DNA from: Leptospiraceae bacterium
GTDB taxonomy: Bacteria; Spirochaetota; Leptospiria; Leptospirales; Leptospiraceae
Reading direction: 5' to 3'
DNA: 64,000 bases
Assembly (NCBI GenBank): GCA_947458405.1
Contig: CANGZW010000001.1
Coordinates: forward strand, 1-64,000
A model generated the notes under the pieces. That model was given only the letters and a program-made list of their open reading frames with translations, was not told where the DNA came from and did not search any database. Below are positions 1 through 64,000 of this stretch, one piece after another. Each line of letters opens with the position of its first letter. Within the stretch, counting starts at the first letter, position 1. A program made the position numbers and the translations under genes.

Positions 1-792
1 AGAAGAAAAAATCCTGAGAAATATGAATCTGAGTTCGAAGATGAAGATGAAGAATTTGAGGAAGATGAGCCAAGATACCAAGATGAAAAGCAAGATAATT
101 TTGGGGATGATGAGATACTAAAAGTATTTAAAGAATTTCTGAAAACAAACCCTCAGCTACAAGAATTGGCTAGGGATAAAAAAGCATTCCAGATACTATT
201 TGAAAAATTTAAGTTCCAGTTTAACAGAAAAAAAGAAGAGCAAAAAGCCCGAGAGGCTGAGAAAAAAGAATTAAAAAAAGAGAATCCAAATTTAATTGAT
301 AGAGTCAAATCAGTCTATAGAGCCCTAGTTCGAAAACTCCATCCTGACTATCGGAAAGAGTCGGGTGAGCATTTTGAGACTCTTTGGTTTGAAGTCCAAG
401 AGGCATATCGTTCGAATAATCTAGAAAAATTAGAAATACTTCATTCTCAATACAATGCATATGAAGGTAATTTTAGCGAGGAGTTCTCTATTTTTCAGAT
501 TAAAGCAGCAAAAGAGGGATATAGTTTACAACTGAAATCCATTCGATCCAAGATAAAATTAGCCCAAAAGGACCCTGCATGGGGTTTTTCTAGGAAAGGG
601 AATCGGGAAGTTTCATTAAAAAGTAAGGAAATTAAGACTCAGCTGAAAAGAGAGCTTGTTGAGCATAAAGAAAACCTTGTTCAATTCAATGAAATCCTAA
701 GAGGATGGTCAATTCCTCCAAATCGGTCAAAGAAAGTGAAAAATAGCTATAATGATTTTGGGGATGATGATTATATAACATATTTATTTTGA
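1..792 (+). CDS. J-domain (DnaJ-like) protein, 5' end outside window
   Basis: The reading frame is open from base 1, so the N-terminus is missing and 263 residues are visible. The first ~45 residues are extremely acidic (Glu/Asp runs), followed by a basic, Lys/Glu-rich coiled-coil stretch. A J-domain-like segment follows: a helix with KSVYRALVRKLHPDY contains the HPD tripeptide at visible residues ~114-116, and a helix with WFEVQEAYRS matches J-domain helix III. J-domains stimulate Hsp70 ATPase, so a co-chaperone role with DnaK (encoded at 37.4 kb) is inferred. No Gly/Phe or zinc-finger region is visible, so this is not a classical DnaJ. The TTG at 166 is not a convincing start because the frame continues upstream without a stop. 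The client and process are unknown. Confidence 0.75.
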   Translation, partial: RRKNPEKYESEFEDEDEEFEEDEPRYQDEKQDNFGDDEILKVFKEFLKTNPQLQELARDKKAFQILFEKFKFQFNRKKEEQKAREAEKKELKKENPNLIDRVKSVYRALVRKLHPDYRKESGEHFETLWFEVQEAYRSNNLEKLEILHSQYNAYEGNFSEEFSIFQIKAAKEGYSLQLKSIRSKIKLAQKDPAWGFSRKGNREVSLKSKEIKTQLKRELVEHKENLVQFNEILRGWSIPPNRSKKVKNSYNDFGDDDYITYLF

Positions 793-928
793 CTATTTTA
801 ATGCCTAAATTTTTTAATATAAGAGTAATAGGGGAAATAAGGAATTTCTATTGGAAAAAACTTCAATAAAATTCTTGACAGTAATTTTATTTTTAACAAT
901 CTTCTGAATACAATAACGGCGGTTTTCA

Positions 929-1783
929 ATGAGCTACACAAATAAACAGAGTAATTTTAAATCTTCAATAGATAATAAAAATCTTTTTTATCAATCTTGG
1001 ACCAAGCCTAATTCAAAGCAGGTTTTGGTTTTTCAGCACGGTTTTGGTGAACACAGCGATAGATATGGTAACTTATTAAACACATTAAATGATGAGAGTA
1101 TTTCTATATATGCCTTGGATGCAAGGGGACATGGTCGTTCAGAAGGAAAAAGAGGACATGTTGATCAATTCCAAAATTACATCGATGATCTATCTGATTT
1201 AATTCGTATTGCAAAAGATGAACAAAAGGTTGAAAAGGTTGTACTACTTGGACATTCACTCGGTGGTGTAATTGTTTTACAATATGCAACAGAAGGTTTC
1301 AATCAAGATAACTTATCTGGTATAATAGCAAGCTCTCCTGGATTGAAAATCAAAATGGACTTGGAGAAAGAAATTAAAAAATGTGCCGCTCAAATTTTAA
1401 GTTCTATAATGCCATCTACTACATTAGATGCAAACTTAGACTTACAATTTCTTTCTCATGATCAAAGTGTAATTGAAGCCTATAAGAAAGATCCTCTAGT
1501 TCATGGTAAGGTTTCTTTTCAAATGGGTTTGAATTTATTTAATTTGGGTTCTGCTTTATTTCAAAAAGCACATCTTATATCAGTACCAATTTTTATGATT
1601 CATGGTGATGCGGATGGTATTACTGATTATGAGGGAACAAAAGAATTTTTCTCTAATTTAACTACACCAAATAAAGAGATTAAAATTTATCCTGGATTAT
1701 TTCATGAAATGATGAATGAGCTTCCAAAAGATAAAGAAATTGTTTTACGAGATGTTAAAAACTTTATACTTAGTTTAGCATAA
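929..1783 (+). CDS. Alpha/beta hydrolase, monoacylglycerol lipase/lysophospholipase family
   Basis: This 284-aa protein has the layout of the PldB/monoacylglycerol lipase family (Hydrolase_4). It shows the oxyanion-side HGFGEHSDRY motif near residues 37-46, DARGHGRSEG near 64-73, the nucleophile elbow GHSLGG with Ser110, a catalytic Asp candidate in HGDADGITD (~225-233), and a catalytic His in LFHEMMNE (~258). Length is normal for the family. There is no signal peptide, so it is probably cytosolic and cleaves acyl esters of glycerol or lysophospholipids; the true substrate is not shown. TTGACA at 875-880 lies upstream, but no -10 sits at ideal spacing. No strong ribosome site precedes the ATG. 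A long hairpin follows the stop, suggesting a monocistronic unit. Confidence 0.85.
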   Translation: MSYTNKQSNFKSSIDNKNLFYQSWTKPNSKQVLVFQHGFGEHSDRYGNLLNTLNDESISIYALDARGHGRSEGKRGHVDQFQNYIDDLSDLIRIAKDEQKVEKVVLLGHSLGGVIVLQYATEGFNQDNLSGIIASSPGLKIKMDLEKEIKKCAAQILSSIMPSTTLDANLDLQFLSHDQSVIEAYKKDPLVHGKVSFQMGLNLFNLGSALFQKAHLISVPIFMIHGDADGITDYEGTKEFFSNLTTPNKEIKIYPGLFHEMMNELPKDKEIVLRDVKNFILSLA

Positions 1784-1797
1784 GATTTATTTAGTGC

Positions 1798-1838
1798 TTA
1801 TGATATGAATACTATATTCATTAGTATTTATATCATAA
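1798..1838 (+). terminator. Long AT-rich hairpin terminator after the lipase gene
   Basis: A 17-nt arm (1798-1814) pairs with 1822-1838 over its whole length with one G-U wobble, around a 7-nt loop, followed by AAATTATTTTTA. It begins 14 bases after the stop codon at 1783. The stem is almost entirely A/T, unlike a textbook GC-rich terminator, but position and the downstream T-rich tract suit termination. Confidence 0.6.
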
Positions 1839-1943
1839 AATTATTTTTAATAGAAATATCTAATTTCACCCTCCTTTCAATCTCTGGAATAACAGGTTGC
1901 AATATAACATCTCTAAAAAAAACTATTTTTAGAGGGGTTATAA

Positions 1944-2225
1944 ATGTTAAAAGTAAATGAGTATTTTAATGGAAAAGTTAAGTCTATTTCTTTTCAAGGA
2001 TTAGATGCACCGGCAACGGTAGGGGTTATATTACCCGGTGAATATGAATTCTCCACGAATAAAAAAGAAATTATGACTATTACTTCTGGAAGTTTGGATG
2101 TTAAATTAAAAGGGGAAACTAGTTTCACAAAATACAAAGCCTTTGAGAGTTTTTCGGTTCCTGCAAATGAAAGCTTTCAGGTAAAAGCTATTGAAGATGT
2201 TGCCTACTTGTGTTTATACTATTAA
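1944..2225 (+). CDS. ppnP: Pyrimidine/purine nucleoside phosphorylase (PpnP/DUF1255)
   Basis: A 93-aa single-domain cupin matching the PpnP (YaiE/DUF1255) family across its length: it opens with VNEYFNGKVKSISF, has GVILPGEYEFSTNKKE in the centre, and ends with SFQVKAIEDVAYLCLYY. Family members cleave nucleosides with phosphate to a base and ribose-1-phosphate, with broad specificity, in the cytosol. The start is fixed by AGAGGGG nine bases upstream of the ATG. The gene stands alone between hairpins at 1798-1838 and 2236-2268. Purine salvage genes purB and hpt are elsewhere in the window, which fits a salvage role but does not prove a link. Confidence 0.92.
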   Translation: MLKVNEYFNGKVKSISFQGLDAPATVGVILPGEYEFSTNKKEIMTITSGSLDVKLKGETSFTKYKAFESFSVPANESFQVKAIEDVAYLCLYY

Positions 2226-2235
2226 TTAAAACTCA

Positions 2236-2268
2236 AAATATCTTTTAATTTTCAATTAAAGGATATTT
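2236..2268 (+). terminator. AT-rich hairpin after ppnP
   Basis: Arms 2236-2250 and 2254-2268 pair over 15 bp with one wobble around a 3-nt TTC loop. It follows the ppnP stop by 10 bases and ends 10 bases before the next ATG. It is probably a terminator; because the 3' arm contains AAAGGA it could also affect translation of the downstream lipoprotein gene. Confidence 0.5.
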
Positions 2269-2278
2269 AAAAAATATT

Positions 2279-3625
2279 ATGAAAAAAAATATTATTAGTT
2301 ATTTAATTATTTCTCTAACCATTTTATTTAATTGTTCTAGTGAAGATATTTTAAAGAAAAATTTAATTTCTAGTTCTAATATTTCATCTCGAAACATGAA
2401 AAATCTTTTTCAGGAATTACAGATAAATTCAGAAAAAATTAATTTGATTTCTTCTCAAAATCGCGAAAAGAATCCAACAGCGATCGTTATACATACGACA
2501 GATTCAGATTCAATGAAAGATTATTTAGAAAAGTCTATATTGAATAAATTTTTTATACATGCAATAATTGATAAAAAAGGAAATATATATAAAGATTTTC
2601 AATCAAAGTCTAAAGTCTATCGCTTGATTCCAAGAATGGATAAATATACTGTTCATATCGCGATTGAAGGTAAGGAAGATGAAATTTTATCAAATGTAAT
2701 ACAGTTAAATAAAATATCAGAATTTATTGGTAATTATGCAAAAAAGTACTCTATTCCATTAGAAAATAAAGATATAGCTTCTGAACGTGGAATCTTTACA
2801 CATACACAAGCAAAGAAAAAATATGGAAATTTTGTAGATATGAGAGACTGTGGGGGAGAAAAGCTATTAGCTTCAGTGTTAATTTCCTTATCAGGTAAAT
2901 ACTCCCCTGAGATAGAATGGAAAGATAGACTATCTAAAGAATGGACATTTAGAAAAGAAGATCCTAAATCTAGTAAACCAAAAGAAGATTTTACTCATGG
3001 AAGAGGTATTACGGAAAATCCTATAACAATTCTTGAAAATGTTGAAAAAGATAGTACCGGTCATATTCCCGAAGAATATAGGGTAAAATATGCTTTTGAT
3101 CAAAGTATGGAGCCTTCCTGTATTGTACTACATTTTACAGCTATTAGTGATTTTAAAGTATCTCTTAAAGTATTAGAAGATCGAAGAGTATCAGCAAACA
3201 TTATGGTGGATAAAGATGGTAAGGCGTATCAATTATTAGATTCTTTAAATCATACAGCTAGAGCGGCAGGAGGAACAAATAATTCTTGTATTCAAATTGA
3301 AATAGTTGGTAAAAATACAGAAGAATTACTTGCAAATGAATCTCAAACTAAAAAGGTAATAGTATTAGTTAATGAATTATCCAAGAAATTTGGAATTCAA
3401 ATATCAAACGAAAAAATTGAATCATTAAAAGGTGTCTTTTCTCACACGCAGGCAAAGAAAAAATTCGGAAGATCTGTAGCACTTGTTGGTAAAGATTTTG
3501 ATCCTGGCGAGGAATATATGAAGAAAGTTATAGAAGCTACCGGTTCAAAGTATTACAATGAAGAAGAGTGGTATGATAGAAAAAGTGAAGATTGGATTAT
3601 ACTTTATGGAGATTTTCAACCTTAG
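2279..3625 (+). CDS. Lipoprotein with two N-acetylmuramoyl-L-alanine amidase (Amidase_2/PGRP) domains
   Basis: The 448-aa product starts with a lysine-rich n-region and hydrophobic helix ending ILFNCSS, a lipobox with Cys at about residue 19, so it is likely anchored in the envelope. Two homologous Amidase_2 repeats follow. Domain 1 (~60-230) has AIVIHTTDSD and FTHTQAKKKYG...MRDCGG. Domain 2 (~270-430) has CIVLHFTAIS, LNHTARAAGG, SCIQIEIVG, SHTQAKKKFG and DFDPGEEY. Each repeat ends in a similar EWxDRxSxxW segment. The family hydrolyses the MurNAc-L-Ala bond using Zn held by two His and a Cys/Asp. Domain 2 keeps all expected elements. Domain 1 lacks the H-x-AR-A-G-G block and may be degenerate or binding-only. 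The role is cell-wall turnover or recycling. Confidence 0.8.
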   Translation: MKKNIISYLIISLTILFNCSSEDILKKNLISSSNISSRNMKNLFQELQINSEKINLISSQNREKNPTAIVIHTTDSDSMKDYLEKSILNKFFIHAIIDKKGNIYKDFQSKSKVYRLIPRMDKYTVHIAIEGKEDEILSNVIQLNKISEFIGNYAKKYSIPLENKDIASERGIFTHTQAKKKYGNFVDMRDCGGEKLLASVLISLSGKYSPEIEWKDRLSKEWTFRKEDPKSSKPKEDFTHGRGITENPITILENVEKDSTGHIPEEYRVKYAFDQSMEPSCIVLHFTAISDFKVSLKVLEDRRVSANIMVDKDGKAYQLLDSLNHTARAAGGTNNSCIQIEIVGKNTEELLANESQTKKVIVLVNELSKKFGIQISNEKIESLKGVFSHTQAKKKFGRSVALVGKDFDPGEEYMKKVIEATGSKYYNEEEWYDRKSEDWIILYGDFQP

Positions 3626-3633
3626 GTAATTTT

Positions 3634-4560
3634 ATGATAAATGCAATTGAAATTAATAATGTCAAGAAAACATTCAAAGATTTAAAGGCTGTAGACGGTA
3701 TTACTGAATCAATCAAAGAAGGTGAATTTGTTGCTTTGCTGGGGCCTAATGGAGCAGGAAAAACAACTCTTGTAGAAATGATAGAGGGTATTCAATTTCC
3801 GGATGAGGGCGGGATCAAGATTTTAGGAATGAATTGGAAATCTCATGAAATGGAAATACGAAAAATATTAGGATTCTCTTTACAGGAAACAAAATTTATA
3901 GATAAATTATCAGTGATGGAGACTATGAATTTATTTTCAAGTTTCTATAGTATCACAGTAAAAAATCCTGAGGAAATTTTAAATTTAGTTGGATTAAGTG
4001 AAAAGAAAAAAACTTATGTAGAAAATCTTTCAGGTGGACAAAGACAAAAATTAGCTTTAGCAATTTCATTAATCAATAATCCAAAGGTATTGATTTTAGA
4101 TGAGCCAACTACAGGACTCGATCCTACTGCTAGAAGAGAGATTTGGAATATTTTACAGGAATTAAAAAAGAAATCTACTACCTTAATATTAACTACTCAC
4201 TATATGGAAGAAGCAGAACAGTTATGCGATAGGATTTTATTTTTAGATAAAGGTAAAATTCTGGCAAGTGGCACATTAGATGAACTCTTGGAAAGAAATA
4301 GTTTAGGTGAATACATTAACTTTACCCTGTTAAAAAATAATAAAACTATCGAATGGGAAAAATTACCTGGATTTAGAAAAATTTATTGGAGTGAACAGAA
4401 TATCTCTGGAAAAATTCATGTAAATGATATTATTAATTTTCTACCAGAATATTTTAAAATAATAAAATCTAATAATTTAACATTACTTAGTTTTGAATGT
4501 AAAAAAATGACACTTGATGATTTGTTTTTGTCAATGACTGGTCGAAGTTTGGAGGACTAA
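3634..4560 (+). CDS. ABC transporter ATP-binding protein (ABC-2 type exporter)
   Basis: The ATG at 3634 gives 308 aa; the frame is open earlier but that extension would overlap the preceding gene, while AGGT sits just before 3634. The NBD shows Walker A GPNGAGKTT (~37-45), a Q-loop in FSLQETKF, the signature NLSGGQRQK (~131), Walker B VLILDEPTTGLDP (~152-164) and the switch His in LTTHYMEEAEQ. The C-terminal ~80 residues are the extension typical of DrrA/CcmA-like subunits. It powers the permease encoded immediately downstream (the two genes abut at 4560/4561). The substrate is unknown; drug, lipid or glycan export are all possible for this family. Confidence 0.9.
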   Translation: MINAIEINNVKKTFKDLKAVDGITESIKEGEFVALLGPNGAGKTTLVEMIEGIQFPDEGGIKILGMNWKSHEMEIRKILGFSLQETKFIDKLSVMETMNLFSSFYSITVKNPEEILNLVGLSEKKKTYVENLSGGQRQKLALAISLINNPKVLILDEPTTGLDPTARREIWNILQELKKKSTTLILTTHYMEEAEQLCDRILFLDKGKILASGTLDELLERNSLGEYINFTLLKNNKTIEWEKLPGFRKIYWSEQNISGKIHVNDIINFLPEYFKIIKSNNLTLLSFECKKMTLDDLFLSMTGRSLED

Positions 4561-5586
4561 ATGTTTTTTCAATTAGTTTTAATGGAGTTAAAATCCTTTT
4601 ATAGAAATCCCGGAATAATATTTTGGGCTTTTGGATTTCCTCTGCTTATGGCAGGTGTTTTAGGTTCAGCATTTAGTAACAAAAAAGAATCTATTAGAAA
4701 AATAGGTATTGTAGGTGAAAATTCTATTCAATTAGTATCACAATATAAATCGATTCCTATTCCTGAAAATAGTTACTCTCAGTATGAATTTATATCAATA
4801 ACAGAAGAGGAAGCTATAAAAAAAATGAAAAGAGGTGAGTTACAATTATATTTAGAATCAAAAAATGATTTAATATATTATTTTGACCCATCTAACTCTG
4901 AAAGTTATCAATCGTACCTCCTATTAGAAAGATTATTAAATAAAACTAATATATCTTCTGGAAAAATTGTCTCCATAAACACAAAAGGATCTAGATATGT
5001 AGATTTTTTAATTCCAGGTTTGTTAGCTTTAGGAATTATGAATTCTTGTATATGGGGGAGTGGTTGGACTCTAATTGAATTTAGGATTAAGAAATTAATG
5101 AGAAGGATGATGGCAACACCCTTACCTAAATGGATATTTTTAATGTCTCATGTATTTACAAGATTTATATTAAGTGGCTTGGAATTTATATTTTTAATTA
5201 TTTTCTCATATTTTATGTATGACGTTCAGATTCAAGGCTCTTATTTGGCTATGATTTTATGCTTTTTTTCAGGAAATTTTGCTTTTTCGGGAGTTGCTAT
5301 TCTTTTTTCATCTAGAGCGTCAAGTACACAGGTTGCAAATGGTTTAATTAATTTAGTTACTTTTCCAATGACAATTTGTTCGGGAGTATTTTTCTCTTAT
5401 CATAACTTTCCAGAGCAAGCTGAAAAAATTATTCGATATTTTCCTCTGACTCTTATAGCTGATTCCATAAGAAGTATATATAACGAGGGAGCACAATTAA
5501 CTGATGTAATACTTCCGGTTATTATATTAAATATTATAGGGGCAGTTTTCTTTACATTAGGATTAAAAGTTTATAAGTGGGACTAG
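4561..5586 (+). CDS. ABC-2 family transporter permease
   Basis: 341 aa. One N-terminal membrane helix (FWAFGFPLLMAGVLGSAF) is followed by a ~120-residue extracytoplasmic region and five to six C-terminal helices, with the family region LIPGLLALGIMNSCIWGSG and FPMTICSGVFFSYHNFPE. This is the ABC2_membrane_3/DrrB-like layout. The ATG directly follows the ATPase stop, and GGAGG lies ten bases upstream inside the ATPase gene, so the pair is translationally linked. It forms the membrane channel of the exporter. The substrate cannot be inferred. It converges on mtnA with only five bases between stop codons. Confidence 0.88.
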   Translation: MFFQLVLMELKSFYRNPGIIFWAFGFPLLMAGVLGSAFSNKKESIRKIGIVGENSIQLVSQYKSIPIPENSYSQYEFISITEEEAIKKMKRGELQLYLESKNDLIYYFDPSNSESYQSYLLLERLLNKTNISSGKIVSINTKGSRYVDFLIPGLLALGIMNSCIWGSGWTLIEFRIKKLMRRMMATPLPKWIFLMSHVFTRFILSGLEFIFLIIFSYFMYDVQIQGSYLAMILCFFSGNFAFSGVAILFSSRASSTQVANGLINLVTFPMTICSGVFFSYHNFPEQAEKIIRYFPLTLIADSIRSIYNEGAQLTDVILPVIILNIIGAVFFTLGLKVYKWD

Positions 5587-5591
5587 AGTTT

Positions 5592-6686
5592 TTAAGCTCC
5601 TATAATACTTTTAATATTATTTTGATTAACAGGTGATATAACTCCCTTTTCAGTAATAATGCCAGTTATATACTTAGAAGGTGTTACATCAAATGATGGA
5701 TTTAGTGCCTTTGCTCCCAATGGAGATAGTACACCTTTTGGAATGTAATTTTTACCATTCTCATCTTTTAAAAATGAATTTTGAGTTAGTTCATCTTCTG
5801 CTCTCATTTCAATATGTATATCGTTTCCATTTTCTATGTTAAAGTCAAAACTAGTAGAACTTGCCGCTACATAAAATGGGACTTTAAAGTTTTGTGCAAT
5901 TATTGCATGGGATAGAGTTCCAATCTTATTTGCTGTATCACCATTTTTTGTTATACGATCGGCTCCTACCAAAACAGCATCAATTTTTCTATCATTCATC
6001 AACCAAGCACTCATACTATCTCCTATAATAAAACATTCAATCTCTTCTTCTTTTAATTCCCAGGCAGTTAATCTTGAACCTTGGTGATAGGGACGTGTTT
6101 CGCTTGCATATACTGTTAAATTATAACCTTTTTTCTTAAGGGCTCTCATTACACCAATTGCAGTACCTATACCTGCTGTAGCAAGTGCACCAGTATTACA
6201 ATGAGTAAGTATAGAAATATTTTTTTGGTTTTCAGGAAAGAGTAACGTTCCATTATTTGCAATCTGACTATTGACATCTAGGTCTTCTTTAAAAATTAAA
6301 TTTGCAAAACTAATTGTTTCAGAAGTTAAATTTTCCAAAGAACTAGAGTTAAATTTTTCTTTATTAATGACTGAAGTGTATCTTTCTATCGCTAATTTTA
6401 AGTTTACGGCTGTTGGTCTTGAATCAAGGAGACTTTTTAGCTTATTTTCTAATTCGAGGTATTCTGGTTTTTTATTGATTCCCAAAAGATATAGGGCTAT
6501 CCCGTACATTCCAGAGAGAGCAATTGCCGGGGCTCCTCTGACTATCATCTGTTTTATTGCAGTGATAACCAATTCTAAGCTATTGCATTCTAAATATTCT
6601 CTAGAAAATGGAATTTTTCTCTGGTCTAGAAGAATTAGGGAACTTCCTGTCCAGTTTATGGATTTGAATTTATTATCATTTGACAT
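5592..6686 (-). CDS. mtnA: S-methyl-5-thioribose-1-phosphate isomerase
   Basis: 364 aa, the normal MtnA length. It isomerises methylthioribose-1-phosphate to methylthioribulose-1-phosphate in methionine salvage, in the cytosol. Diagnostic segments: IVRGAPAIALSGMYGIAL near the N-terminus, LTHCNTGALATAGIGTAIG carrying the catalytic Cys, and VLVGADRITKNGDTANKIGT with the catalytic Asp, all matching the MtnA/eIF2B-like family. AAAGG lies 13 bases before the ATG. mtnC of the same pathway is at 29.1 kb with a kinase gene coupled to it; no mtnP, mtnB or mtnD is in this window. The plus-strand open frame 6271-6723 is antisense shadow. Confidence 0.95.
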   Translation of the reverse strand: MSNDNKFKSINWTGSSLILLDQRKIPFSREYLECNSLELVITAIKQMIVRGAPAIALSGMYGIALYLLGINKKPEYLELENKLKSLLDSRPTAVNLKLAIERYTSVINKEKFNSSSLENLTSETISFANLIFKEDLDVNSQIANNGTLLFPENQKNISILTHCNTGALATAGIGTAIGVMRALKKKGYNLTVYASETRPYHQGSRLTAWELKEEEIECFIIGDSMSAWLMNDRKIDAVLVGADRITKNGDTANKIGTLSHAIIAQNFKVPFYVAASSTSFDFNIENGNDIHIEMRAEDELTQNSFLKDENGKNYIPKGVLSPLGAKALNPSFDVTPSKYITGIITEKGVISPVNQNNIKSIIGA

Positions 6687-6719
6687 ATATTTAGTTACCT
6701 TTATTTTGAAATACCCTGC

Positions 6720-6749
6720 TTGACTAATTTATCCCTTTTGTAGTATATT
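6720..6749 (+). promoter_or_regulatory. Sigma70-type promoter placed for a leaderless rhomboid mRNA
   Basis: TTGACT (6720-6725), an 18-bp spacer and TATATT (6744-6749). The ATG at 6756 lies seven bases beyond the -10, where transcription normally begins, and there is no Shine-Dalgarno sequence between them. This is inference from spacing; there is no transcript data. Confidence 0.5.
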
Positions 6750-6755
6750 AAGAAT

Positions 6756-7694
6756 ATGGCAAAGAAAAAAAATGAGCAGGGATTTTTACTCTTTGGTTTC
6801 CCTATTTTCCATCCCTTAAACGTAATTTTACTTCTCAATGTACTTGTGTATCTCATCCAAATAAGCATCTTTGAAGATTCAGATCCAAGTCTACTTTTTA
6901 CTATCGACCGACTTTTTGGGCTAGAACCCCGTTCTTTTATAGAAGGGAGATACTGGCAAATAATTACATATGGTTTTTTCCATGCTCCCGGAGGGATTTT
7001 ACCGCTTCATCTCATTTTTAATATGTATGGATTTTATCTATTAGGTATGAATATATTACCGAAAATTGGAAAAATTAAATTTATATCCTTATACTTTCTC
7101 TCCTTACTAACAGGTGGAGCAATGGTTGTTATAAGTGCCTATCTTGGAAAGTATTTGTATGGCACGGATACTACAATGATGGTTACTATTGGAGCGAGTG
7201 GTGCTATCTTTGGACTCTTAGCTATGTTTGGTTTTTTTTATCCCGAGCAGGAGATTTGGATATTATTTTTTAATATTAAGGCCAAAAATGCAGTGTGGTT
7301 TTCATTACTTTTAGGGGGAGTTTTTACTTATTTAGGTTCTGCTCCCATCAGTAATACATGTCATTTAGGTGGGGCATTAGGCGGAATTGTTTTTTATCAA
7401 TTATTTGTTAAGTCTAGTAAAGAAAGTATACTCAGTGATGTAATTGCTAAAGCTACAGAAATTGTTGATAAAGTAGAAATAAATGAAGATCCAATTTTAA
7501 AAAAAAATCAACTACACTTAAAAACTATTTCTTCTATGGAAAATTTTGCAGGGAAAGAAAAATATTTACTACCTTTGCAAATTGAGAACGCAAATATTTG
7601 CCCTCCAGGGACATTCAATACGCAAGATTCTTATTGTTTACAATGTGAATGGTTGGTAAACTGCCTGTTACATAAATCTAGAGAGGAACAGTAA
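6756..7694 (+). CDS. Rhomboid family intramembrane serine protease with Cys-rich C-terminal tail
   Basis: 312 aa with about six to seven membrane helices in residues 15-220. The catalytic serine is in GASGAIFG (~146-153) and the catalytic histidine in NTCHLGGALGG (~200-210); a His/Asn-bearing helix LPLHLIFNMYGFYLLG supplies the oxyanion side. The family cleaves membrane-anchored substrates inside the bilayer. After the membrane core is a ~90-residue cytoplasmic tail ending with four cysteines spaced C-x11-C-x2-C-x5-C, then His, which could bind a metal or iron-sulfur cluster. That tail is not part of the standard rhomboid fold. The gene appears to have its own promoter and lacks a ribosome site. 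Confidence 0.9.
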   Translation: MAKKKNEQGFLLFGFPIFHPLNVILLLNVLVYLIQISIFEDSDPSLLFTIDRLFGLEPRSFIEGRYWQIITYGFFHAPGGILPLHLIFNMYGFYLLGMNILPKIGKIKFISLYFLSLLTGGAMVVISAYLGKYLYGTDTTMMVTIGASGAIFGLLAMFGFFYPEQEIWILFFNIKAKNAVWFSLLLGGVFTYLGSAPISNTCHLGGALGGIVFYQLFVKSSKESILSDVIAKATEIVDKVEINEDPILKKNQLHLKTISSMENFAGKEKYLLPLQIENANICPPGTFNTQDSYCLQCEWLVNCLLHKSREEQ

Positions 7695-7700
7695 GGCAGA

Positions 7701-8822
7701 ATGAATTTAAAAATAAAAAGCCTTTTAAAAAAGATTTTTATTTTTAAATTTGAAAACTTCATAAATATTATTTTCAACTATTACTTTTTAATGTTTATAA
7801 GTTTATTTATAATCATTTCAATTCCATTTTCACAGGCTATTTTATTTCCTGATTCAGATGGTGATGGTATTACGGATAAATTAGAAATATACGCTGGACT
7901 TAATCCTAAAGAAGATGAATGTCAGCCCAGAAAATGCAGAGGTATTTCGATTCAGGGCTCTATCAATGGAGAGTATATGATCTTACTCTTGGGACAAAAT
8001 TTAAGTATGCAGGACAAATCCTTTGATGGGGTTACTAAATTAGATTCAATTAAGTCAGTTGTAAAAGACTATGTACAAAACTCTCCAAACTTTATAAGGA
8101 TAGGAGCATATACTTATGGGAGGCAGGGTTGTTCTGCTTTCGATGAATTACAATCTCCATTTAAAAATGTATCAAAATCAAACTTAATTAAAGAAATTGA
8201 AAATTTGCAAGCGACTGGTAGTAGTTCTATTGCCCTTACAGTGGATAAATTGAGAGATGAATTGAAAAATAAAAAAGGAAAATTCAATATTTTACTTATT
8301 ATAGATGGGCTCAATAAGTGTGAAGGGAATTTATCAGATTCCTTAAAAAAACTTATGGCATTGAACACATTTCAAACAGGTATTAAAGTATTTATTACTG
8401 GAATCGACATACCAAAAGATAAGATAGGCGAACTTGAAAAAATTGCTGAAGAAAATAATGTTCGCTTTTCCCTAATAAATTCAAGCTCCGAACTTAAGAA
8501 AATTTTTGAGCCTCCACTCAAAGAAGTAATAAATAGTTTACGAGGTATGATATGTATTCAAGTCGAATTAGATGATCTAATTCGATGTGAATCTAATAAA
8601 ATTAATCAGCTAAAAAGAATTTCAATCAGAAAGTTAAATAATCCAATAGATAAAGATTTTAATGCTGAAGAAAAAGATTATTTCTTACAGCAAATTCCTG
8701 AAGTGGAAGTAAAATCTAAAATAAAGTTAGAAGCCTACGATCAATATAAGAAAGAAACGAATGGAAACTATCAGAAAAAAATTATTGAACTTTCTAAAAT
8801 AATAACTACTGAAACTAGATAG
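7701..8822 (+). CDS. Exported protein with thrombospondin-3-type calcium motif and VWA-like domain
   Basis: 373 aa. A basic N-terminus and hydrophobic segment (~25-50) suggest a signal anchor. Immediately after it is DSDGDGITDKLE, a D-x-D-x-D-G calcium-binding loop of the thrombospondin type-3 kind, then a Cys-containing linker. Residues ~95-270 look like a von Willebrand A/Rossmann domain: a strand YMILLLGQNLSMQ where DxSxS would sit, FDGVTKLDSIKSVVKDYV, and FNILLIIDGLNKCEG. The first MIDAS Asp appears replaced, so metal-dependent adhesion is uncertain. The C-terminus is helical and charged. It probably acts outside the inner membrane. It starts six bases after the rhomboid stop, so the two are likely co-transcribed, and it could be a rhomboid substrate (speculative). 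Confidence 0.65.
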   Translation: MNLKIKSLLKKIFIFKFENFINIIFNYYFLMFISLFIIISIPFSQAILFPDSDGDGITDKLEIYAGLNPKEDECQPRKCRGISIQGSINGEYMILLLGQNLSMQDKSFDGVTKLDSIKSVVKDYVQNSPNFIRIGAYTYGRQGCSAFDELQSPFKNVSKSNLIKEIENLQATGSSSIALTVDKLRDELKNKKGKFNILLIIDGLNKCEGNLSDSLKKLMALNTFQTGIKVFITGIDIPKDKIGELEKIAEENNVRFSLINSSSELKKIFEPPLKEVINSLRGMICIQVELDDLIRCESNKINQLKRISIRKLNNPIDKDFNAEEKDYFLQQIPEVEVKSKIKLEAYDQYKKETNGNYQKKIIELSKIITTETR

Positions 8823-8824
8823 TA

Positions 8825-10135
8825 TTACTGAAATTCAAATCTCTTTTTAAATCCTTCCACGGTTCTTTTAAAATTTGCATCATTTTTCATTTTTTCATTA
8901 ATCTTTTTAATAGCAGATATTACAGTAGTATGTTTCGTCTGAAATATCTTTCCTATGAATGTTTTATTCAGTTTACACAAATCAAATAATAAATACATAC
9001 AAATATGTCGTGGGATAATAAACTCAGCTTTCCTACTTTTACTTGTGATGTTTGATTTTTCTTGGGAATAATATTCACACACCGCATCTAAGATTTTTTC
9101 GGAAGGAACCTGAACTTTACCTTGTTTCTCTAGCCTAGACTCCAAAATATCCTTAATTTTATCTTCCGGCAATATTAAGACATTATAAGTTTTTTTATAA
9201 AGTGTAAGCTCATTGAGACAACCTATGATTGAGCGTATGTCAGAACGAAAATTTTCTTTTATAAAAGAGATAGATTCTTTTGTTAATTCTAAAGAGAGCT
9301 CTTTGGATCTAGCAGTAATGATAGACTCCCGCACTTTAGGATCTGGGGATCGAATTTCAACTTGGTATCCGGTTGCAAATCTTGACTTAAGTCTATCTTG
9401 CAGTGGTAGTTCGTGAATTGGTCTATCCGATGCAATGATAATCTGGCGTTTTCTTTCTGATAAATAATTGAAAAGGTGAAAGAATTCTTCCTGAGTTTTC
9501 TCAGCACTACTATTCAATTGGTGTATGTCATCAATAATCAGGGTAGTATACGACTGGTATTTCGTTCGAAAGCCTTCTATATTTTGTTTATTTTGAACAT
9601 TATATACAAATTCAGAAAGGAAGCTACTAATTGGAATATAACGCACAGTTTGTCCGGGAATTTTTTGAATATTAGCCCCTATAGCTTGTAAGAGATGAGT
9701 TTTACCTGTTCCTACTTTTCCGAATATATAGAGAGGATTGATACTTCCTGGTTTTTGTGTTACTTCTTTGCAGGCAGAATATGCAAGAAGATTAGATTCT
9801 CCAGTATGAAAATTTTGGAGAGAATAGTCCGGATTAAAATGATAGAGATCTTCATTGAATTTATCTTCAACAAAACCAGAAAGGGGCTTTTTAGTTTCCT
9901 TATCTACTAAAATTTCTATTTGAACTTTACTTCCCAAAACTCTTTCAACGGCATCAATAATAAAATGTTGGTATTTCTTTATAACGTGTTCTTTGACCAC
10001 TGCTGATGGCGCCCGCAAAACTAACCTATCCCTATCAAAATTTTCCATTGATAAGGGAGATATGAATGGATCATAATAAATGGGTGGTATTTGCTTGGAT
10101 ACTTCTTGTAAAACTTCGGGCCAACTAAGGGTCAT
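8825..10135 (-). CDS. dnaA: Chromosomal replication initiator protein DnaA
   Basis: I place the start at the ATG at 10135 (436 aa) because GGAG lies just upstream and the product begins MTLSWPEVLQEVSKQIPP, a normal DnaA domain I; the frame is open further to a TTG at 10216. Domain III has Walker A GKVGTGKTHLL, Walker B TLIIDDIH, and the sensor/arginine region RLKSRF. Domain IV has PRHICMYLLFDL and then IFQTKHTTVISA, where most DnaAs have EFGGRDHTTVxHA: one residue shorter and without the Asp that reads the DnaA box. I recall leptospiral DnaAs having a similar FQTxHTTV form, so this is probably lineage-typical. It initiates replication by binding oriC. No dnaN, recF or gyrB adjoins it. Confidence 0.95.
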   Translation of the reverse strand: MTLSWPEVLQEVSKQIPPIYYDPFISPLSMENFDRDRLVLRAPSAVVKEHVIKKYQHFIIDAVERVLGSKVQIEILVDKETKKPLSGFVEDKFNEDLYHFNPDYSLQNFHTGESNLLAYSACKEVTQKPGSINPLYIFGKVGTGKTHLLQAIGANIQKIPGQTVRYIPISSFLSEFVYNVQNKQNIEGFRTKYQSYTTLIIDDIHQLNSSAEKTQEEFFHLFNYLSERKRQIIIASDRPIHELPLQDRLKSRFATGYQVEIRSPDPKVRESIITARSKELSLELTKESISFIKENFRSDIRSIIGCLNELTLYKKTYNVLILPEDKIKDILESRLEKQGKVQVPSEKILDAVCEYYSQEKSNITSKSRKAEFIIPRHICMYLLFDLCKLNKTFIGKIFQTKHTTVISAIKKINEKMKNDANFKRTVEGFKKRFEFQ

Positions 10136-10608
10136 GGTTTCTCCAGATGAACAATCTAAGATTCTATAAAAAACCATCCTCTTAGAATTAAAACCTAAAT
10201 TCGGAATTGTACTCAAAGAATTTAAAAAAAAATTGACATAATACAGATTTTAAATAATATTATGTCTCATTAAAACGAATAAAAAATATAAAATATTGAT
10301 TATGTCTTATTAAGAAGGTACAATTTTTGATAAACACTTTAGCAAGTACTAAATTAATAAGATATTAAAAGGATAGGGTATTAGAAAAAGAAAATATAGA
10401 AATTTATTTCGTTCGAAAATTTGTAATAAGAATTTTTATAAAACTTGGTAATATAAATATACAAAGATTATAAACGAAAATTTTTATTTTGTTGGATTCA
10501 ATAATTACTTTATACAGAAAGAAATAAATATTCGTAGAAAATTATAAAAATCTGTTTCTAATTGACTGAATTTTATAATTTGGGATTCTTCTTACTTGGG
10601 GGAAAAAT
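10136..10608. other. AT-rich region upstream of dnaA, possible replication origin/regulatory region
   Basis: 473 bases between dnaA and the divergent SGNH lipoprotein gene, almost pure A/T beyond 10217. No perfect TTATCCACA box is visible on either strand. Instead three TTATGTC sequences occur at 10232-10313. TATAAT at 10574-10579 and a GGGGG ribosome site belong to the plus-strand gene. The combination of dnaA, high A/T content and repeated 9-mers suits an origin or an autoregulated dnaA promoter, but no experiment or strand-skew calculation supports it here. Confidence 0.4.
10232..10313. repeat. Three TTATGTC boxes upstream of dnaA
   Basis: TTATGTCTC at 10260-10268 and TTATGTCTT at 10300-10308 are direct repeats exactly 40 bp apart within a 15-bp unit ATTATGTCTyATTAA (14/15 identical). 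TTATGTCAA is on the minus strand at 10232-10240. The full 18-mer at 10256-10273 recurs inverted at 30007-30024. They share TTAT with the classical DnaA box but differ in the remaining bases. Confidence 0.6.
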
Positions 10609-11505
10609 ATGAGAATAAAAAGAATAATAATTATATTTTTACTGTCATTCCTTTCTTTGGGAATCATGAATTGTGATTCAGCAAAGAAAAATACTGCCTT
10701 ATTAGATGATAAGCAAATTGCCTGTTATGTTTTGGCAACATGTAACTATCAGGCAGGGGTAAAGTTCGGAATGGTAGGGGATAGCTGGACTGATTTAATT
10801 TATGGATCGAAAGTCGTAGAAACTCTCAGAGTTCAATTAGAGAAATACCATGGATATAAAATAGTAGGGGCGACTAAAGCTGCAGAGACCTTAGCTGGAG
10901 TTCTTAGTCTGAATACTCATATAAAGGTTATAGATGAGACTGGACCTAGTATTAAATATATGTTAATATCCATGGGAGGAAATGACATACAGGGAAGTGT
11001 TGAAGCTTATAAAAACAATGGATTTGTGACTGAAAAAACAAATCGGTTGGTTACTTTTAAATCAAATTTAAAAAAAATGATTGTTACTGGCAATGCATAT
11101 AAAGTATCAAAGTATGGAGGAGATCCCATCCTATGGGTCATTCATGGGTATGATTTTGCTTCTCCTGATAATGAGATTAATTCCTTATCAACAACTACTT
11201 GTCGTACAACATTAAAAACTACAGGTGGTTTTACAGATGCGCAGGTAAATGGTACAGATCCAAGTGGACTTGGGCTACCACAACTCTTCAATGAGTACAA
11301 TGCTTTGTTGTACACAGTGACTACGGAAGAGCCGTATCTGAGGTATATTGATTTACGTTATACACTAGGAGCTTCTGCAAGTAATAATTATATATCTACT
11401 GCGAGTCTATATGGAGATTGTATTCACCCTACATCAGTTGGATTTAGAATCATAGGTGAGAAATATGCAACTGCAGTTAAGGGGTTAACAAATGATGAAA
11501 GATAA
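10609..11505 (+). CDS. SGNH/GDSL-type hydrolase lipoprotein
   Basis: 298 aa with signal peptide and lipobox LGIMNC (Cys22). Catalytic blocks are present: block I KFGMVGDSWTD (Ser59), block III MLISMGGNDI (Gly-Asn around 124-125), and block V GDCIHPTSVGF with the Asp and His of the triad. SGNH enzymes are esterases, acyltransferases or carbohydrate O-acetyl-modifying enzymes. Here it precedes, with a 14-base overlap, an outer-membrane-like protein and then a 979-aa SGNH-MBOAT fusion, which points to adding or moving acyl groups on an envelope or exported glycan. GGGGG lies seven bases before the ATG and TATAAT 30 bases before that. Confidence 0.8.
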   Translation: MRIKRIIIIFLLSFLSLGIMNCDSAKKNTALLDDKQIACYVLATCNYQAGVKFGMVGDSWTDLIYGSKVVETLRVQLEKYHGYKIVGATKAAETLAGVLSLNTHIKVIDETGPSIKYMLISMGGNDIQGSVEAYKNNGFVTEKTNRLVTFKSNLKKMIVTGNAYKVSKYGGDPILWVIHGYDFASPDNEINSLSTTTCRTTLKTTGGFTDAQVNGTDPSGLGLPQLFNEYNALLYTVTTEEPYLRYIDLRYTLGASASNNYISTASLYGDCIHPTSVGFRIIGEKYATAVKGLTNDER

Positions 11506-12295
11506 ATTTATATTATTAATTATTTTAAGTTTTATAACTATATTTCTAAGCCCTGTATCAGCAGATAGTTCTCAATTTGGTCATCCACTAAGAATTGAGC
11601 CTGCTGGTATATATAACAAGGTAAGGGTAGATGGTACTTATACCCAAAAAAAGACAGATAAGACTTTTGAAAAAGATAAGACTGGTTCGGTAGAAGGAGA
11701 ATTTATCTTTTTAAATAACTTTTCTCTCAAAGTAAATGGTGGAGCTACCAGGTATGAAACCGTAGGTGAGAAAACTATTGTTCAAAATGACAGGTGGAAT
11801 ACGACCCTAAAGTTTGCAAGTGAAAGTGGTGGTAGTAATCTTCGATTTGTATGGGGTGGAGGAGTAAGATTGTATGACAAGCAAAGGACTCAAAACCCTA
11901 GATATGATGTAACACCTGATGTTTATATTGTAAGACCAAATCTTTCATTTGGGGTTGGAATTGGGATATTTGAATTTCAAGCGGATCTCTCTATGCAATC
12001 TGAAACAAATAGTAAATTCAGAGAAGTAAATAATCAGGACTTTAGAAGATCTTATCAGGCTGGTGGGTTAGTTTCTGTGAATTTAGGTAATTTAAGATTA
12101 TTGGCTGAGACTGAGTATCGCGTTCCATATGATAAAAAAGTTGATACAAATATTAGATTTTGGAATTTCTATCCTGGAATTAGTTATAAGATATTTGATC
12201 AAACAATGATTTCATTATCAGGACAAATTCCGGTTAATGGAGAATCTAGTGAGTTAGGTAGAGGATTTAGGTTTAGCCTATTTCAATTTTTTTAA
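11492..12295 (+). CDS. Predicted outer-membrane beta-barrel-like protein of the SGNH/MBOAT cassette
   Basis: 267 aa. It has a clear signal peptide (KDKFILLIILSFITIFLSPVSA, cleavage after about residue 24). The mature part is built of short alternating polar/hydrophobic strands with many Gly/Asn/Thr turns (for example FLNNFSLKVNGG, RFVWGGGVRLY, FRFSLFQFF) and ends in Phe, as many outer-membrane barrels do. No named family was recognised. The start is ATGATG at 11492, overlapping the upstream lipoprotein gene by 14 bases; the second ATG is equally possible. It lies four bases from the SGNH-MBOAT gene, so it may form an outer-membrane port or partner in the same acylation or secretion pathway (inference). 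Confidence 0.6.
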   Translation: MMKDKFILLIILSFITIFLSPVSADSSQFGHPLRIEPAGIYNKVRVDGTYTQKKTDKTFEKDKTGSVEGEFIFLNNFSLKVNGGATRYETVGEKTIVQNDRWNTTLKFASESGGSNLRFVWGGGVRLYDKQRTQNPRYDVTPDVYIVRPNLSFGVGIGIFEFQADLSMQSETNSKFREVNNQDFRRSYQAGGLVSVNLGNLRLLAETEYRVPYDKKVDTNIRFWNFYPGISYKIFDQTMISLSGQIPVNGESSELGRGFRFSLFQFF

Positions 12296-12298
12296 TAG

Positions 12299-15238
12299 AT
12301 GAGTTCAGTATCACGAAAAGGACTTTTTTTATTATTTTGGATATTAACCTTATTAAGTTTTTCTTGTGTTCAAAAAGTTTATCTGGATCCAGTTAACATA
12401 AAATTTTTTCCGGATCCGGATGAATTAAAACCAGACCTCTATTTTGAATTAAAATCTTATCTTTTTCCTCCCAAAAAAGAAACAATAGAATTACCTATAT
12501 TAAAAGATGAAATTTTTGATACAGGTGAAAACTATATATATCTTAAAAATTTTTATGATAAGTTGCATGATTTAGAAATCAATAAAAATAAAGTTGTTCG
12601 GATACTGCATTTTGGTGATTCGATTATTTGGGCAGATATCATCACATCTAAATTAAAAAATAAATTTCAAGCGGATTTCGGGGATGGTGGTCGGGGAGCC
12701 ATTCCAGTGTACTATAAATTGGAAAGAGCTTTTTTAAATCATGGTAATCCAACTTCAGAATCTAACTTCATAAGAGAAAAAGCAAAGCCCTGGGGATCCC
12801 CTAATCATAATATTGGCTTTTTAGGAGAATCATTTTTACCATTAAGTTCTAATTCAACATCTACTCAGATATTGGGCAAAGATCAAACATCATGGTTAAA
12901 AGCAGGCCTGATACTGCATTCACAAAAAAGTGATACGTTTCAATCTAAACCAATAAATATTAATATAAATTATGGAAATGGAAAAATAAATATAAAAGAA
13001 ACTTTATATAATGATAAATGCGAATTTTATGAATATTCTATACCTCCATCCGATAAAGTATCTTTTAATTTTGAAGGAACAACTGGAAATTTACCATACA
13101 TAGATGCATTAACATTAGAAACATCTTATGGAGTTTCTTATTCGCCGGTTTCAGTCATGGGATTAGAATTAAATGATCAATTAATTTCGGATGAAGACAA
13201 GTTTGAATGTGGAATAAAAAAGTTTAAACCAGATTTAATTGTATTACAATATGGTGTTAATGAATCACAAAATATGTGGTTATCATCCCAGAGGAATCAG
13301 GACTTTTACCTTAATAGTACTAGAAAAGTCTTGAATAGATTTAAAACTAAATCTAATGATTCCACTATTTTAATTATTGGACCTGTAGAAAGGGTAAGAC
13401 CTGATTCTACTGGTAAATTAATTACAATGCCTGAGATGCTTAAAATAAGAGAAGTTTATAAGAAAGTAGCTAAAGAATATGGTGTATCATTTTATGATAG
13501 TTTTTTAGCAATGGGAGGCGAGGGAAAAAGTGCAGAACTTATCCGTATGGGTATAATTCAACAAGACAGAACTCATTTAACAAGACCCGGTGGCGATTAT
13601 CTAGCAGAATTATTTTATACTGATTTTTACAATCAATACCAAAAATATTTAGGTCATAAAAATAATATTATCGAAAAAAAAAAGATACTGGAAAAAAAGG
13701 AAGCTAATCGAGCTGTAAATTTTACAAGTAAGGCTTATTTCTATTTTTTTATATTAGTAATTTTTACAATTTATATAGTTAAAAAATATCCACATTTAAA
13801 GTTAGTATTTTTATTACTATATTCTTACTATTTTTATATTAGTTGGAATTTATATCCAATTTTATTATTATTATTTTCAACAATAACAGATTATTTTCTA
13901 GCTTTAAAAATTGAGAATTCTAGGGCTGAAGATAAAGATACAAAAATATACTTATTTTTATCTTTATCTTTTAATCTGGGATTATTATTTATATTTAAAT
14001 ATTTAAATTTCTCTATCGAAATACTAAATAATTTTATTTATTTAATAAGCTCAAGCTCTGAGATAGATAAATTAGAAATACTATTACCTGTTGGTATTTC
14101 ATTTTACACATTTCAGACCTTATCTTATACAATAGATGTATATAAAGGAAATATGAGAGCAGAGAAGAATTTTTTAAAATTTGCTTTATTTGTTACTTTT
14201 TTCCCCCAATTGGTAGCGGGACCTATTGTTAGAGCAAATCATTTCCTCCCATCTATCAATCCTTATATGAGGCATTTTTCACCTTCTTTTGATAAATTTT
14301 CTATTGGAATCTTCTTTATTTTTTGTGGTTTGTTTAAGAAATTAGGAGCAGATTGGTTAGGAGCAAATTTAATAGATAGAGTTTACTCCGCTCCTGAAAT
14401 GTATTCATCACTAGAAATTATTACTGCTATATACGGATATGCTTTTCAAATATATGGTGATTTTTCAGGTTATACGGATATTGCGATTGGATCTGCGATG
14501 ATAATAGGATTTAATTTAACATTAAATTTTAATCGTCCTTATCAATCCTCCTCCATAAATGAATTTTGGAGAAGATGGCATATTTCGTTAGGTTCTTGGT
14601 TTCGGGACTATCTCTATATTGCACTTGGGGGAAATAGAAGTAGGGTATATTTAAATTTATTTATTACAATGTTTTTGTGTGGCTTATGGCATGGTGCATC
14701 AATAAACTTCGTAATTTGGGGAATGTATCACGGATTATTTTTAGGATTAGAAAGATGGCTCAAATATCCCAAATCACTAAAAAATATTAAACAGTTTTCC
14801 TTTGATTCCATTAAACAAAACCTGATTGCTACCAAAGAATTATCTAATATGAATTCAAAGAAAACTATAATAATTTCTAATTTAAAAAGATTTATTAAAT
14901 TTAATCTAAATGAATACATTAGAGTAATAGTTACATTTCAAATAGTAGTTATAGGTTGGGTTTTATTCCGCATGGAGAGTATTGATAGTTTGATAAAAAT
15001 GATCGAAATTATTTTTTCATTTAATTTTGAATCACCAAATTTAGATAACAATATAATTTTTATTATAATTGGTTTTGGTGTATGGCATCTCAGCTCTGTA
15101 AGAATTAAAGAAAGAATAAAAATTTCATGGATAAATTTACCATCTTCCGTTCAGGGAACAATAGCAGGAATTTTATCTATGGGTATTTATAATATTGGAA
15201 TTTCAGCCCCCAAAGCCTTTATATATTTTCAATTTTAA
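12299..15238 (+). CDS. SGNH hydrolase-MBOAT O-acyltransferase fusion
   Basis: 979 aa. Residues 1-23 form a signal/lipobox-like helix ending LLSFSC. Residues ~98-450 are an SGNH domain: HFGDSIIW (Ser108), LQYGVNES (Asn321) and DRTHLTRPGG (Asp423, His426). From ~478 onward there are ten or more membrane helices forming an AlgI/DltB-type MBOAT domain, with FFPQLVAGPIVR (~634-645), YGDFSGYTDIAIG, FWRRWHISLGSWFRDYLY (~756-773) and CGLWHGA containing the invariant His798. In AlgI/AlgJ/AlgX and PatA/PatB systems these two activities are separate proteins: the MBOAT passes acyl groups across the membrane and the SGNH enzyme transfers them to sugar. Here both are in one chain. The glycan target is unknown. 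Its 3' end overlaps the CBS gene by four bases. Confidence 0.85.
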   Translation: MSSVSRKGLFLLFWILTLLSFSCVQKVYLDPVNIKFFPDPDELKPDLYFELKSYLFPPKKETIELPILKDEIFDTGENYIYLKNFYDKLHDLEINKNKVVRILHFGDSIIWADIITSKLKNKFQADFGDGGRGAIPVYYKLERAFLNHGNPTSESNFIREKAKPWGSPNHNIGFLGESFLPLSSNSTSTQILGKDQTSWLKAGLILHSQKSDTFQSKPINININYGNGKINIKETLYNDKCEFYEYSIPPSDKVSFNFEGTTGNLPYIDALTLETSYGVSYSPVSVMGLELNDQLISDEDKFECGIKKFKPDLIVLQYGVNESQNMWLSSQRNQDFYLNSTRKVLNRFKTKSNDSTILIIGPVERVRPDSTGKLITMPEMLKIREVYKKVAKEYGVSFYDSFLAMGGEGKSAELIRMGIIQQDRTHLTRPGGDYLAELFYTDFYNQYQKYLGHKNNIIEKKKILEKKEANRAVNFTSKAYFYFFILVIFTIYIVKKYPHLKLVFLLLYSYYFYISWNLYPILLLLFSTITDYFLALKIENSRAEDKDTKIYLFLSLSFNLGLLFIFKYLNFSIEILNNFIYLISSSSEIDKLEILLPVGISFYTFQTLSYTIDVYKGNMRAEKNFLKFALFVTFFPQLVAGPIVRANHFLPSINPYMRHFSPSFDKFSIGIFFIFCGLFKKLGADWLGANLIDRVYSAPEMYSSLEIITAIYGYAFQIYGDFSGYTDIAIGSAMIIGFNLTLNFNRPYQSSSINEFWRRWHISLGSWFRDYLYIALGGNRSRVYLNLFITMFLCGLWHGASINFVIWGMYHGLFLGLERWLKYPKSLKNIKQFSFDSIKQNLIATKELSNMNSKKTIIISNLKRFIKFNLNEYIRVIVTFQIVVIGWVLFRMESIDSLIKMIEIIFSFNFESPNLDNNIIFIIIGFGVWHLSSVRIKERIKISWINLPSSVQGTIAGILSMGIYNIGISAPKAFIYFQF

Positions 15239-15873
15239 ATATATAAATTCATACTGGTATGTAACATAACTGACTTTAGGATATCATTACGCGTAACTAT
15301 TCCAACCAAATCGGAGGATTCTCTCGAAATAATAGGCAAAGCACCTACGCTTTCTTCAAACATAATTTTTGCAATTTCCCTAATTGCTGTATCTGGGTAT
15401 CCTGTTAAAATCTTTGTCTTCATTATGTCCCCTAATTGAGATTTTTCAATATCGGTGGGAGATTTTCTATAAAGTTGAATTGTATAAAGTAAAATATCTT
15501 TATGAGATACAATTCCTAAAATTTTATTATCCCTTGAAATTATAGGAATGTACCTAATTCTATTTTTATTTAAAATAGATTCCCCCGATGAAAGAGAAGC
15601 ATATACATAGGCGGTATGGAGCGATGTTGACATGATTTCCCGTGCGAAAACTGGAGTTGCTAACTCATCATTCTTAATTTCTTCCTGTGAATAAGATTCA
15701 ATACTATTTCCCATAGAGCTAAAATTCTTTTTGTGGGGCTTATATGTATCCTCATTGACCCGGATGGACTTATCTGGAACCCCTTGGTGGGACGGAGTGA
15801 CTCTTTTGACTATTTCTGATTTATTAGAGGGAATATATGGTTCTGCAATTCCCTGAGTGACCCATGTAAACAT
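15235..15873 (-). CDS. Tandem CBS-domain protein
   Basis: 212 aa. About 85 N-terminal residues are polar and low in recognisable fold. Two CBS repeats follow: ~88-150 (AREIMSTSLHTAYVYASLSSGESIL...RYIPIISRDNKILGIVSHKDILLY) and ~155-210 (IMKTKILTGYPDTAIREIAKIM...VGALPIISRESSDLVGIVTRNDILKSV). CBS pairs bind adenine nucleotides and act as sensory modules; no effector domain is attached, so it probably acts by protein contact. GAAGG lies about nine bases before the ATG. It converges on the MBOAT fusion with a four-base overlap. A second CBS protein is at 48.6 kb. Confidence 0.85.
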   Translation of the reverse strand: MFTWVTQGIAEPYIPSNKSEIVKRVTPSHQGVPDKSIRVNEDTYKPHKKNFSSMGNSIESYSQEEIKNDELATPVFAREIMSTSLHTAYVYASLSSGESILNKNRIRYIPIISRDNKILGIVSHKDILLYTIQLYRKSPTDIEKSQLGDIMKTKILTGYPDTAIREIAKIMFEESVGALPIISRESSDLVGIVTRNDILKSVMLHTSMNLYI

Positions 15874-16093
15874 AATCTATACCTTCAAATAAATACTTAG
15901 TTTAAATATTAATTAGGAATTAGGATAAAGCAAGGGAAAAAAGTAAGGATTGAATAGAAATTTCATGTTTTGTGGAATTTTTCAAATTATGCAAAATATT
16001 GGATGTTAAATGGAGAAAAAATAAATCAGATGAATAAAATATATTTGATTTTTAAGAAAAGTATTATAGGTATTATTGAAGGTTTGGGAAAAA

Positions 16094-16492
16094 ATGCATA
16101 AGTTATTTATTTTAGTAATATTATTTACGATATTGTTTTGTAAACCTAAAGTAAAGAAAGGCATAGATGATCCAATCTGGAGAGAAGAATCCAATAAAAT
16201 TGCATCTGAAATCTGTAATTATATGGAAAAGTGCTCTGCTACAACAATTGAAAAGCTACCCGATTATATGCAAAAACAAGTTAAAGAAGAAATTTCTACT
16301 CCTAATTGTATTGAAAAAAATAAGAAAAGTAATATATACAATCTTAGAGTAAATGATCCAGAATCTGCTAAAACTGCTTTTAGAGAATGTTTTAAATATT
16401 TAAAAACTTTATCTTGTGAAGAAATGGTCAATGCTGGTATTTCTAAAAATGATTTTTGTAATACTATTACACTACTACAAGAAAATAAATAA
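16094..16492 (+). CDS. Small cysteine-containing lipoprotein, unknown function
   Basis: The ATG at 16094 gives 132 aa (an upstream in-frame TTG at 16076 would spoil the signal peptide). MHKLFILVILFTILFC is a textbook lipoprotein signal with Cys16. The mature region is helical and has five further cysteines (EICNYMEKC, TPNC, FRECF, LSCEE, NDFC), suggesting disulfides outside the inner membrane. It resembles small multi-cysteine lipoproteins of Leptospira in general character, but I cannot assign a family. It is followed after 14 bases by the membrane phosphatase gene, so it may be co-transcribed. Confidence 0.65.
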   Translation: MHKLFILVILFTILFCKPKVKKGIDDPIWREESNKIASEICNYMEKCSATTIEKLPDYMQKQVKEEISTPNCIEKNKKSNIYNLRVNDPESAKTAFRECFKYLKTLSCEEMVNAGISKNDFCNTITLLQENK

Positions 16493-16506
16493 TTTTATAA
16501 AATAAA

Positions 16507-18537
16507 ATGATTATTTTTTATAAAATTATTTTCTACTTTTTCTTTTTATATACTATAAACATATTCTCTTCGCCAATTTTAGAAATTAAAAATAAAACAT
16601 ATAACCAAGTGGTTGGTGAGAATCTTGAATATTTTATAGATAATGAAAATAATTTAAATATAGATGATATAGTGTATAATAAAAGGAGTGTAAGTTTTAA
16701 AAATAATAATTTAGATATTCCTAATTTTGGTTATACGTCTTCTACTGTTTGGTTTAGGATAAATATAAAAAAAAATGAAAATTTAGATAAGAAGATTTAT
16801 TTAAATATTCAAAATAGTAATATTGATAATGTTGAAATATATGAAATATTGAATTCAGAAAATTTAAAACCAAGTATAAAGAAAACAATCGTAGGCGATC
16901 TTTTAATAGTAAAAGATAAAGAATATTTTAATAGAGAGTTTTTATTTTTACCACAAATCAATCAAATAAATCAAGAAGAAATATATTTTAAAATTAAATC
17001 AACTTCATCAGTTATTTTTCCATTATACATAATTGATGAAATTACTCTAAATAAAGATATCGCAATAAAAGAATTACTACATGGAATATATTATGGAGTA
17101 GTAATTGCTATTTTTTTATATAATCTATTGGTATTTTCTTCAACAAAAGATATTACTTTTTTTTATTTTATTATATACATATTTGGATTTGGTATGTTAC
17201 AAACTATCGAACATGGGCATTCATATATTTATTTATGGCCAGAAAATCCTGAATTTCAGCAAAAAGCCTTTCCTTTTTTTATGGGTATAACAATATCATT
17301 TGCGTCATTATTTTCCAAATCATATTTAAAAACATCTATATATTCCCCAATATTAAATAATATATTATTAACATTGTGTTATTTTGGGTTACTACTAATT
17401 ATATCTGGTTTTTTAATTGATGACTATAAGATAAATTTATTATCTATATTTCTTGCCATAGTAAGTCTATGTACTATTTTTATATCTGCTATTATTATAT
17501 ATAAAAAATATTTTGAACCATCCCGTTACTTTCTAATCGCATGGATATTATTTTTATTAGGTAGTATTATTTCATTAATGAGACTTTTGGCAATTGTTGA
17601 TTTGCCTCTATACAGTGCATATGCTTTAGAATTAGCTTCTATATTTCAAATTATCACACTATCTTATGCTTTAACTGCAAAGGTGAATATAATCAAAAGA
17701 GAGAGTCAAGAAGCAATAAAGAGAACTGTTTTTTTTCAGGAACAGGCGAATGCCGAACTAGAGCAAAAAGTAAAGGATAGAACTATTGAAGTAAACAAAT
17801 ATCTGAACTCGATAGAAAAAGATCTAAAAATGGCTAGAAATATTCAAATGAATATTCTTCCTAAGAATATAGAGAAAATATCAAATTTTAAAATAGCAAC
17901 ATACTATCATCCTTTAGATGAAGTCGGTGGTGATTTTTATGATGTTTATCAAATGAGTGATACGAAAATAAGAATTTTAATAGCCGATGCAACAGGGCAT
18001 GGAATACAAGCTGCTATGGTTACTATGACTATCAAAAGTGAATATGACAGTTTAAAAGTTTTTTTGTCTGATCCGGGCGAGCTTATAGATGAATTACAAC
18101 GTAGATTTGTAGAAATTTATAAGAATATGAAAATTTACTTTTCAGCATTTATAGCTGATATAGATTTAGAAACACAAGAATTATCTTATGCATCCGCAGG
18201 ACATCCGAATCAGTATCTAATTCAAGATGAAAAAGTTATAGAACTAATTAGATCTGGACATATAATTGGAATGTTAAGCAGTAAGCAATGTATTACTAAC
18301 AGACATAAATTTAATAAAGGAAATAAATTATTCCTTTTTACAGATGGTTTATATGAAGAATTTAATTCTCAAAACGAACAGTTTGGTGATGAAAAATTAA
18401 AGAAATTAATCGAAGACAATTATGATTTAGATATGAACAACTTAACTGAAAAAATATTAAATGAGCTTATTAATCATTTGTCTGGAAAATTAAAACAGGA
18501 TGATATAACAATTATCACATTAGAGGATAAGACATAA
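16507..18537 (+). CDS. 7TMR-DISM receptor with C-terminal PP2C/SpoIIE-type phosphatase
   Basis: 676 aa. A signal segment (~1-22) is followed by a 7TMR-DISMED2-type extracytoplasmic domain (~25-180; FGYTSSTVWFRINI is characteristic), seven membrane helices (~185-395), a coiled coil (~400-440) and a SpoIIE/PP2C phosphatase (~440-676): MARNIQMNILPKN, HPLDEVGGDFYDVY, RILIADATGHGIQAAMVTM, LFLFTDGLYEEF and KQDDITIITLE. The Asp residues of GGDFYD, DATGHG, TDGLYE and DDIT are the metal ligands. Such proteins sense an external signal and dephosphorylate a STAS anti-anti-sigma factor; a STAS protein is encoded at 30164-30493. There is no clear ribosome site, and the next gene overlaps it by one base. 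Confidence 0.9.
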   Translation: MIIFYKIIFYFFFLYTINIFSSPILEIKNKTYNQVVGENLEYFIDNENNLNIDDIVYNKRSVSFKNNNLDIPNFGYTSSTVWFRINIKKNENLDKKIYLNIQNSNIDNVEIYEILNSENLKPSIKKTIVGDLLIVKDKEYFNREFLFLPQINQINQEEIYFKIKSTSSVIFPLYIIDEITLNKDIAIKELLHGIYYGVVIAIFLYNLLVFSSTKDITFFYFIIYIFGFGMLQTIEHGHSYIYLWPENPEFQQKAFPFFMGITISFASLFSKSYLKTSIYSPILNNILLTLCYFGLLLIISGFLIDDYKINLLSIFLAIVSLCTIFISAIIIYKKYFEPSRYFLIAWILFLLGSIISLMRLLAIVDLPLYSAYALELASIFQIITLSYALTAKVNIIKRESQEAIKRTVFFQEQANAELEQKVKDRTIEVNKYLNSIEKDLKMARNIQMNILPKNIEKISNFKIATYYHPLDEVGGDFYDVYQMSDTKIRILIADATGHGIQAAMVTMTIKSEYDSLKVFLSDPGELIDELQRRFVEIYKNMKIYFSAFIADIDLETQELSYASAGHPNQYLIQDEKVIELIRSGHIIGMLSSKQCITNRHKFNKGNKLFLFTDGLYEEFNSQNEQFGDEKLKKLIEDNYDLDMNNLTEKILNELINHLSGKLKQDDITIITLEDKT

Positions 18538-19025
18538 TGAAATTTATAATAATTATTATAATATTTTTTAGTAGTATATTTTCGTACTCGCCTCCAGAAT
18601 CTGAAAAACCATTTGTTGAAACATATAAATTATCAGAATTTCCTGAACGTCAAAATATAATTAAATTTATGAAAGCTGGATTGATAATAAGTTCACATTG
18701 CGTATCTCAAAAAAATAAAAAGTATTCGAGAAGAGAGTGTGACGCTTGGAAACCTATGGACATACTTGAATCTGGAAAATATAAAAAATATTTTACTCCT
18801 AATAAAGTGCTACCTGATACTAGAAATATTAGATTGGTTAGTTTTTTTATTTGTCAACAGACGGGTGGTAATATAGCTTCAGAGGTGAGTGAATTTTCAG
18901 CCGGAAGAGATGCCGAACCAATGGATTTTTGTCAGTTTCCGGATAAGTCTTTATTAAGTCTTCTATCTATAGAAAAATTCGTACAGGGCATACCGAATTT
19001 TTCTAAAACAGTTACCTTTGATTAA
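18537..19025 (+). CDS. Exported protein of unknown function, coupled to the phosphatase
   Basis: 162 aa beginning with a short signal peptide (MKFIIIIIIFFSSIFSYS). The mature part is rich in charged residues and contains four to five cysteines (ISSHCVSQ, RRECDAW, FFICQQTGG, MDFCQFP), consistent with a folded periplasmic protein with disulfides. No family was recognised. Its ATG overlaps the stop of the phosphatase gene (TAATG), so the two are translationally coupled and it may act with the receptor's sensor domain. Its 3' end overlaps the convergent epimerase gene by four bases. Confidence 0.6.
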   Translation: MKFIIIIIIFFSSIFSYSPPESEKPFVETYKLSEFPERQNIIKFMKAGLIISSHCVSQKNKKYSRRECDAWKPMDILESGKYKKYFTPNKVLPDTRNIRLVSFFICQQTGGNIASEVSEFSAGRDAEPMDFCQFPDKSLLSLLSIEKFVQGIPNFSKTVTFD

Positions 19026-20071
19026 ATTAATTGATCATTTATTAATTGTTCAGCATGTTCAATAAGAGTTGTCTTTATATCCGTAAATTGTAACCCTAAG
19101 TCTTTTATTGTATAGCTATTATCAAATTTTACACTTTGTCCAATATTTTTTTCTATATAGCTATGATTATAGCCCATCAATGGACCAAATAGCCAGATTA
19201 AAAAATAAGGAAGAGTAGATGATGGAAGTAAAAATTTATTTCCAAAGTGATCTTTCAATATTTGAGCCATACTTAGCATAGTTAAAGACTCTGAGCAAAT
19301 GATATGTCTACCTTTAGCATTTTCATTAAATGAAGCTAATATATGAGCCTTGGCTACATCTCTCACATCTGTAATACCAAACCATAGCTCCGGAACACCA
19401 AAAAAAAATGTTCCGTTACACAATTGTTGCATTGTTTGAACACTAGTTGAGTCAACTCTTTTTGATAGTGCAGGGCCCATTACAAATGCTGGATTTATTA
19501 CAATTAAATCCCATCGACTTTGTTTGCTGGCAATATCCCAGGCTTCCTGTTCGGCCAATGTTTTAGAATAACTGTAGGGATTATGATTTATATTACTTGT
19601 GGTATTCCAAAACTCTTCTGTGAACGAATCTTTATTTATAGATTTAATATCTATATTGTCTCCATAAATTGAGGCACAACTGGATGTAAGAACGACTCTC
19701 TTTACACTTTGTATTACGTTTACAGATCTTAGTACATTCGCAGTTCCCTCTTTTGCTGGTTTAATTAAATCAATTTCGGGATCTTTTATTTTAGTAACCA
19801 TAAATGGTGAAGCAGTATGAATAACGACTTCACATCCCTCCATTGCATTTGCAAAAGAATCTGGTTTTAATAAATCAGCTTCAAAGAAAATTAATTTATT
19901 AGGATAGTTTTCTCCTATATGCTCAAGATGTTTATATTTCTCTTTCTCTTCAATTTTTCTTATAGTGGTATGAACAGTATATCCATCATCTAAGAGATAT
20001 TTTATAATCCATGATGCTATGTACCCCCCACCACCTGTTACTAGAATTGGTTTATTTTTATTTATTGTCAT
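19022..20071 (-). CDS. Extended SDR: NAD(P)-dependent reductase/epimerase, dihydroflavonol-4-reductase-like
   Basis: 349 aa. N-terminal Rossmann motif ILVTGGGGYIASWI (GxxGxxA) at residues ~9-22, an adenine-pocket Asp in FFEADLLKPDSF, HTASPF, a catalytic Ser region in VLTSSCASIYG, and YSYSKTLAEQEAW carrying YxxxK. The DFR-like branch of the extended SDR family reduces aldehydes or ketones, or 3-beta-hydroxysteroids. AAGGTG is placed before the ATG. It is divergent from the MFS transporter gene. The substrate is unknown; cytosolic. Confidence 0.85.
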   Translation of the reverse strand: MTINKNKPILVTGGGGYIASWIIKYLLDDGYTVHTTIRKIEEKEKYKHLEHIGENYPNKLIFFEADLLKPDSFANAMEGCEVVIHTASPFMVTKIKDPEIDLIKPAKEGTANVLRSVNVIQSVKRVVLTSSCASIYGDNIDIKSINKDSFTEEFWNTTSNINHNPYSYSKTLAEQEAWDIASKQSRWDLIVINPAFVMGPALSKRVDSTSVQTMQQLCNGTFFFGVPELWFGITDVRDVAKAHILASFNENAKGRHIICSESLTMLSMAQILKDHFGNKFLLPSSTLPYFLIWLFGPLMGYNHSYIEKNIGQSVKFDNSYTIKDLGLQFTDIKTTLIEHAEQLINDQLI

Positions 20072-20141
20072 ACTTCACCTTTTTAATTTTTAGTTCAAAA
20101 ACTCATTTAAAGTTTTAGATACTATTGTTTCATAGTCAATC

Positions 20142-21365
20142 ATGATATCATTTTATTTTATCTTATTTTTCTATTTTGCTGGCTTGGGAGCAAATCTTTC
20201 TAGTCTTTCTCCTTATCTACTTGAAAATTTTGGAGAAAATGCAGAGTGGATTTTTATTTCAATTCAATTGATGGTTCCTGTGGGAACTCTTTTTGCAGGT
20301 TGGCTATCAGATAAAACAAAAAAAATTAGACTTTTTCTATATTATAGTTTAGGGTTAACAATACCCGCTCAATATTTTTTATTTTCATTTTCAGATGATT
20401 GGAAAATTACTATGCTCTTTGCAGGTATATTACGATTTTTGCTATCAGCAAATTATCAATGGGTTGTAATAGCGGCGTTAGAAAAAACGGGAGAACATAA
20501 TTTTAGTAAAATTAGATCTTCCGGAACATTAGGTTTTTTAATAGTTCAGCTTTTATTGTTTATTCTTACATATCCTACCTTAAATTTATTAAAGTCACCT
20601 TTATTGACGGGAAAATTAGGTAGCATATTTTATATTATTCCATTATTTTTTTTACACAATCTACCTAAAGAGAGAATTTCAAAGCAAGAGTTTAAATTTA
20701 AAGATGCATTGGTACATATTTCTAGTAAAATTCAAATCATATTCTTTATGTTATCATTCTTTTTCTATGCGTCATACCAAATTGTTGATAACTATAATGG
20801 TCGTTATTTTCAATTATCTTTTGGATTAGAAACGGTGTATCTAAGTTGGGTATTTGCTGTACTACTTGAAGTACCATTTTTACTTTCAATTACTAGAATA
20901 ATTCATAAGTTTGAATTTTTCAGTTTATTTTACTTATCTTTGATCGCAGGAATAGTACGATTTTTGTTTTTATCCTATTCTGTATCTGGAACATCCCTTT
21001 TATTGCTTTTGTTATTTCAGTTACCTCATGCAATATTATTCATTGGCTTTTATATGGGCAGTATTCATTTTTTCAGGAGGACGGTTCCTGTCCATATTTA
21101 TGGATCTGTTTATGGTTTATATAGCATCTTTTCTATGTCCCTCGGTGGGATGTGCGGAAACCTACTTTCTGGAAACCTATTACATTCTGATTTAGGATTT
21201 AATTTATCTTTATTTTTTAGTATGTCTAATGTTAATGAAAAAGCAGTATCATTTTTACCTATATTTTTAATGGCTTTATTTATTTATACAATCATTCTTC
21301 CATTTTTTATGATCTTGAGTAGGTTATATAAAATAGACCAAAAAAATCATCATATTAATTCATAA
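20142..21365 (+). CDS. Major facilitator superfamily transporter
   Basis: 407 aa with 12 predicted membrane helices. The conserved loop between helices 2 and 3 reads GWLSDKTKKIRLF, close to the MFS motif A (G-x-L-x-D-x-x-x-R-K/R). The two halves are separated by a loop containing KERISKQEFKFKD. The N-terminal half resembles nucleoside-H+ symporter/LacY-like MFS proteins (FAGLGANLSSLSPYLLENFG), but the substrate cannot be assigned. No Shine-Dalgarno sequence is obvious before the ATG. Divergent from the SDR gene. Confidence 0.8.
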   Translation: MISFYFILFFYFAGLGANLSSLSPYLLENFGENAEWIFISIQLMVPVGTLFAGWLSDKTKKIRLFLYYSLGLTIPAQYFLFSFSDDWKITMLFAGILRFLLSANYQWVVIAALEKTGEHNFSKIRSSGTLGFLIVQLLLFILTYPTLNLLKSPLLTGKLGSIFYIIPLFFLHNLPKERISKQEFKFKDALVHISSKIQIIFFMLSFFFYASYQIVDNYNGRYFQLSFGLETVYLSWVFAVLLEVPFLLSITRIIHKFEFFSLFYLSLIAGIVRFLFLSYSVSGTSLLLLLLFQLPHAILFIGFYMGSIHFFRRTVPVHIYGSVYGLYSIFSMSLGGMCGNLLSGNLLHSDLGFNLSLFFSMSNVNEKAVSFLPIFLMALFIYTIILPFFMILSRLYKIDQKNHHINS

Positions 21366-21556
21366 ATAAACTTATATAAAATATATATATAGTTAAATTC
21401 TGAATTTAAATTATATGAAAGTTATGCATATTTAAGATATGACTGCCTATAAAATTGAAAAAAATATTTTTAAATTAAAAAAATTATTTACAGATCTAAA
21501 AAATGAATAATGAATTTCTAACTAAACCCAATGCGATTTATGGTTTCACTTAAAAT

Positions 21557-21805
21557 ATGAAAAAAGAAAATTTAAATAGTATAACTCTCCAAGTAGCTAT
21601 AATTGAATCCTGTGAAAATATAATAGAAGACACAAAATCATGTATTTCTTCTGAAATAAGTGAATTTATTACAAAATCAGATGAAATATACAATTATTTT
21701 TTAGTTATTGGTAGAAATGATAACTCGGAAGAAGCTATAAAAATTCGAGAATCTGCCGAGCATATGTTTGAAATAGTTGAAAAGTTTTTTTATCGGAAAT
21801 ACTAA
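21557..21805 (+). CDS. Small hypothetical protein
   Basis: 82 aa, no signal peptide or membrane segment. The sequence is amphipathic and helical (TLQVAIIESCENIIEDTKSC, AIKIRESAEHMFEIVEKFF), acidic overall, with two Cys. No family was recognised and the ribosome site is poor. Coding use resembles its neighbours and it overlaps the convergent glycosyltransferase gene by only four bases, a common tail-to-tail arrangement here, which slightly favours it being real. Confidence 0.45.
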   Translation: MKKENLNSITLQVAIIESCENIIEDTKSCISSEISEFITKSDEIYNYFLVIGRNDNSEEAIKIRESAEHMFEIVEKFFYRKY

Positions 21806-22905
21806 CTCTCTACACAATCCAAGTAAACTTCTAATAACTGTAATGCAGATTTATTCCAATTAAATCTTTCTGCATTTTCTCTCCCTTTATCAATTAATTC
21901 TATAGATTTACTTTCTAAGTTTAAAATAGATTCAATCAACTCCGATGGTTTTTGAGGATCAAAGAAAAGAGCTGAGTCCCTAAGTATTTCAGGCATAACA
22001 CTCGCATTAGAGGATAAAACTGGACAATCACTAGCCTGTGCTTCTAGAAGGGGTAATCCAAATCCTTCATACAAAGATGGATATAAAAGACATTTCGCCC
22101 CAGCATAAAGAAGAGGCAATTCTGAATAATCTATCTTCGGCAAACAAATTATAAACTTTTCAATTCCTAAAATTAAATTTGATAAAAAATCAGGAAGAAT
22201 CCCCCCCGTTCCTGCTATCACTAAAGGAGTTTGTATTTCATTATTTAAGAATTTGTCACGTAGACTTTGAATTAAGAAGTTAAAATTTTTATGTCCCTTT
22301 CCTATACCCACACATAAAAAATAATTTTCTGGTAAATTCAATTTTATTTTAAAATTTGAAATTTCAGATTTAGTTTTCGTATGAAAAATTGCATGATCAA
22401 CAGCATTATAAATTACTATACTATTTAAATGTGAGTATCCAAAATACTTTTCAAGATCATTTGAAGTATATTCAGAAACAGTAATTATTTTTTTTGTAAA
22501 ACGAAGTAAACGAAAAATTATCTGTAAATAGATTCTTTTTATTCTTGATGAAAAAAAATCTCTCATAACATAAGGAGTTAAATCATGAATAGTAACTATA
22601 CATTTATTTATATATTTAATGGGGAAATTGAAGTGGGGAATATCCAATAAATCCATAGATTTCATATCTGGATGACCAAGTAATTCTTGAATGCTATAAA
22701 TTTCAGCATGATAGGGAATTATATGAAATTTTGATAGGGATTTGAACTCTGCTAATAGTGAAGGATTACCGAATAAGAAGATTTCTGGTGTATTCTCAAG
22801 TTTCGAAAGATTACTTAAAATGTGGTACAGTCTGACTCCAATACCAGAATGTTTAATCATACGGGCATCAATTCCCACTCTAAAATTTTTAGGAAATTGT
22901 CTCAT
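21802..22905 (-). CDS. Family 4-type glycosyltransferase (GT-B)
   Basis: 367 aa. The N-terminal half has FRVGIDARMIKHSGIGVRLYH, typical of GT4 mannosyl/glucosyltransferases, and TVSEYTSNDLEKYFG. The C-terminal half has FLCVGIGKGHKNFNFLIQSL, VIAGTGG and YPSLYEGFGLPLLEAQASDCPVLSSN, with the E-x7-E donor-binding region. The family uses nucleotide-sugar donors to extend polysaccharide or LPS chains. It is divergent from pyrB and tail-to-tail with a small hypothetical gene, with no polysaccharide locus next to it. The acceptor is unknown. Confidence 0.9.
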   Translation of the reverse strand: MRQFPKNFRVGIDARMIKHSGIGVRLYHILSNLSKLENTPEIFLFGNPSLLAEFKSLSKFHIIPYHAEIYSIQELLGHPDMKSMDLLDIPHFNFPIKYINKCIVTIHDLTPYVMRDFFSSRIKRIYLQIIFRLLRFTKKIITVSEYTSNDLEKYFGYSHLNSIVIYNAVDHAIFHTKTKSEISNFKIKLNLPENYFLCVGIGKGHKNFNFLIQSLRDKFLNNEIQTPLVIAGTGGILPDFLSNLILGIEKFIICLPKIDYSELPLLYAGAKCLLYPSLYEGFGLPLLEAQASDCPVLSSNASVMPEILRDSALFFDPQKPSELIESILNLESKSIELIDKGRENAERFNWNKSALQLLEVYLDCVES

Positions 22906-22982
22906 TTTTTCATTTTTCTTACTTTTAATTTTAAAGCAAGAAAAAGACCGAAAATCTAAATTCGGAAATAGCTATATTGTGA

Positions 22983-23010
22983 TTGAACTAGAATGACTTT
23001 TTTTTATATT
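22983..23010 (+). promoter_or_regulatory. Promoter placed for leaderless pyrB mRNA
   Basis: TTGAAC (22983-22988), a 16-bp spacer, TATATT (23005-23010), then seven bases to the ATG at 23018. No Shine-Dalgarno sequence is present. It lies in the divergent pyrB/glycosyltransferase region. Spacing-based inference. Confidence 0.45.
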
Positions 23011-23017
23011 GCGAAAT

Positions 23018-23953
23018 ATGTATACTTTTCCTCATAGAAATATTCTAGATGCAGATCAATTTACTAAAATGGATTTAGATTATTTAATTGAAACCACAAA
23101 TAAAATGAAAGAGATTTATTCCTCTAATAGGGCTTTTGGAATATTGAGGGGTAAATTACTTGCATCCTTATTTTTTGAAGCATCAACTAGAACTAGGCTA
23201 TCATTTGAGTCTGCAATGGAAAGATTAGGTGGGCGTGTAATATCTACAGTAGGGTTTCAATTTTCATCAATATCAAAAGGTGAAACTTTATATGATACAA
23301 TGAAGATGATTGAAGCATATGCTGATATAGCTGTAATACGACATCCTCTAGAAGGGTCTTCAAGAATTGCGGCAGGGGCAGTAAAAATGCCAGTCATCAA
23401 TGCTGGAGACGGAGCAGGTCAACATCCAACACAGGCTTTGCTTGATTTATATACTATAAAATCTGAAAAAGGTAAAATAGATGATATAACAATAGGATTT
23501 ATTGGTGATCTTAAATACGGGAGAACGATTCATTCTTTAATTAAATTATTAAAATACTACAAAGTCCATGTCTATTTAATATCACCAGAGGAGTTAGTCC
23601 TTCCTGACTCTTATAAAAAAGATCTTGCTGGATATCCAATTACCTATGAGGAAACTCGGGATATAAAAGTTATTTGGGATTGTGACGTAATATATGTAAC
23701 ACGAATCCAAGAAGAAAGATTTGCAGATCATAAAGAATATGAGAAATTAAAGGAAACTTATAAAGTTAATAAAGAATTAATTTTAGCATCCAGAAAAGAG
23801 ACAACGATATTGCACCCATTACCAAGAGTGACCGAATTATCAACAGATCTAGATGACTTACCCAATGCCGCATATTTTAGACAGGCTGAGTATGGTGTTG
23901 TAAGTCGTATGACATTACTGTGTTTATGTTTAGGCGTAAATATACCCAATTAA
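23018..23953 (+). CDS. pyrB: Aspartate carbamoyltransferase catalytic subunit
   Basis: 311 aa from the ATG at 23018 (an in-frame TTG lies at 23009). It condenses carbamoyl phosphate with aspartate in pyrimidine synthesis. The carbamoyl-phosphate loop [21 protein letters not shown] carries the S-T-R-T-R signature. Other landmarks are [43 protein letters not shown] and [10 protein letters not shown]. Length is normal. No regulatory pyrI is adjacent. carB, which supplies carbamoyl phosphate, is in the same window at 57.8-61.1 kb. dapL follows after 25 bases and may be co-transcribed. Confidence 0.96.
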
Positions 23954-23978
23954 TAAGTAAAAAATAAAGGATAAAATA

Positions 23979-25211
23979 GTGGCAAAAATAAATGAAAATT
24001 ATTTAAAACTTAAAGCAGGATATTTGTTCCCTGAGATTTCAAAAAGGGTTAAATTGTTTACCGAATCAAATCCTGGAAAAAAAGTAATACGATTAGGAAT
24101 TGGTGATGTAACTTTGCCTTTGCCTCCTTCAATTGTAAATGCAATGAAATTAGCATCAGAAGAAATGGGAACTTCTTCGGGATTTAAGGGCTATGGACCT
24201 GAACAGGGATACTCTTTTTTGATAGAAGAAATTATTAAAAATGATTATAAACCCCTAGGAGTCTCATTATCTCAGGATGAAATTTTTGTTTCTGATGGTT
24301 CAAAATGTGATACTGGAAATATACAAGAGATATTTTCTATTGATTCTAAAATCGCAGTAACGGATCCAGTATATCCTGTATATGTAGATACAAATGTTAT
24401 GGCTGGTCGAACGGGAGAATCCACTTTAGATGGAAGATATTCTGGACTAGTATATTTACCATGTACAAAAGAAAATGGATTTCAACCTGACTTTCCTAAA
24501 GAAAAAGTAGATTTAATTTATCTCTGCTACCCTAATAATCCAACTGGTACTACAATAACCAAATCAAGATTAAAAGAATGGGTAGAATATGCTAAAAAGA
24601 ATAATTCAATTATTCTTTATGATGCGGCATACGAAGCCTTTATTTCTGACCCAAATGTTCCTAGATCTATATTTGAGATAGAGGGAGCTAAAGAAGTTGC
24701 TATGGAATTTAGATCATTTTCTAAAACAGCTGGATTTACAGGAACACGATGTGCATTTATCGTAATACCAAAAGAATTAAATGGAATAACTTCCAATGGA
24801 GATAAAGTAAGCATTAATCAATTATGGAACAGACGGCATACAACTAAATTTAATGGTGTTTCGTATCCAATCCAAAAAGCTGCGGCGGCTTGCTATTCCG
24901 ATTCTGGTAAAAAAGAAGTTAGAGATAATATTTTGTACTACATGGAAAATGCAAAAATTATACGAGAAGGCATTTCGAAAAATGGATATGAAGTATATGG
25001 GGGAGTGAATGCACCGTATATTTGGTTAAAAACACCAAAAAGTATGACATCTTGGGACTTCTTTGATCAATTACTTAATAAAATTCAAGTAGTTGGAACC
25101 CCAGGATCAGGATTCGGTCCATCCGGAGAAGGCTACTTCAGGCTTTCAGCATTTGGAAAGAGAGAAGATGTAATTGAGGCTGTCTCAAAAATTGGTTCCC
25201 TATCTTTTTAA
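23979..25211 (+). CDS. dapL: LL-diaminopimelate aminotransferase
   Basis: 410 aa, GTG start with AAGGA eight bases upstream. A PLP-dependent class I/II aminotransferase that converts tetrahydrodipicolinate directly to LL-diaminopimelate, the DapL route used by Leptospira, Chlamydia, plants and some others. Diagnostic segments are [17 protein letters not shown] at the N-terminus, [58 protein letters not shown] and the PLP lysine in [11 protein letters not shown]. The product feeds lysine and peptidoglycan synthesis. A 13-bp perfect hairpin begins 30 bases after the stop. Confidence 0.95.
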
Positions 25212-25241
25212 AATTATCCCAAATAATTTTAAATTAATTTA

Positions 25242-25291
25242 CATTAAAAGAGAATTACTTCTAGAAAAAATATGAATTTTCTCTTTTAATG
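25242..25291 (+). terminator. Probable dapL terminator
   Basis: CATTAAAAGAGAA (25242-25254) pairs perfectly with TTCTCTTTTAATG (25279-25291), a 13-bp stem with a 24-nt loop, followed by CATTTTATTAT. It lies 30 bases past the dapL stop. Confidence 0.5.
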
Positions 25292-25328
25292 CATTTTATT
25301 ATAAAAAAATATTAACTTTTGTCCCCCC

Positions 25329-25361
25329 AATCGTCTAAAATTAAGTTAGATGGTTTTTTTT
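25329..25361 (+). terminator. Rho-independent terminator with no gene directly upstream
   Basis: A ten-pair stem (two G-U) between 25329-25338 and 25346-25355 with a 7-nt loop merges into eight T residues (25354-25361). Preceded by C6 at 25323-25328. The nearest upstream gene, dapL, already has a hairpin, so this may end a short RNA or act as a second terminator. Confidence 0.5.
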
Positions 25362-25473
25362 GAGAAACTATATAGATTTATTAAATTTCCTCTCAAAAAT
25401 AAAAAATTAAAAATCTAAAAAAAAAATCAAAAAGTGAAATAATTTTGTCTCCCATAGCCATTATACTATTAAG

Positions 25474-25543
25474 TGTCTCACGGTACTTAATTTGTTTGGT
25501 GTGAATATTAAGACTGGAGTTCAAATACTTCAGTCTATTTTTT
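25474..25543 (+). ncRNA. Candidate small RNA ending in a terminator
   Basis: TATACT at 25462-25467 could be a -10, although no good -35 is seen. About seven bases on, a ~70-nt transcript would run through GTGTCTCACGG and end at the hairpin 25511-25519/25528-25536 with T6 (25538-25543). No coding capacity is present. The call rests on the isolated terminator plus the -10-like sequence only. Confidence 0.25.
25511..25543 (+). terminator. Rho-independent terminator in gene-free region
   Basis: AGACTGGAG (25511-25519) pairs with CTTCAGTCT (25528-25536) through nine pairs with one G-U; loop TTCAAATA; then ATTTTTT. It is the best-formed terminator in this stretch and lies 130 bases upstream of the sigma-like gene. 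Confidence 0.6.
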
Positions 25544-25672
25544 AAAATCAAAAGTCAATTATAAAAATAGCAGATACTAAAGGAGGATCGAATTCAATAA
25601 ATATTATTCTTATTATCAATTAGCCTAGTCGTGGATGGAAAAACTAACTTAAAATAAATGGAGATTATGCTT

Positions 25673-26332
25673 ATGAATTTAGAAAGAAGAAGAGAAATAA
25701 TTAGAGGTGTAAGAAGAAATGATGCAAGATCAATTGATATATATTCAAGAGTAATATTTGGAATAATTGAGATCAATTTAAAAGGAGAATCAAATAACCT
25801 CTATAACTTAAACAAACACAGGTTTCCTGACATGGAGTCTGAAGATTTTCAAAATACAATTCTTTTCGAAGTTTCAAGAGTTTCTATCCTAAATGAAACT
25901 TCTCAGAAGCTATTTGAATTAACTGAAGATCTAGGTGAATTTAAAGCCTATACATTTGGAATATTTCACAATGTAGTTCGGTCAACAATAGACAAATGGA
26001 TACGAAGAAACAAAAATAGGGAAAAATTACAAGAAAAGAGAGAATCAGAAGATTTTCTAATCGATGAATGTTTACCAAGGAATTATGGTGCCGAATTTGA
26101 AGAGAAAGAGCATTATGATTATATGTTAGAAATTGCTCATGATGAAGTTCGTAAGCTCGAGCCATCTGATAGAAAAAAAGTTCTTGAATTATGGTTAAAT
26201 GGGGTTACACAAGAAGATATTTGCCGGTTACTAGAAATGAATCGAAATACTGTTTCTAGTCATATTCACAGAGGAAAGAAATTCTTGAGAAAACAACTCA
26301 GAGATAGATTAGATTTAGAGGGAGGCTTTTAA
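25673..26332 (+). CDS. Sigma-70/ECF-like RNA polymerase sigma factor
   Basis: 219 aa from the ATG at 25673, chosen because GGAG lies nine bases before it; in-frame ATGs at 25658 and 25667 are alternatives. The N-terminal part is helical with weak region-2 similarity (FKAYTFGIFHNVVRSTIDKWIRRNKN). The C-terminus is a clear region 4 helix-turn-helix: LEPSDRKKVLELWLNGVTQEDICRLLEMNRNTVSSHIHRGKKFLRKQL. Family members direct RNA polymerase to alternative promoters. The next gene abuts its stop and is not an obvious membrane anti-sigma factor. It could instead be a sigma-related DNA-binding regulator, because region 2 is poorly conserved. Confidence 0.7.
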   Translation: MNLERRREIIRGVRRNDARSIDIYSRVIFGIIEINLKGESNNLYNLNKHRFPDMESEDFQNTILFEVSRVSILNETSQKLFELTEDLGEFKAYTFGIFHNVVRSTIDKWIRRNKNREKLQEKRESEDFLIDECLPRNYGAEFEEKEHYDYMLEIAHDEVRKLEPSDRKKVLELWLNGVTQEDICRLLEMNRNTVSSHIHRGKKFLRKQLRDRLDLEGGF

Positions 26333-26908
26333 ATGGGTTTCAATCAGGATAGATATCCTAGGAGATCCTTTCAGGATCCCAGGAAGGATAATTTATTTCG
26401 AAACAATCGTTATGATTTATTTCAGACGTACACTATAAAACAAGATTCAAGAGGCAATATTAATTTTGATGAAAATAATTTTGCCTCCTTGGCTGAAAAT
26501 TTATCTTCTGAGCTTCAGAGAGAATACCCATTAATTATGAGTATTTATAAATTAGAAGATCATTGGGAATTGGATAGGAGTGATACAAGTTCTACAAAAA
26601 AAAATAATTGGGATGATCTATCTCTTGAAAGCTATAATGGTATTAAAGACCTAAATTTAGTTTTAGAGTGGAAGGTAGCTTCAAGAGAAACTAAAGAGAT
26701 TGAGTTATTTTTAAATATGAAAGCTATTTCGAATAATTTTACATGGAATTTTCGTAAAAAAGATAGTTTTCCTCCTGCTGAATTTTCAATGATTGTACCA
26801 ATAGCAACAAACTTAAAACTATTCTGGAATGAAGATTATTGTCTCGATATTGCACAACCTAGTGGAGGAGTGATATCAATCTGGTTATCCACGCGAGATT
26901 ATACATAA
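26333..26908 (+). CDS. Hypothetical protein coupled to the sigma-like gene
   Basis: 191 aa. The ATG directly follows the upstream TAA, and GAGGG sits upstream within the sigma gene, so the two are co-translated. The first ~30 residues are Arg/Asn/Asp-rich and probably disordered; the remainder alternates short strands (LVLEWKVAS, IELFLNMKAI, FSMIVPIATNLKLFW, GGVISIWLST), suggesting a beta-rich cytosolic domain. No signal peptide, no membrane helix and no known family recognised. Its position suggests a partner or regulator of the sigma-like protein. Confidence 0.65.
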   Translation: MGFNQDRYPRRSFQDPRKDNLFRNNRYDLFQTYTIKQDSRGNINFDENNFASLAENLSSELQREYPLIMSIYKLEDHWELDRSDTSSTKKNNWDDLSLESYNGIKDLNLVLEWKVASRETKEIELFLNMKAISNNFTWNFRKKDSFPPAEFSMIVPIATNLKLFWNEDYCLDIAQPSGGVISIWLSTRDYT

Positions 26909-26975
26909 TATTTTTTTGTTTTAGATAATTTTAAATTTTATAGCAATACAAAATAGTATTTAATTTAATTGTAAT

Positions 26976-27479
26976 ATGGTATCGATAGAAATTCAAACAC
27001 TCTTGTCTCAACATAAATATATACGCTCTAGATTTCTTCAGCTATTGAAAGAAATAGAGGAATACGGTAAAGAAAGCGATGCACTCCATTTCAGACTGAA
27101 AACAGGAAGTTCAGAGAGAGCACATATCGGTTGGCAAATGTTACATTGTGCGGCTACTTATGATAGATATTTAAACATAAGATTATTAGAAAAAGAAGTG
27201 AAAGACAGGGAGCTAGTGGAAAATTATGCCTCTGGTTCTACTCCTACGGCTAGTATCAGAGTGAGTCCTGAACTTATAAAAACGAAACTCCTCGAAACAA
27301 CAAGTGCTTATTATAATTATTTTTCGAATTTGAAAATTGAAGATCTAGATGAATTTCCACATCCCCGAATAGATAGAACTTATAGAGATATACTAATGAT
27401 TTTAAACTGGCACGAAGCCGAGCATATGGGTCAATGTCAGATAACTTGGAACTCATTTAAGGCATTGCAATCAATATAG
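26976..27479 (+). CDS. DinB/YfiT-family metal-binding protein
   Basis: 167 aa, a four-helix-bundle DinB-like protein. Likely metal-binding histidines are in GWQMLHCAATYDRYL (after helix 1) and in the C-terminal HEAEHMGQ, the classic H-x3-H of the family. The family contains thiol transferases and many uncharacterised stress proteins; the function here is not determined. Preceded by AT-rich sequence with no clear ribosome site. Stands alone. Confidence 0.85.
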   Translation: MVSIEIQTLLSQHKYIRSRFLQLLKEIEEYGKESDALHFRLKTGSSERAHIGWQMLHCAATYDRYLNIRLLEKEVKDRELVENYASGSTPTASIRVSPELIKTKLLETTSAYYNYFSNLKIEDLDEFPHPRIDRTYRDILMILNWHEAEHMGQCQITWNSFKALQSI

Positions 27480-27649
27480 TTATATAAAAAAGAATCTATA
27501 ATTAAATAGGGAACACTTCTTATAATCCTAATTTATTTCAATAAAAGAGAAAATAAATCTGTTATATTGGAAAAAAGTCTTGAAATAAATACTAGATTAT
27601 CAAACTTGGTAAGTATAATAGAAATTTTTATTCCAAGAAGAGGTTTAGC

Positions 27650-28126
27650 ATGAAAATAGGAAGATTTCCTGAAGAAGTAAATGAAAATGCCGCTAGAATA
27701 GTTGCTAGTTTTATTACTATATTCTCTGTCTTAGCAGTTTTATTTCCCTCCTATTATACTATTCTTCCTCTCTTATATGGGTTCTTTGCTAGGGTTCTTT
27801 ATGGACCTGATTATTCTCCAGTCGCACAACTCACATTGAGAGGAATCATCCCTATTTTTAAAATATCCAATAAGCCTACTGCTGGAATTCCCAAAAGATT
27901 TGCACAATTTATTGGATTAATATTCTCACTCACGGGAGTTGTTTTCCTTTCATTCAATTTAATTTATGAATTTCAAATTACACTCTCCATATTGGCTTTT
28001 TTTGCATTTCTGGAAGCATCTTTGGGTTTTTGTGCTGGTTGTTTTGCCTTTTCACTATTGATGAAATGGGGTGTAATACCCGAAGAAACATGTGTGAGAT
28101 GCAATAATCTTCAATTTAATAAGTAA
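27650..28126 (+). CDS. DUF4395 membrane protein
   Basis: 158 aa with four membrane helices (~17-55, ~88-108, ~112-138). It matches the DUF4395 pattern: VNENAARIVASFITIF at the start, FFARVLYGPDYSPVAQL after the first helices, PKRFAQFIG, and FLEASLGFCAGCFAFSLLMKWG with a CxxC in the last helix, then a CxxC tail (CVRC). The paired cysteines suggest redox or thiol chemistry in the inner membrane; the family function is not established. GAGG precedes the ATG. Confidence 0.85.
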   Translation: MKIGRFPEEVNENAARIVASFITIFSVLAVLFPSYYTILPLLYGFFARVLYGPDYSPVAQLTLRGIIPIFKISNKPTAGIPKRFAQFIGLIFSLTGVVFLSFNLIYEFQITLSILAFFAFLEASLGFCAGCFAFSLLMKWGVIPEETCVRCNNLQFNK

Positions 28127-28165
28127 ATATATTATATAAAAAATTAAATAAGGGAATTGAGAAAT

Positions 28166-29140
28166 TTAATCTTTACTCAATTCCCATTCAGTCTTCATTT
28201 CATTAAAAAATAAATACATATAATCAGGAAATTTCCCCAATTCTATAATTTCTAAAATGTTGTTTAAACATGGCGAAATACTAGATTTATATTTAACAAA
28301 ACCTTTTTCAACAAACATAACATAATAAGTTCCAAGAGCTTTAAAGCTCCTTTGGAGAGCTTGGAGTAAGTAAATTTCTCTAAATTTATTTATTTTATGG
28401 GAAGAATTTTCTTTGAAATAATTGTAATACTTTTCTCTTGTTTGCAATGTAATTGGTTTATATGCATCATAGAGAATGGAAACTAAGTCATACTGAGGGG
28501 TTCCCATCATCATGTCTTGAAAATCTATCCAAAATAATTGATTTGAATTTCCTAATAAAATATTTCTAGCATGATAATCTCTGTGACAAATAACTTTATG
28601 AGAATAATTTGCTAGTTTAGTAATACAATCTTCAAAGAAATATTTTACTTCATTTGGAATTAATAATTTCGAATTTTTATCGATAATAAATTTTTCATAA
28701 CCGTTATAGGTGTGATTTACCTCAAAATTTAATTTGTTATAATCAAATGACCTAGAGTTAATTATTTCTATAGGTTTGATTTCCTGAAGTTTTAGGATTA
28801 GGTCTAATGATTCTTTTAGACGGAGTTCATATTCGTTTTGATCGAGTGTAGTAAGGTCTTTTTCTCCTGCATCTGATTGCAAAATTAAATTATGTTTCTC
28901 ATCAAAATCTATTATTTCAGGAACAAAAAATTGATTTTTTTGAAGAAAGTTTTGAACAAGTAAAAAAGGATACTCTTTAGAAGTAAACTTTTCATCGATA
29001 CATAAGATTCTATTTTCTCTGGAATATTTGACTCTGTAATACAATCTCGTAGAGGCTTCTCTAGGAATTTCATCTATACTAATAAATTTATCTTTTTTAT
29101 TAAGAAAACTTAAAATTTCTGGATTATCTAGTATATTCAT
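28166..29140 (-). CDS. APH-fold small-molecule kinase (AmgK-like or methylthioribose-kinase-like), coupled to mtnC
   Basis: The ATG at 29140 gives 324 aa, with GGAGAG six bases upstream; it shares one base with the mtnC stop (TAATG). The fold is that of aminoglycoside/choline kinase-like enzymes: a catalytic loop VICHRDYHARNILLG and metal site LFWIDFQDMMMGTPQYDLVSILYD. The IDFQD...YDLVSxLxD form resembles anomeric sugar kinases of the AmgK (MurNAc/GlcNAc) group. Its tight coupling to mtnC raises the alternative that it phosphorylates methylthioribose for methionine salvage. The sequence alone does not decide between the two. Confidence 0.75.
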   Translation of the reverse strand: MNILDNPEILSFLNKKDKFISIDEIPREASTRLYYRVKYSRENRILCIDEKFTSKEYPFLLVQNFLQKNQFFVPEIIDFDEKHNLILQSDAGEKDLTTLDQNEYELRLKESLDLILKLQEIKPIEIINSRSFDYNKLNFEVNHTYNGYEKFIIDKNSKLLIPNEVKYFFEDCITKLANYSHKVICHRDYHARNILLGNSNQLFWIDFQDMMMGTPQYDLVSILYDAYKPITLQTREKYYNYFKENSSHKINKFREIYLLQALQRSFKALGTYYVMFVEKGFVKYKSSISPCLNNILEIIELGKFPDYMYLFFNEMKTEWELSKD

Positions 29141-29853
29141 TATTCTCTCCACTCCGAAAAACTATTAAGAATTGGGTGTTTGATTGTTTCTATTGGAGAA
29201 TTTCCTTTGCGTAACATTATATAAGATTTAATTCCAATAGAAAATGCTGAGTCAGCTTCTTCTTGTATGTCAGTAAAGAATATTATTTCTTTTGGATTAC
29301 AATTTAAAGATTTAGAAATTGTAATATAACTATTGGAATCTCTCTTTGGCCCGACTCCTGTATCAAAATAATTTGTGATATACGCAGACAAATCTCCTAA
29401 ATTAGAATATTTGAAGATTAGTTTTTGGGCAAGAATGCTTCCCGAAGAGTAAATATTAATTTGTTTATTCTTACTTTGAATGAATTGAAAAAAATCTAAA
29501 GTATCTGGAAATATTTGACTTTTTATATCTCCTGACTCATATCCTTGCTTCCAAATCTCGCCTTGAATTTCTTTTAATCCAGAGTTTTTCCTATCAACAC
29601 TGATTAGAAATTCTAAATAAGAAAAAAGAGATTCCGAAGAGTTTTCTAATGAGTTTTTATAGTGATTGGACTTTGTATCCTTTACATGGTCTTCCTTTAA
29701 ATTTGAAAATATTAAATTAGAAATCTTATTATTATGGAGATAATTTAGTAAATTATTTTTTGAATAGGGAAACAAAATTTCATGAACAAAGCTGATCGGG
29801 GTGGTGGTACCTTCTATATCAAAAAGGAAATGTCTTATTTCCGTGCTATTCAT
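29140..29853 (-). CDS. mtnC: Acireductone synthase (enolase-phosphatase E1)
   Basis: 237 aa, the usual MtnC length. A HAD-superfamily enzyme that enolises and dephosphorylates diketo-methylthiopentyl phosphate to acireductone in methionine salvage. It has the diagnostic FLFDIEGTTTPISFVHEILFPYS with nucleophile Asp, INIYSSGSILAQKLIF (motif II Ser), and IIFFTDIQEEADSAFSIGIKS (motif III). AGGA precedes the ATG. It leads a two-gene minus-strand unit with the coupled kinase. mtnA is 23 kb away; mtnB, mtnD and mtnP/mtnK-type genes are not seen here. Confidence 0.95.
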   Translation of the reverse strand: MNSTEIRHFLFDIEGTTTPISFVHEILFPYSKNNLLNYLHNNKISNLIFSNLKEDHVKDTKSNHYKNSLENSSESLFSYLEFLISVDRKNSGLKEIQGEIWKQGYESGDIKSQIFPDTLDFFQFIQSKNKQINIYSSGSILAQKLIFKYSNLGDLSAYITNYFDTGVGPKRDSNSYITISKSLNCNPKEIIFFTDIQEEADSAFSIGIKSYIMLRKGNSPIETIKHPILNSFSEWRE

Positions 29854-30163
29854 AGATTACATCCTAAAAATTTATTAAATTCAAAAAAAGTGATAAGAGA
29901 TATATTTCTTTAAAACTCGTTTACCAGTCTTTTATTTTTGTGTAAACTATCAATTCTCATTAAAATTTATCCTTGTAATTATAGAGGTTGAGCTTAGTAA
30001 TTTAAATTAATGAGACATAATATTAAGTTTACTCATTCACAAGGTTTAAAACAAAAGAGATAAATAAAATCAGAAAAAAAATAAGATGAACTTTAAACGA
30101 TAAATAAAAAGAAGCTTGCATTACTGCTAGGATTATTAAAATTTCATACGAAAAGGATACCAC
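29854..30163. other. 310-bp divergent intergenic region (mtnC / STAS gene)
   Basis: AT-rich with no gene. It holds the 18-bp motif TTAATGAGACATAATATT at 30007-30024, identical (inverted) to the one upstream of dnaA. AAAGGATACCAC at 30153-30163 is the ribosome site for the GTG-started STAS gene. No convincing -35/-10 pair was identified. Confidence 0.5.
30007..30024 (-). repeat. Second copy of the 18-bp TTATGTCTC-containing motif
   Basis: Read on the minus strand this is identical over 18 bases to 10256-10273 upstream of dnaA. Both lie in non-coding DNA. It could be a protein-binding site; identity of the binder is unknown. Confidence 0.5.
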
Positions 30164-30493
30164 GTGAAAGTAGAGCATTTTATTCAAGATAAATCAGGTG
30201 TAATTAAAATCTCCGGAAATGTAAATCTTTATGAATTATATATGCTCAGGGATTCATTTGAAGAGTTCCAAGAAAAACCTTTAGAAAAAGTCATACTCGA
30301 TCTAAGCGAGGTAGATTACATAGACTCTTCTGGAATTGGACTTTTAATTGCACAAGCCACTAAATATAAAGATAAGCAAATAAAATTTGTTTTAGCCAGT
30401 ATCAATAAATCAATCGAGCATGTTTTCAAAGTAACTTCTTTTGCAAAACTATTCTTAAAAAGCCCGAGCCTAAATGAGGCTCTAAATGATTAA
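30164..30493 (+). CDS. STAS-domain anti-anti-sigma factor
   Basis: 109 aa, GTG start with AAAGGA seven bases upstream. A single STAS domain: SGVIKISGNVNLYELYMLRDSF, then KVILDLSEVDYIDSSGIGLLIA, where the Ser after DS in DSSGIG is the expected phosphorylation site. STAS proteins bind anti-sigma kinases when unphosphorylated and are reset by PP2C phosphatases such as the 7TMR-DISM protein at 16.5 kb. No anti-sigma kinase gene is in the window. It is followed by purB after 14 bases, probably in one operon though functionally unrelated. Confidence 0.9.
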   Translation: MKVEHFIQDKSGVIKISGNVNLYELYMLRDSFEEFQEKPLEKVILDLSEVDYIDSSGIGLLIAQATKYKDKQIKFVLASINKSIEHVFKVTSFAKLFLKSPSLNEALND

Positions 30494-30507
30494 AGCGTAA
30501 TACGAAA

Positions 30508-31806
30508 ATGATAGATAGATATAGTAACCCAGAAATATCCAATATTTGGACATTAGAAAATAAATTTAAGATTTGGACAGAGATAGAGATTATAGCATGT
30601 GAATCCAGATTAAACAAAGGTGAAATCTCTAGGGAAGATTTTGAAGAGATAAAATCTAAGGCTAAGTTTAATGTTGAAGAAATCTTAGAACTAGAAAAAA
30701 CATTACAGCATGATGTAATTGCTTATTTGACAAACTTAGGGTCTTACATTGGACCAGCATCCCGTCATGTTCACTTTGGTCTTACATCATCTGATATTGG
30801 TGATACAGCTCTTTGTGTTCAGATGGTACAAGCTATTGATATCATTATCAATCGAGTAGAGGTCTTGATTGAAGTAATTAAAGAAAAAGCAATTGAATAT
30901 AAGATGACACCCTGTATTGGAAGGTCTCATGGTATACATGCTGAACCAATGACTCTTGGATTGAAATTTGCACTTTTCTTATCAGAGATGAAGCGAAACC
31001 TTTCCCGACTACACGATGCAAGAGAAGAGATAGCAGTGGGGAAATTTTCTGGAGCAGTGGGAACTTTTTCTAATACGAATCCTGATACGGAAGAGTATGT
31101 CTGCGAGAGATTAAATCTAAAAGTTGATCCCATTACAACACAAGTGATTACCAGGGATAGACATGCGTTTTATATGAGTGTACTTGGCATAGTTGCCTCT
31201 AGTTTAGATAGATTTGCAACTGAAATACGTTTACTACAAAAGACAGAAGGTAGGGAAGTCGAAGAGCCATTTGGTAAAGGTCAAAAAGGTTCTTCAGCAA
31301 TGCCGCACAAGAGAAATCCAGTCATTTGTGAAAGGATATGCGGTATAGCAAGAGTGATACGATCAAATGTAGGTGTAGCTTACCAAAATATGCCCCTTTG
31401 GCATGAGAGAGATATTTCCCATTCTTCAGCAGAACGAATTATATTACCTGATAGCACAATTGCGTTAGAGTATATTTTGGATAAAATGACTTTTGTTGTT
31501 AAAAATCTTCATGTATATCCAGTTGCATCCCAAAGAGTTTTAGGTATTACAAGAGGATTGTTTTTTTCTCAAAAAGCAATGTTAGCTCTGATTAATATAG
31601 GCGGAATGAGTAGAGAAAAATCCTATGAAAAAATTCAGTCTCATGCTATGGCAGTTTGGGCAGATCAAAATGAAAGTCTTATGGGAAGACTGCAAAAAGA
31701 TCCTGAAGTAATGTCTCTAGTGAGTCAATCTCATCTAGATGAAATATTTTCGATAGAGCCATATTTAAAAAATATTGATTCTATATATAAAAGGCTAGGT
31801 TTATGA
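30508..31806 (+). CDS. purB: Adenylosuccinate lyase
   Basis: 432 aa. Catalyses two fumarate-releasing steps of purine synthesis (SAICAR to AICAR, adenylosuccinate to AMP). Motifs are IDRYSNPEISNIWTLENKFKIW at the N-terminus, HVHFGLTSSDIGDTAL, the catalytic His in GRSHGIHAEPMTLGLKFAL, and the superfamily signature KGSSAMPHKRNPVICERI with the catalytic Ser loop. Normal length. Overlaps sixA by ATGA at the 3' end, starting the purB-sixA-hpt run. Ribosome site is weak. Confidence 0.96.
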   Translation: MIDRYSNPEISNIWTLENKFKIWTEIEIIACESRLNKGEISREDFEEIKSKAKFNVEEILELEKTLQHDVIAYLTNLGSYIGPASRHVHFGLTSSDIGDTALCVQMVQAIDIIINRVEVLIEVIKEKAIEYKMTPCIGRSHGIHAEPMTLGLKFALFLSEMKRNLSRLHDAREEIAVGKFSGAVGTFSNTNPDTEEYVCERLNLKVDPITTQVITRDRHAFYMSVLGIVASSLDRFATEIRLLQKTEGREVEEPFGKGQKGSSAMPHKRNPVICERICGIARVIRSNVGVAYQNMPLWHERDISHSSAERIILPDSTIALEYILDKMTFVVKNLHVYPVASQRVLGITRGLFFSQKAMLALINIGGMSREKSYEKIQSHAMAVWADQNESLMGRLQKDPEVMSLVSQSHLDEIFSIEPYLKNIDSIYKRLGL

Positions 31807-32309
31807 AAACAATCTATTTCATTCGACATGCAAAATCAGACTGGGACTCTCCTTTTGAAACCGATCATGAAAGGGGATTAAGTGCCCGTGGATATAAAAA
31901 TGCAAACTCTCTTAGGAAGTTTTTAAGGCAGAGAGGGGTTGCTATCGATGTAGCTCTAGTCTCAAATGCAAAAAGAGCACAGGATACCTTCAACATTATT
32001 GGTAGATTAGGTTTAGCAGAAAATATAAGTATTCAATCTGAACTTTATGATGCAGATAAGGAAGTCTATCTAGAGAGTATTCATAAAATCCCTGATATTT
32101 TAGAGTCAGTACTTTTTGTAGGACATAATCCTGAGATAGAGCAGGTTATTAATCATTTATTAGGGGTTGAAGGATCCATCTTTACGAAATTCTCTACCGC
32201 ATCTTTAGCAATCTTAAATTTTCAAACAAATGAATGGAGTAAGATTCCCTCTGAGGTAAAAGGAAGTTTGTCTCTTTATTGGAGTCCTGTTAGGAATGAT
32301 AAAAAGTGA
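31803..32309 (+). CDS. sixA: SixA-type phosphohistidine phosphatase
   Basis: 168 aa in the histidine phosphatase branch. The catalytic RHAKSDW (RHxxxxW) opens the protein at residues ~8-14, ERGLSARGYKNA and VALVSNAKRAQDTFNII follow, and the second catalytic His is in LFVGHNPEIEQVI. SixA-like enzymes dephosphorylate phosphohistidine in HPt or PTS proteins. Start (ATGA with purB) and end (GTGA with hpt) overlap by four bases, so translation is coupled. The target is unknown. Confidence 0.88.
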   Translation: MKTIYFIRHAKSDWDSPFETDHERGLSARGYKNANSLRKFLRQRGVAIDVALVSNAKRAQDTFNIIGRLGLAENISIQSELYDADKEVYLESIHKIPDILESVLFVGHNPEIEQVINHLLGVEGSIFTKFSTASLAILNFQTNEWSKIPSEVKGSLSLYWSPVRNDKK

Positions 32310-32815
32310 AGACTCTTTTTTCGGAGGCTCAGATTTTAGTAAAGGTTGAAGAGTTAGGGAAAATTATATCAAACGATTACCGAGACAAAGAAATACTTTT
32401 ACTCGGAGTATTAAAAGGGAGCTTTTTGTTTTTTGCAGATTTAGCAAGATCTATAAATGGAAATATTCAAGTACAATTTATCCAAGCAGAAAGTTATGGT
32501 AGTTCAGCTCAGTCATCAGGTCATGTAAAATTAAATTTTAACAAGAATATAGTAATACAAGGGAAACATATTATCATCGTAGAAGATATAATTGATACAG
32601 GTCTTACTCTCCATAAAATAATCGAAACCATTCAAGCAGAAAGCCCACTTTCTCTCTCTGTCTGCACCCTTTTAATTAAAAAAAATAAAATCAATTCGAT
32701 AGATTTTAAATTATATCATGGATTCGAAATAGAAGATTATTTTGTTGTGGGATATGGTCTTGATTTTAACGAACAATATAGATGTTTGAGAGATATAAAA
32801 ATTCTAGAAAATTAG
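32306..32815 (+). CDS. hpt: Hypoxanthine phosphoribosyltransferase
   Basis: 169 aa, GTG start in a GTGA overlap with sixA. The PRPP-binding motif HIIIVEDIIDTGLTLHKI (EDIIDTG) is diagnostic. LLGVLKGSFLFFADLARSI and FIQAESYGSSAQSSGHV supply the flexible loop and substrate site. Salvages hypoxanthine/guanine to IMP/GMP, complementing purB in the same operon. Cytosolic. Confidence 0.93.
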   Translation: MKTLFSEAQILVKVEELGKIISNDYRDKEILLLGVLKGSFLFFADLARSINGNIQVQFIQAESYGSSAQSSGHVKLNFNKNIVIQGKHIIIVEDIIDTGLTLHKIIETIQAESPLSLSVCTLLIKKNKINSIDFKLYHGFEIEDYFVVGYGLDFNEQYRCLRDIKILEN

Positions 32816-32836
32816 TGTAACATATTATTATTTCTA

Positions 32837-34375
32837 ATGCTTGAAGAAGAATACACAAAATCTGTGGCATTGAGTTATCGAAAAGAATTAGGTCAGTATT
32901 TCACTCCTCCTATTATAGCAAACTTAATGTCAAAATGGGTTCTACAAAATAATCCTGAGAATATATTAGATCCAGCTTTTGGGTTGGGTATATTTTTTGA
33001 TTCAATTCAAAAATTGAAAAATGGACAAAATATTCATTTCACCGCTTATGAGATTGATGATCATATAATTGATTATGGGAAATATGATAAAGGCAGAGAA
33101 TTATCAATTATTAATGATGACTATCTAAATTCAAGTCAAAATGAGTATGACGCAATTATCTGTAACCCACCTTATTTACGATTTCAAAAATTTCTCCAGA
33201 GACATCAAGTTTATTCTAAAATTGAAAAGAATATTGGAATCAAAATATTAGGTTATTCTAATATATCTTCTATTTTCTTATTAAAGTCTATCACTGAATT
33301 AAAAAAGGGAGGATCCTTAGCCTATATTCTGCCTCTAGAATTTTTTAATACAGGTTATGGAAAAGAAATAAAGAAAAGACTCTTGGAAAATGGATTATTG
33401 AAACAAATCATTACATTTGAAAATGAAAAAGAAATTTTCCCCTCTGCTACAACCACTGTTTGTATTTTATTATGTAAAAAAAATTATGAATTAAATCCTG
33501 TAAAAATATCCGTTATAAAATCATTACTTGAATTACAACAAATAGATAATATTAGCAACTACTTTCAGATAGAAATAAATCAATCCGATTTGCCAGCAAA
33601 TAAAAAATGGCTTCCTATTATTAAATCGTATTCAGAAAAAATTCTTATTCCTAAAAATTTTTCTACTCTTTCCGAGTATGGAAATTTTTCGAGAGGGATA
33701 GCAACGGGAGCAAATGAGTTTTTTGCATTCAACAAGTCAAAAATTATAGAGTATATGTTAGATGATTCAGCTATTATTCCTTGTATTACTAAAAGTTCTC
33801 AAATACGTAAATCTATTTTTTCAAATGAAGACTTGGAAAATTTAGTTCAGTCAGATAAATATGTTTATTGTTTGGATGTAAAAAATCACAATGATTTAAA
33901 TGTATTAAATTATTTAAAGATAGGAATAAAAAAAGGATACCAAAATAGATTTTTAACCAAGACTAGAAAAATATGGTATAAAATCGAGACCCGTACTCCA
34001 GCCCCCCTCTTAGTAGGAGTATTTAATCGGGGTAAAATAAAAATAATCAGAAATTATTCGAATGCTATCAATTTTACATGTTACCATTCTTTTTATCCCA
34101 ATGTTATTGGATTAAATTATATCGATAAACTCTTTCTTTATTTATTAAGTGATACAGGTCAGAATATTATAAAGTTAAATAAAAGAAGTTATGGAAATAA
34201 TCTAGATAAATTTGAACCCAATGATTTAAACAATGCCTATTGTCCGAGTATAAAGCAATTTGAAAGACTACCCCCAGAGGACGTTTCAATTGTTATGAAT
34301 CATTTATCAGAAAATAGACCGGAGAGCCAAGAAGAGTGTAATCAATTGATCAAAAATTTTGTTAAAAATATTTAA
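32837..34375 (+). CDS. Orphan N6-adenine DNA methyltransferase (Eco57I/N6_Mtase type)
   Basis: 512 aa. ELGQYFTPPIIANLM is the N6_Mtase entry motif; motif I is ILDPAFGLGIFFDS (~43-56), motif III-like TAYEIDDHI, and the catalytic motif IV IICNPPYLRF (NPPY at 110-113). The C-terminal half looks like a target-recognition domain (YGNFSRGIATGANEFFAFN, then IKIIRNYSNAINFTCYHSF). The family methylates adenine N6 in specific DNA sequences. No restriction nuclease or specificity subunit gene is adjacent, so it is solitary or partnered elsewhere. It starts 21 bases after hpt with no clear ribosome site. Confidence 0.85.
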   Translation: MLEEEYTKSVALSYRKELGQYFTPPIIANLMSKWVLQNNPENILDPAFGLGIFFDSIQKLKNGQNIHFTAYEIDDHIIDYGKYDKGRELSIINDDYLNSSQNEYDAIICNPPYLRFQKFLQRHQVYSKIEKNIGIKILGYSNISSIFLLKSITELKKGGSLAYILPLEFFNTGYGKEIKKRLLENGLLKQIITFENEKEIFPSATTTVCILLCKKNYELNPVKISVIKSLLELQQIDNISNYFQIEINQSDLPANKKWLPIIKSYSEKILIPKNFSTLSEYGNFSRGIATGANEFFAFNKSKIIEYMLDDSAIIPCITKSSQIRKSIFSNEDLENLVQSDKYVYCLDVKNHNDLNVLNYLKIGIKKGYQNRFLTKTRKIWYKIETRTPAPLLVGVFNRGKIKIIRNYSNAINFTCYHSFYPNVIGLNYIDKLFLYLLSDTGQNIIKLNKRSYGNNLDKFEPNDLNNAYCPSIKQFERLPPEDVSIVMNHLSENRPESQEECNQLIKNFVKNI

Positions 34376-34382
34376 GTAATTC

Positions 34383-34412
34383 ATTATTTGTCCACTCTTT
34401 TTGGATAATAAT
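34383..34412 (+). terminator. Imperfect hairpin after the methyltransferase gene
   Basis: ATTATT-TG-TCCA pairs with TGGA-T-AATAAT around CTCTTTT. It starts eight bases past the stop; the inner loop and lack of a T run make it a weak terminator call. Confidence 0.3.
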
Positions 34413-34560
34413 TCACTTGCTTATTTACTTATTATAAACATGAGACATATTAAATTAATTGTCAACTTGCAAATAAAAAACCAAAAGCTGAAATAGAAGG
34501 TAAATAATCTTTCTCTCATATTTTTCATAATAAATTTTTTGAGAAAAAGTACCAATTCGA

Positions 34561-34589
34561 TTGACATTCGAATTTTAAAAATACAATAT
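34561..34589 (+). promoter_or_regulatory. Promoter placed for a leaderless SirB1-like mRNA
   Basis: TTGACA (34561-34566), a 17-bp spacer and CAATAT (34584-34589); the ATG at 34596 lies seven bases beyond. TACAAT at 34582-34587 is an alternative -10 with a 15-bp spacer. No Shine-Dalgarno sequence is present. Confidence 0.5.
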
Positions 34590-34595
34590 TCTCGT

Positions 34596-35498
34596 ATGAG
34601 TGACTGGAAAAAGTATCTAGGCGAAAGTATAAATACAAAGGAATTAGAAAAATTATTTTTTGAGTTGGATTTTTCTAATGAGCAGAATCTAGAATTAGTA
34701 ATAAACAAAATAGCAGAGCAAATTCCTTGGCAAACTTCTGTTTATGATGTAGTTGATGATTTAGAGAATACTGCTTTGCGGATCAATTCCAGAAGATACA
34801 TTCCTATCATACAAAAAGAAATAACTAATATTTATCTTTCCCAAGTTACAAAGAAGGGCTTTACGAACAATTATGATGATTTAGAAGGTGGGGTTTTCTT
34901 GTTATCACTCATGGGAGATACCACTGCCACTTATAAAGACTTCAAATCAAACTTAGATAAATTAGCCTTGAGAGTGGGAGAGCTCTTTGAGTTAAATAGA
35001 GCTATTCTAACAGATTCAGTTCGGCTACAGTTATTAGCCCGAGTCCTACACGAAGAAGAAGGATTTACAGGTAACCAAAACAATTATCACAATCCAGAAA
35101 ACTCCTTTTTAACCAGAGTGATGAAATATCGCCGAGGGATTCCAATTTCTCTATCTACCCTTTATATATTGGTTGGTAAAAGATTGAATTTACCTATATA
35201 CGGAATTAACCTTCCTATGCATTTTATGGTGTCCTATGAGGGAGAATCCTTTCAATCCTATTTAGATCCTTTTAATGGGGGAGTTCAAATCAGCAGAGAG
35301 ACTTGCGTTCGATTCTTAGAGGCAAATGGCTATAAGGATAGCTCCGATCATTTCAGAAAGACCAGCACTCTCACCATTTTAAAAAGAATGTACAATAATC
35401 TAATTCTGATTTATAGAAAATCAGGAGAAAACGAAAAAGAAGAAAACTTCTCCCAACAGCTTCGAATTTTAGAAAGAAAGAAAAACAATACCATTTGA
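34596..35498 (+). CDS. SirB1/transglutaminase-like family protein
   Basis: The ATG at 34596 gives 300 aa; the longer open frame from 34539 would begin upstream of the promoter. SirB1-type central region: LARVLHEEEGFTGNQNNYHNPENSFL, YRRGIPISLSTLYILVGKRL, YGINLPMHFMVSYE and YLDPFNGG. The conserved His/Asp of LPMHF and LDPF correspond to the transglutaminase-like fold, but the catalytic Cys is replaced (IPISLSTLY), as in most of this family. A short TPR-like tail follows (TLTILKRMYNNLILIYRKSGE). Function is not established. It lies just before the heat-shock operon. Confidence 0.8.
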   Translation: MSDWKKYLGESINTKELEKLFFELDFSNEQNLELVINKIAEQIPWQTSVYDVVDDLENTALRINSRRYIPIIQKEITNIYLSQVTKKGFTNNYDDLEGGVFLLSLMGDTTATYKDFKSNLDKLALRVGELFELNRAILTDSVRLQLLARVLHEEEGFTGNQNNYHNPENSFLTRVMKYRRGIPISLSTLYILVGKRLNLPIYGINLPMHFMVSYEGESFQSYLDPFNGGVQISRETCVRFLEANGYKDSSDHFRKTSTLTILKRMYNNLILIYRKSGENEKEENFSQQLRILERKKNNTI

Positions 35499-35503
35499 TC
35501 TAT

Positions 35504-35529
35504 GAATTGCTTTCTCTTGAAAGCAATTC
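35504..35529 (+). terminator. Perfect 11-bp hairpin between the SirB1-like gene and hrcA
   Basis: GAATTGCTTTC (35504-35514) and GAAAGCAATTC (35519-35529) pair perfectly around a TCTT loop, five bases after the SirB1-like stop. No T run follows, so a terminator role is plausible but not certain. Confidence 0.45.
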
Positions 35530-35577
35530 CCAACCTAAAATAAATATTCCAACCAAATTATTCCTTTTTTTTCTATG

Positions 35578-35606
35578 TTGACGAAAAAATAGGGGGGAAA
35601 TAAACT
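35578..35606 (+). promoter_or_regulatory. Heat-shock operon promoter
   Basis: TTGACG (35578-35583), 17-bp spacer, TAAACT (35601-35606). Transcription would begin about 35613, placing the CIRCE element at the very start of the mRNA. Confidence 0.55.
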
Positions 35607-35617
35607 TTTCTTATAAA

Positions 35618-35644
35618 TTAGCACTCTAATAGTTAGAGTGCTAA
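35618..35644 (+). promoter_or_regulatory. CIRCE operator (HrcA binding site)
   Basis: TTAGCACTC (35618-35626), nine bases, GAGTGCTAA (35636-35644): a perfect match to the CIRCE consensus arms and spacing. It lies between the promoter and hrcA, so HrcA represses its own operon and releases it on heat stress. Confidence 0.97.
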
Positions 35645-35658
35645 AACTCATGAGGAAG

Positions 35659-36693
35659 GCTATGGATCTATCACCAAGACACAGATTGATATTAAAAGTA
35701 TTAATCGATGATTTTGTTACGGGAAATAGACCTGTGGGATCAAAAACCCTTTCTGAGAAGTATGAATTAGGAGTTTCCCCGGCTACCATTCGCAATGTAT
35801 TCAGGGATTTAGAAGAGGCTGGATTGATAAATTCCAAGCACCATTCCGGAGGCAGAGTTCCTACCGAGATGGGCTATCGAATATACGTGGATAATCTAGT
35901 CGTTCTTTATGAGTTAACCTTAAGAGAAAAACAAAGAATACAAGAGGAATATTTAAAAAACCAACTCAGATTAGAGCAGATATTGATGGCAACCTGTAGG
36001 GTTTTATCCTTGATTTCTAGTAGTGCAGGGGTGGTGATTTCTCCGAAGAAAAACTTCGATTCCCTAAAGCATATTGAGCTGATTCATGTAAGCGGGGATG
36101 AGGTCTTGATGATCATAGTTACCCGCTCCGGAATGGTAATCAATCGGAACCTGTTTCTAGATGGGAACATAAGTCAGGAGTCTTTGTATCAAATTTCAAA
36201 GTATCTAAATGCTAATCTCAAGGGGCAGGAGTTAGAAGATATTCATAATTTATTAGGTGGACTAAAAGAGAAGAAAGATGGACCCGAAGACTTTTTAAGA
36301 ATAGTAAGTACTATTCAAACTGGATTTGAAATAGATGCAAATACAGAGAGTGATATATATGTTGATGGCTTACAAAATTTAGTTAATAACTTAAAAGGGG
36401 AAGAAACAGAAAAGTTGGAAAGTATTCTAAGTCTTTTAGAAGATAAAAAAGCGTTACGAGAAATTTTTAGTAAATACGTCAATACAGATGGTGTTTTAAC
36501 CTATATAGGTGAAAGAGATAGTGATATCATGAGTGGTATGAGTATAATAGCAACAAATTATAAACTTGGAGAGAAGAGAATTGGCTCTATGGGAATTTTA
36601 GGACCGCAGAGAATGAATTACAACAAGGCTCTTCCATTAGTAGAGTTCACATCGAAATTAGTTTCGGAAATGATAACTAGAATAAGTAAATAG
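35659..36693 (+). CDS. hrcA: Heat-inducible transcription repressor HrcA
   Basis: The ATG at 35659 gives 344 aa starting MDLSPRHRLILKVLIDDF, with GAGGAAGG just upstream; earlier frames at 35638/35650 would overlap CIRCE. The N-terminal winged helix has NRPVGSKTLSEKYELGVSPATIRNVFRDLEEAGLI; the central HrcA domain ends with SGMSIIATNYKLGEKRIGSMGILGPQRMNYNKAL, the typical HrcA C-terminal signature. Represses hrcA-grpE-dnaK(-dnaJ) through the CIRCE element 15 bases upstream, with activity usually dependent on GroEL. First gene of the operon, 12 bases before grpE. Confidence 0.97.
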   Translation, partial: AMDLSPRHRLILKVLIDDFVTGNRPVGSKTLSEKYELGVSPATIRNVFRDLEEAGLINSKHHSGGRVPTEMGYRIYVDNLVVLYELTLREKQRIQEEYLKNQLRLEQILMATCRVLSLISSSAGVVISPKKNFDSLKHIELIHVSGDEVLMIIVTRSGMVINRNLFLDGNISQESLYQISKYLNANLKGQELEDIHNLLGGLKEKKDGPEDFLRIVSTIQTGFEIDANTESDIYVDGLQNLVNNLKGEETEKLESILSLLEDKKALREIFSKYVNTDGVLTYIGERDSDIMSGMSIIATNYKLGEKRIGSMGILGPQRMNYNKALPLVEFTSKLVSEMITRISK

Positions 36694-36705
36694 AAAGGAG
36701 GGTAA

Positions 36706-37332
36706 ATGTCAGAGCAAGAAAATACAGTTACAGAAAAAACAGTAAGTGGGGACTCGGAAGTAAATCAAACAAATGCAACTATCGAATCCAAAAATACTGA
36801 ATCATCTGTTGGAGATAGTGGAATTGATTCTTCGGAAGAAGCATCAAAAATTGCAAACTTAGAGGAAGAGATTAACAAATTGAAAATTGAAAACTCCTCC
36901 TTGAAAGATTCCTGGTTACGGGAGAGAGCTGAGTTTCAAAATTTCAAGAGAAGAACAGCCAATGAATATTTAAGTATAAAAAGAGAGGCATTAAAATCTT
37001 TTATAATTAAAATTATTAATCCATTGGATAATCTTGAAAGAGTTGGAACAGGAATTAGCATAAATGAAGAGCTAAAGCCTTTTATTGATGGAATAAATAT
37101 GATTAAAAACGAGTTTTATTCTGTATTACAAAAGGAAAATGTTCAAAAGATAGATGTTGTAAATAAACCATTTGATCCAATGTTTATGGAAGCTATTGCT
37201 TCTGAGGAATCAGAAAAGTATCAGGAAGAGACGGTTATAGAAGTATATCAGACCGGATATGAATTTGTTGAAAATAATGAGCGAATTACTTTACGCCCTG
37301 CACGGGTTAGAGTCGGTCGCCCTAAATTTTAA
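36706..37332 (+). CDS. grpE: Nucleotide exchange factor GrpE
   Basis: 208 aa with a strong AAAGGAGGG before the ATG. The first ~50 residues are Ser/Thr/Glu-rich and likely disordered, then a long coiled coil (IANLEEEINKLKIENSSLKDSWLRERAEFQNFKRR) and the beta-wing head. The C-terminal GrpE signature is FVENNERITLRPARVRVG. It releases ADP from DnaK. Lies between hrcA and dnaK. Confidence 0.96.
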   Translation: MSEQENTVTEKTVSGDSEVNQTNATIESKNTESSVGDSGIDSSEEASKIANLEEEINKLKIENSSLKDSWLRERAEFQNFKRRTANEYLSIKREALKSFIIKIINPLDNLERVGTGISINEELKPFIDGINMIKNEFYSVLQKENVQKIDVVNKPFDPMFMEAIASEESEKYQEETVIEVYQTGYEFVENNERITLRPARVRVGRPKF

Positions 37333-37362
37333 TATATAGAGAATTAAAGAGGAGAAAGAAAA

Positions 37363-39273
37363 ATGTCTAAAGAAAAAATAATAGGTATAGATTTAGGAAC
37401 CACAAACTCATGTGTTGCGGTTATGGAAGGTGGGGATTTTGTTGTAATACAAAATTCAGAGGGTGCAAGAACAACTCCTTCAATTGTAGCATTTACCCAA
37501 AAAGGGGAAACATTAGTAGGTCAGTTCGCAAAAAATCAAGCTATCACTAACGCAGTAAATACAGTAAGATCTGCAAAAAGATTTATCGGTAGAAGATTTA
37601 ATGAGACTGCAGATGAAATACATAAAGTATCTTACAAAATCGTGCGTTCTGGAAATGATGGAGTAAAAATTGAAACCAGTGCTGGAGAAATGTCTCCACA
37701 AGAAATTTCTGCAAAAGTCTTACAAAAGATGAAACAAACTGCAGAAGATTATCTTGGTACTACAGTTAAAAAAGCTGTTGTTACAGTTCCTGCTTATTTT
37801 AATGATGAACAACGTCAGGCGACCAAAGATGCCGGGAGAATTGCTGGTTTAGAAGTAGAAAGAATCATTAATGAACCGACAGCCGCAGCTTTAGCGTATG
37901 GTTTTGATAAGAAAAAGCAAAATTGTAAAATTGCAGTGTATGACCTCGGTGGTGGAACATTCGATATATCAATTCTTGAACTGGGTGATGGTGTATTTGA
38001 AGTAAAAGCTACTAATGGTGATACACATTTGGGTGGTGATGACTTTGACCAAGTAATTATGGATTGGCTTGTTGAAGAATTCAGAAAACAAACAGGAATT
38101 GATATTTCTAAAGATAAAAATACTGTTCAACGATTAAAAGAAGCTGGAGAGAAAGCAAAAATAGAACTATCTGGAACACAATCTACTCAAATAAACCTTC
38201 CCTTTATTACAGCAGATGCTTCTGGTCCAAAGCACTTAGATATGACTTTAACTAGAGCTAAGTTTGATCAATTGACAAAGTCTTTAGTGGAAAAAACTAG
38301 AAACCCTTGTATGAATTGTATTCGAGATGCAGGACTTAGCGCAAAAGAAATCGATGAAGTAATCCTAGTCGGTGGTTCAACTAGAATTCCTGCTGTTCAG
38401 GACTTAGTAAGAGAACTATTCGGAAAAGAGCCAAATAAGTCTGTAAATCCAGATGAAGTAGTTGCCGCAGGTGCTGCTATTCAGGGTGGAGTATTGGCAG
38501 GCGAAGTTACAGATGTTCTATTATTAGATGTAACACCTCTCTCGCTTGGAATTGAAACATTGGGTGGAGTTATGACAAAGTTAATTGATCGTAATACTAC
38601 AATCCCAACCAGAAAATCTCAAGTGTTTAGTACCGCTGCGGACAGCCAAACAGCTGTTAGTGTTCACGTACTACAGGGAGAAAGAGAATTAGCTAGAGAT
38701 AACAGAACTCTCGGAAGATTTGACTTAGTTGGAATCCCATCTGCTCCTAAGGGCGTACCACAAATTGAAGTAACTTTTGATATTGATGCCAATGGAATTG
38801 TTCACGTATCAGCTCGAGATCTAGGAACTGGTAAAGAGCAAAAAATACGTATTGAATCCGCATCTGGTTTATCAGAAGAAGAAATTCAAAAAATGGTAAA
38901 AGAAGCTGAAGTGAATGCCGCGGCTGATAAAAAAGCACGTGAATTGGTAGAAGAAAAAAATGAGTTAGAAGGTTTAACTTATACTCTAGAAAAAACAATT
39001 CAAGAGGCACAAGATAAACTTCCAGCTAACGAAAAACAACTTGCTGAGGATGAAATTAAACGAGCACGCGAAGCTGTAGGTAGTGATGATATCAACAGAA
39101 TTCGTTCGTCAAAGGAATCCCTTCAGCAATTTGTCCAAAAATTAGGTGCTTCTATGGGTGGTAATCCCGGTGCTGGCCCTGATGTAGACCCACAGCAAAA
39201 CAATTCCACTCCAAAGGATGATGGAAAGGTTGTTGATGCGGACTATACTGTAGTGGATGATGATAAAAAATAA
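37363..39273 (+). CDS. dnaK: Chaperone protein DnaK (Hsp70)
   Basis: 636 aa. ATPase domain signatures are all present: [36 protein letters not shown] and [21 protein letters not shown]. The interdomain linker is [19 protein letters not shown]; the substrate domain has [19 protein letters not shown] and ends in an acidic [11 protein letters not shown] tail, near the usual DnaK EEVKDD ending. Strong ribosome site GAGGAGAAAG. Works with GrpE and DnaJ on either side. Two strong hairpins follow before dnaJ. Confidence 0.98.
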
Positions 39274-39294
39274 CACTATCATCTAAAAAGATTA

Positions 39295-39326
39295 TGAGAT
39301 TTTAGAAATATATTTCTAGGTCTCAT
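39295..39326 (+). repeat. First hairpin after dnaK
   Basis: TGAGATTTTAGAAA pairs with TTTCTAGGTCTCA (13 pairs including two G-U, one bulge, TATA loop), 21 bases past the dnaK stop. Could be part of a tandem terminator or an mRNA stabiliser. Confidence 0.45.
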
Positions 39327-39332
39327 TAAACC

Positions 39333-39391
39333 TCTAGACTTATAAAATTACTTTTAAATAAATAATTTTATAAGTCTAGATGCATTTTTTT
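39333..39391 (+). terminator. Perfect 18-bp hairpin with T tract between dnaK and dnaJ
   Basis: The arms 39333-39350 and 39363-39380 are perfectly complementary over 18 bp (outer part TCTAGACTTATA) with a 12-nt loop; TGCA then T7 follows to about 39391. It has the form of an intrinsic terminator and would reduce dnaJ expression relative to dnaK. Confidence 0.65.
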
Positions 39392-39438
39392 ATATTAACT
39401 CGTTATAAAAATAATTTATAAATAGAAAGTAGGGATTT

Positions 39439-40548
39439 ATGAGCGAACAAAGCTATTATGAAATATTGGGTGTTTCGAAAACAGCCAATGATGATGAAAT
39501 CAAAAAAGCATATCGCCAACTTGCCATTAAGTATCACCCTGATAAAAATAAGGGAAATAAAGAAGCTGAAGAAAAGTTTAAAGAAGCTACCGAAGCTTAT
39601 GAAGTGCTAAAGGATCCCTCCAAACGCAGAGCTTATGATCAATTTGGAAAAGCAGGTGTAAATGCAGGTGGGGGAGGTTCGCAATACGGACAGACTGTTT
39701 ATACAGATTTTTCAGAGATATTTGGAGATTTCGGAGGTGGAATTTTTGAAAGTTTCTTTGGAGGTCGCAGTGGTGGAAACCGTAATGGTCCAAGAAAAGG
39801 GAATGATCTCAAATATAATCTAGATATTACACTAGAGGATGCCGCAATGGGAAGAGAATCCAAAGTGGATATTCCTCGGGCAGAAACATGTGTTGATTGT
39901 AATGGAAGTGGAGCTCAAAAGGGAAGTTCTCCTGTAAAATGTCCAGATTGTGCAGGAACAGGACAGGTTCGTCATACACAAGGATTTTTTTCTGTTACTT
40001 CAACCTGTAGTAGATGCAGTGGTCGTGGTGCAGTTATCTCTAACCCTTGTAAAACATGTGCCGGACAGGGGTTGGTTGAAAAGAGAAGAACGATATATAT
40101 AAAAATACCTCCTGGAGTTGAATCTGGTAGTCGTATAAAAATCACTGGAGAGGGAGAAGCTGGACCAAATGGCGGACCTCATGGTGATCTTTATGTTGTA
40201 ACACATATTAAAAAACACCAGATATTTGAAAGACAAGGTAATGATCTTATTATCAGTAAGACAATTCCATTTACAATGGCAATCTTAGGTGGAGAAATCG
40301 AAGTTCCAACAATTGAGGGAAAAAGTATTTCCATGAGAATACCGGAAGGTACTGAATCTGGGCAAGTTTTTCGTTTAAAGGGAAATGGAATACCTTATCT
40401 CGGCTCCTATGGAAAAGGGGATCAGCATGTTATCATAAAACTTGAAATTCCCAAAAAAATCACTAAAAAACAAAAAGAATTACTTGAGGAGTTTGTAAAA
40501 GAATCAGGTGAATCTGGTGGATTTTTTAAAGGTAAGATATTTAAGTAA
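39439..40548 (+). CDS. dnaJ: Chaperone protein DnaJ
   Basis: 369 aa with every DnaJ block: J-domain ([29 protein letters not shown] with HPD), Gly/Phe-rich region (~75-125), the zinc-binding CxxCxGxG repeats ([32 protein letters not shown]) and the C-terminal substrate domain. Co-chaperone of DnaK. AGTAGGG precedes the ATG. It is separated from dnaK by two hairpins, so it may have partly independent expression. Confidence 0.97.
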
Positions 40549-40582
40549 TGTTCAATAAAAAATTAATAAAAGGGAAACCCAA

Positions 40583-41542
40583 ATGGGAGAAAAGATAAAT
40601 CTAGGTATAATAGGCGTGGGCCACATGGGTCAGTATCACGTGAATGTTGCAAGACAACTTTCAGAAGCTAAACTAGTAGGGATATATGACGCGGATCCTG
40701 AAAGAGGCAAAGTAATTGCTGAAAAATATGAAACTAGGTTTTTTCATGGGATTAATGATTTATTAAAAGAAGTAGATGCGGTTGTTATAGCGGCCCCTAC
40801 CTTTTTACATCATCAAATTTCTAAAGAAGCATTACAGGCAGGTAAACATGTTTTGGTGGAAAAGCCAATAGCTGAAAGTGTAGAGCAAGCGAAAGAGTTA
40901 GTATCACTTAGTCAAAAAAATAATTTAATACTACAAGTAGGTCATGTTGAAAGATTTAATGGTGCAATACTTGAACTGGGAAAGATTGTAGAATCTCCTA
41001 TGTTAGTTGAATCAAGACGATTAGCTCCCTTTAATACCAGAATTCGGGATGTAGGTGTAGTGCTAGATATGATGATTCATGATATAGATATAGTATTAAA
41101 CCTAGTTAAATCTGACGTAATTGGATTGAGTGCAATGGGTGCGAAAATTGTATCTAATCATGAAGATATTGCATCTGTAATACTTAAGTTTAAAAATGGT
41201 TGTATTGCTTCTATAAACGCATCAAGAAATACTCAATCTAAAATTAGAACCCTCAATATTACAGATAAAAATGCTTACATACAGTTAGATTTCACTGATC
41301 AAGAGATAGAGTTACATAGACAGGCAACTTCTAATACTCAAATGTCTTCAAATGAAATAAGATATAGGCAAGAATCAATTGTAGAGAAAATTTTTGTTCA
41401 TAAAGATAATCCATTAAAACAAGAGCATGAACATTTTATAAATTGTATCTTAGGAAAAGCCCAACCTCATGTAGAAGGAGAAACTGATATAAAAACTCTC
41501 GAAATAGCGCACACAATTTTAGAGCAAATATCTAAGGGTTGA
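40583..41542 (+). CDS. Gfo/Idh/MocA family NAD(P)-dependent oxidoreductase
   Basis: 319 aa. Rossmann motif LGIIGVGHMGQYHVNVARQL (GxGxxG) at the N-terminus and the family signature VLVEKPIAESVEQAKELV with the EKP lysine. The C-terminal beta-sheet domain has MIHDIDIVLNLV (catalytic His/Asp region) and MGAKIVSNHEDIASVILKFKNG. Oxidises or reduces sugars or related polyols; substrate unknown. Often linked to polysaccharide or UDP-GlcNAc pathways. Follows dnaJ by 34 bases with AAAGGG ribosome site; YqgE follows after one base. Confidence 0.9.
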   Translation: MGEKINLGIIGVGHMGQYHVNVARQLSEAKLVGIYDADPERGKVIAEKYETRFFHGINDLLKEVDAVVIAAPTFLHHQISKEALQAGKHVLVEKPIAESVEQAKELVSLSQKNNLILQVGHVERFNGAILELGKIVESPMLVESRRLAPFNTRIRDVGVVLDMMIHDIDIVLNLVKSDVIGLSAMGAKIVSNHEDIASVILKFKNGCIASINASRNTQSKIRTLNITDKNAYIQLDFTDQEIELHRQATSNTQMSSNEIRYRQESIVEKIFVHKDNPLKQEHEHFINCILGKAQPHVEGETDIKTLEIAHTILEQISKG

Positions 41543-41543
41543 T

Positions 41544-42104
41544 ATGAGCTCTGAAAATACTTCTAGCAGAGGGCAGATTCTAATTTCAAATTCTACAATT
41601 ATATCAGATGAGTTTAATAAAACTGTAGTTTTTATGGTTGAGCATGATACCTCGGGAGCCTTTGGTTTAGTTATAAATAAAAAATCAGATTATTCCCTCA
41701 GTGAAGTAGTTATAGGTCTACCTGAAAATATTTCCCAGAATATTCCAATGTATTGGGGAGGACCCGTAGATCATGGTTTTATAAGTATATTACATAATGA
41801 TAATAGTTTTAAAGACCCCGGATTACTTGTAATACCCGGTGTATATTTAAGTAGAAGTTATGAATTGTTAGTTTCATTATTACAAACAGATAAGGTTCAA
41901 TATAAAGTTTTTCATGGTTATTCAGGCTGGGGATCAGGTCAATTAGAAGGTGAATTTGAAAGAAAGTCTTGGGTTTTACATAAGGTGAATGACAGGTTTA
42001 TTTTGGATAAGGACGAAGAAGAAGCCTGGAGAGATGCATTAAAGAGTAAAGGAGGAATTTACAAATATTTTGCGGATCATACTAAGGATCCACTTCTAAA
42101 CTAA
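41544..42104 (+). CDS. YqgE/AlgH family protein
   Basis: 186 aa matching the UPF0301 family: GQILISNSTIISDEFNKTVVFMVEHDTSGAFGLVINK at the N-terminus, IPMYWGGPVDHGFISILH in the middle and FHGYSGWGSGQLEGEFERKSW. The family function is poorly known (AlgH was linked to alginate regulation). Starts one base after the oxidoreductase stop, so the pair is coupled. Converges on the tRNA pair six bases downstream. Confidence 0.93.
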   Translation: MSSENTSSRGQILISNSTIISDEFNKTVVFMVEHDTSGAFGLVINKKSDYSLSEVVIGLPENISQNIPMYWGGPVDHGFISILHNDNSFKDPGLLVIPGVYLSRSYELLVSLLQTDKVQYKVFHGYSGWGSGQLEGEFERKSWVLHKVNDRFILDKDEEEAWRDALKSKGGIYKYFADHTKDPLLN

Positions 42105-42110
42105 TAGGGA

Positions 42111-42194
42111 TTGGGCAGGGGAGGATTTGAACCTCCGAAGGCGAAGCCGGCAGATTTACAGTCTGATCTCGTTGACCACTTGAGTACCTACCCA
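42111..42194 (-). tRNA. tRNA-Tyr (anticodon GTA)
   Basis: Minus strand. Acceptor 5' TGGGTAG pairs with 3' CTGCCCA plus discriminator A; the anticodon arm reads AGACT-GTA-AATCTG; a long variable arm (class II, as for bacterial tRNA-Tyr) and a TTCGAATCC T-loop follow. 84 nt; CCA is not encoded. Confidence 0.95.
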
Positions 42195-42202
42195 GTAAGT
42201 AC

Positions 42203-42274
42203 AGCTGCCTAAGGGACTTGAACCCCCAACCGGCTGATTACAAATCAGCTGCTCTACCATTGAGCTAAGGCAGC
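42203..42274 (-). tRNA. tRNA-Thr (anticodon TGT)
   Basis: Minus strand. Acceptor GCTGCCT pairs with AGGCAGC; D-loop AGCTCAATGGTAGAGC; anticodon arm CTGATT-TGT-AATCAG; T-arm GGGGGTTCAAGTCCC. 72 nt, CCA not encoded. Eight bases upstream of tRNA-Tyr in the same transcript, the Thr-Tyr order seen beside tuf genes in many bacteria; no tuf gene is seen here. Confidence 0.95.
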
Positions 42275-42284
42275 AATTGTTAAC

Positions 42285-42313
42285 CATAATTCAATTACTA
42301 ATATAGAAGTCAA
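42285..42313 (-). promoter_or_regulatory. Promoter of the tRNA-Thr/tRNA-Tyr transcript
   Basis: On the minus strand TTGACT (42313-42308), a 17-bp spacer and ATTATG (42290-42285), ten bases before the tRNA-Thr 5' end. Position and spacing support it. Confidence 0.6.
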
Positions 42314-42404
42314 ATAAAATCCATGGAAGAATCTTTGAATTTTTATCTTATAATCTGAGTTTTTATGGATTTTTTTTGGGCAAAAAATAATCTCATTATC
42401 AGAT

Positions 42405-42788
42405 ATGAACTTGTATATTATTAATATTGGAATGACCATTTCTATCATTTGTTTTTACTTGGGGTATTCACAAAGAATTAGAAATAATAAACTACATCGA
42501 ATTATAAATACAATTGGAATAAGTTCCAATTTGATAGCGGCTATCTTTTTGTTAACCGGTAAATACTTATTAGGTGGTATAGAAACTATGGGTATTGTTC
42601 CAATTGTTCCGGATTGGGCTGTACATGTGCATAGGTTCTTTGCGGCTATTAGTTTGGTGTTAATGTTAACAATGGGATTTACTGGTTATAAACGTAAAAT
42701 AGAAATTCATAAAAAATTATATCTTATATTTTTAATATTATATTCAATTATATATATTTCAGGATTATTAATTTTTCAAAATGCATAA
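42405..42788 (+). CDS. Four-helix integral membrane protein (DUF420-like)
   Basis: 127 aa with four membrane helices. Histidines sit at helix edges ([37 protein letters not shown]), a layout reminiscent of DUF420/cytochrome-associated membrane proteins that could bind haem or copper. Family assignment is tentative. No Shine-Dalgarno sequence. The transketolase gene begins 14 bases after its stop. Confidence 0.6.
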
Positions 42789-42802
42789 ACTTTGGAGTTA
42801 AA

Positions 42803-43618
42803 ATGAAAATTGAGGAACTAAAAGAAAAAGCGAAACAAATTCGTATAGAAGTTATTAAAATGGTAAATGCCGCCAATTCGGGACATCCGGGAGGACCTCT
42901 TGGTTTGGCTGATATATATGCGGCTTTGTATTTTCAGATTCTTAATCATGATCCTAAAAATCCTGAAAAAGTAGATCGGGATAGACTTATACTCTCTAAT
43001 GGACATGTCTGTGCAGTTCGTTATGCGTCAATGGCATTATCAGGATACTTTGAAGTTTCTGAATTGGCAACTTTTAGAAGATTAGGTAGTAGATTACAGG
43101 GACATCCTTCTACGAGATATTTGAGTGGAATTGAGAGTTCATCTGGCTCTTTAGGACAGGGATTGTCGATAGCTGTTGGATTGTCTTTAGGGGCAAAACA
43201 CCAAAAACAGTCTCACAAAATTTATGCATGTATTTCAGATGGAGAATGTGGTGAAGGTATGACATGGGAAGCCGCTCAGTCTGCTGTACATTATAAACTT
43301 GATAATTTAATAGCATTTATGGATAGAAATTTTATTCAAATAGACGGTAATACAGAACAAATTATGAGGCTTGAACCACTTGGTGAAAAATTCAGAACAT
43401 TTGGTTGGAATGTAATTGAAGAAGATGGTCATAATATGGAAGGTATAATTAAGGCATTTGAAAATGCTAAGAAGAATACTGGAAGTCCTACCTTAATTGT
43501 ATTTCGTACTACATTAGGCAAGGGAGTATCTTTCATGGAAAATAAACCTGAATGGCATGGATCTCCTCCAAACAAAGAACAAGCTGAGAAGGCAATTGCT
43601 GAGCTTATAGCTGGATAA
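42803..43618 (+). CDS. tktN: Transketolase, N-terminal (TPP-pyrophosphate-binding) subunit
   Basis: 271 aa, half of a normal transketolase (~620-660 aa). It has [61 protein letters not shown], the TPP-binding [21 protein letters not shown] and [13 protein letters not shown]. This is the layout of split transketolases whose second subunit (Pyr domain plus C-terminal domain) is a separate gene; none follows here. With its partner it moves two-carbon units in the pentose phosphate pathway. GGAG precedes the ATG. Confidence 0.93.
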
Positions 43619-43645
43619 AAAGAGTCCCGGGCTATTCACCCGGGA
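43616..43645 (-). terminator. GC-rich terminator of the aldo/keto reductase gene
   Basis: TCCCGGG (43625-43631) and CCCGGGA (43639-43645) form a perfect 7-bp GC-rich stem with a 7-nt loop. On the minus strand it is followed by CTCTTTTT, so it terminates the leftward gene; on the plus strand no T run follows. It contrasts with the AT-rich hairpins elsewhere. Confidence 0.7.
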
Positions 43646-43683
43646 AAGAAAGATTAGAAAGTTAGGCTGTAAAAATGACGTTT

Positions 43684-44700
43684 TTATCCCATTGGATAGG
43701 GAATTGCTTTTGATACTTCATCAATCCTTAGTAGAGTATCATTTGTTAATGTAATACTATTTGCTTTAATTAATTCTGAAAACTGTTCTACTGTATTTGC
43801 ACCAATTAATGTTGATGCGGTAAATTCGTTTTGTTTGCTCCATGCGATAGAAAGAGTTGCACAAGATAATCCTACTTCTTTTGCTATTTTAATATATTCT
43901 TCTGTTGCACGTAACGTTTGATCATTTAAATATCTACTCGATTGTTTTTTTTGTCTTTCAGCAAGTTTTGCATATCTACTAAATCTTGCATTTTCGGGAA
44001 TATTATTTCCGTTGTATTTTCCAGACAAAATCCCTCCAGCCAGTGGTGAGTAAGCAATTAAACTAATAAATTCTCTCTTACAAATTTCACTTAGTGAATC
44101 CTCAAATCTTCTATTTAACATACTATAATTGTTTTGAATTGACTCAAATCTTACTAATCTGTTCTTATCTGAAGACCATAAACTTTTCATTAAGCCCCAT
44201 GGAGTTTCGTTGCTACATCCCACATATCTTACCTTTCCACTCTGAACAAGCTCTGAAAGGGTAAATAATATTTCTTCGTAATACATTTCAGGGTCAGGCC
44301 AATGAACTTGATATAAATCAATGTAATCAGTTTTCAAGCGCTTTAGACTTCCATCTATTGCAAGCATAATATTATGTTTATCTAATGCTGTTTTTCCTGA
44401 CCTTATCGGAGGACTAAACCAACCATGTCCCGGACCCGCAACCTTTGTTGCTATAATTAGTGAACTTCTATTTTTAGTTTGTATCCATTTTCCTAGAATT
44501 TCTTCAGTTCGATGAACATAACTTGCGTCAGGTGGGACAGGGTAAACTTCCGCAGTGTCATAGAAATCAATTCCTGAATCATAAGCCTCTTCTAAAATTA
44601 AATTAGCAACACTCTCTTCGCAAGAAGATCCAAAAGTCATTGTACCTAATCCAATTTCAGAAACTACTATTCCAGATTTTCCAATTCTCCTCTTTTTCAC
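43684..44700 (-). CDS. Aldo/keto reductase
   Basis: 338 aa, GTG start with GGGA upstream. Family landmarks: MKKRRIGKSGIVVSEIGLGTMTFGS, FYDTAEVYP with catalytic Asp and Tyr, LIIATKVAGPG with the Lys, YIDLYQVHWPDPE with the His, and YVGCSNETPWGL. The C-terminus has the NADPH-binding SxIGANTxEQ. Resembles the Tas/YajO branch (AKR with about 340 residues). Reduces aldehydes or ketones; substrate unknown. Its promoter (44730-44757) overlaps a TTATGTCTC box. Confidence 0.9.
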   Translation of the reverse strand: MKKRRIGKSGIVVSEIGLGTMTFGSSCEESVANLILEEAYDSGIDFYDTAEVYPVPPDASYVHRTEEILGKWIQTKNRSSLIIATKVAGPGHGWFSPPIRSGKTALDKHNIMLAIDGSLKRLKTDYIDLYQVHWPDPEMYYEEILFTLSELVQSGKVRYVGCSNETPWGLMKSLWSSDKNRLVRFESIQNNYSMLNRRFEDSLSEICKREFISLIAYSPLAGGILSGKYNGNNIPENARFSRYAKLAERQKKQSSRYLNDQTLRATEEYIKIAKEVGLSCATLSIAWSKQNEFTASTLIGANTVEQFSELIKANSITLTNDTLLRIDEVSKAIPYPMG

Positions 44701-44719
44701 TTTTGTCCCAATAAAATTG

Positions 44720-44757
44720 TTATGTCTCTAATATAATCATTAATATTTTTTTGTAAA
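44720..44757 (-). promoter_or_regulatory. Aldo/keto reductase promoter with TTATGTCTC box at the start site
   Basis: Minus strand TTTACA (44757-44752), 16-bp spacer, TATATT (44735-44730). The 9-mer TTATGTCTC (44720-44728, plus orientation) covers the predicted transcription start, a repressor-like position. Confidence 0.45.
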
Positions 44758-44767
44758 CAAAAATATT
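44742..44767. repeat. AT-rich inverted repeat overlapping the reductase -35
   Basis: AATATTTTTTTGT and ACAAAAATATT flank two A residues (two T of the left arm unpaired). It starts five bases past the deaminase stop (minus strand) and covers the -35 of the next gene, so it may terminate the deaminase transcript or be an operator. Confidence 0.4.
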
Positions 44768-44771
44768 TTTT

Positions 44772-45245
44772 TTACATAAGATAATTTTTGTTACGAATTT
44801 TCTTAAAAAATCTACTAAAGATAAGTGCTACGGAGTTGTCAGGAATATAATTAATTTCAGGAAAATGGTTGGATTTCAGTAAAAATTCTAAGGAAAACGA
44901 AGAGATTCCTGGTATCTTATGTTGTTCGGCAAAATAAGTTACTGATTCAATTCTGGATTGAATGATTGCCCCTGTGCACATACTGCATGGTTCTAGAGCA
45001 GTCAATAGATGACATTTATCGAGGTATTTATTTTTTAATTTTTCTTGAGTATTTTGAATACAAAGTAACTCGCTGTGATACGAAGTAAACTGAGTGAATT
45101 CAACATTATTGATACTCTGTTCTAAAGTTTCCCAGTTTGAATTGTAAATTTGTGTATAAGAGGGGATCTCTTCAGGATTTAATTCTATTCTAAGATAGAA
45201 TTGATTTAAAAATTTTTCAACAACTTCTTGGGGGGGAATATACAG
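44772..45245 (-). CDS. Nucleoside/tRNA-adenosine deaminase-like protein with non-canonical start
   Basis: On the minus strand the frame is open from 45257 to 44772. It contains the complete zinc-deaminase signature: SYHSELLCIQ (HSE, the Zn His and proton-shuttle Glu) and LEPCSMCTGAIIQSRIESV (PCxxC, two Zn Cys). The first usual start (TTG at 45005) lies after the HSE motif and would give a dead 77-aa fragment. Upstream the frame has no ATG, GTG or TTG: CTG at 45243-45245, with AGAGG upstream, or ATT at 45237-45239 are candidates, or a frameshift in the run of seven C (45230-45236). TadA-like enzymes deaminate A34 of tRNA-Arg or free bases. It is divergent in its N-terminal half, so the substrate is unsure. 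Confidence 0.65.
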   Translation of the reverse strand: MYIPPQEVVEKFLNQFYLRIELNPEEIPSYTQIYNSNWETLEQSINNVEFTQFTSYHSELLCIQNTQEKLKNKYLDKCHLLTALEPCSMCTGAIIQSRIESVTYFAEQHKIPGISSFSLEFLLKSNHFPEINYIPDNSVALIFSRFFKKIRNKNYLM

Positions 45246-45445
45246 AGCGAAAACCTCTTATAATCAATTATTTTAGATAAAATTAAAAAGAATATTTTAA
45301 AATATGATTAAATTATGAAATTTTTTTAGATACCTTCTTCGAAAAATTAGAAAGTGTACTACCTAAATCAATCTAAATATAACTAAATTTAATAATATCC
45401 TAGTATAAATTAAAATATTTTTTGAAAAAGCAATAAATATTTATC

Positions 45446-45466
45446 GACATTAAATAGTTAAATGTC
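45446..45466 (+). promoter_or_regulatory. Palindrome within the pirin-marR promoter, candidate MarR operator
   Basis: GACATT (45446-45451), nine bases, AATGTC (45461-45466). It fills the spacer between a possible -35 TCGACA (45444-45449) and -10 TAATTG (45467-45472), the classic place for an autorepressor of the MarR type, encoded as the second gene of the unit. Confidence 0.45.
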
Positions 45467-45489
45467 TAATTGATTTGTAGGGGAAAAAT

Positions 45490-46191
45490 ATGCAGATAAT
45501 TAGAGCAAACACCAGAGGAAATGCTAATTTTGGATGGTTAGATTCTTATCATAGTTTTAGCTTTGGGCATTATTTTAATCCAAATAGAATGGGATTTGGT
45601 AAATTACGTGTTTTTAATGATGACACGGTTCAAGCTAAAATGGGCTTCGGAACTCATCCACACGATAATATGGAAATAATTACAATTCCAACGAGAGGGA
45701 TTATAAAACATAAAGATAGTATGGGAACAATCGGAGAAATTTTACCTTGGGAAGTCCAGGTAATGTCAGCAGGAACAGGTATTACTCATTCAGAATTTAA
45801 TCCTTCTGCTACTGAAGATTTACATTTTTTTCAAATATGGATACTACCTGAAAAAAGAAATATTAAACCAAGGTATGATCAGAAAAATTTTAAGAATTTA
45901 TTTCAAAAAAATGAATTTATTCAGCTTGTTGGAAACGAAGAAACAGATGAACATTTAAGTATAAATCAAAATGCTTTTATTTCAAGAGCAATTGTTGACA
46001 AGGAAAAAGAATTTGTATATAATTCAAAAAACTCAGAATCTGCTATATTTATATTTTTGATAGAAGGTAAAATTCAAAATGAAGATAATGTTTTAAAAAA
46101 AAGAGATTCACTTGGAATCATTAATTCAAGAAAAAATTTATTTACTACTCTTGAAGATTCTGATGTATTAGTTATTGAAGTTCCGAGTTAA
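45490..46191 (+). CDS. Pirin family protein (bicupin)
   Basis: 233 aa. The N-terminal pirin cupin is clear: FGWLDSYHSFSFGHYFNP, RVFNDDTVQAKMGFGTHPHDNMEIITIP (metal-binding His-x-His and Glu), KHKDSMG and HSEFNPSATEDLHFFQIWILP. It matches the YhaK/YhhW (quercetinase-like) branch. Pirins are iron-binding cytosolic proteins with dioxygenase or regulatory roles. GTAGGGG precedes the ATG. The MarR regulator gene follows after 30 bases; the pair probably responds to an aromatic or oxidative signal. Confidence 0.92.
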   Translation: MQIIRANTRGNANFGWLDSYHSFSFGHYFNPNRMGFGKLRVFNDDTVQAKMGFGTHPHDNMEIITIPTRGIIKHKDSMGTIGEILPWEVQVMSAGTGITHSEFNPSATEDLHFFQIWILPEKRNIKPRYDQKNFKNLFQKNEFIQLVGNEETDEHLSINQNAFISRAIVDKEKEFVYNSKNSESAIFIFLIEGKIQNEDNVLKKRDSLGIINSRKNLFTTLEDSDVLVIEVPS

Positions 46192-46221
46192 GTAATACAC
46201 AAAAATTTATGGAGATATGAA

Positions 46222-46680
46222 ATGGGAACAAAATATAAAGGAAATGATTCAGAAGTACTATCACTAAACTCATATATATCTCTTTTAAGGGCAAGTGATA
46301 CCATTGCAAGTCAGGTTGGAAATTTATTAAATAAAAATAAACTAACAATTAGTCAATTTGGAATTTTAGAGTCCCTTTATTATCTCGGTCCAATGTGTCA
46401 GAAGCAACTAGGAAGTAAAATATTAAAATCAACTGCAAATATTACCACAGTTATAGATAATTTAGAAAAAAGAAATTTTGTTATTCGAGTAAGACAAAAA
46501 GATGATCGTCGCTTTATTACTGTTAATTTAACTGAAAAAGGAAGTGAATATGTTTCTAAAATTATGCCCTTGCACTTAGCTGAAATATTCAAGAGAATGG
46601 AAATTTTAACAATAGATGAGAGAAAAAATTTATATACATTGTGTAAAAAGTTAGGGATGGGTGAATGCAAAACTAATTAA
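46222..46680 (+). CDS. MarR family transcriptional regulator
   Basis: 152 aa. Winged helix-turn-helix of the MarR type: LTISQFGILESLYYLGPMCQKQLGSKILKSTANITTVIDNLEKRNFVIRVRQKDDRRFITVNLTEKG, with DDRR in the wing. Dimerisation helices lie at both ends. Likely an autorepressor of the pirin-marR unit through the palindrome at 45446-45466. A ribosome site GGAG lies before the ATG. Its 3' end overlaps the convergent lipoprotein gene by eight bases. Confidence 0.92.
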   Translation: MGTKYKGNDSEVLSLNSYISLLRASDTIASQVGNLLNKNKLTISQFGILESLYYLGPMCQKQLGSKILKSTANITTVIDNLEKRNFVIRVRQKDDRRFITVNLTEKGSEYVSKIMPLHLAEIFKRMEILTIDERKNLYTLCKKLGMGECKTN

Positions 46681-47527
46681 TTCTGCATTTTGCAAAGATT
46701 GGAAAATGATCAAAATATTTTTCTATGTTTTTTATTTCTGAAAAGTAACTTTCCAATCGTATTACTGAGCCTTTACAGTTTTTTGAGGTTCTGGGGTCTG
46801 TAAAAATAACATTAGCTTTTTGATTAGAAAAAGTTGAGGGCTCATCAATTAATTTTTCTAGAATAATGTAGTATGGCAATGAATATAAGTATTCTAATTT
46901 TTGAAATTCCTGATCAAAATAAAAACTTCCACCAAAGAAAATTCTTCGATCAGAAAAATTTTTATAAGAAAAATCAACAACCTCTGAAAATTCTCTTAAA
47001 TCATTTTTATTTCCGGGATTTGTATTATAAGGGACTATCAAGATTTTTTTTTCATTAATATTCATTAAGAATAGAGTAGGGGGATTTTTAGTAGATGGAT
47101 TTAGCTCTTCAAACTCAATTTTTTCAATGTCAGGGGATAATTCTGATTTTATACAAGTAACATATTTCTCCTCAGAGGGTTTAAATTTAGATTTTGTATT
47201 TCCTTCCATACATATATACTCTTCCCTTAATTTTTCAAGTTGTAGTTCAATTTCTGAGGAGATAGAGTTGATATTATTATAAATACCTACATAAGAGATT
47301 ATATCACACGATTTTGAAATATTCATTATCATAGATACTTTTAATTTTTCTGATAATTCTAGAGATTTAGTTAAATTTATATTCCAAAAACATATATTAA
47401 AAGTATCATTATTATTAATTTTAAGGAGTGAATTTATACTACTACAATTTATATTAATAAAAAATAAAATAAATATTAGTATATTTTGAATACAATATTT
47501 ATTTAATTTAATCTCAATTTTTATCAT
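46673..47527 (-). CDS. Lipoprotein with degenerate endonuclease/exonuclease/phosphatase (EEP)-like fold
   Basis: 284 aa. The N-terminal hydrophobic stretch ends ININCSS, a lipobox with Cys near residue 29. The mature part follows the EEP order: FNICFWNIN (cf. WN), SCDIISYVGIY, a central EEKYVTCIKSELSP, IFFGGSFYFD where GDFN normally lies, VIFTDPRTS, and a C-terminal YFDHFPIFAKC resembling the SDHxPV motif. Several catalytic positions differ (no Glu after the first strand; GDFN altered), so activity is doubtful. EEP proteins include nucleases and sphingomyelinases. Last gene of a minus-strand run, 10 bases after the S11 peptidase gene. Confidence 0.55.
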   Translation of the reverse strand: MIKIEIKLNKYCIQNILIFILFFININCSSINSLLKINNNDTFNICFWNINLTKSLELSEKLKVSMIMNISKSCDIISYVGIYNNINSISSEIELQLEKLREEYICMEGNTKSKFKPSEEKYVTCIKSELSPDIEKIEFEELNPSTKNPPTLFLMNINEKKILIVPYNTNPGNKNDLREFSEVVDFSYKNFSDRRIFFGGSFYFDQEFQKLEYLYSLPYYIILEKLIDEPSTFSNQKANVIFTDPRTSKNCKGSVIRLESYFSEIKNIEKYFDHFPIFAKCRIN

Positions 47528-47537
47528 TTTTATTTGG

Positions 47538-48335
47538 TTAATCTATAAAATTATTTATAAATTCAGAGGATACCAATAAGTCTGATTCTAGATTTTCAGA
47601 ACCCAAAATCGCTATTTTAAATAACTTTGTTTTTTTTTGAAAAAATCCAGCAAAGCATTGCCCTGCACTTTTCGTTCTACCGGTCTTTCCAAAGATAATT
47701 AATTCTTTATTTTTAAAAATAGGAGTTCTTGATTTCACTGTAATCGATTTCCCATTCTTGGACTCAAAAGAATATTCTTTTTTTTGTAATACATTAAAAA
47801 TATTTTTATTTTTCTCAACTAAATCTAAAATAATCATTAAATCATTAATATTTGTTTTAGATTTAGATGAAAGCCCTACGGATTCTTCAAAATAAAAATC
47901 AGAGAGATTGTTTTTCTGAATCCAATCTTTGGATAGATTGGAAAATTTGAATCCTTTTGATTCAAGTTGAAATGAAAGACTCCTTGCAACATCATTTCCG
48001 GAAGGAAGCAGTAGCCCATAAAGTAAATCTTGAAATAAATAGGACTCATTCTCTATTAAATCTGCCTTAGACTCATAATTATTTTTTACAATTGCAAAAG
48101 AAGGAATTTTTAAATATTCGAAAGGCTCAATCTTTTCTGAAGACATTAAGGCAGTTCCCAGTTTAGTAAGACTTGCCATAGGGAATGCTTCTTTGGAATT
48201 TTTTTCTATAATGATCTTTTTTGAACTTAACTCTTGAATGCAATACGCTTTAGCAGTTAGCAAGAGATTAGGTAAATCAGTTGATAATAAAGGATGAAAT
48301 TGTAATACTAAAAATATATAAAATAATTTTATCAT
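47538..48335 (-). CDS. D-alanyl-D-alanine carboxypeptidase (peptidase S11)
   Basis: The ATG at 48335 gives 265 aa and leaves the signal peptide MIKLFYIFLVLQFHPLLSTDLP intact; an upstream TTG would overlap the HNH gene. All three penicillin-binding motifs are present: FPMASLTKLG (SxxK), LPSGNDVARS (SxN), and FGKTGRTKSAG (KTG). Trims terminal D-Ala from peptidoglycan peptides in the periplasm. It lacks the C-terminal domain of PBP5, so it is a short DacD/DacF-like form. In a minus-strand run behind an HNH nuclease gene. Confidence 0.88.
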   Translation of the reverse strand: MIKLFYIFLVLQFHPLLSTDLPNLLLTAKAYCIQELSSKKIIIEKNSKEAFPMASLTKLGTALMSSEKIEPFEYLKIPSFAIVKNNYESKADLIENESYLFQDLLYGLLLPSGNDVARSLSFQLESKGFKFSNLSKDWIQKNNLSDFYFEESVGLSSKSKTNINDLMIILDLVEKNKNIFNVLQKKEYSFESKNGKSITVKSRTPIFKNKELIIFGKTGRTKSAGQCFAGFFQKKTKLFKIAILGSENLESDLLVSSEFINNFID

Positions 48336-48342
48336 TATAAGT

Positions 48343-48615
48343 TTATTGGTTAACTTCAAAGGGAAGCTTATGCTTTTTTTCTGAGTTACATTTTTTACAG
48401 GCTGGAACGAGATTTTCTTTTACTGACTTGCCCCCCCTAACTAATGGAACTAAATGATCCATCGTTAATTCATCCACCGGAAATTTATTTCTGCAATAGT
48501 AACAAATTCCCGAGGATCTTTTATTTTTCCACCAGGCAGATTTTTTTAATTCTTTTGCTTTATGCCTTTCTCTGGAAATTTCTTCATCAGTAACGTCAGA
48601 CCAGAAAGGTTCCAT
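48343..48615 (-). CDS. HNH endonuclease family protein
   Basis: 90 aa. The HNH core is ICYYCRNKF...LTMDHLVPLVRGGKSVKENLVPACKKCNSEKKHKL: two CxxC zinc knuckles, the catalytic DH, the GG and Asn. The N-terminal ~30 residues are charged and helical. Solitary short HNH proteins of this type are common and often uncharacterised. Its ATG overlaps the CBS-gene stop (TAATG), so it is translationally coupled and not a mobile intron-type insertion. Confidence 0.88.
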   Translation of the reverse strand: MEPFWSDVTDEEISRERHKAKELKKSAWWKNKRSSGICYYCRNKFPVDELTMDHLVPLVRGGKSVKENLVPACKKCNSEKKHKLPFEVNQ

Positions 48616-49052
48616 TACTCATGAGTTTGTTTGTACCATCTAGCTAAATCCATCATGGTCAAAATTCCCATCACAACATTATCATCAATAACGGGAACGG
48701 AATGAATACTATAATCAACTAAAATTCGAAGAGCATCCAGTAAGCTGCTATCTGTAGTTACAGAGATTAATTTTTGTCCTTTTACAAGCTCTTCTACCGG
48801 GGTGCGGAGAATATCGTGAGGTGTATCACTAAAAGTACTTTCATAAGATAGCTTAAGTAAATCATAAGTTGATATCATATAAGCAGGTTTACCGTATTTT
48901 AAAACTAGTAAACTATGTAATCTTTGTTCCATCATCATTCTAGATGCTTTTGCTACTAAGTCATCAAAATCTATGGTAGGAACATCCTTGCCCATTACCT
49001 CTCCCACTTTTATTTGAAGTAGCATTTCTGATCTGCTTATTTGTTTTTCCAT
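48615..49052 (-). CDS. CBS-domain pair protein
   Basis: 145 aa made almost wholly of two CBS repeats: VGEVMGKDVPTIDFDDLVAKASRMMMEQRLHSLLVL and PVEELVKGQKLISVTTDSSLLDALRILVDYSIHSVPVIDDNVVMGILTMMDLARW. No catalytic domain. It probably senses adenine nucleotides and regulates a partner. GAGG before the ATG. It follows the acyltransferase gene by 13 bases. Confidence 0.9.
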   Translation of the reverse strand: MEKQISRSEMLLQIKVGEVMGKDVPTIDFDDLVAKASRMMMEQRLHSLLVLKYGKPAYMISTYDLLKLSYESTFSDTPHDILRTPVEELVKGQKLISVTTDSSLLDALRILVDYSIHSVPVIDDNVVMGILTMMDLARWYKQTHE

Positions 49053-49065
49053 AATTTCCTCACAA

Positions 49066-49824
49066 TCAAAATTTGAAAATACCCCGTGATACTAATTCTT
49101 TATGAATTGTAGCTTGAATACGGAATCTAATGTTTTGGGTAACTTCTATTAAAAATTTTTCATTCTTAGCATCTTTGCGATTATATTTAGCAAGACTGAT
49201 TGGTTTCAAAAATTTAATTTTCCACTTAGCGGGGATTGGTAAAAGATTCAATGGAATAGGAATTTTAGCCCCTATCTTATCTTCAAACCAATCAATTGTT
49301 CCGAGATTGACAAAGTTTTCCTCCGCACCCATGATTGTAACGGGAACGATAATGGTATTCGTCATCATTGCAAGAGCAACAAACCCTGGATTGAATTCGG
49401 TGAGTTGATACATTTTCACAGAGGGCTTAAAATTTCCATGTTCAGCCTCGGGAAAAATGATCATGAGTTTGTTTTTTTTCAAAAACTTAACAGCTTGCTT
49501 GAAATCCGCACCAAACGCTCCAAATTTACGAGCAATTTTAGATAAGAATGGTTTAGATTCCCAAAACATATGAGCCATTATACGTGGAATTCTTCTTCTC
49601 TCTCTAACTATTTCATTGTATAGTATTACAGCATCCCAACCTAATACACCTGAGTGGTTAGGAACAAGCATTACTCTACCAGTTTTTGGAACGTTCTCTA
49701 TACCTTCTGTTTCCAACATAGTAAATTCACGTAAATTATCTGCTAAAATGCGAGGAAGAGCTTTCTCAAAATAAAATTCGGGTCCTTTCAATAGAGATAG
49801 AAATGGATCTGGAATTTGAATCAA
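49066..49824 (-). CDS. PlsC-type lysophospholipid acyltransferase
   Basis: 252 aa with a TTG start; no ATG occurs before residue ~33 and the N-terminal sequence (LIQIPDPFLSLLKGPEFYFEKALPRILADN) is typical of the family. The acyltransferase motif I is VPNHSGVLGWDAV (the HSGxLxxD form found in one LPLAT branch), motif III-like IIFPEAEHGNFKPSV, and PVTIMGAEE. Transfers acyl chains to lysophospholipid or glycerol phosphate at the inner membrane. First gene of the minus-strand run 49824-46673. Confidence 0.82.
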   Translation of the reverse strand: MIQIPDPFLSLLKGPEFYFEKALPRILADNLREFTMLETEGIENVPKTGRVMLVPNHSGVLGWDAVILYNEIVRERRRIPRIMAHMFWESKPFLSKIARKFGAFGADFKQAVKFLKKNKLMIIFPEAEHGNFKPSVKMYQLTEFNPGFVALAMMTNTIIVPVTIMGAEENFVNLGTIDWFEDKIGAKIPIPLNLLPIPAKWKIKFLKPISLAKYNRKDAKNEKFLIEVTQNIRFRIQATIHKELVSRGIFKF

Positions 49825-49916
49825 TTCTCTATAAATAGTCGACTCCTTCAGTCCTGTGGACTGTTTTTATGAATTGGTTAAATATAGTACAGATTTTACT
49901 AAAGAGTCAAGCAAAT

Positions 49917-50678
49917 TTATGTTTCAGACAGAAACAATGTCGTTTGCCTTAGAAACTCCTCTGCATTTAAATAATGAAGATAATGTCCTGCCTCAGGAAT
50001 AGTATAAATTTTAGAATTTGGGAATAAATTTTGGATAATTTCAATGTCACCTGGAACTATATACTCTGATTTCCCACCCAAGAGGAACAATGACCTACCC
50101 TTGAAAGGTAAAAGAGATTCACTCTTAAATGTCAATGCAGTTCTTCCTTCTTTAAGTGCTTTTACATTTAACTTCCATCGATAACCGGTTTCTATTTTTT
50201 CTAGGCTCATTTGTAAAAATTGCCGGATGAAAGGATCTGGAACTATACCAGCCATTTTTTTATCAATCTCGTCTCTGGAGTTAAAAAGCGAAACATCAAT
50301 TTGTAGTGCATCAAATTCTAAACCAAACCGAACTGGGTAAGTTCGAGGAGCAATATCGACGACAATTAGTTTATTTATTTTCTCAGAGTTTTTTAGAGCA
50401 AACATACTAGCAACCATTCCCCCCATGGAGTGCCCCATAATGTCAGGTTTTTCTGGTAGTGAAACTATAAATTCATTTAGGTCTTCTACTAAATCGTCTA
50501 AAGTATGCGAATCTGAGTGGGGAGAATCGCCATGGTTTCTTAAATCGAGTGCATAGACTTTCCTAATAGAAGAGAGTGTTTTCCCATTGGTAATCCAATT
50601 TTTAGAGGATCCGAATAAGCCATGCATAATAACTAGTGGTTTTCCGGAACCCCCCAAATCTCTAAAAAAAAGTTTCAT
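49917..50678 (-). CDS. Alpha/beta hydrolase (YbfF-like esterase)
   Basis: 253 aa. LVIMHGLFGSSKNWI (oxyanion), YALDLRNHGDSPHSD (typical YbfF-like block), the nucleophile elbow MGHSMGGMVASMFA, VVDIAPRTYP, and a C-terminal AGHYLHY with the catalytic His. Cytosolic carboxylesterase or thioesterase; substrate unknown. Divergent from the LOG gene, with ~50 bases between starts. Confidence 0.88.
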   Translation of the reverse strand: MKLFFRDLGGSGKPLVIMHGLFGSSKNWITNGKTLSSIRKVYALDLRNHGDSPHSDSHTLDDLVEDLNEFIVSLPEKPDIMGHSMGGMVASMFALKNSEKINKLIVVDIAPRTYPVRFGLEFDALQIDVSLFNSRDEIDKKMAGIVPDPFIRQFLQMSLEKIETGYRWKLNVKALKEGRTALTFKSESLLPFKGRSLFLLGGKSEYIVPGDIEIIQNLFPNSKIYTIPEAGHYLHYLNAEEFLRQTTLFLSET

Positions 50679-50729
50679 ATTTCCAAATGACGATACTTCT
50701 TATAGCGTGCAAGAAAAATGGAGCCTGAA

Positions 50730-51308
50730 ATGAAAAGCGTGTGTATTTTTTGTGGAGCAGGGATAAGTAAAAATTCTATTTATCAAGAAAAAGCCCGCAG
50801 GCTTGGGAATATAATCGCAGAAAAGAATATTCTTTTGGTTTATGGAGGTGCTAGCATTGGACTCATGGGAAGTGTTGCCGATGGGGCTCTTGAAAAAGGC
50901 GGAATGGTTCATGGGATACTACCGGATTTTTTATTCAAAAAGGAAGTGGGTCATTCTGGAATACAAAATTTAGAAATCGTAGATTCTATGCACACACGCA
51001 AAAAAAGGATGTATGAGATTTCAGATGCATTTATTATTCTTCCCGGTGGAATTGGAACTATGGATGAGTTCTTTGAGATATTTACGTGGTCCCAGTTAGA
51101 ACTTCATGATAAACCCATAGGAATATATAATATAAATAATTATTATAATAAATTATTAAATTTTTTAGAATCTTCAACAACTGATGGTTTTTTAACTCAA
51201 GATGTATTACAAAAAATTAACGTTGAAATAGATCCAATTTTATTAATAAATAAACTAAACGAATTAACAAACAAAAATAGAAATATAAATTTAGAGGAGA
51301 AGTTTTAA
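50730..51308 (+). CDS. LOG family protein (nucleoside 5'-monophosphate phosphoribohydrolase)
   Basis: I take the ATG at 50730 (MKSVCIFCGAG, 192 aa), since GGAG lies seven bases upstream; another ATG at 50718 is in frame. Family motifs: LVYGGASIGLMGSVADGAL, MHTRKKRMYEISDAFIILPGGIGTMDEFFEIFTWSQL, where PGGxGTxxE is the LOG signature. Members release the base from nucleoside monophosphates (cytokinin activation in plants; nucleotide hydrolysis in bacteria). Overlaps the MCP gene by one base (TAATG). Confidence 0.92.
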   Translation: MKSVCIFCGAGISKNSIYQEKARRLGNIIAEKNILLVYGGASIGLMGSVADGALEKGGMVHGILPDFLFKKEVGHSGIQNLEIVDSMHTRKKRMYEISDAFIILPGGIGTMDEFFEIFTWSQLELHDKPIGIYNINNYYNKLLNFLESSTTDGFLTQDVLQKINVEIDPILLINKLNELTNKNRNINLEEKF

Positions 51309-52732
51309 TGAAATTTAAAAGCGATTTTTTTCTTTATTCAAGCCACTTGAAGTGGATGGATCAAAAAGTTAATGAAATTATAAATTTAGTTATTAAAAAT
51401 GAATTAAAGCTAGAAGAGAAAGATTCATTGAGTAAAATTATCAATATTTTTGATAAAATAAAAACTAAAATATTCGAAAGTGCAGATACTATTTCTGTTT
51501 CTATAATGTCATTTCCATCAAAATTAGAAAAAATAAGGGAATTTCAAGATGGTTATGTGAAAAAAGTAAATAATTTTTCTCAAGTATCACAAGATTTAGC
51601 GGCAAGTGCAGAAGAATTGGATGCAATATTGAGTCAATTTTCAGAAAATATGTCTGACACAAACTCTGCTATTAAAAATATTTCTGATAGTTCACAAACT
51701 ATAACTGATAATTTACAAAAAATCGATAAAGAAATCTTTACTATCTCCGGAAAAAGTGAAGCTATTCGTGAACTTCAAAAAATGACCTCAGAAGAATTAG
51801 GTGATTTTTCAAAGGTTGTAGCGGAAATGAAAAGTAATATTTCTCTTATAAAGGAGATTTCTGATCAAGTGAGTTTTTTAGCATTAAATGCATCTATTGA
51901 AGCAGCAAGAGCAGGAGAAGAGGGGAAAGGCTTTTCAGTGGTTGCAGATGGTGTATCTCAATTAGCAGAAAGAAGTAAGCATGCTGTTAGAGTAATAAGT
52001 GAGTCTATTCAGAAAATAAATGATAAATTTGGTAATTGGAAGGATACATCAGAAAAAAGTATTACAAATGTTAAAGAAATTATGGGAGGGGTTGAAATGG
52101 TGAAAAATTTATCAATTTCTTCTGAATTATTATCCAAAGAGACATCTTCAGAGGTTAAAAATTTATCATCTAGATTTTCTCAATTCACATCAAGTCTTAC
52201 CGAGATAGAAAAAACATCAAAGTATGTTTCAGATTCCTCTGTTTATATTTCAACCGTAGTACATGAAATTGAAGAGGGAAGTAATATAATATCGAAGAAT
52301 TTTAAAGAAATTAATCAGGATATTGAATCTTGTGTAAAAGCAATTACGAATCAAAATCCTATTTGGTTACTTCAATTTATAAATTCACGAAGATTGGATC
52401 ATATAAATTGGGTAATTTCTGTTGATAATGCTATTGAAAAAAAAGATTCTGAGATGCTTCCTCAGTTAGATCATACAAAATGTAAGATGGGATTATGGTA
52501 TTACCTTTCCGTAGTACAAGATATCGAACAAAATAAAATTCACCAAAAAATAGAAGAACCACATCGATTACTCCATGCTTCTGCTATTAAAATTAAAGAA
52601 GCGATAAAGAGAAAAGATATGGATTCAGTGAATCGATTTCGTAAAGAACTTCAAAGTCATTATGAAAGAATAGCAGTCTCTTTTGATGAGTATGTAAAAT
52701 ATTTAGAGAAAAAGTGTATCAATTATCTCTGA
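51308..52732 (+). CDS. Soluble methyl-accepting chemotaxis protein with C-terminal CZB domain
   Basis: 474 aa with no membrane helix, so cytosolic. A long coiled-coil signalling region (~70-350) has the receptor tip IKEISDQVSFLALNASIEAARAGEEGKGFSVVADGVSQLAE. The C-terminal ~120 residues are a chemoreceptor zinc-binding (CZB) domain: RRLDHINWVISV, LDHTKCKMGLWYY, EEPHRLLHASA, with the H...C-x-x-G...H pattern. CZB binds zinc through His3/Cys and can sense zinc or hypochlorite. Translationally coupled to the LOG gene. Its 3' end overlaps a convergent hydrolase gene by ten bases. Confidence 0.92.
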   Translation: MKFKSDFFLYSSHLKWMDQKVNEIINLVIKNELKLEEKDSLSKIINIFDKIKTKIFESADTISVSIMSFPSKLEKIREFQDGYVKKVNNFSQVSQDLAASAEELDAILSQFSENMSDTNSAIKNISDSSQTITDNLQKIDKEIFTISGKSEAIRELQKMTSEELGDFSKVVAEMKSNISLIKEISDQVSFLALNASIEAARAGEEGKGFSVVADGVSQLAERSKHAVRVISESIQKINDKFGNWKDTSEKSITNVKEIMGGVEMVKNLSISSELLSKETSSEVKNLSSRFSQFTSSLTEIEKTSKYVSDSSVYISTVVHEIEEGSNIISKNFKEINQDIESCVKAITNQNPIWLLQFINSRRLDHINWVISVDNAIEKKDSEMLPQLDHTKCKMGLWYYLSVVQDIEQNKIHQKIEEPHRLLHASAIKIKEAIKRKDMDSVNRFRKELQSHYERIAVSFDEYVKYLEKKCINYL

Positions 52733-53631
52733 GACAAAAAAGTTTTTATGTGAGTCGCGACCTCTTCCGGTCTTTCTATTTGTGGAGAATGTCCGCAGTC
52801 TTTCATAATTACAACTTTAGAGTTTATTAAATTTTTTTTAAAAATATCTACTGAAGAAATATGTATTACTTTATCCGAATCACCCCATATAATTAATGTT
52901 GGTGATTTTATCTTGGAGAGTGATTCTTCTACGGGATTTTTTTCACTTCTCAAATCCTGGAATACTTTATCGTTAAAACTTCTATTTTTTACAGCTTTTT
53001 CGGCAAAATATTCTTTTATGATATCTGGAATGTATGGTTTTTTAACAAAAATAAAATTAAGTAATCTATCATAATCTTTTACATCATTTACAAGTAAGGG
53101 ATTGAAACCATTCTCAAGATTTATGGTTAATTCACTTTTTACAGGTGATACGACTCCGGCAGAATCTATTAGAATTAAGGAGATAATTTCATCTGGATAT
53201 TTAGAGGAATAAGCGGCAGAAATTGCTCCGCCCATTGAATTTCCTGCTATATGGAACTTTTTGATACCCAGTTTTTCTAAAAATAAATGAAGTCTCTTTA
53301 CTTGTTCTGATACAGAATAGTTTAAAGAGGTATCACGATCTGAATCTCCAAACCCAGGTAAATCGGGAGAAATTATCCTATATTTAGAGTTAAGATAAGG
53401 AGTCATTCTAGTCCAATTGTCCTTATCACCACCGAATCCATGGACTAAAATCAGAACTTCTCCTTTCCCACCCTCGGAATAAACAATATTTGTGTTTTCA
53501 ATTTGGATTTTTTTTATTTCTAGGCTACCCTTACTTCTTTCGAGAGTTATAGCAGTCTTTAGAATAACTGATGCACAATTATTAATTAAGATAAATAAAA
53601 TAAAACTAAAGATTAATTTTGAGTATTTCAT
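52723..53631 (-). CDS. Alpha/beta hydrolase, probable lipoprotein
   Basis: The ATG at 53631 gives 302 aa starting MKYSKLIFSFILFILINNCAS, a lipobox signal (Cys at ~19); an upstream ATG at 53655 would overlap the preceding gene. LILVHGFGGDKDNWTRM, ISPDLPGFGDSDRD, HIAGNSMGGAISAAYS (Ser nucleophile), LIIWGDSDKVIHI (Asp) and DCGHSPQIERPEEV (His). Envelope-anchored esterase or lipase; substrate unknown. Follows a small membrane protein gene by seven bases. Confidence 0.87.
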   Translation of the reverse strand: MKYSKLIFSFILFILINNCASVILKTAITLERSKGSLEIKKIQIENTNIVYSEGGKGEVLILVHGFGGDKDNWTRMTPYLNSKYRIISPDLPGFGDSDRDTSLNYSVSEQVKRLHLFLEKLGIKKFHIAGNSMGGAISAAYSSKYPDEIISLILIDSAGVVSPVKSELTINLENGFNPLLVNDVKDYDRLLNFIFVKKPYIPDIIKEYFAEKAVKNRSFNDKVFQDLRSEKNPVEESLSKIKSPTLIIWGDSDKVIHISSVDIFKKNLINSKVVIMKDCGHSPQIERPEEVATHIKTFLSQR

Positions 53632-53638
53632 ATTCACA

Positions 53639-53935
53639 TCATTGTAGTTTCGCATTATAGATTTCTATACAAAAATAAATTATTGTTAGAGAAAATAAAA
53701 TAGAACATAGTATGGCAGCCATAAATAGATAAAATTTCTGAGTTTTCTGAATAAAATAAAAAAGGAATGGATGGAACAAATACATTGAACTCAGAATATA
53801 TAAAAAAGCACCTATTATTTTATCATCAGGCGAATAAGAATCTCTAAGAATATTCCCAGAAAAAACCAAGGACACAGAGGCAAAAATACCAACTAGTCCG
53901 ATAAAAAAAATTAAAAATCTTCGATTAAGATCCAT
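53639..53935 (-). CDS. Small membrane protein, unknown
   Basis: The ATG at 53935 gives 98 aa; a TTG start at 53965 is possible. Three hydrophobic helices: FLIFFIGLVGIFASVSLVFSG, IIGAFLYILSSMYLFHPFLFYFI and FYLFMAAILCSILFSLTIIYFC. No family recognised. It directly precedes the lipoprotein hydrolase gene and is probably co-transcribed. Confidence 0.55.
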   Translation of the reverse strand: MDLNRRFLIFFIGLVGIFASVSLVFSGNILRDSYSPDDKIIGAFLYILSSMYLFHPFLFYFIQKTQKFYLFMAAILCSILFSLTIIYFCIEIYNAKLQ

Positions 53936-54006
53936 AAAATGAGTTTCAATCTCCAATAAAATCAAAATATTACAAGTGTAAAATCATTTAAAAGAAAAAA
54001 AGGGTA

Positions 54007-54034
54007 TTGACGAAGCTTTCTATTTGTTTAAAAT
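54007..54034 (+). promoter_or_regulatory. Promoter placed for a leaderless Lon-N-like mRNA
   Basis: TTGACG (54007-54012), 16-bp spacer, TAAAAT (54029-54034), then seven bases to ATG 54042. No Shine-Dalgarno sequence lies between. Confidence 0.5.
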
Positions 54035-54041
54035 TTAAACC

Positions 54042-54635
54042 ATGATTGATACCATTCCTATCTTTCCCCTTCCTTCTGTTTTTTTATTTCCAGGAACCTT
54101 ATTACCACTTCATATTTTTGAGCCCCGATATCGTTTAATGTTAGATTATTGTCTAGAAAATGATGAAGAATTGGGAATTACAAGTATAAAGAAAAATGGA
54201 GAAATAGAGCCTGTATTTGGTTGGGGAGAAGTCATAAAGAGGGAAACTTTGCCCGATGGACGATCTAATATTGTTTTACAAGGACGGGGTATTGCAAAAT
54301 TAGTTAGGTATAAATCTCAGGAACCATTTATAATTGCAAATGTTGAGAAAAGAGAAAATAAATTAAATCATATAAATTCGAATATATATTTAGAAAAATT
54401 AGAACAGGTAATTGCATTAACGAAAAGACATCTTACTAATTTAAAAGCAGATGAAACTTTTCTACGTGATTTAGAAGAACTCCGTAAACATCCATTTCCA
54501 ATTGATGTCATAACATCTTTTTTAGATATAAATCCCAATATAAAAAAGGAGATACTTGTTATGGAAGATCAGATTTCAAGAGCAGAGATATTAATTAATT
54601 TTCTTATGAATAAACTCAAAGAGGAAAATTTTTAA
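54042..54635 (+). CDS. Lon N-terminal (substrate-binding) domain protein
   Basis: 197 aa: a stand-alone Lon_substr_bdg (LAN/PUA-like) domain. IPIFPLPSVFLFPGTLLPLHIFEPRYRLMLDYCL is the diagnostic opening, with ELGITSIKKNGEIEPVFGWGEVIKRE and NIVLQGRGIAKLV. No AAA+ or protease domain follows, so it is not Lon itself. Stand-alone forms are widespread and uncharacterised; a role in binding proteins or peptides is inferred. Convergent with the response regulator gene. Confidence 0.92.
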   Translation: MIDTIPIFPLPSVFLFPGTLLPLHIFEPRYRLMLDYCLENDEELGITSIKKNGEIEPVFGWGEVIKRETLPDGRSNIVLQGRGIAKLVRYKSQEPFIIANVEKRENKLNHINSNIYLEKLEQVIALTKRHLTNLKADETFLRDLEELRKHPFPIDVITSFLDINPNIKKEILVMEDQISRAEILINFLMNKLKEENF

Positions 54636-54638
54636 AAA

Positions 54639-55799
54639 TTATAATTTATTTGAAAACATTTTCAGAGGTTCGGCAATCGGAAGTTTAGAATGAACGGCTT
54701 TAATTCTTTCGATAACTGAATCTGTTGTGTCCTGAAGCTTATTTATTATTCTAATTCCAGAAACGGTATATACATCTTCAGTAAATGTCATACCGGTAAT
54801 TAGTTGGTTAACCAAAATTTCCTTAATTTCTCTATTGCTATCCTTATTTAAAATATTTTCTAACGCAGAAAAAACTTTAGGATCGAGTAAATATTCTTTT
54901 AATTTCATAATAGATTTAATTTCTTTCATATTATTAGTTTTTATGGTTGCTATTTCATATTCAAATGCGGCTTTCAGAATCTTAGATCCTAAAGGTATCT
55001 CGGATATATTCAAATGTAAAGTTTCAGGAGCTTCTGAAACTTTATTTTTATTTTGAAAGAGTACAATAAGTGATACATTTTCAAGGCGAGGAATATTATT
55101 TAATAATTTATAACCTAAATTCGTATGATTTTCATATAATTTTTTTTCATCTATTGTTAAGGCTTTATTATTGATAATTTTTTCTAGCATTTCATGTGGA
55201 AATGAGATACAACCAATCATTGAAAATATACTGGCCACATCAATTTCCCATATATCCGGATAATTCATTTCTTCCGCTATGAGTCTTGCTATTCTTCTAA
55301 CTTTGGAACACTTTCCAAAAAGTATGGGATTTAAAGAAGATATTATATCAGAGAGAATTTTTATGCTTCCAGAAAAAGTTTTTTCCAAAACTAATCTTTC
55401 TTTTTTTAAAGCATTTAAATTGGAAATTGATCTTTCAAGTCTCGCTTTAACAATAGCCGGCTCGAATGGTTTCGGGATATAATCATCTGCTCCTAGTCTC
55501 AAACATTTCAAAATACTCTCAGAGTCATTTAGGGAAGTAATCATGATAATGGGAATATCTTTCCATTTTTGATTATTTTTAATAGTTTCAAGAACTTGAA
55601 AGCCATCCATACCTTCCATTTTTATGTCCAATAGAATGGCTAAAGGTAAAAAAGTTTCCAGTATATTTAAAGCAGATCGACCATCTTTTGAAACTTCCGA
55701 ATTGTACCCAATTGATTTACAGAGTTCCTGTAAAATAATTCTATTTTCTTCGCTATCATCTACAATCAGTATTTTAGGTAATTCTTTATCTATACTCAC
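54639..55799 (-). CDS. Response regulator with degenerate HD-GYP-like output domain
   Basis: 386 aa, GTG start overlapping the antiporter stop (GTGA). Residues ~8-125 are a complete receiver: ILIVDDSEENR (acid pocket), phospho-acceptor in LAILLDIKMEGMDGF, Thr/Ser in IIMITSL, and the Lys in YIPKPF. The next ~200 residues have the helical length of an HD-GYP domain (RpfG-like) but the catalytic motifs are lost: HDIGK is replaced by SMIGC, HHE by LFQN and no GYP is present. It cannot hydrolyse cyclic-di-GMP by the known mechanism. No histidine kinase is adjacent. Third gene of the carB-antiporter-regulator run. Confidence 0.8.
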   Translation of the reverse strand: MSIDKELPKILIVDDSEENRIILQELCKSIGYNSEVSKDGRSALNILETFLPLAILLDIKMEGMDGFQVLETIKNNQKWKDIPIIMITSLNDSESILKCLRLGADDYIPKPFEPAIVKARLERSISNLNALKKERLVLEKTFSGSIKILSDIISSLNPILFGKCSKVRRIARLIAEEMNYPDIWEIDVASIFSMIGCISFPHEMLEKIINNKALTIDEKKLYENHTNLGYKLLNNIPRLENVSLIVLFQNKNKVSEAPETLHLNISEIPLGSKILKAAFEYEIATIKTNNMKEIKSIMKLKEYLLDPKVFSALENILNKDSNREIKEILVNQLITGMTFTEDVYTVSGIRIINKLQDTTDSVIERIKAVHSKLPIAEPLKMFSNKL

Positions 55800-57754
55800 T
55801 CCTGTTCCTCGAATAATTCTTCAAATTTCTCTTTTCCAACCTTGCTTCCAATCAATGCAATCATATCATCTTTTTCAAAAGAAAAATCAATATCAGGATT
55901 TTGAATTAATTCATTTTTTCTATAAATACCAATCACAGTAATTCCTAGTTTCTTCCTAAGAGCTAATTCTCCGATTTTTTTTCCGATTAATATTGATTCC
56001 TTTTCGATATGAAACCAATACATTTCGAGTAATCTTGAGGCATTATTTAGGCTTGTAATATATTCTGAAACCTTATTCGTTGGTAAAGTATATTTTTGTC
56101 TTCTAACTTCGTCAAGATAACTTTGTATTGCTTCTACGGAAATTTCTAAATGTAGAAGTGCCTGTCTTGTCATCTCCAGACTGGCTTCAAATTCAGGCTG
56201 AACAACTTGGGAGATATTTAGTTTGTAGAAATCTTCTAACTCATCAATATCATTGCATCTTACAATTATAGTTAAATTTGGATTTATTTTTTTAGCTACA
56301 CTAATGATATCTTTTGTGATTTCAACAATAGGAACTGTAATAATTAATAGTTTAGCATTGGATAAGTTTGAGAATTGGAGGATAATTTCTTTACTGGAGT
56401 CACCAAAAATACAATTGAAGCCTTTTTTTTTCATAATTTCGAATCTTTTATAATCGTTTTCGATAAGAATAAATTTAAAACCGAGCCCATGTAAAACTTG
56501 AGCAATTGAATTAGCTACCCGTCCCCCACCTGCAATAACGATTTCGTTTTGAGCTTCTTCATTCACATGTTTAGTTATGGAAGTAATTTTATAAGGAAAC
56601 ACTCTTCTAAATGTAGAATAAATAGGAGATGTTAAAATTAAAAGAAAAGGGGAGATCAAAAGGGTTAAAACAGAAGTTGATAATATTATTGAAAAGATTT
56701 TAGCATCAAATAATTTTTCTTCTAAGCCTAATTTTGCTAATACAAATGAAAATTCTCCAATTTGTGATAATCCAAAACCAACAGCTAAAGGTACTACATT
56801 TATATAACCAAAAATTCTTGAAATTATCATGAATATAATAATTTTTCCTAGTATTACGAGTGAGACTAAAAGCAAAATAGTTTTTATGTTAGATTGAAAG
56901 AATACAGGATCAAATAGCATTCCTATCGAAGTAAAAAAAATAAGTCCAAAAATATCTCTCAAGGGAATTATATCACTCATTGCTTTATGGCTATATTCAC
57001 TACCGTTAAGCACCACTCCTGTAATAAATGCTCCTAGAGCAAAAGATAGTCCTGCGAGATGCGTGAAAAAACCTATACCTAAGCCTAAAGCAGTGATTGT
57101 TAATAAGAATAATTCTCTACTATTTAATCTTGAAATATTTCTAAGAAAAATAGGCATTATTTTTCCGCCTAGTACTACAATAATAAAAATAACAGCTATT
57201 CCTTTTAATAAAGTAAATCCTAATAAGTTTAAACTAGTCTCTAAGTGTTTTAATTGTGGAATAATTATCATTAAGGGTACAGCGGCTAAATCTTGTACTA
57301 CTAAAATCCCTAGCATTACTCTTCCTGATAAAGAGCTAATCAAACCAAGATTCATAAGTGATTTTATTACAATCATAGTACTTGACAGAGAAATGACCAT
57401 ACCAAGCACTACACTTGCATTGTTATTAAATGAAAAATAGTTACCTATGCAATATCCATATACTCCAGTAACTATTAATTGTATTGGTGTACCGATAAGA
57501 GCAATTAGCTTGACTTCTTTTATTTCTTTCATTGATAGATCAATACCAATAGAAAAAAGAAGCAATGCCACACCTATTTCCGATAAAACAGAAATTTCAT
57601 CTATATTGGAAACTGTAATACCACCTGTATATGGACCAATTACAATTCCTGATATAATATAGCCTAGTATAAGTGGCAATCGCAAGAGATGAGATATATA
57701 ACCCATTACCAATCCGGATAGGATTATAATGATAATGTCTCCCGCTATTCCCAT
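55796..57754 (-). CDS. Cation:proton antiporter, KefB/KefC-like with RCK domains
   Basis: 652 aa. Residues ~1-380 hold 12-13 membrane helices of the CPA2 family (GYIISGIVIGPYTGG, VALLLFSIGIDLSM, FALGAFITGVVLNGS, QIGEFSFVLAKLGL). A TrkA-N/RCK domain follows (NEIVIAGGGRVANSIAQVLHGLG, FGDSSKEIILQFSNL), then TrkA-C (ILIGKKIGELALRKKLG). Exports K+ or Na+ in exchange for protons and is gated by nucleotide through RCK. Starts three bases after carB and is coupled to the response regulator gene, so potassium or pH homeostasis is the likely theme. Confidence 0.92.
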   Translation of the reverse strand: MGIAGDIIIIILSGLVMGYISHLLRLPLILGYIISGIVIGPYTGGITVSNIDEISVLSEIGVALLLFSIGIDLSMKEIKEVKLIALIGTPIQLIVTGVYGYCIGNYFSFNNNASVVLGMVISLSSTMIVIKSLMNLGLISSLSGRVMLGILVVQDLAAVPLMIIIPQLKHLETSLNLLGFTLLKGIAVIFIIVVLGGKIMPIFLRNISRLNSRELFLLTITALGLGIGFFTHLAGLSFALGAFITGVVLNGSEYSHKAMSDIIPLRDIFGLIFFTSIGMLFDPVFFQSNIKTILLLVSLVILGKIIIFMIISRIFGYINVVPLAVGFGLSQIGEFSFVLAKLGLEEKLFDAKIFSIILSTSVLTLLISPFLLILTSPIYSTFRRVFPYKITSITKHVNEEAQNEIVIAGGGRVANSIAQVLHGLGFKFILIENDYKRFEIMKKKGFNCIFGDSSKEIILQFSNLSNAKLLIITVPIVEITKDIISVAKKINPNLTIIVRCNDIDELEDFYKLNISQVVQPEFEASLEMTRQALLHLEISVEAIQSYLDEVRRQKYTLPTNKVSEYITSLNNASRLLEMYWFHIEKESILIGKKIGELALRKKLGITVIGIYRKNELIQNPDIDFSFEKDDMIALIGSKVGKEKFEELFEEQE

Positions 57755-57757
57755 AAT

Positions 57758-60700
57758 TTAGAGATTTTGCTCAACCTCCTGGAGCGAACGAATACTAAAA
57801 CCCTTATTTTGCATTTCCGTTAAACCATTAACCAATGCTTTTGCCGCTTGAGCAGTTGTAAGACATGGAACTTTATATTTTATAGCGGCTTGTCTAATGA
57901 AATAGGCATCATCTCTAGTTACTCTGGAAAGAGGAGTATTTATAATTAAATTTATTTTCTTTTCTTTTATAAAATCAATTACATTTGGATAGGATCCTTC
58001 ATATAATTTATTTATTGCTGATGAAAGTACTCCATTTTCGGAAAGAAGTTTATGAGTTCCTTTTGTAGCAATTAAATTATAACCCAAATGGGAAAGTCTC
58101 TTTATGAATGGTAGTAATTCCGGTTTTGTTTTATCATTAATACTGACGAAAATAGTTCCACCTTTTGGAGGTTCATCACCAGCCATGATTTGAGCTTTTA
58201 GATATGCCTCTCCGGCAGTTTCAGCAATACCCATTACTTCCCCGGTAGATCTCATTTCAGGGCCTAATATTGTATCTACTCCTGGAAATTTATTGAATGG
58301 TAATACAGCTTCTTTTATACTAACAAGGTTTACTTTGAATTCATCTTTTAAATCAAGATCATCTAATGTTTTACCGAGCATGATTTGAGTTGCGTATTTA
58401 ACAATTGGTTTACCGATAGACTTCGCAACAAAGGGAACAGTTCTTGATGCTCTAGGATTTACTTCTAAAATGAATAGTTCTTCTTCCTTGACAGCAAATT
58501 GGATATTGATCAATCCAAATACATTTAATTCCATAGAAAGTGCTCTGGTTGCACTTCGTATCTCATTTAAAATTTTTTCAGATAATCCTTGAGGAGGAAG
58601 CATACAGGCTGAATCTCCTGAATGAACTCCTGCTTCTTCGATGTGTTCCATGATTCCAGCAATAAAAACACGTTTCCCATCGCAGAGTGCATCCACATCT
58701 ACTTCTACAGCACTATCTAAAAATGAATCTACAAGAATTGGTCTATCTTCTGAGATTTCTTCTGCTTCATCCATATATTTTTCTAATGCTTCAACGTCAT
58801 TTATAATTGCCATAGCTCTTCCACCCAACACATAACTGGGTCTGACTAGTACAGGAAATCCAATTTTTTGAGCAATTACTGCACTCTCTTCTCTGGAAGA
58901 AGCCATTCCATTTTCTGGTTGACGAAGATTTAATTTTTGTAGTACTTCAGCAAATCTTTTTCTGTCCTCAGCTCTATCGATGGAATCAGGACTGGTTCCT
59001 AAGATAGGTACACCCCTTCTTTCTAATTCTTTTGCTAATTTTAAAGGGGTCTGTCCTCCAAACTGAACAATTACACCTATTGGTTTTTCGTTTTCATAAA
59101 TATTCATAACATCTTCAAGACAGAGTGGTTCAAAATAGAGTCTATCTGATGTATCATAATCAGTTGATACTGTTTCAGGATTTGAGTTTACCATTATGGA
59201 TTCTACACCCATTTCCTGTAATGCATAAGATGCATGACAACAACAATAATCAAATTCTATCCCTTGACCAATTCGGTTTGGTCCCCCACCGAGGATCATA
59301 ACTGATTTGTTATTTGTAACTTCACTTTCATCTTCTTCGTCGTAACTTGAATAAAAATAAGGGGTAAATGCTTCAAATTCTCCCCCGCATGTATCTATTC
59401 TTTTGAATACGGGTTTAATTGATTTTTCTTTTAAAAGGGATTCTATTTTTCTTTCTTCAGTAATTAATTTTTGATTTAAACTGGCTTTAGTTTTACTGAT
59501 AGAATCATCACTTTTTATGATTTCTTGTATCTCATTTTTTAGATTCAAATATGCAAGTTGCCTATTTGAGAATCCAGATTGTTTCATTTTATATAAAGTT
59601 GCATTTTTATCTTTTAGATATTTTATTTCTAAATTATGTAAATCTTCCATTTGGTGAATAAACCAAGGATCCATTCCTGTGATACTAACAATTTCATCCG
59701 ATGAAAATCCATTTTCAAATGCTAATTTAATATTAAAGATTCTTTTATCTGTAGGTCTTTTTATAATCTCTGTAATATATTCTTTTAATTTATCTTTAGA
59801 GATAGATTTTATTTCTAAAAGTTCCCGTAAAGTTCCATCAGAACCAAAACCAAATCTATCATTTTCAAGAGAGCGTAATGCCTTTTGGAAACTCTCTTTA
59901 AATGTTCTACCAATAGCCATTGCTTCGCCCACTGATTTCATTTGAACTCCCAGTGTAGTTTCAGATCCTGGAAATTTTTCAAATGCAAATCGGGGAATTT
60001 TAGTCACAACATAGTCAATGCTTGGTTCAAAACTCGCAGGTGTAACACGAGTAATGTCATTTTTTAGTTCATCTAGAGTAAACCCTATTGCCAACAAAGC
60101 GGCAATTTTTGCAATGGGGTAGCCTGTAGCTTTGGAAGCTAAAGCAGAAGATCGTGATACTCTAGGATTCATTTCAATTACAATTGTATCTCCATTCTTT
60201 GGATTTACTGCAAATTGAATGTTTGATCCTCCTGTATCTACGCCAATTTCTCTAATAATTTTCAATGACATATCTCTCATTGATTGATACTCTTTATCAG
60301 AAAGTGTTTGTTGTGGAGCACAAGTAATTGAATCTCCCGTGTGAACTCCCATTGGATCTATATTTTCTATGGAGCAAATAATCACAACATTGTCGGCGGA
60401 ATCTCTCATGACTTCGAGTTCGTATTCTTTCCAACCAATCACAGATTCCTCAATTAAAACTTGGCTAATAGGAGAGGCAGATAGTCCTTTAATGGCGGAT
60501 TCTTCAAAATCCTCTAATTTGTTGCAATGACCTCCACCTGTACCCGCTAGGGTAAAAGCAGGTCGAATGATTAGGGGAAGTCCAACTTCTGCTCTAATTT
60601 TATGAGCTTCTTCAATCGTGTGCGCCATCCCAGATTTTGGAACTTTCATTCCAATTTTATTCATAGCTTTTTTGAAAAGTTCTCTATCCTCTGCTTTGCG

Positions 60701-61069
60701 AATTGCATCAGCCTGAGCACCAATCAACTTTACATCAAATCTCTCGAGAATCCCTTCTTTGACCAATGCCATGGCAAGGTTTAAAGCAGTTTGTCCACCT
60801 ACTGTAGGTAGGATGGCTGATGGTTTTTCTTTTTCTATGATCTTTGTTAAAACCGGAACCGTAAGTGGTTCAATATAGGTAGCATCAGCAATCTTTGGAT
60901 CTGTCATAATTGTGGCTGGATTTGAGTTAACCAGGATAATTCTGAGCCCTCTCTCTTTGAGAGCTTTGGCCGCTTGCGTGCCAGAATAATCAAATTCGCA
61001 AGCCTGACCAATTACTATCGGTCCTGACCCAATAATAAGTACGGAAGAGATATCATTTCTTTTAGGCAT
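57758..61069 (-). CDS. carB: Carbamoyl-phosphate synthase large chain
   Basis: The ATG at 61069 gives 1103 aa ([30 protein letters not shown]); a GTG at 61087 is an alternative. Two homologous ATP-grasp halves are visible: [17 protein letters not shown] / [25 protein letters not shown] and [25 protein letters not shown], with a second N-lobe [20 protein letters not shown]. The allosteric MGS-like domain is at the C-terminus. Makes carbamoyl phosphate for pyrimidine (pyrB at 23 kb) and arginine synthesis. carA is not in the window. Normal length. First gene of the operon with the antiporter and regulator. Confidence 0.97.
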
Positions 61070-61316
61070 AAGACCATGATTTAGCACTTGAATTTTGTCT
61101 CAAGCTACAATTAGACTAGGAAATTGATTTCATTCAGGATTAAAAATAGAGGGATGTAAATTTTAATTATTCCGAAGTTTAAAGCAAGTAGTTTTTAATA
61201 TAAACTAGACTTGAATTTGCATAAATTGTTAAAAAAATAATTTCTAATAAATTTGAGTTATATCCTTATGTTGAAATTTATATTAATAGTTAAATGTTGG
61301 AGAGATTTAGTATAAA

Positions 61317-63230
61317 ATGTTCATGATAGGTCGTTCATTTAAAGTTAGACTGGTGGTTATTTTAGTACTTCTAACATCCGTTACTTCTGGAACAAGTCTA
61401 TCTTATCTGTATCATAGAAATTATGAAACTGTTTGGAGCTTAATGAAGCAAAGACTTCATGATATTGCACACACCGGATACTATGTGATCGAAGAGGAGC
61501 ACAGAGAGGCGATCAAGAGATTGGTTGTAGAATTGGATAAAGCATCTCTACCAATTACTAAAGAAGATTTAAAAAAAGTGAACGAAGGGAATCTTTTAGC
61601 AAGTTTAACTCCAGAAGATACAATCAAATTTCAAGAATCCAAAGATTTTCAGATTTTAGTTCAGGCATTGAGAAGGATAAAATCGGGAACTTCGAATGAT
61701 CTTCAACCTTTGAAGTACATCAGACAACTTCCTCTCGACCCAAACAAACCTCCCCAACTAAGATATGCCTATATACTGGCAAAAACAAAAGAATCTCCTG
61801 ATAGGAAATTCTTAAAGTTTATAGCTGACTCTGATTATGAAGAAATTGATAGAAATCAAAATGGTGAAATCGATGATGATGAACAATCTACTCCCATAGG
61901 CTCCCTTTACAATGTATCAGAGCAATATCATTTTGAACATGCCTTTGATGGTAAGATAATTGTTAATGAAGAATATATTGAAGATAGATGGGGAATGTGG
62001 CTAACCACAACTATTCCAATACTCGATAAAGATGGAACAATAATTGCTGTTTTAGGATTGGATCTAGATGCTAGGGGGATTTACAATAATTTACAACAAT
62101 TAAAATTAATTTTAATAATAGTTATATTTGGTATGTTAGCCTTAACTATTTTCATTTCCTTTACATTAGCAAATGTTATTTCAAGACCTATTGTGGCATT
62201 AACTCAAGTAGCAGAAGAGGTAAGAAATGGGAACCTTTCTGTAAACATACAAGTTAAATCAAATGATGAGATCGGTCAATTAGGTAGTACATTTAATTTA
62301 ATGATTAAAAATATTAACAATTCCATAGAAGAAATTAAACTTCAAAAGGATGCATTTTATAGATTTGTTCCTGAAAATTTCTTGAATTTATTAGAAAAAA
62401 AATCTGCAACTGACATACACTTGGGTGACAAGATTATTGATAATCTGACAATTCTTTTTTCTGATATTAGAAGTTTTACAACTCTGAGTGAATCAATTTC
62501 ACCTGATGAAGTTTATGCATTTTTAAATGAATACTTTCAGTTAATTACCCCTCTAATCAGTAATGGCGGTGGTTTTATCGATAAATACATGGGTGATGGA
62601 ATCATGGCTATCTTTGCTGATAATTCTAAAAATAAGGAGTCAGCTGATAATTCTATTCACACTGCAATTTCTTTAATTAGAGAATTGGGGAATTATAATA
62701 AGTTAAGAATTTCAAATGGTAAAGAAGCGATTCGAATAGGAATAGGTATAAATACAGGTGAATTAATTATTGGAACTGTTGGAACAAAAGATAGATTAAG
62801 TACTACAGTTGTTGGTAATACAGTAAATCTAGCTTCCAGATTAGAAAGTATTACTTCAAAATATTCCACAGAAATTATTGTCTCCGCTACTACCATTGCA
62901 AATTTAAGAGATCATTCTTTAGTTAGATACAGAGAAATAGATACTATTATAGCTAAAGGTATGTCAAGTCCCTGTGAAATTTATGAAGTGTATAATCACA
63001 AAGATTTAGAATTTCAACAAAAAATGTCATACTCTCTTAAACCTTATATGGATGGTTTAGTTTCCTATAAATTAGGACTATTTGAAGAGGCAAGAGTTAA
63101 CTTTCAAGAAGCATATAGTTTGAATCCAGAAGATACAATCTCTAAGTTATATCTTGAAAGGACTAAATTACTCATTGAAAAACCTCCCTCTCAAGATTGG
63201 GATGGAGTTGTTAAATTTGATGTAAAATAA
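61317..63230 (+). CDS. Membrane adenylate cyclase with EF-hand-bearing sensor and HAMP
   Basis: 637 aa. A helix (~8-28), an extracytoplasmic sensor (~30-260), a second helix (~262-285), HAMP (~287-340) and a class III cyclase domain (~375-550). Metal Asps are in ILFSDIRSF (Asp383) and KYMGDGIM (Asp427); the adenine-specifying Lys423 and a Thr in TTVVGNTVNLASRLES favour ATP. Within the sensor, residues 178-189 (DRNQNGEIDDDE) are a perfect 12-residue EF-hand loop, so external calcium could regulate cAMP. A short TPR-like tail follows. ATG at 61317 or 61323. Divergent from carB. Confidence 0.92.
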   Translation: MFMIGRSFKVRLVVILVLLTSVTSGTSLSYLYHRNYETVWSLMKQRLHDIAHTGYYVIEEEHREAIKRLVVELDKASLPITKEDLKKVNEGNLLASLTPEDTIKFQESKDFQILVQALRRIKSGTSNDLQPLKYIRQLPLDPNKPPQLRYAYILAKTKESPDRKFLKFIADSDYEEIDRNQNGEIDDDEQSTPIGSLYNVSEQYHFEHAFDGKIIVNEEYIEDRWGMWLTTTIPILDKDGTIIAVLGLDLDARGIYNNLQQLKLILIIVIFGMLALTIFISFTLANVISRPIVALTQVAEEVRNGNLSVNIQVKSNDEIGQLGSTFNLMIKNINNSIEEIKLQKDAFYRFVPENFLNLLEKKSATDIHLGDKIIDNLTILFSDIRSFTTLSESISPDEVYAFLNEYFQLITPLISNGGGFIDKYMGDGIMAIFADNSKNKESADNSIHTAISLIRELGNYNKLRISNGKEAIRIGIGINTGELIIGTVGTKDRLSTTVVGNTVNLASRLESITSKYSTEIIVSATTIANLRDHSLVRYREIDTIIAKGMSSPCEIYEVYNHKDLEFQQKMSYSLKPYMDGLVSYKLGLFEEARVNFQEAYSLNPEDTISKLYLERTKLLIEKPPSQDWDGVVKFDVK

Positions 63231-64000
63231 TTAAATTATATCTATATGCTTTAAATTTGAAACTTTATCGGTTAAAGTTTTTTCTATATCTTTGAGTGTA
63301 ATTTCTCTTTTAATAAATAAACTTTTATTATAATTTTTTATTAGTTCTCTTAGTTTTTCAGATTGAATATCTTTAACTCCTAAACTTTTTAGCTCTTCAA
63401 CTAGTAAATCAATATCTTGCTTAAACAAAATATTGATATCTAAGTTTAATTTAAACCTAATTTTTAATCTTTCAGGACCCAAAACAATTGATTTAATATC
63501 TTCAAAAGAGGTTATAATTTTATTTTCTTTTAATGTCCCTAAAATTTGATTCATTTCAAATTGGGGAATTGATCTATCAATAAGAAATTTTTTATTTTCA
63601 ATGGCGAGATGGACAGCTATATAACCCATAAGTAGTCCAATGAGAATACTTGCTACCGAATCAAATGTTGTATCTCCAGTAATATTAGTTAATAAGATTC
63701 CTATAAATGCAAATGCTATCCCTAAAATTGCCCCAAAATCTTCCCAAAAAATAGCACTAATTGAAGGATCTATAGCATTATTTAGATATTCCCAAAAGTC
63801 TTTATTTCTAATTTTAGCTTCTAATTTGATTTCATTGATAGCTACACTAAATGAAAATAATTCGGCAATTAGTGATACAAATAATATGAGCATTATGATC
63901 AATTGTATAGAGGTATCTGTTTCTATATATTTTTCTTTGGATAATAACTGATGAATACCGTGGTACACTGTTACCCCACAACCTAATACAAAAATCCCAA
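63231..64000 (-). CDS. Cation diffusion facilitator (CDF) transporter, 5' end outside window
   Basis: The frame is open to the window edge (256 codons visible); upstream residues VLGCGVTVYHGIHQLL are typical of the SLC30A9-like CDF branch. Remaining helices: IMLILFVSLIAELFSFSVAI, AIFWEDFGAILGIAFAFIGI, SVASILIGLLMGYIAVHLA, then a cytoplasmic domain (~150 residues) with a region LIDRSIPQFEMNQI. The Asp of IFWEDFGA and DSVASI are the metal-site type of CDF helices. Exports Zn or another divalent cation. It stops one base after the cyclase stop (convergent). Confidence 0.8.
   Translation of the reverse strand, partial: GIFVLGCGVTVYHGIHQLLSKEKYIETDTSIQLIIMLILFVSLIAELFSFSVAINEIKLEAKIRNKDFWEYLNNAIDPSISAIFWEDFGAILGIAFAFIGILLTNITGDTTFDSVASILIGLLMGYIAVHLAIENKKFLIDRSIPQFEMNQILGTLKENKIITSFEDIKSIVLGPERLKIRFKLNLDINILFKQDIDLLVEELKSLGVKDIQSEKLRELIKNYNKSLFIKREITLKDIEKTLTDKVSNLKHIDII

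Follow-up and report, generated by a model that had tools for sequence, protein, structure and literature searches.

A TTATGTC word common to the Leptospira group, found upstream of dnaA, resembles a site bound by a cell-cycle-type regulator

What reads the short repeats that lie upstream of dnaA in this Leptospiraceae genome? The stretch of DNA analysed (the window, 64,000 nucleotides) carries three copies of TTATGTC in the spacer between dnaA and a divergent lipoprotein gene, and the original prediction took them for DnaA boxes changed to suit a changed DnaA. The window genome (G000, 3.94 Mb in 198 contigs) belongs to a group that includes Leptospira and Turneriella; it was compared with families f1 (its own) to f6 of the class, T. 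parva (G032) among them, with other spirochaete classes as the outgroup. To judge from the words and their positions, TTATGTC is common to the whole Leptospira group and looks like the site of a cell-cycle-type regulator. Replication control and any link between cell cycle and motility appear to have been little studied in leptospires.

Boxes in the dnaA spacer and their conservation

The features of the window are as follows:

8825-10135, minus strand: dnaA, 10135 being the first start consistent with the family
10235-10241, minus strand: inverted TTATGTC box (the plus strand reads TTGACATAAT)
10259-10273, plus strand: box ATTATGTCTCATTAA, the copy closest to the class consensus ATTATGTCNCATNA
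10299-10313, plus strand: box ATTATGTCTTATTAA, 40 bp from the preceding box, of the TTATGTCTTAT form typical of the cluster upstream of dnaN
10609-11505, plus strand: SGNH-type lipoprotein gene, oriented divergently to dnaA; the box lies 341 bp away
30012-30020, minus strand: dispersed intergenic box ATATTATGTCTCATTAA (TTATGTCTC on the minus strand), which precedes an mtnC-like gene and is divergent from a STAS-like gene
44720-44728, plus strand: dispersed intergenic box TTATGTCTC, with an aldo/keto reductase gene 80 bp downstream

The predicted arrangement, two direct copies 40 bp apart and one inverted, was confirmed by coordinates and shuffles. The TTATGTC at 10260-10266 (plus strand) extends to TTATGTCTC at 10260-10268, a further TTATGTC occupies 10300-10306 (plus strand), and the direct pair forms a 15-mer, ATTATGTCTYATTAA, with 14/15 identity and 40 bp from start to start. 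Additional copies had been foreseen near 30007-30024 and at 44720-44728, and both were found; as had also been claimed, no TTATNCACA was found in the region upstream of dnaA. A box also stands 346 bp upstream of a homologue of the lipoprotein gene in G002. The sites share the weakly palindromic consensus ATTATGTCtCWTWA (TTATG-N3-CATAA); the full motif is ATTATGTCNCAT and the operator consensus ATTATGTCNCAT(W)A.

None of 5000 dinucleotide shuffles of the spacer (10136-10608, 473 bp, 21% GC) contained three TTATGTC, and in none of 300 shuffles of the whole window did a triplet arise within 80 bp anywhere. Some 7-mer with at least two G/C reached at least three copies in 530 of 2000 local shuffles; because shuffles so often give some repeated 7-mer, the cluster alone is weak evidence, and conservation is decisive. 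Within 400 bp upstream of dnaA, TTATGTC was present in 12 of 13 f2 genomes (type-2 dnaA), 11 of 13 f3-f5 genomes and 4 of 8 f1 genomes; among the other classes it was found there in one of seven, with TTATNCACA often in its place. In an unbiased ranking it was the top 7-mer upstream of dnaA both in f2 (12/13, 0.6 expected, P 6e-16) and in f3-f5 (11/13, P 4e-14); the latter figure ignores relatedness, and with one genome per genus it is still 6/7 (P 7e-8). A search of contigs for the DnaA of named relatives returned only unrelated DnaA, mostly from Patescibacteria.

That the repeats are due to chance, or are promoter elements with a -10-like CATAAT, we consider highly improbable. The spacer is low in GC, repeated 7-mers are common in its shuffles, and TTGACA at 10234 and CATAAT do resemble promoter elements; nevertheless, conservation of the box across genera and classes refutes a chance origin, and a -10 element was rejected because the boxes stand in both orientations relative to genes, at distances of 1-250 bp.

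The DnaA recognition helix and the region upstream of dnaN

The window dnaA encodes a full-length DnaA (TIGR00362), the sole DnaA in the genome. Its altered recognition segment is real: the helix of domain IV reads FQTK-HTTV, one residue short and with the Asp lost, in all eight f1 genomes. The proposal that this alteration explains the box was not supported. Where f2-f5 genomes have the box upstream of dnaA, their DnaA helices are of the (R/K/T/N)DHTTV type; that of f3 is canonical (FGKRDHTTVLHA, RDHTTV) and those of f2 type-2 DnaA are divergent, so that TTATGTC is constant across deleted, canonical and divergent helices. The repeats do occur in relatives with the same DnaA signature, at dnaA in half of the f1 genomes, but the four g4 genomes have the shortened helix and no box at dnaA. 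The altered helix and the TTATGTC box are therefore not coupled.

The boxes had also been expected to cluster at a GC-skew switch. No switch was seen at the window dnaA locus; upstream of dnaN, by contrast, boxes are clustered in the family genomes, and in G001, which is nearly closed, the skew changes sign at the dnaA-dnaN spacer, being negative before it and positive after (that of the short G000 contig C60 is ambiguous). The family origin is thus probably upstream of dnaN. The same region as a class-wide origin was rejected, f3-f5 having no cluster there (three of the dnaN starts in those families were misparsed). Each of seven f1 genomes has 1-3 TTATGTC within 400 bp upstream of dnaN, or 2-6 sites if TATGTC is counted, and an unbiased ranking of this region returned TTATGTC(TTAT), with 15 copies against 0.6 expected, and TTATTTACA, with 11 against 0.3 (P 4e-14). 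The latter word is TTATCCACA with CC changed to TT and often adjoins TTATGTC; it occurs in five of the seven family genomes, and TTATNNACA in all seven. Six genomes have TTATGTC and TTATNNACA abutting (composite form TTATGTCTTATTTACA), and the seventh has a near match. Of the eight family genomes, seven (control 0) each have a single copy of the arrangement AGTTATTTTC-N(4-16)-GACATAT, located 90-120 bp upstream of dnaN (L163 and homologues). Sites of the TTTTTCAC-TATCCACA type lie at the matching place in f2 genomes, whose dnaA1 has the Asp, and canonical-type TATCCACA stands alongside TTATGTC in their dnaA1-dnaN spacers.

As a 9-mer related to TTATCCACA, TTATTTACA fits and TTATGTCNCAT does not, keeping TTAT alone; on the words themselves, TTATTTACA appears the better DnaA-box candidate in the family. 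Residues 432-435 of E. coli DnaA make base-specific contacts (PMC5043019), and the segment altered in f1 DnaA is their counterpart. Since the altered segment would contain base-contacting residues, the change of CC to TT in the box, taken with the loss of Asp, would make a better protein-box pair, and TTATTTACA would suit an Asp-less DnaA better than TTATGTC does. The two changes offer a natural pair for testing the evolution of DnaA specificity. What stands of the predicted lineage-specific replication box is a real, conserved and replication-associated word; the match to the DnaA helix fell away, the word also marks many promoters, and TTATTTACA is the stronger candidate for the DnaA box.

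Several observations concern dnaA and dnaN more generally. In G000 the two genes lie on different contigs (8825-10135 of the window and G000:C60:6207-7325) and are also unlinked in g4 and f3, unlike in published Leptospira biflexa. Most f2 genomes (L120-L139) have two dnaA paralogues, one beside dnaN with canonical-type boxes and the other alone with TTATGTC boxes upstream. Genus g4 (L032-L034, L038) conserves a palindrome around ATTAGAATGTACTAATATA upstream of dnaA, which replaces the TTATGTC boxes. Almost no GC skew was found in 20 sampled stretches of the T. parva chromosome (L328-L347), so that its origin could not be located in this way.

Genes and genomes carrying the box

In most genomes of the class ATTATGTCNCAT is 10-150 times more frequent than its reversed control (159:1 in G039, 107:2 in G033, 87:1 in G030, 67:1 in G001, 47:1 in G013 and 16:3 in G000); in other spirochaete classes the ratio is about 1:1. 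Genera g4 and g6 have lost the genome-wide excess and kept sites at dnaN/rep or dnaA/rep. The genome-wide count suggested as a check on the original prediction gave a divided answer: the number of TTATGTCTC in G000 shows no excess (36, as compared with 71 of the reversed word) and was rejected as stand-alone evidence, but its placement is strongly non-random, 25 of the 36 being intergenic as against 171 of 1890 (9%) control 9-mers of the same composition (P 2e-18). In G002, 27 of 29 TTATGTCTC sites are intergenic.

The box precedes dnaA, the parAB-linked rep gene, dnaN, nrdJ, pcrA, smc, scpB, parA and flagellar genes. Sites recur in at least two genera at orthologues of dnaA, nrdJ, fliI, fliN, parA, pcrA and HTH_36/rep, and at fliG with its divergent 70-aa neighbour, a DegT aminotransferase and a methyltransferase plus coiled-coil pair; single cases are smc (three sites), scpB, fliF, fliO, flhF and two DNA methyltransferases. 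Genes without a Pfam match were named by eye from sequence.

Of the 48 class genomes 36 have the HTH_36 gene, and none of 13 from outside the class does; the order parA-parB-HTH_36 held in every genome whose neighbours were read. Boxes lie upstream of HTH_36/rep in 29 of 30 genomes (56 sites, 1.8 expected); the same order, with boxes, is found on the 350-kb replicon of L. interrogans and on a T. parva plasmid (NC_018021). The HTH helix of the protein is nearly invariant, and its nearest folds, at weak scores (E about 0.01), are plasmid initiator RepA domains; kinship of its C-terminal domain with DnaA domain I had no support (probability 3%). Leptospira plasmid rep genes immediately follow parAB and suffice by themselves for replication (PMC4338851). 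Given this shared position and the RepA-like folds, the HTH_36 protein is probably a Rep protein.

Candidate readers of the box

On balance, we lean towards TTATGTCNCAT being the operator of a class-wide regulator (Leptospira, Turneriella) that links replication, segregation and flagella. Sites, conservation, placement and word statistics are matters of observation; from them we infer that a protein binds the boxes, that this protein is one other than DnaA, and in which direction it regulates. The putative regulator would act where replication is controlled, namely at the dnaA promoter, the parAB-linked rep gene and, in f1, the dnaN origin, and also at the promoters of nrdJ, pcrA, smc, scpB, parA, fliG, fliI, fliN, fliF, fliO and flhF. 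Through the three window copies it would set dnaA expression and, acting on both dnaA and rep, the supply of initiator; at the dnaN origin, where its sites abut DnaA-type sites, it may either favour or obstruct the loading of DnaA, much as CtrA or SeqA do; boxes at segregation and flagellar promoters would keep these functions in step. DnaA itself would most likely read TTATTTACA/TTATNNACA at the dnaN origin. More tentatively, this may be a master cell-cycle regulator of the class's own, unrelated to CtrA, whose operator TTATGTCNCAT joins the chromosomal origin, dnaA, the rep gene of the second replicon, condensin/ParA and flagella in one programme, the family DnaA having moved to TTATTTACA with the loss of its Asp. 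Now that there is an operator with its targets listed, a probable position for oriC (upstream of dnaN) and, in TTATTTACA, a candidate DnaA box, mapping of the origin and identification of the regulator become directly testable in the saprophyte L. biflexa.

In other bacteria DnaA regulons take in the dnaA promoter and origins as well as plasmid rep regions and nucleotide genes, and the DnaA box starts with TTAT. Perhaps TTATGTCNCAT serves the whole class as its DnaA box, read by DnaA at oriC, at the dnaA promoter, in the second replicon's rep region and, with DnaA as a transcription factor, at flagellar and nucleotide genes; TTATTTACA would then be a weaker second type of site. The clusters upstream of dnaN, in both orientations, irregularly spaced and at the skew switch in G001, agree with such a reading, as do the box upstream of dnaA across the class and TTATNCACA, which is neither near dnaA nor clustered in T. 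parva. So does the persistence of dnaN/rep sites in g4, where the wider set is lost; survival of origin, rep and dnaA sites in g4 and g6 would likewise be compatible with an essential initiator like DnaA. We nevertheless think it rather unlikely, because the box stays constant although the helix is deleted and Asp-less in f1, RDHTTV in f3 and divergent in f2, because canonical-type TATCCACA accompanies TTATGTC in the f2 dnaA1-dnaN spacers, because TTATTTACA is an independent and closer DnaA-box candidate, and because the motif exceeds 9 bp and is weakly palindromic. It is improbable that the reader is instead the HTH_36 protein, a Rep-like winged-helix protein that would regulate its own gene and have been recruited for chromosome replication and flagella. 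The restriction of its gene to the class, the boxes upstream of it, the near-invariant helix and the RepA-like folds all favour this, and G010 lacks both the HTH_36 gene and the dnaA box; against it, G031, G033, G036 and G039 have a strong motif excess and no HTH_36 detected (the T. parva copy is on a plasmid, and such copies may be missing from drafts), and control of flagellar genes by Rep proteins is, to our knowledge, rare.

Among known systems, DnaA boxes (TTATNCACA) and the bipartite dnaA/dnaN origins of B. subtilis and epsilonproteobacteria share with the sites described here the clusters near dnaA and dnaN, both orientations, the TTAT start and, in G001, an origin at the GC-skew switch. 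However, the core here is GTCNCAT and not NCACA, the motif is longer and weakly palindromic, its sites are dispersed over many promoters independently of the DnaA helix, and a separate DnaA-like TTATTTACA lies in the same origin. The DdrO/RDRM operator of Deinococcus, TTATGTCATTGACATAA, has a TTATGTC half-site in common with the box, but the second arm here is CATAA after N3 rather than a convergent GACATAA, and the targets are not a radiation-response set; window copies read GACATAA...TTATGTC or form direct repeats, never the convergent TTATGTC-N3-GACATAA. In its workings the set resembles the cell-cycle regulon of Caulobacter CtrA (PMC4287350): one operator stands at the origin, the dnaA region, segregation and flagellar genes, with DNA methyltransferases among the targets, and is conserved between genera. 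The motif is not the CtrA site TTAA-N7-TTAA, and the likeness concerns the sites only, with no homology claimed.

The parAB-rep replicons of Leptospira (PMC2229662, PMC4338851) resemble the present locus in having a rep gene, here HTH_36, directly downstream of parAB; a rep box common to chromosomal dnaA, dnaN and flagellar promoters is not described in the available portions of those papers, and a genome-wide study of Leptospira transcription start sites names other motifs only (PMC5243855). No description of TTATGTC in connection with DnaA was found in the open-access literature searched, where absence is no proof of novelty. The box also differs from parS, a 16-bp palindrome near parAB bound by ParB, in lying at promoters genome-wide. 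Another palindrome, TGTCGGATATCCGACA, precedes parA (L326, L327) both on the 350-kb replicon of L. interrogans and on the T. parva plasmid, and resembles a group-specific parS.

Follow-up and report, generated by a model that had tools for sequence, protein, structure and literature searches.

The interval between dapL and a sigma-like gene

The window, a stretch of 64,000 nucleotides from a Leptospiraceae draft genome of 3.94 Mb in 198 contigs, carries on its plus strand dapL (23979–25211), which encodes LL-diaminopimelate aminotransferase (TIGR03542, 614 bits against a cut-off of 364.7) and whose closest named counterparts, at 77–79% protein identity, are found in metagenome genomes of Leptospiraceae and Leptospirales. 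Its downstream neighbour on the same strand (25673–26332) encodes a sigma-70-like, ECF-type protein that matches sigma-70 region 4 (PF08281, 33.9 bits) and ECF models, with a TIGR02937 score of 39.1 bits, slightly below the cut-off of 42.9. The reading frame is also open from an ATG at 25658; the best start is the ATG at 25673, and the GGAG lying 9 nt before it (25660–25663, plus strand), read from the sequence, is the likely ribosome-binding site.

Between the dapL stop at 25211 and the sigma-like gene lies a gap of 461 bases with three hairpins followed by T-rich tails. The earlier note had described the gap as gene-free, and rightly so: its plus strand holds no ORF of at least 50 amino acids, and the longest frames within it, 33 and 35 codons from stop to stop, both lack an ATG. 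The coordinates given there for the gap and the hairpins are likewise correct; a further stem-loop (H3) and an A-rich tract (25362–25443), to which we return below, were absent from that description. The first hairpin, H1 (25242–25291, plus strand), is AU-rich, has 13 pairs (−13.8 kcal/mol, z −3.4) and begins 30 nt past the dapL stop; its tail is T-poor, the T run being interrupted, and H1 is the probable end of the dapL transcript. The second, H2 (25329–25361, with the hairpin at 25329–25355, plus strand), joins a weak stem of 10 pairs (−7.7 kcal/mol) to a run of 8 T. On short slices its z score falls between about −3.7 and −3.9, on 25300–25362 it is −1.95, and in the gap scan described below the hairpin scores −7.1 kcal/mol, so close to the scan threshold (−7) that it could be a chance occurrence. 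H2 may be a backup terminator of dapL, or the end of a very short RNA.

The orphan Shine-Dalgarno sequence reported for this gap exists, and its significance does not hold. The word AAAGGAGG is present at 25579–25586 on the plus strand with no ATG, GTG or TTG 2–13 bases after it, but such words occur at the level expected by chance when motif counts are set against shuffles. Ten copies are found on both strands of 498 kb (our 498-kb motif counts include a 4-kb overlap, the stretch L123 being untrimmed), five of which have a start codon at 2–13 bases. Gaps hold three copies where shuffles give 1.4, and at least three turn up in 9 of 60 shuffled sets; none of the three gap copies has a start codon at 3–12 bases. 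AGGAGG occurs five times in gaps, one copy having a start codon, against 6.8 in shuffles. As a rule, good Shine-Dalgarno-like words in the sampled gaps lack a start codon. Leaderless transcripts are moreover common in L. interrogans according to the extracts of one study drawn on here (PMC5243855), which makes the orphan word even less telling.

H4, an orphan intrinsic terminator

The last hairpin, H4 (25511–25543, with the hairpin at 25511–25536, plus strand), is a strong intrinsic terminator of 10 pairs, G-U allowed, followed by six T (−14.0 kcal/mol, z −5.2). It lies 299 nt past the dapL stop and, on the strand of the sigma-like gene, precedes the start of that gene by about 130 nt. For comparison, we looked for hairpins followed by a T run in 193 gaps, each 30 bases or longer, from a sample of 494 kb out of 3.94 Mb made up of the window and 22 further stretches (L122, L123 trimmed of its overlap, and L124–L143). 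L122 was included in this sample though it had been chosen for holding a paralogue, and the gaps were delimited by crude ORF calling (minimum 70 amino acids, taken greedily by length); some of the sampled gaps therefore hold short genes or tRNAs. The number of sites was 39 at a threshold of −7 kcal/mol, 24 at −10 and 14 at −13, compared with 9–14, 1–4 and 0–1, respectively, in five shuffled sets. Strong sites are nearly all real, about 30% of those at the loose threshold would be chance, and with 14 strong sites against 0–1 in shuffles H4 is not a chance occurrence. When the gap itself was shuffled (n = 400), neither a site at or below −13 kcal/mol nor two sites ever appeared.

The position of H4 is unusual. 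Twelve of the 14 strong sites begin no more than 45 nt after a same-strand stop codon; one in L124 and H4 itself do not. Of the 60 codirectional gaps that measure 100 bases or more, the gap between dapL and the sigma-like gene proved to be the sole one with a site of −10 kcal/mol or stronger lying over 100 nt beyond the stop. H4 is a real intrinsic terminator and truly an orphan. The earlier note had proposed two orphan terminators, of which H4 stands; H2 is weak and may be a backup for dapL. The site in L124 (8315–8348, minus strand) is the sole other sampled terminator at or below −13 kcal/mol without a same-strand gene nearby, and the 732-base gap around it gives no Rfam match.

A candidate small RNA ending at H4

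Directly before H4 lies H3 (25453–25503, plus strand), a 51-nt stem-loop that is unremarkable when taken alone (−11.7 kcal/mol, z −1.6; 12 of 200 shuffles are as good). Together, H3 and H4 make up a compact predicted fold at 25450–25543 (−25.7 kcal/mol, z −4.4), as good as which there is none among 200 shuffles, and which delimits, on the plus strand, a candidate small RNA of about 94 nt whose start is placed by reasoning on the promoter discussed below. Over 25444–25543 the GC content is 32%, compared with 15–26% in the A-rich flanks; 16% of 100-nt gap windows attain 32%. The genome encodes Hfq (PF17209, 104 bits, cut-off 27; G000:C27).

The A-rich tract between H2 and H3 (25362–25443, plus strand, 59% A) is a putative promoter region. 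It ends in an extended −10-like box, TGAAATAAT (25435–25443, plus strand), read from the sequence, which would place the start of an RNA at about 25450, at the foot of H3. Comparable A- or T-rich tracts occur in 7 of 136 gaps of at least 82 nt, and the other six are all in divergent (−+) gaps; by class, 6 of 52 divergent gaps have one versus 1 of 84 other gaps. Divergent gaps are where promoters must lie, and the likeness of the tract to them may weakly favour a promoter here, weakly because promoter-like sites in the region stand at chance number (20 against 19.4 expected) and because TG.AATAAT shows no enrichment (5 against 3.4) in a set of 206 upstream regions, the last 200 bases before each gene in the window and in L122–L143. 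In the same set TTGACA is about threefold enriched (18 against 6.0) and TATAAT is not (59 against 62). We also considered an ECF-type promoter, GTCTAAAAT, seen by eye at 25333 and upstream of a paralogous sigma gene, and rejected it: in those 206 regions GTCTAA shows no enrichment (8 against 6.0), and a −35/−10 pair AACTT-N15-TCTAA does not occur (0.2 expected). As a separate observation, the 11-mer TTTTGTCYCCC occurs at 25317 and 25443, 126 bases apart and each time shortly before a hairpin. It has three copies on both strands of 498 kb, two of these in the gap between dapL and the sigma-like gene; a comparable 11-mer pair arises in 12 of 1000 shuffles of the gap, the motif having been picked post hoc.

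We favour, with a probability of roughly 0.45, the reading in which this intergenic interval encodes a single small RNA, transcribed as a unit of its own. H1 would terminate dapL transcription, backed up by H2. From a promoter in the A-rich tract an RNA would begin at the foot of H3, fold into H3 and stop at H4 with a U tail. It would act in trans on whatever target it may have, most simply as an Hfq-bound antisense regulator, and the sigma-like gene would be transcribed from its own promoter downstream of H4. We lean to this reading because H4 is far beyond chance and positioned unlike other strong terminators, because the H3–H4 fold is significant and sits in a GC bump, because an A-rich tract of this kind is otherwise found only in divergent gaps and Hfq is encoded, and because no ATG-started reading frame ends at H4. 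Against it count the absence of any relative of the interval from the 7 other family genomes, the differing gene order after dapL, the chance number of promoter-like sites, the lack of enrichment of TG.AATAAT, the ordinary character of H3 alone and the frequency of a 32% GC content among gap windows. H4 would most likely be the terminator of a small RNA of an ordinary kind, and the rest of the pattern beyond the orphan H4 would be chance or plain termination. Where the earlier note had spoken of one or two small RNAs, one, formed by H3 and H4, is plausible; a second would have to end at the weak H2, perhaps a backup for dapL. A tiny hydrophobic peptide of 19 codons from TTG 25445 (frame 25403–25504) was also considered and set aside as weak: no ribosome-binding site stands before it, and it starts ahead of the presumed RNA start.

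In trans-acting small RNAs of the Hfq class, which come from gene-free sites, a stem-loop precedes an intrinsic terminator that ends in a U tail. In its predicted fold and sequence the candidate shares these traits, and the genome encodes Hfq. In the extracts of the L. interrogans study already cited (PMC5243855), 277 and 226 putative small RNAs are given at 30 and 37 °C, most without a following intrinsic terminator, and no general promoter motif is described besides that of sigma-54. Like the intergenic small RNAs of that species, as presented in those extracts, the candidate belongs to a leptospiral genome encoding Hfq; unlike most of them, this predicted RNA has a terminator, which is its strongest feature. 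A limited literature search returned no report of this locus.

The earlier note had proposed covariation across relatives as a check. Neither the 7 other genomes of the family nor 50,697 phage and 72,556 plasmid records yielded a relative of the interval with which to compare it; in relatives its DNA gave just short AT-rich matches, mostly to the A-rich tract. Its core (25444–25545), searched against the 7 other family genomes at E values up to 1, yielded matches of 20–30 nt, and eight of the nine match loci examined sit in reading frames of at least 227 codons, L148 being the exception. The gene order after dapL differs in all six of the other family genomes with a dapL match, and also in L038–L040, some of which are the same genomes by sequence. 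At curated thresholds the only known RNA families in the window are tRNAs, and a relaxed RNA-family scan restricted to the interval turned up two matches to eukaryotic microRNAs, both with E values above 1, which we discarded as chance.

Competing explanations and the paralogous sigma pair

Small-RNA transcription is favoured over plain insulation of the sigma-like gene, then over the remnant of a lost gene, and lastly over an attenuating leader. All three hairpins with T-rich tails lie on the dapL strand, and H1, with its poor T tail, and H2, with its weak stem, are imperfect; H1, H2 and H4 might accordingly be serial leaky terminators of dapL that shield the downstream gene, and the supposed RNA would be a long dapL 3′ tail. 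A sigma-factor gene downstream would be a reason for tight shielding, and no additional promoter is required. However, a strong terminator so far past a stop is unique among the 60 codirectional gaps, and the compact fold of 25450–25543 is left unexplained. We consider this explanation less likely than a small RNA, and the best of those that compete with it.

The sigma-like gene and its neighbour (26333–26908) recur as a strongly diverged pair on another contig (C8) of the same genome, with 24% and 28% identity; the two loci are 25673–26908 in the window and 6286–8252 in L122. The neighbour matches no family in Pfam, PHROGs or NCBIfam, its predicted structure is not usable (mean pLDDT 40), and it has borderline matches in 2 of 295 other genomes of the phylum. 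Neither gene of the pair was found in the 7 other family genomes at E 0.001, and no viral relatives of the two proteins were confirmed. Ahead of the second sigma gene, a stretch of 283 bases shows no likeness to the interval: of 200 shuffles, 178 gave an equally good alignment. Since the upstream regions of the two sigma genes are unlike, a leader is not a feature of the gene pair. The gap inside the second pair gives a longer, AT-rich alignment to the interval, whose score 1 of 200 shuffles attained; this alignment spans H1 and the AT-rich bases that follow, includes neither H3 nor H4, and was given no weight. Between the genes of the second pair (L122, about 7500–7690) we noticed by eye an apparently decayed sigma region 4, which suggests a former third sigma copy.

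Such decay at the paralogous locus, together with gene content after dapL that differs in every relative examined and the low complexity of the A-rich tract, brings to mind a former gene between dapL and the sigma-like gene, now decayed or deleted, of which H4 would be the terminator and the A-rich tract and the orphan Shine-Dalgarno word the debris. In the short frames, however, we recognised no protein remnant, and H4 is intact whereas neutral decay should have damaged it; we find this history improbable.

In attenuators and riboswitch leaders, a terminator precedes a regulatory gene that shares its strand, as H4 precedes the sigma-like gene. The earlier note had envisaged a leader working through terminators and anti-Shine-Dalgarno pairing, in which H4 would attenuate transcription and the ribosome-binding site would be the point of translational control. 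In the minimum-energy fold of a read-through RNA, CUCC (25449–25452) does pair with the GGAG of the orphan word (25582–25585), with a probability of at least 0.9 when folding begins at 25388 and a lower one from other 5′ ends; the pairing has four pairs only and leaves the sigma start untouched. Yet no competing anti-terminator emerges when the pairs of H4 are forbidden, as only H3 is then left (−11.7 against −25.7 kcal/mol), joined in the minimum-energy fold from 25388 by one small hairpin, and the upstream partner that duplex scans propose for the 5′ arm of H4 (−9.5 kcal/mol) is weaker than H4 itself. Unlike in a leader that sequesters the ribosome-binding site, the sigma start region is not masked by pairing: 25546–25690 is less structured than all 200 shuffles (z +2.8), and in the sigma GGAG the first three bases mostly stay unpaired, which is less true of the final G and of part of the spacer. 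The leader as a whole does not exceed shuffles in structure (z +0.75 and +0.25), the interval has no Rfam match, and no homologous leader precedes the paralogous sigma gene. The proposal of a leader is not supported and strikes us as still less probable than a vestigial gene.

A further reading, in which a lineage-specific RNA with its UCUCC and terminator just ahead of the sigma-factor gene would, when free, use this UCUCC to bind the ribosome-binding site of sigma (a duplex predicted at −8.3 kcal/mol, UCUCC being predicted single-stranded at the 5′ end of the candidate) and in which, upon read-through, the orphan GGAG would occupy UCUCC and let sigma be expressed, is very improbable.

If the predicted RNA is not transcribed, the locus merely shows transcription stopping between two genes. 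If it is, a poorly studied leptospiral lineage would gain one more intergenic RNA and, with so few strong intrinsic terminators in the genome, an orphan one would be a good marker of small RNAs.
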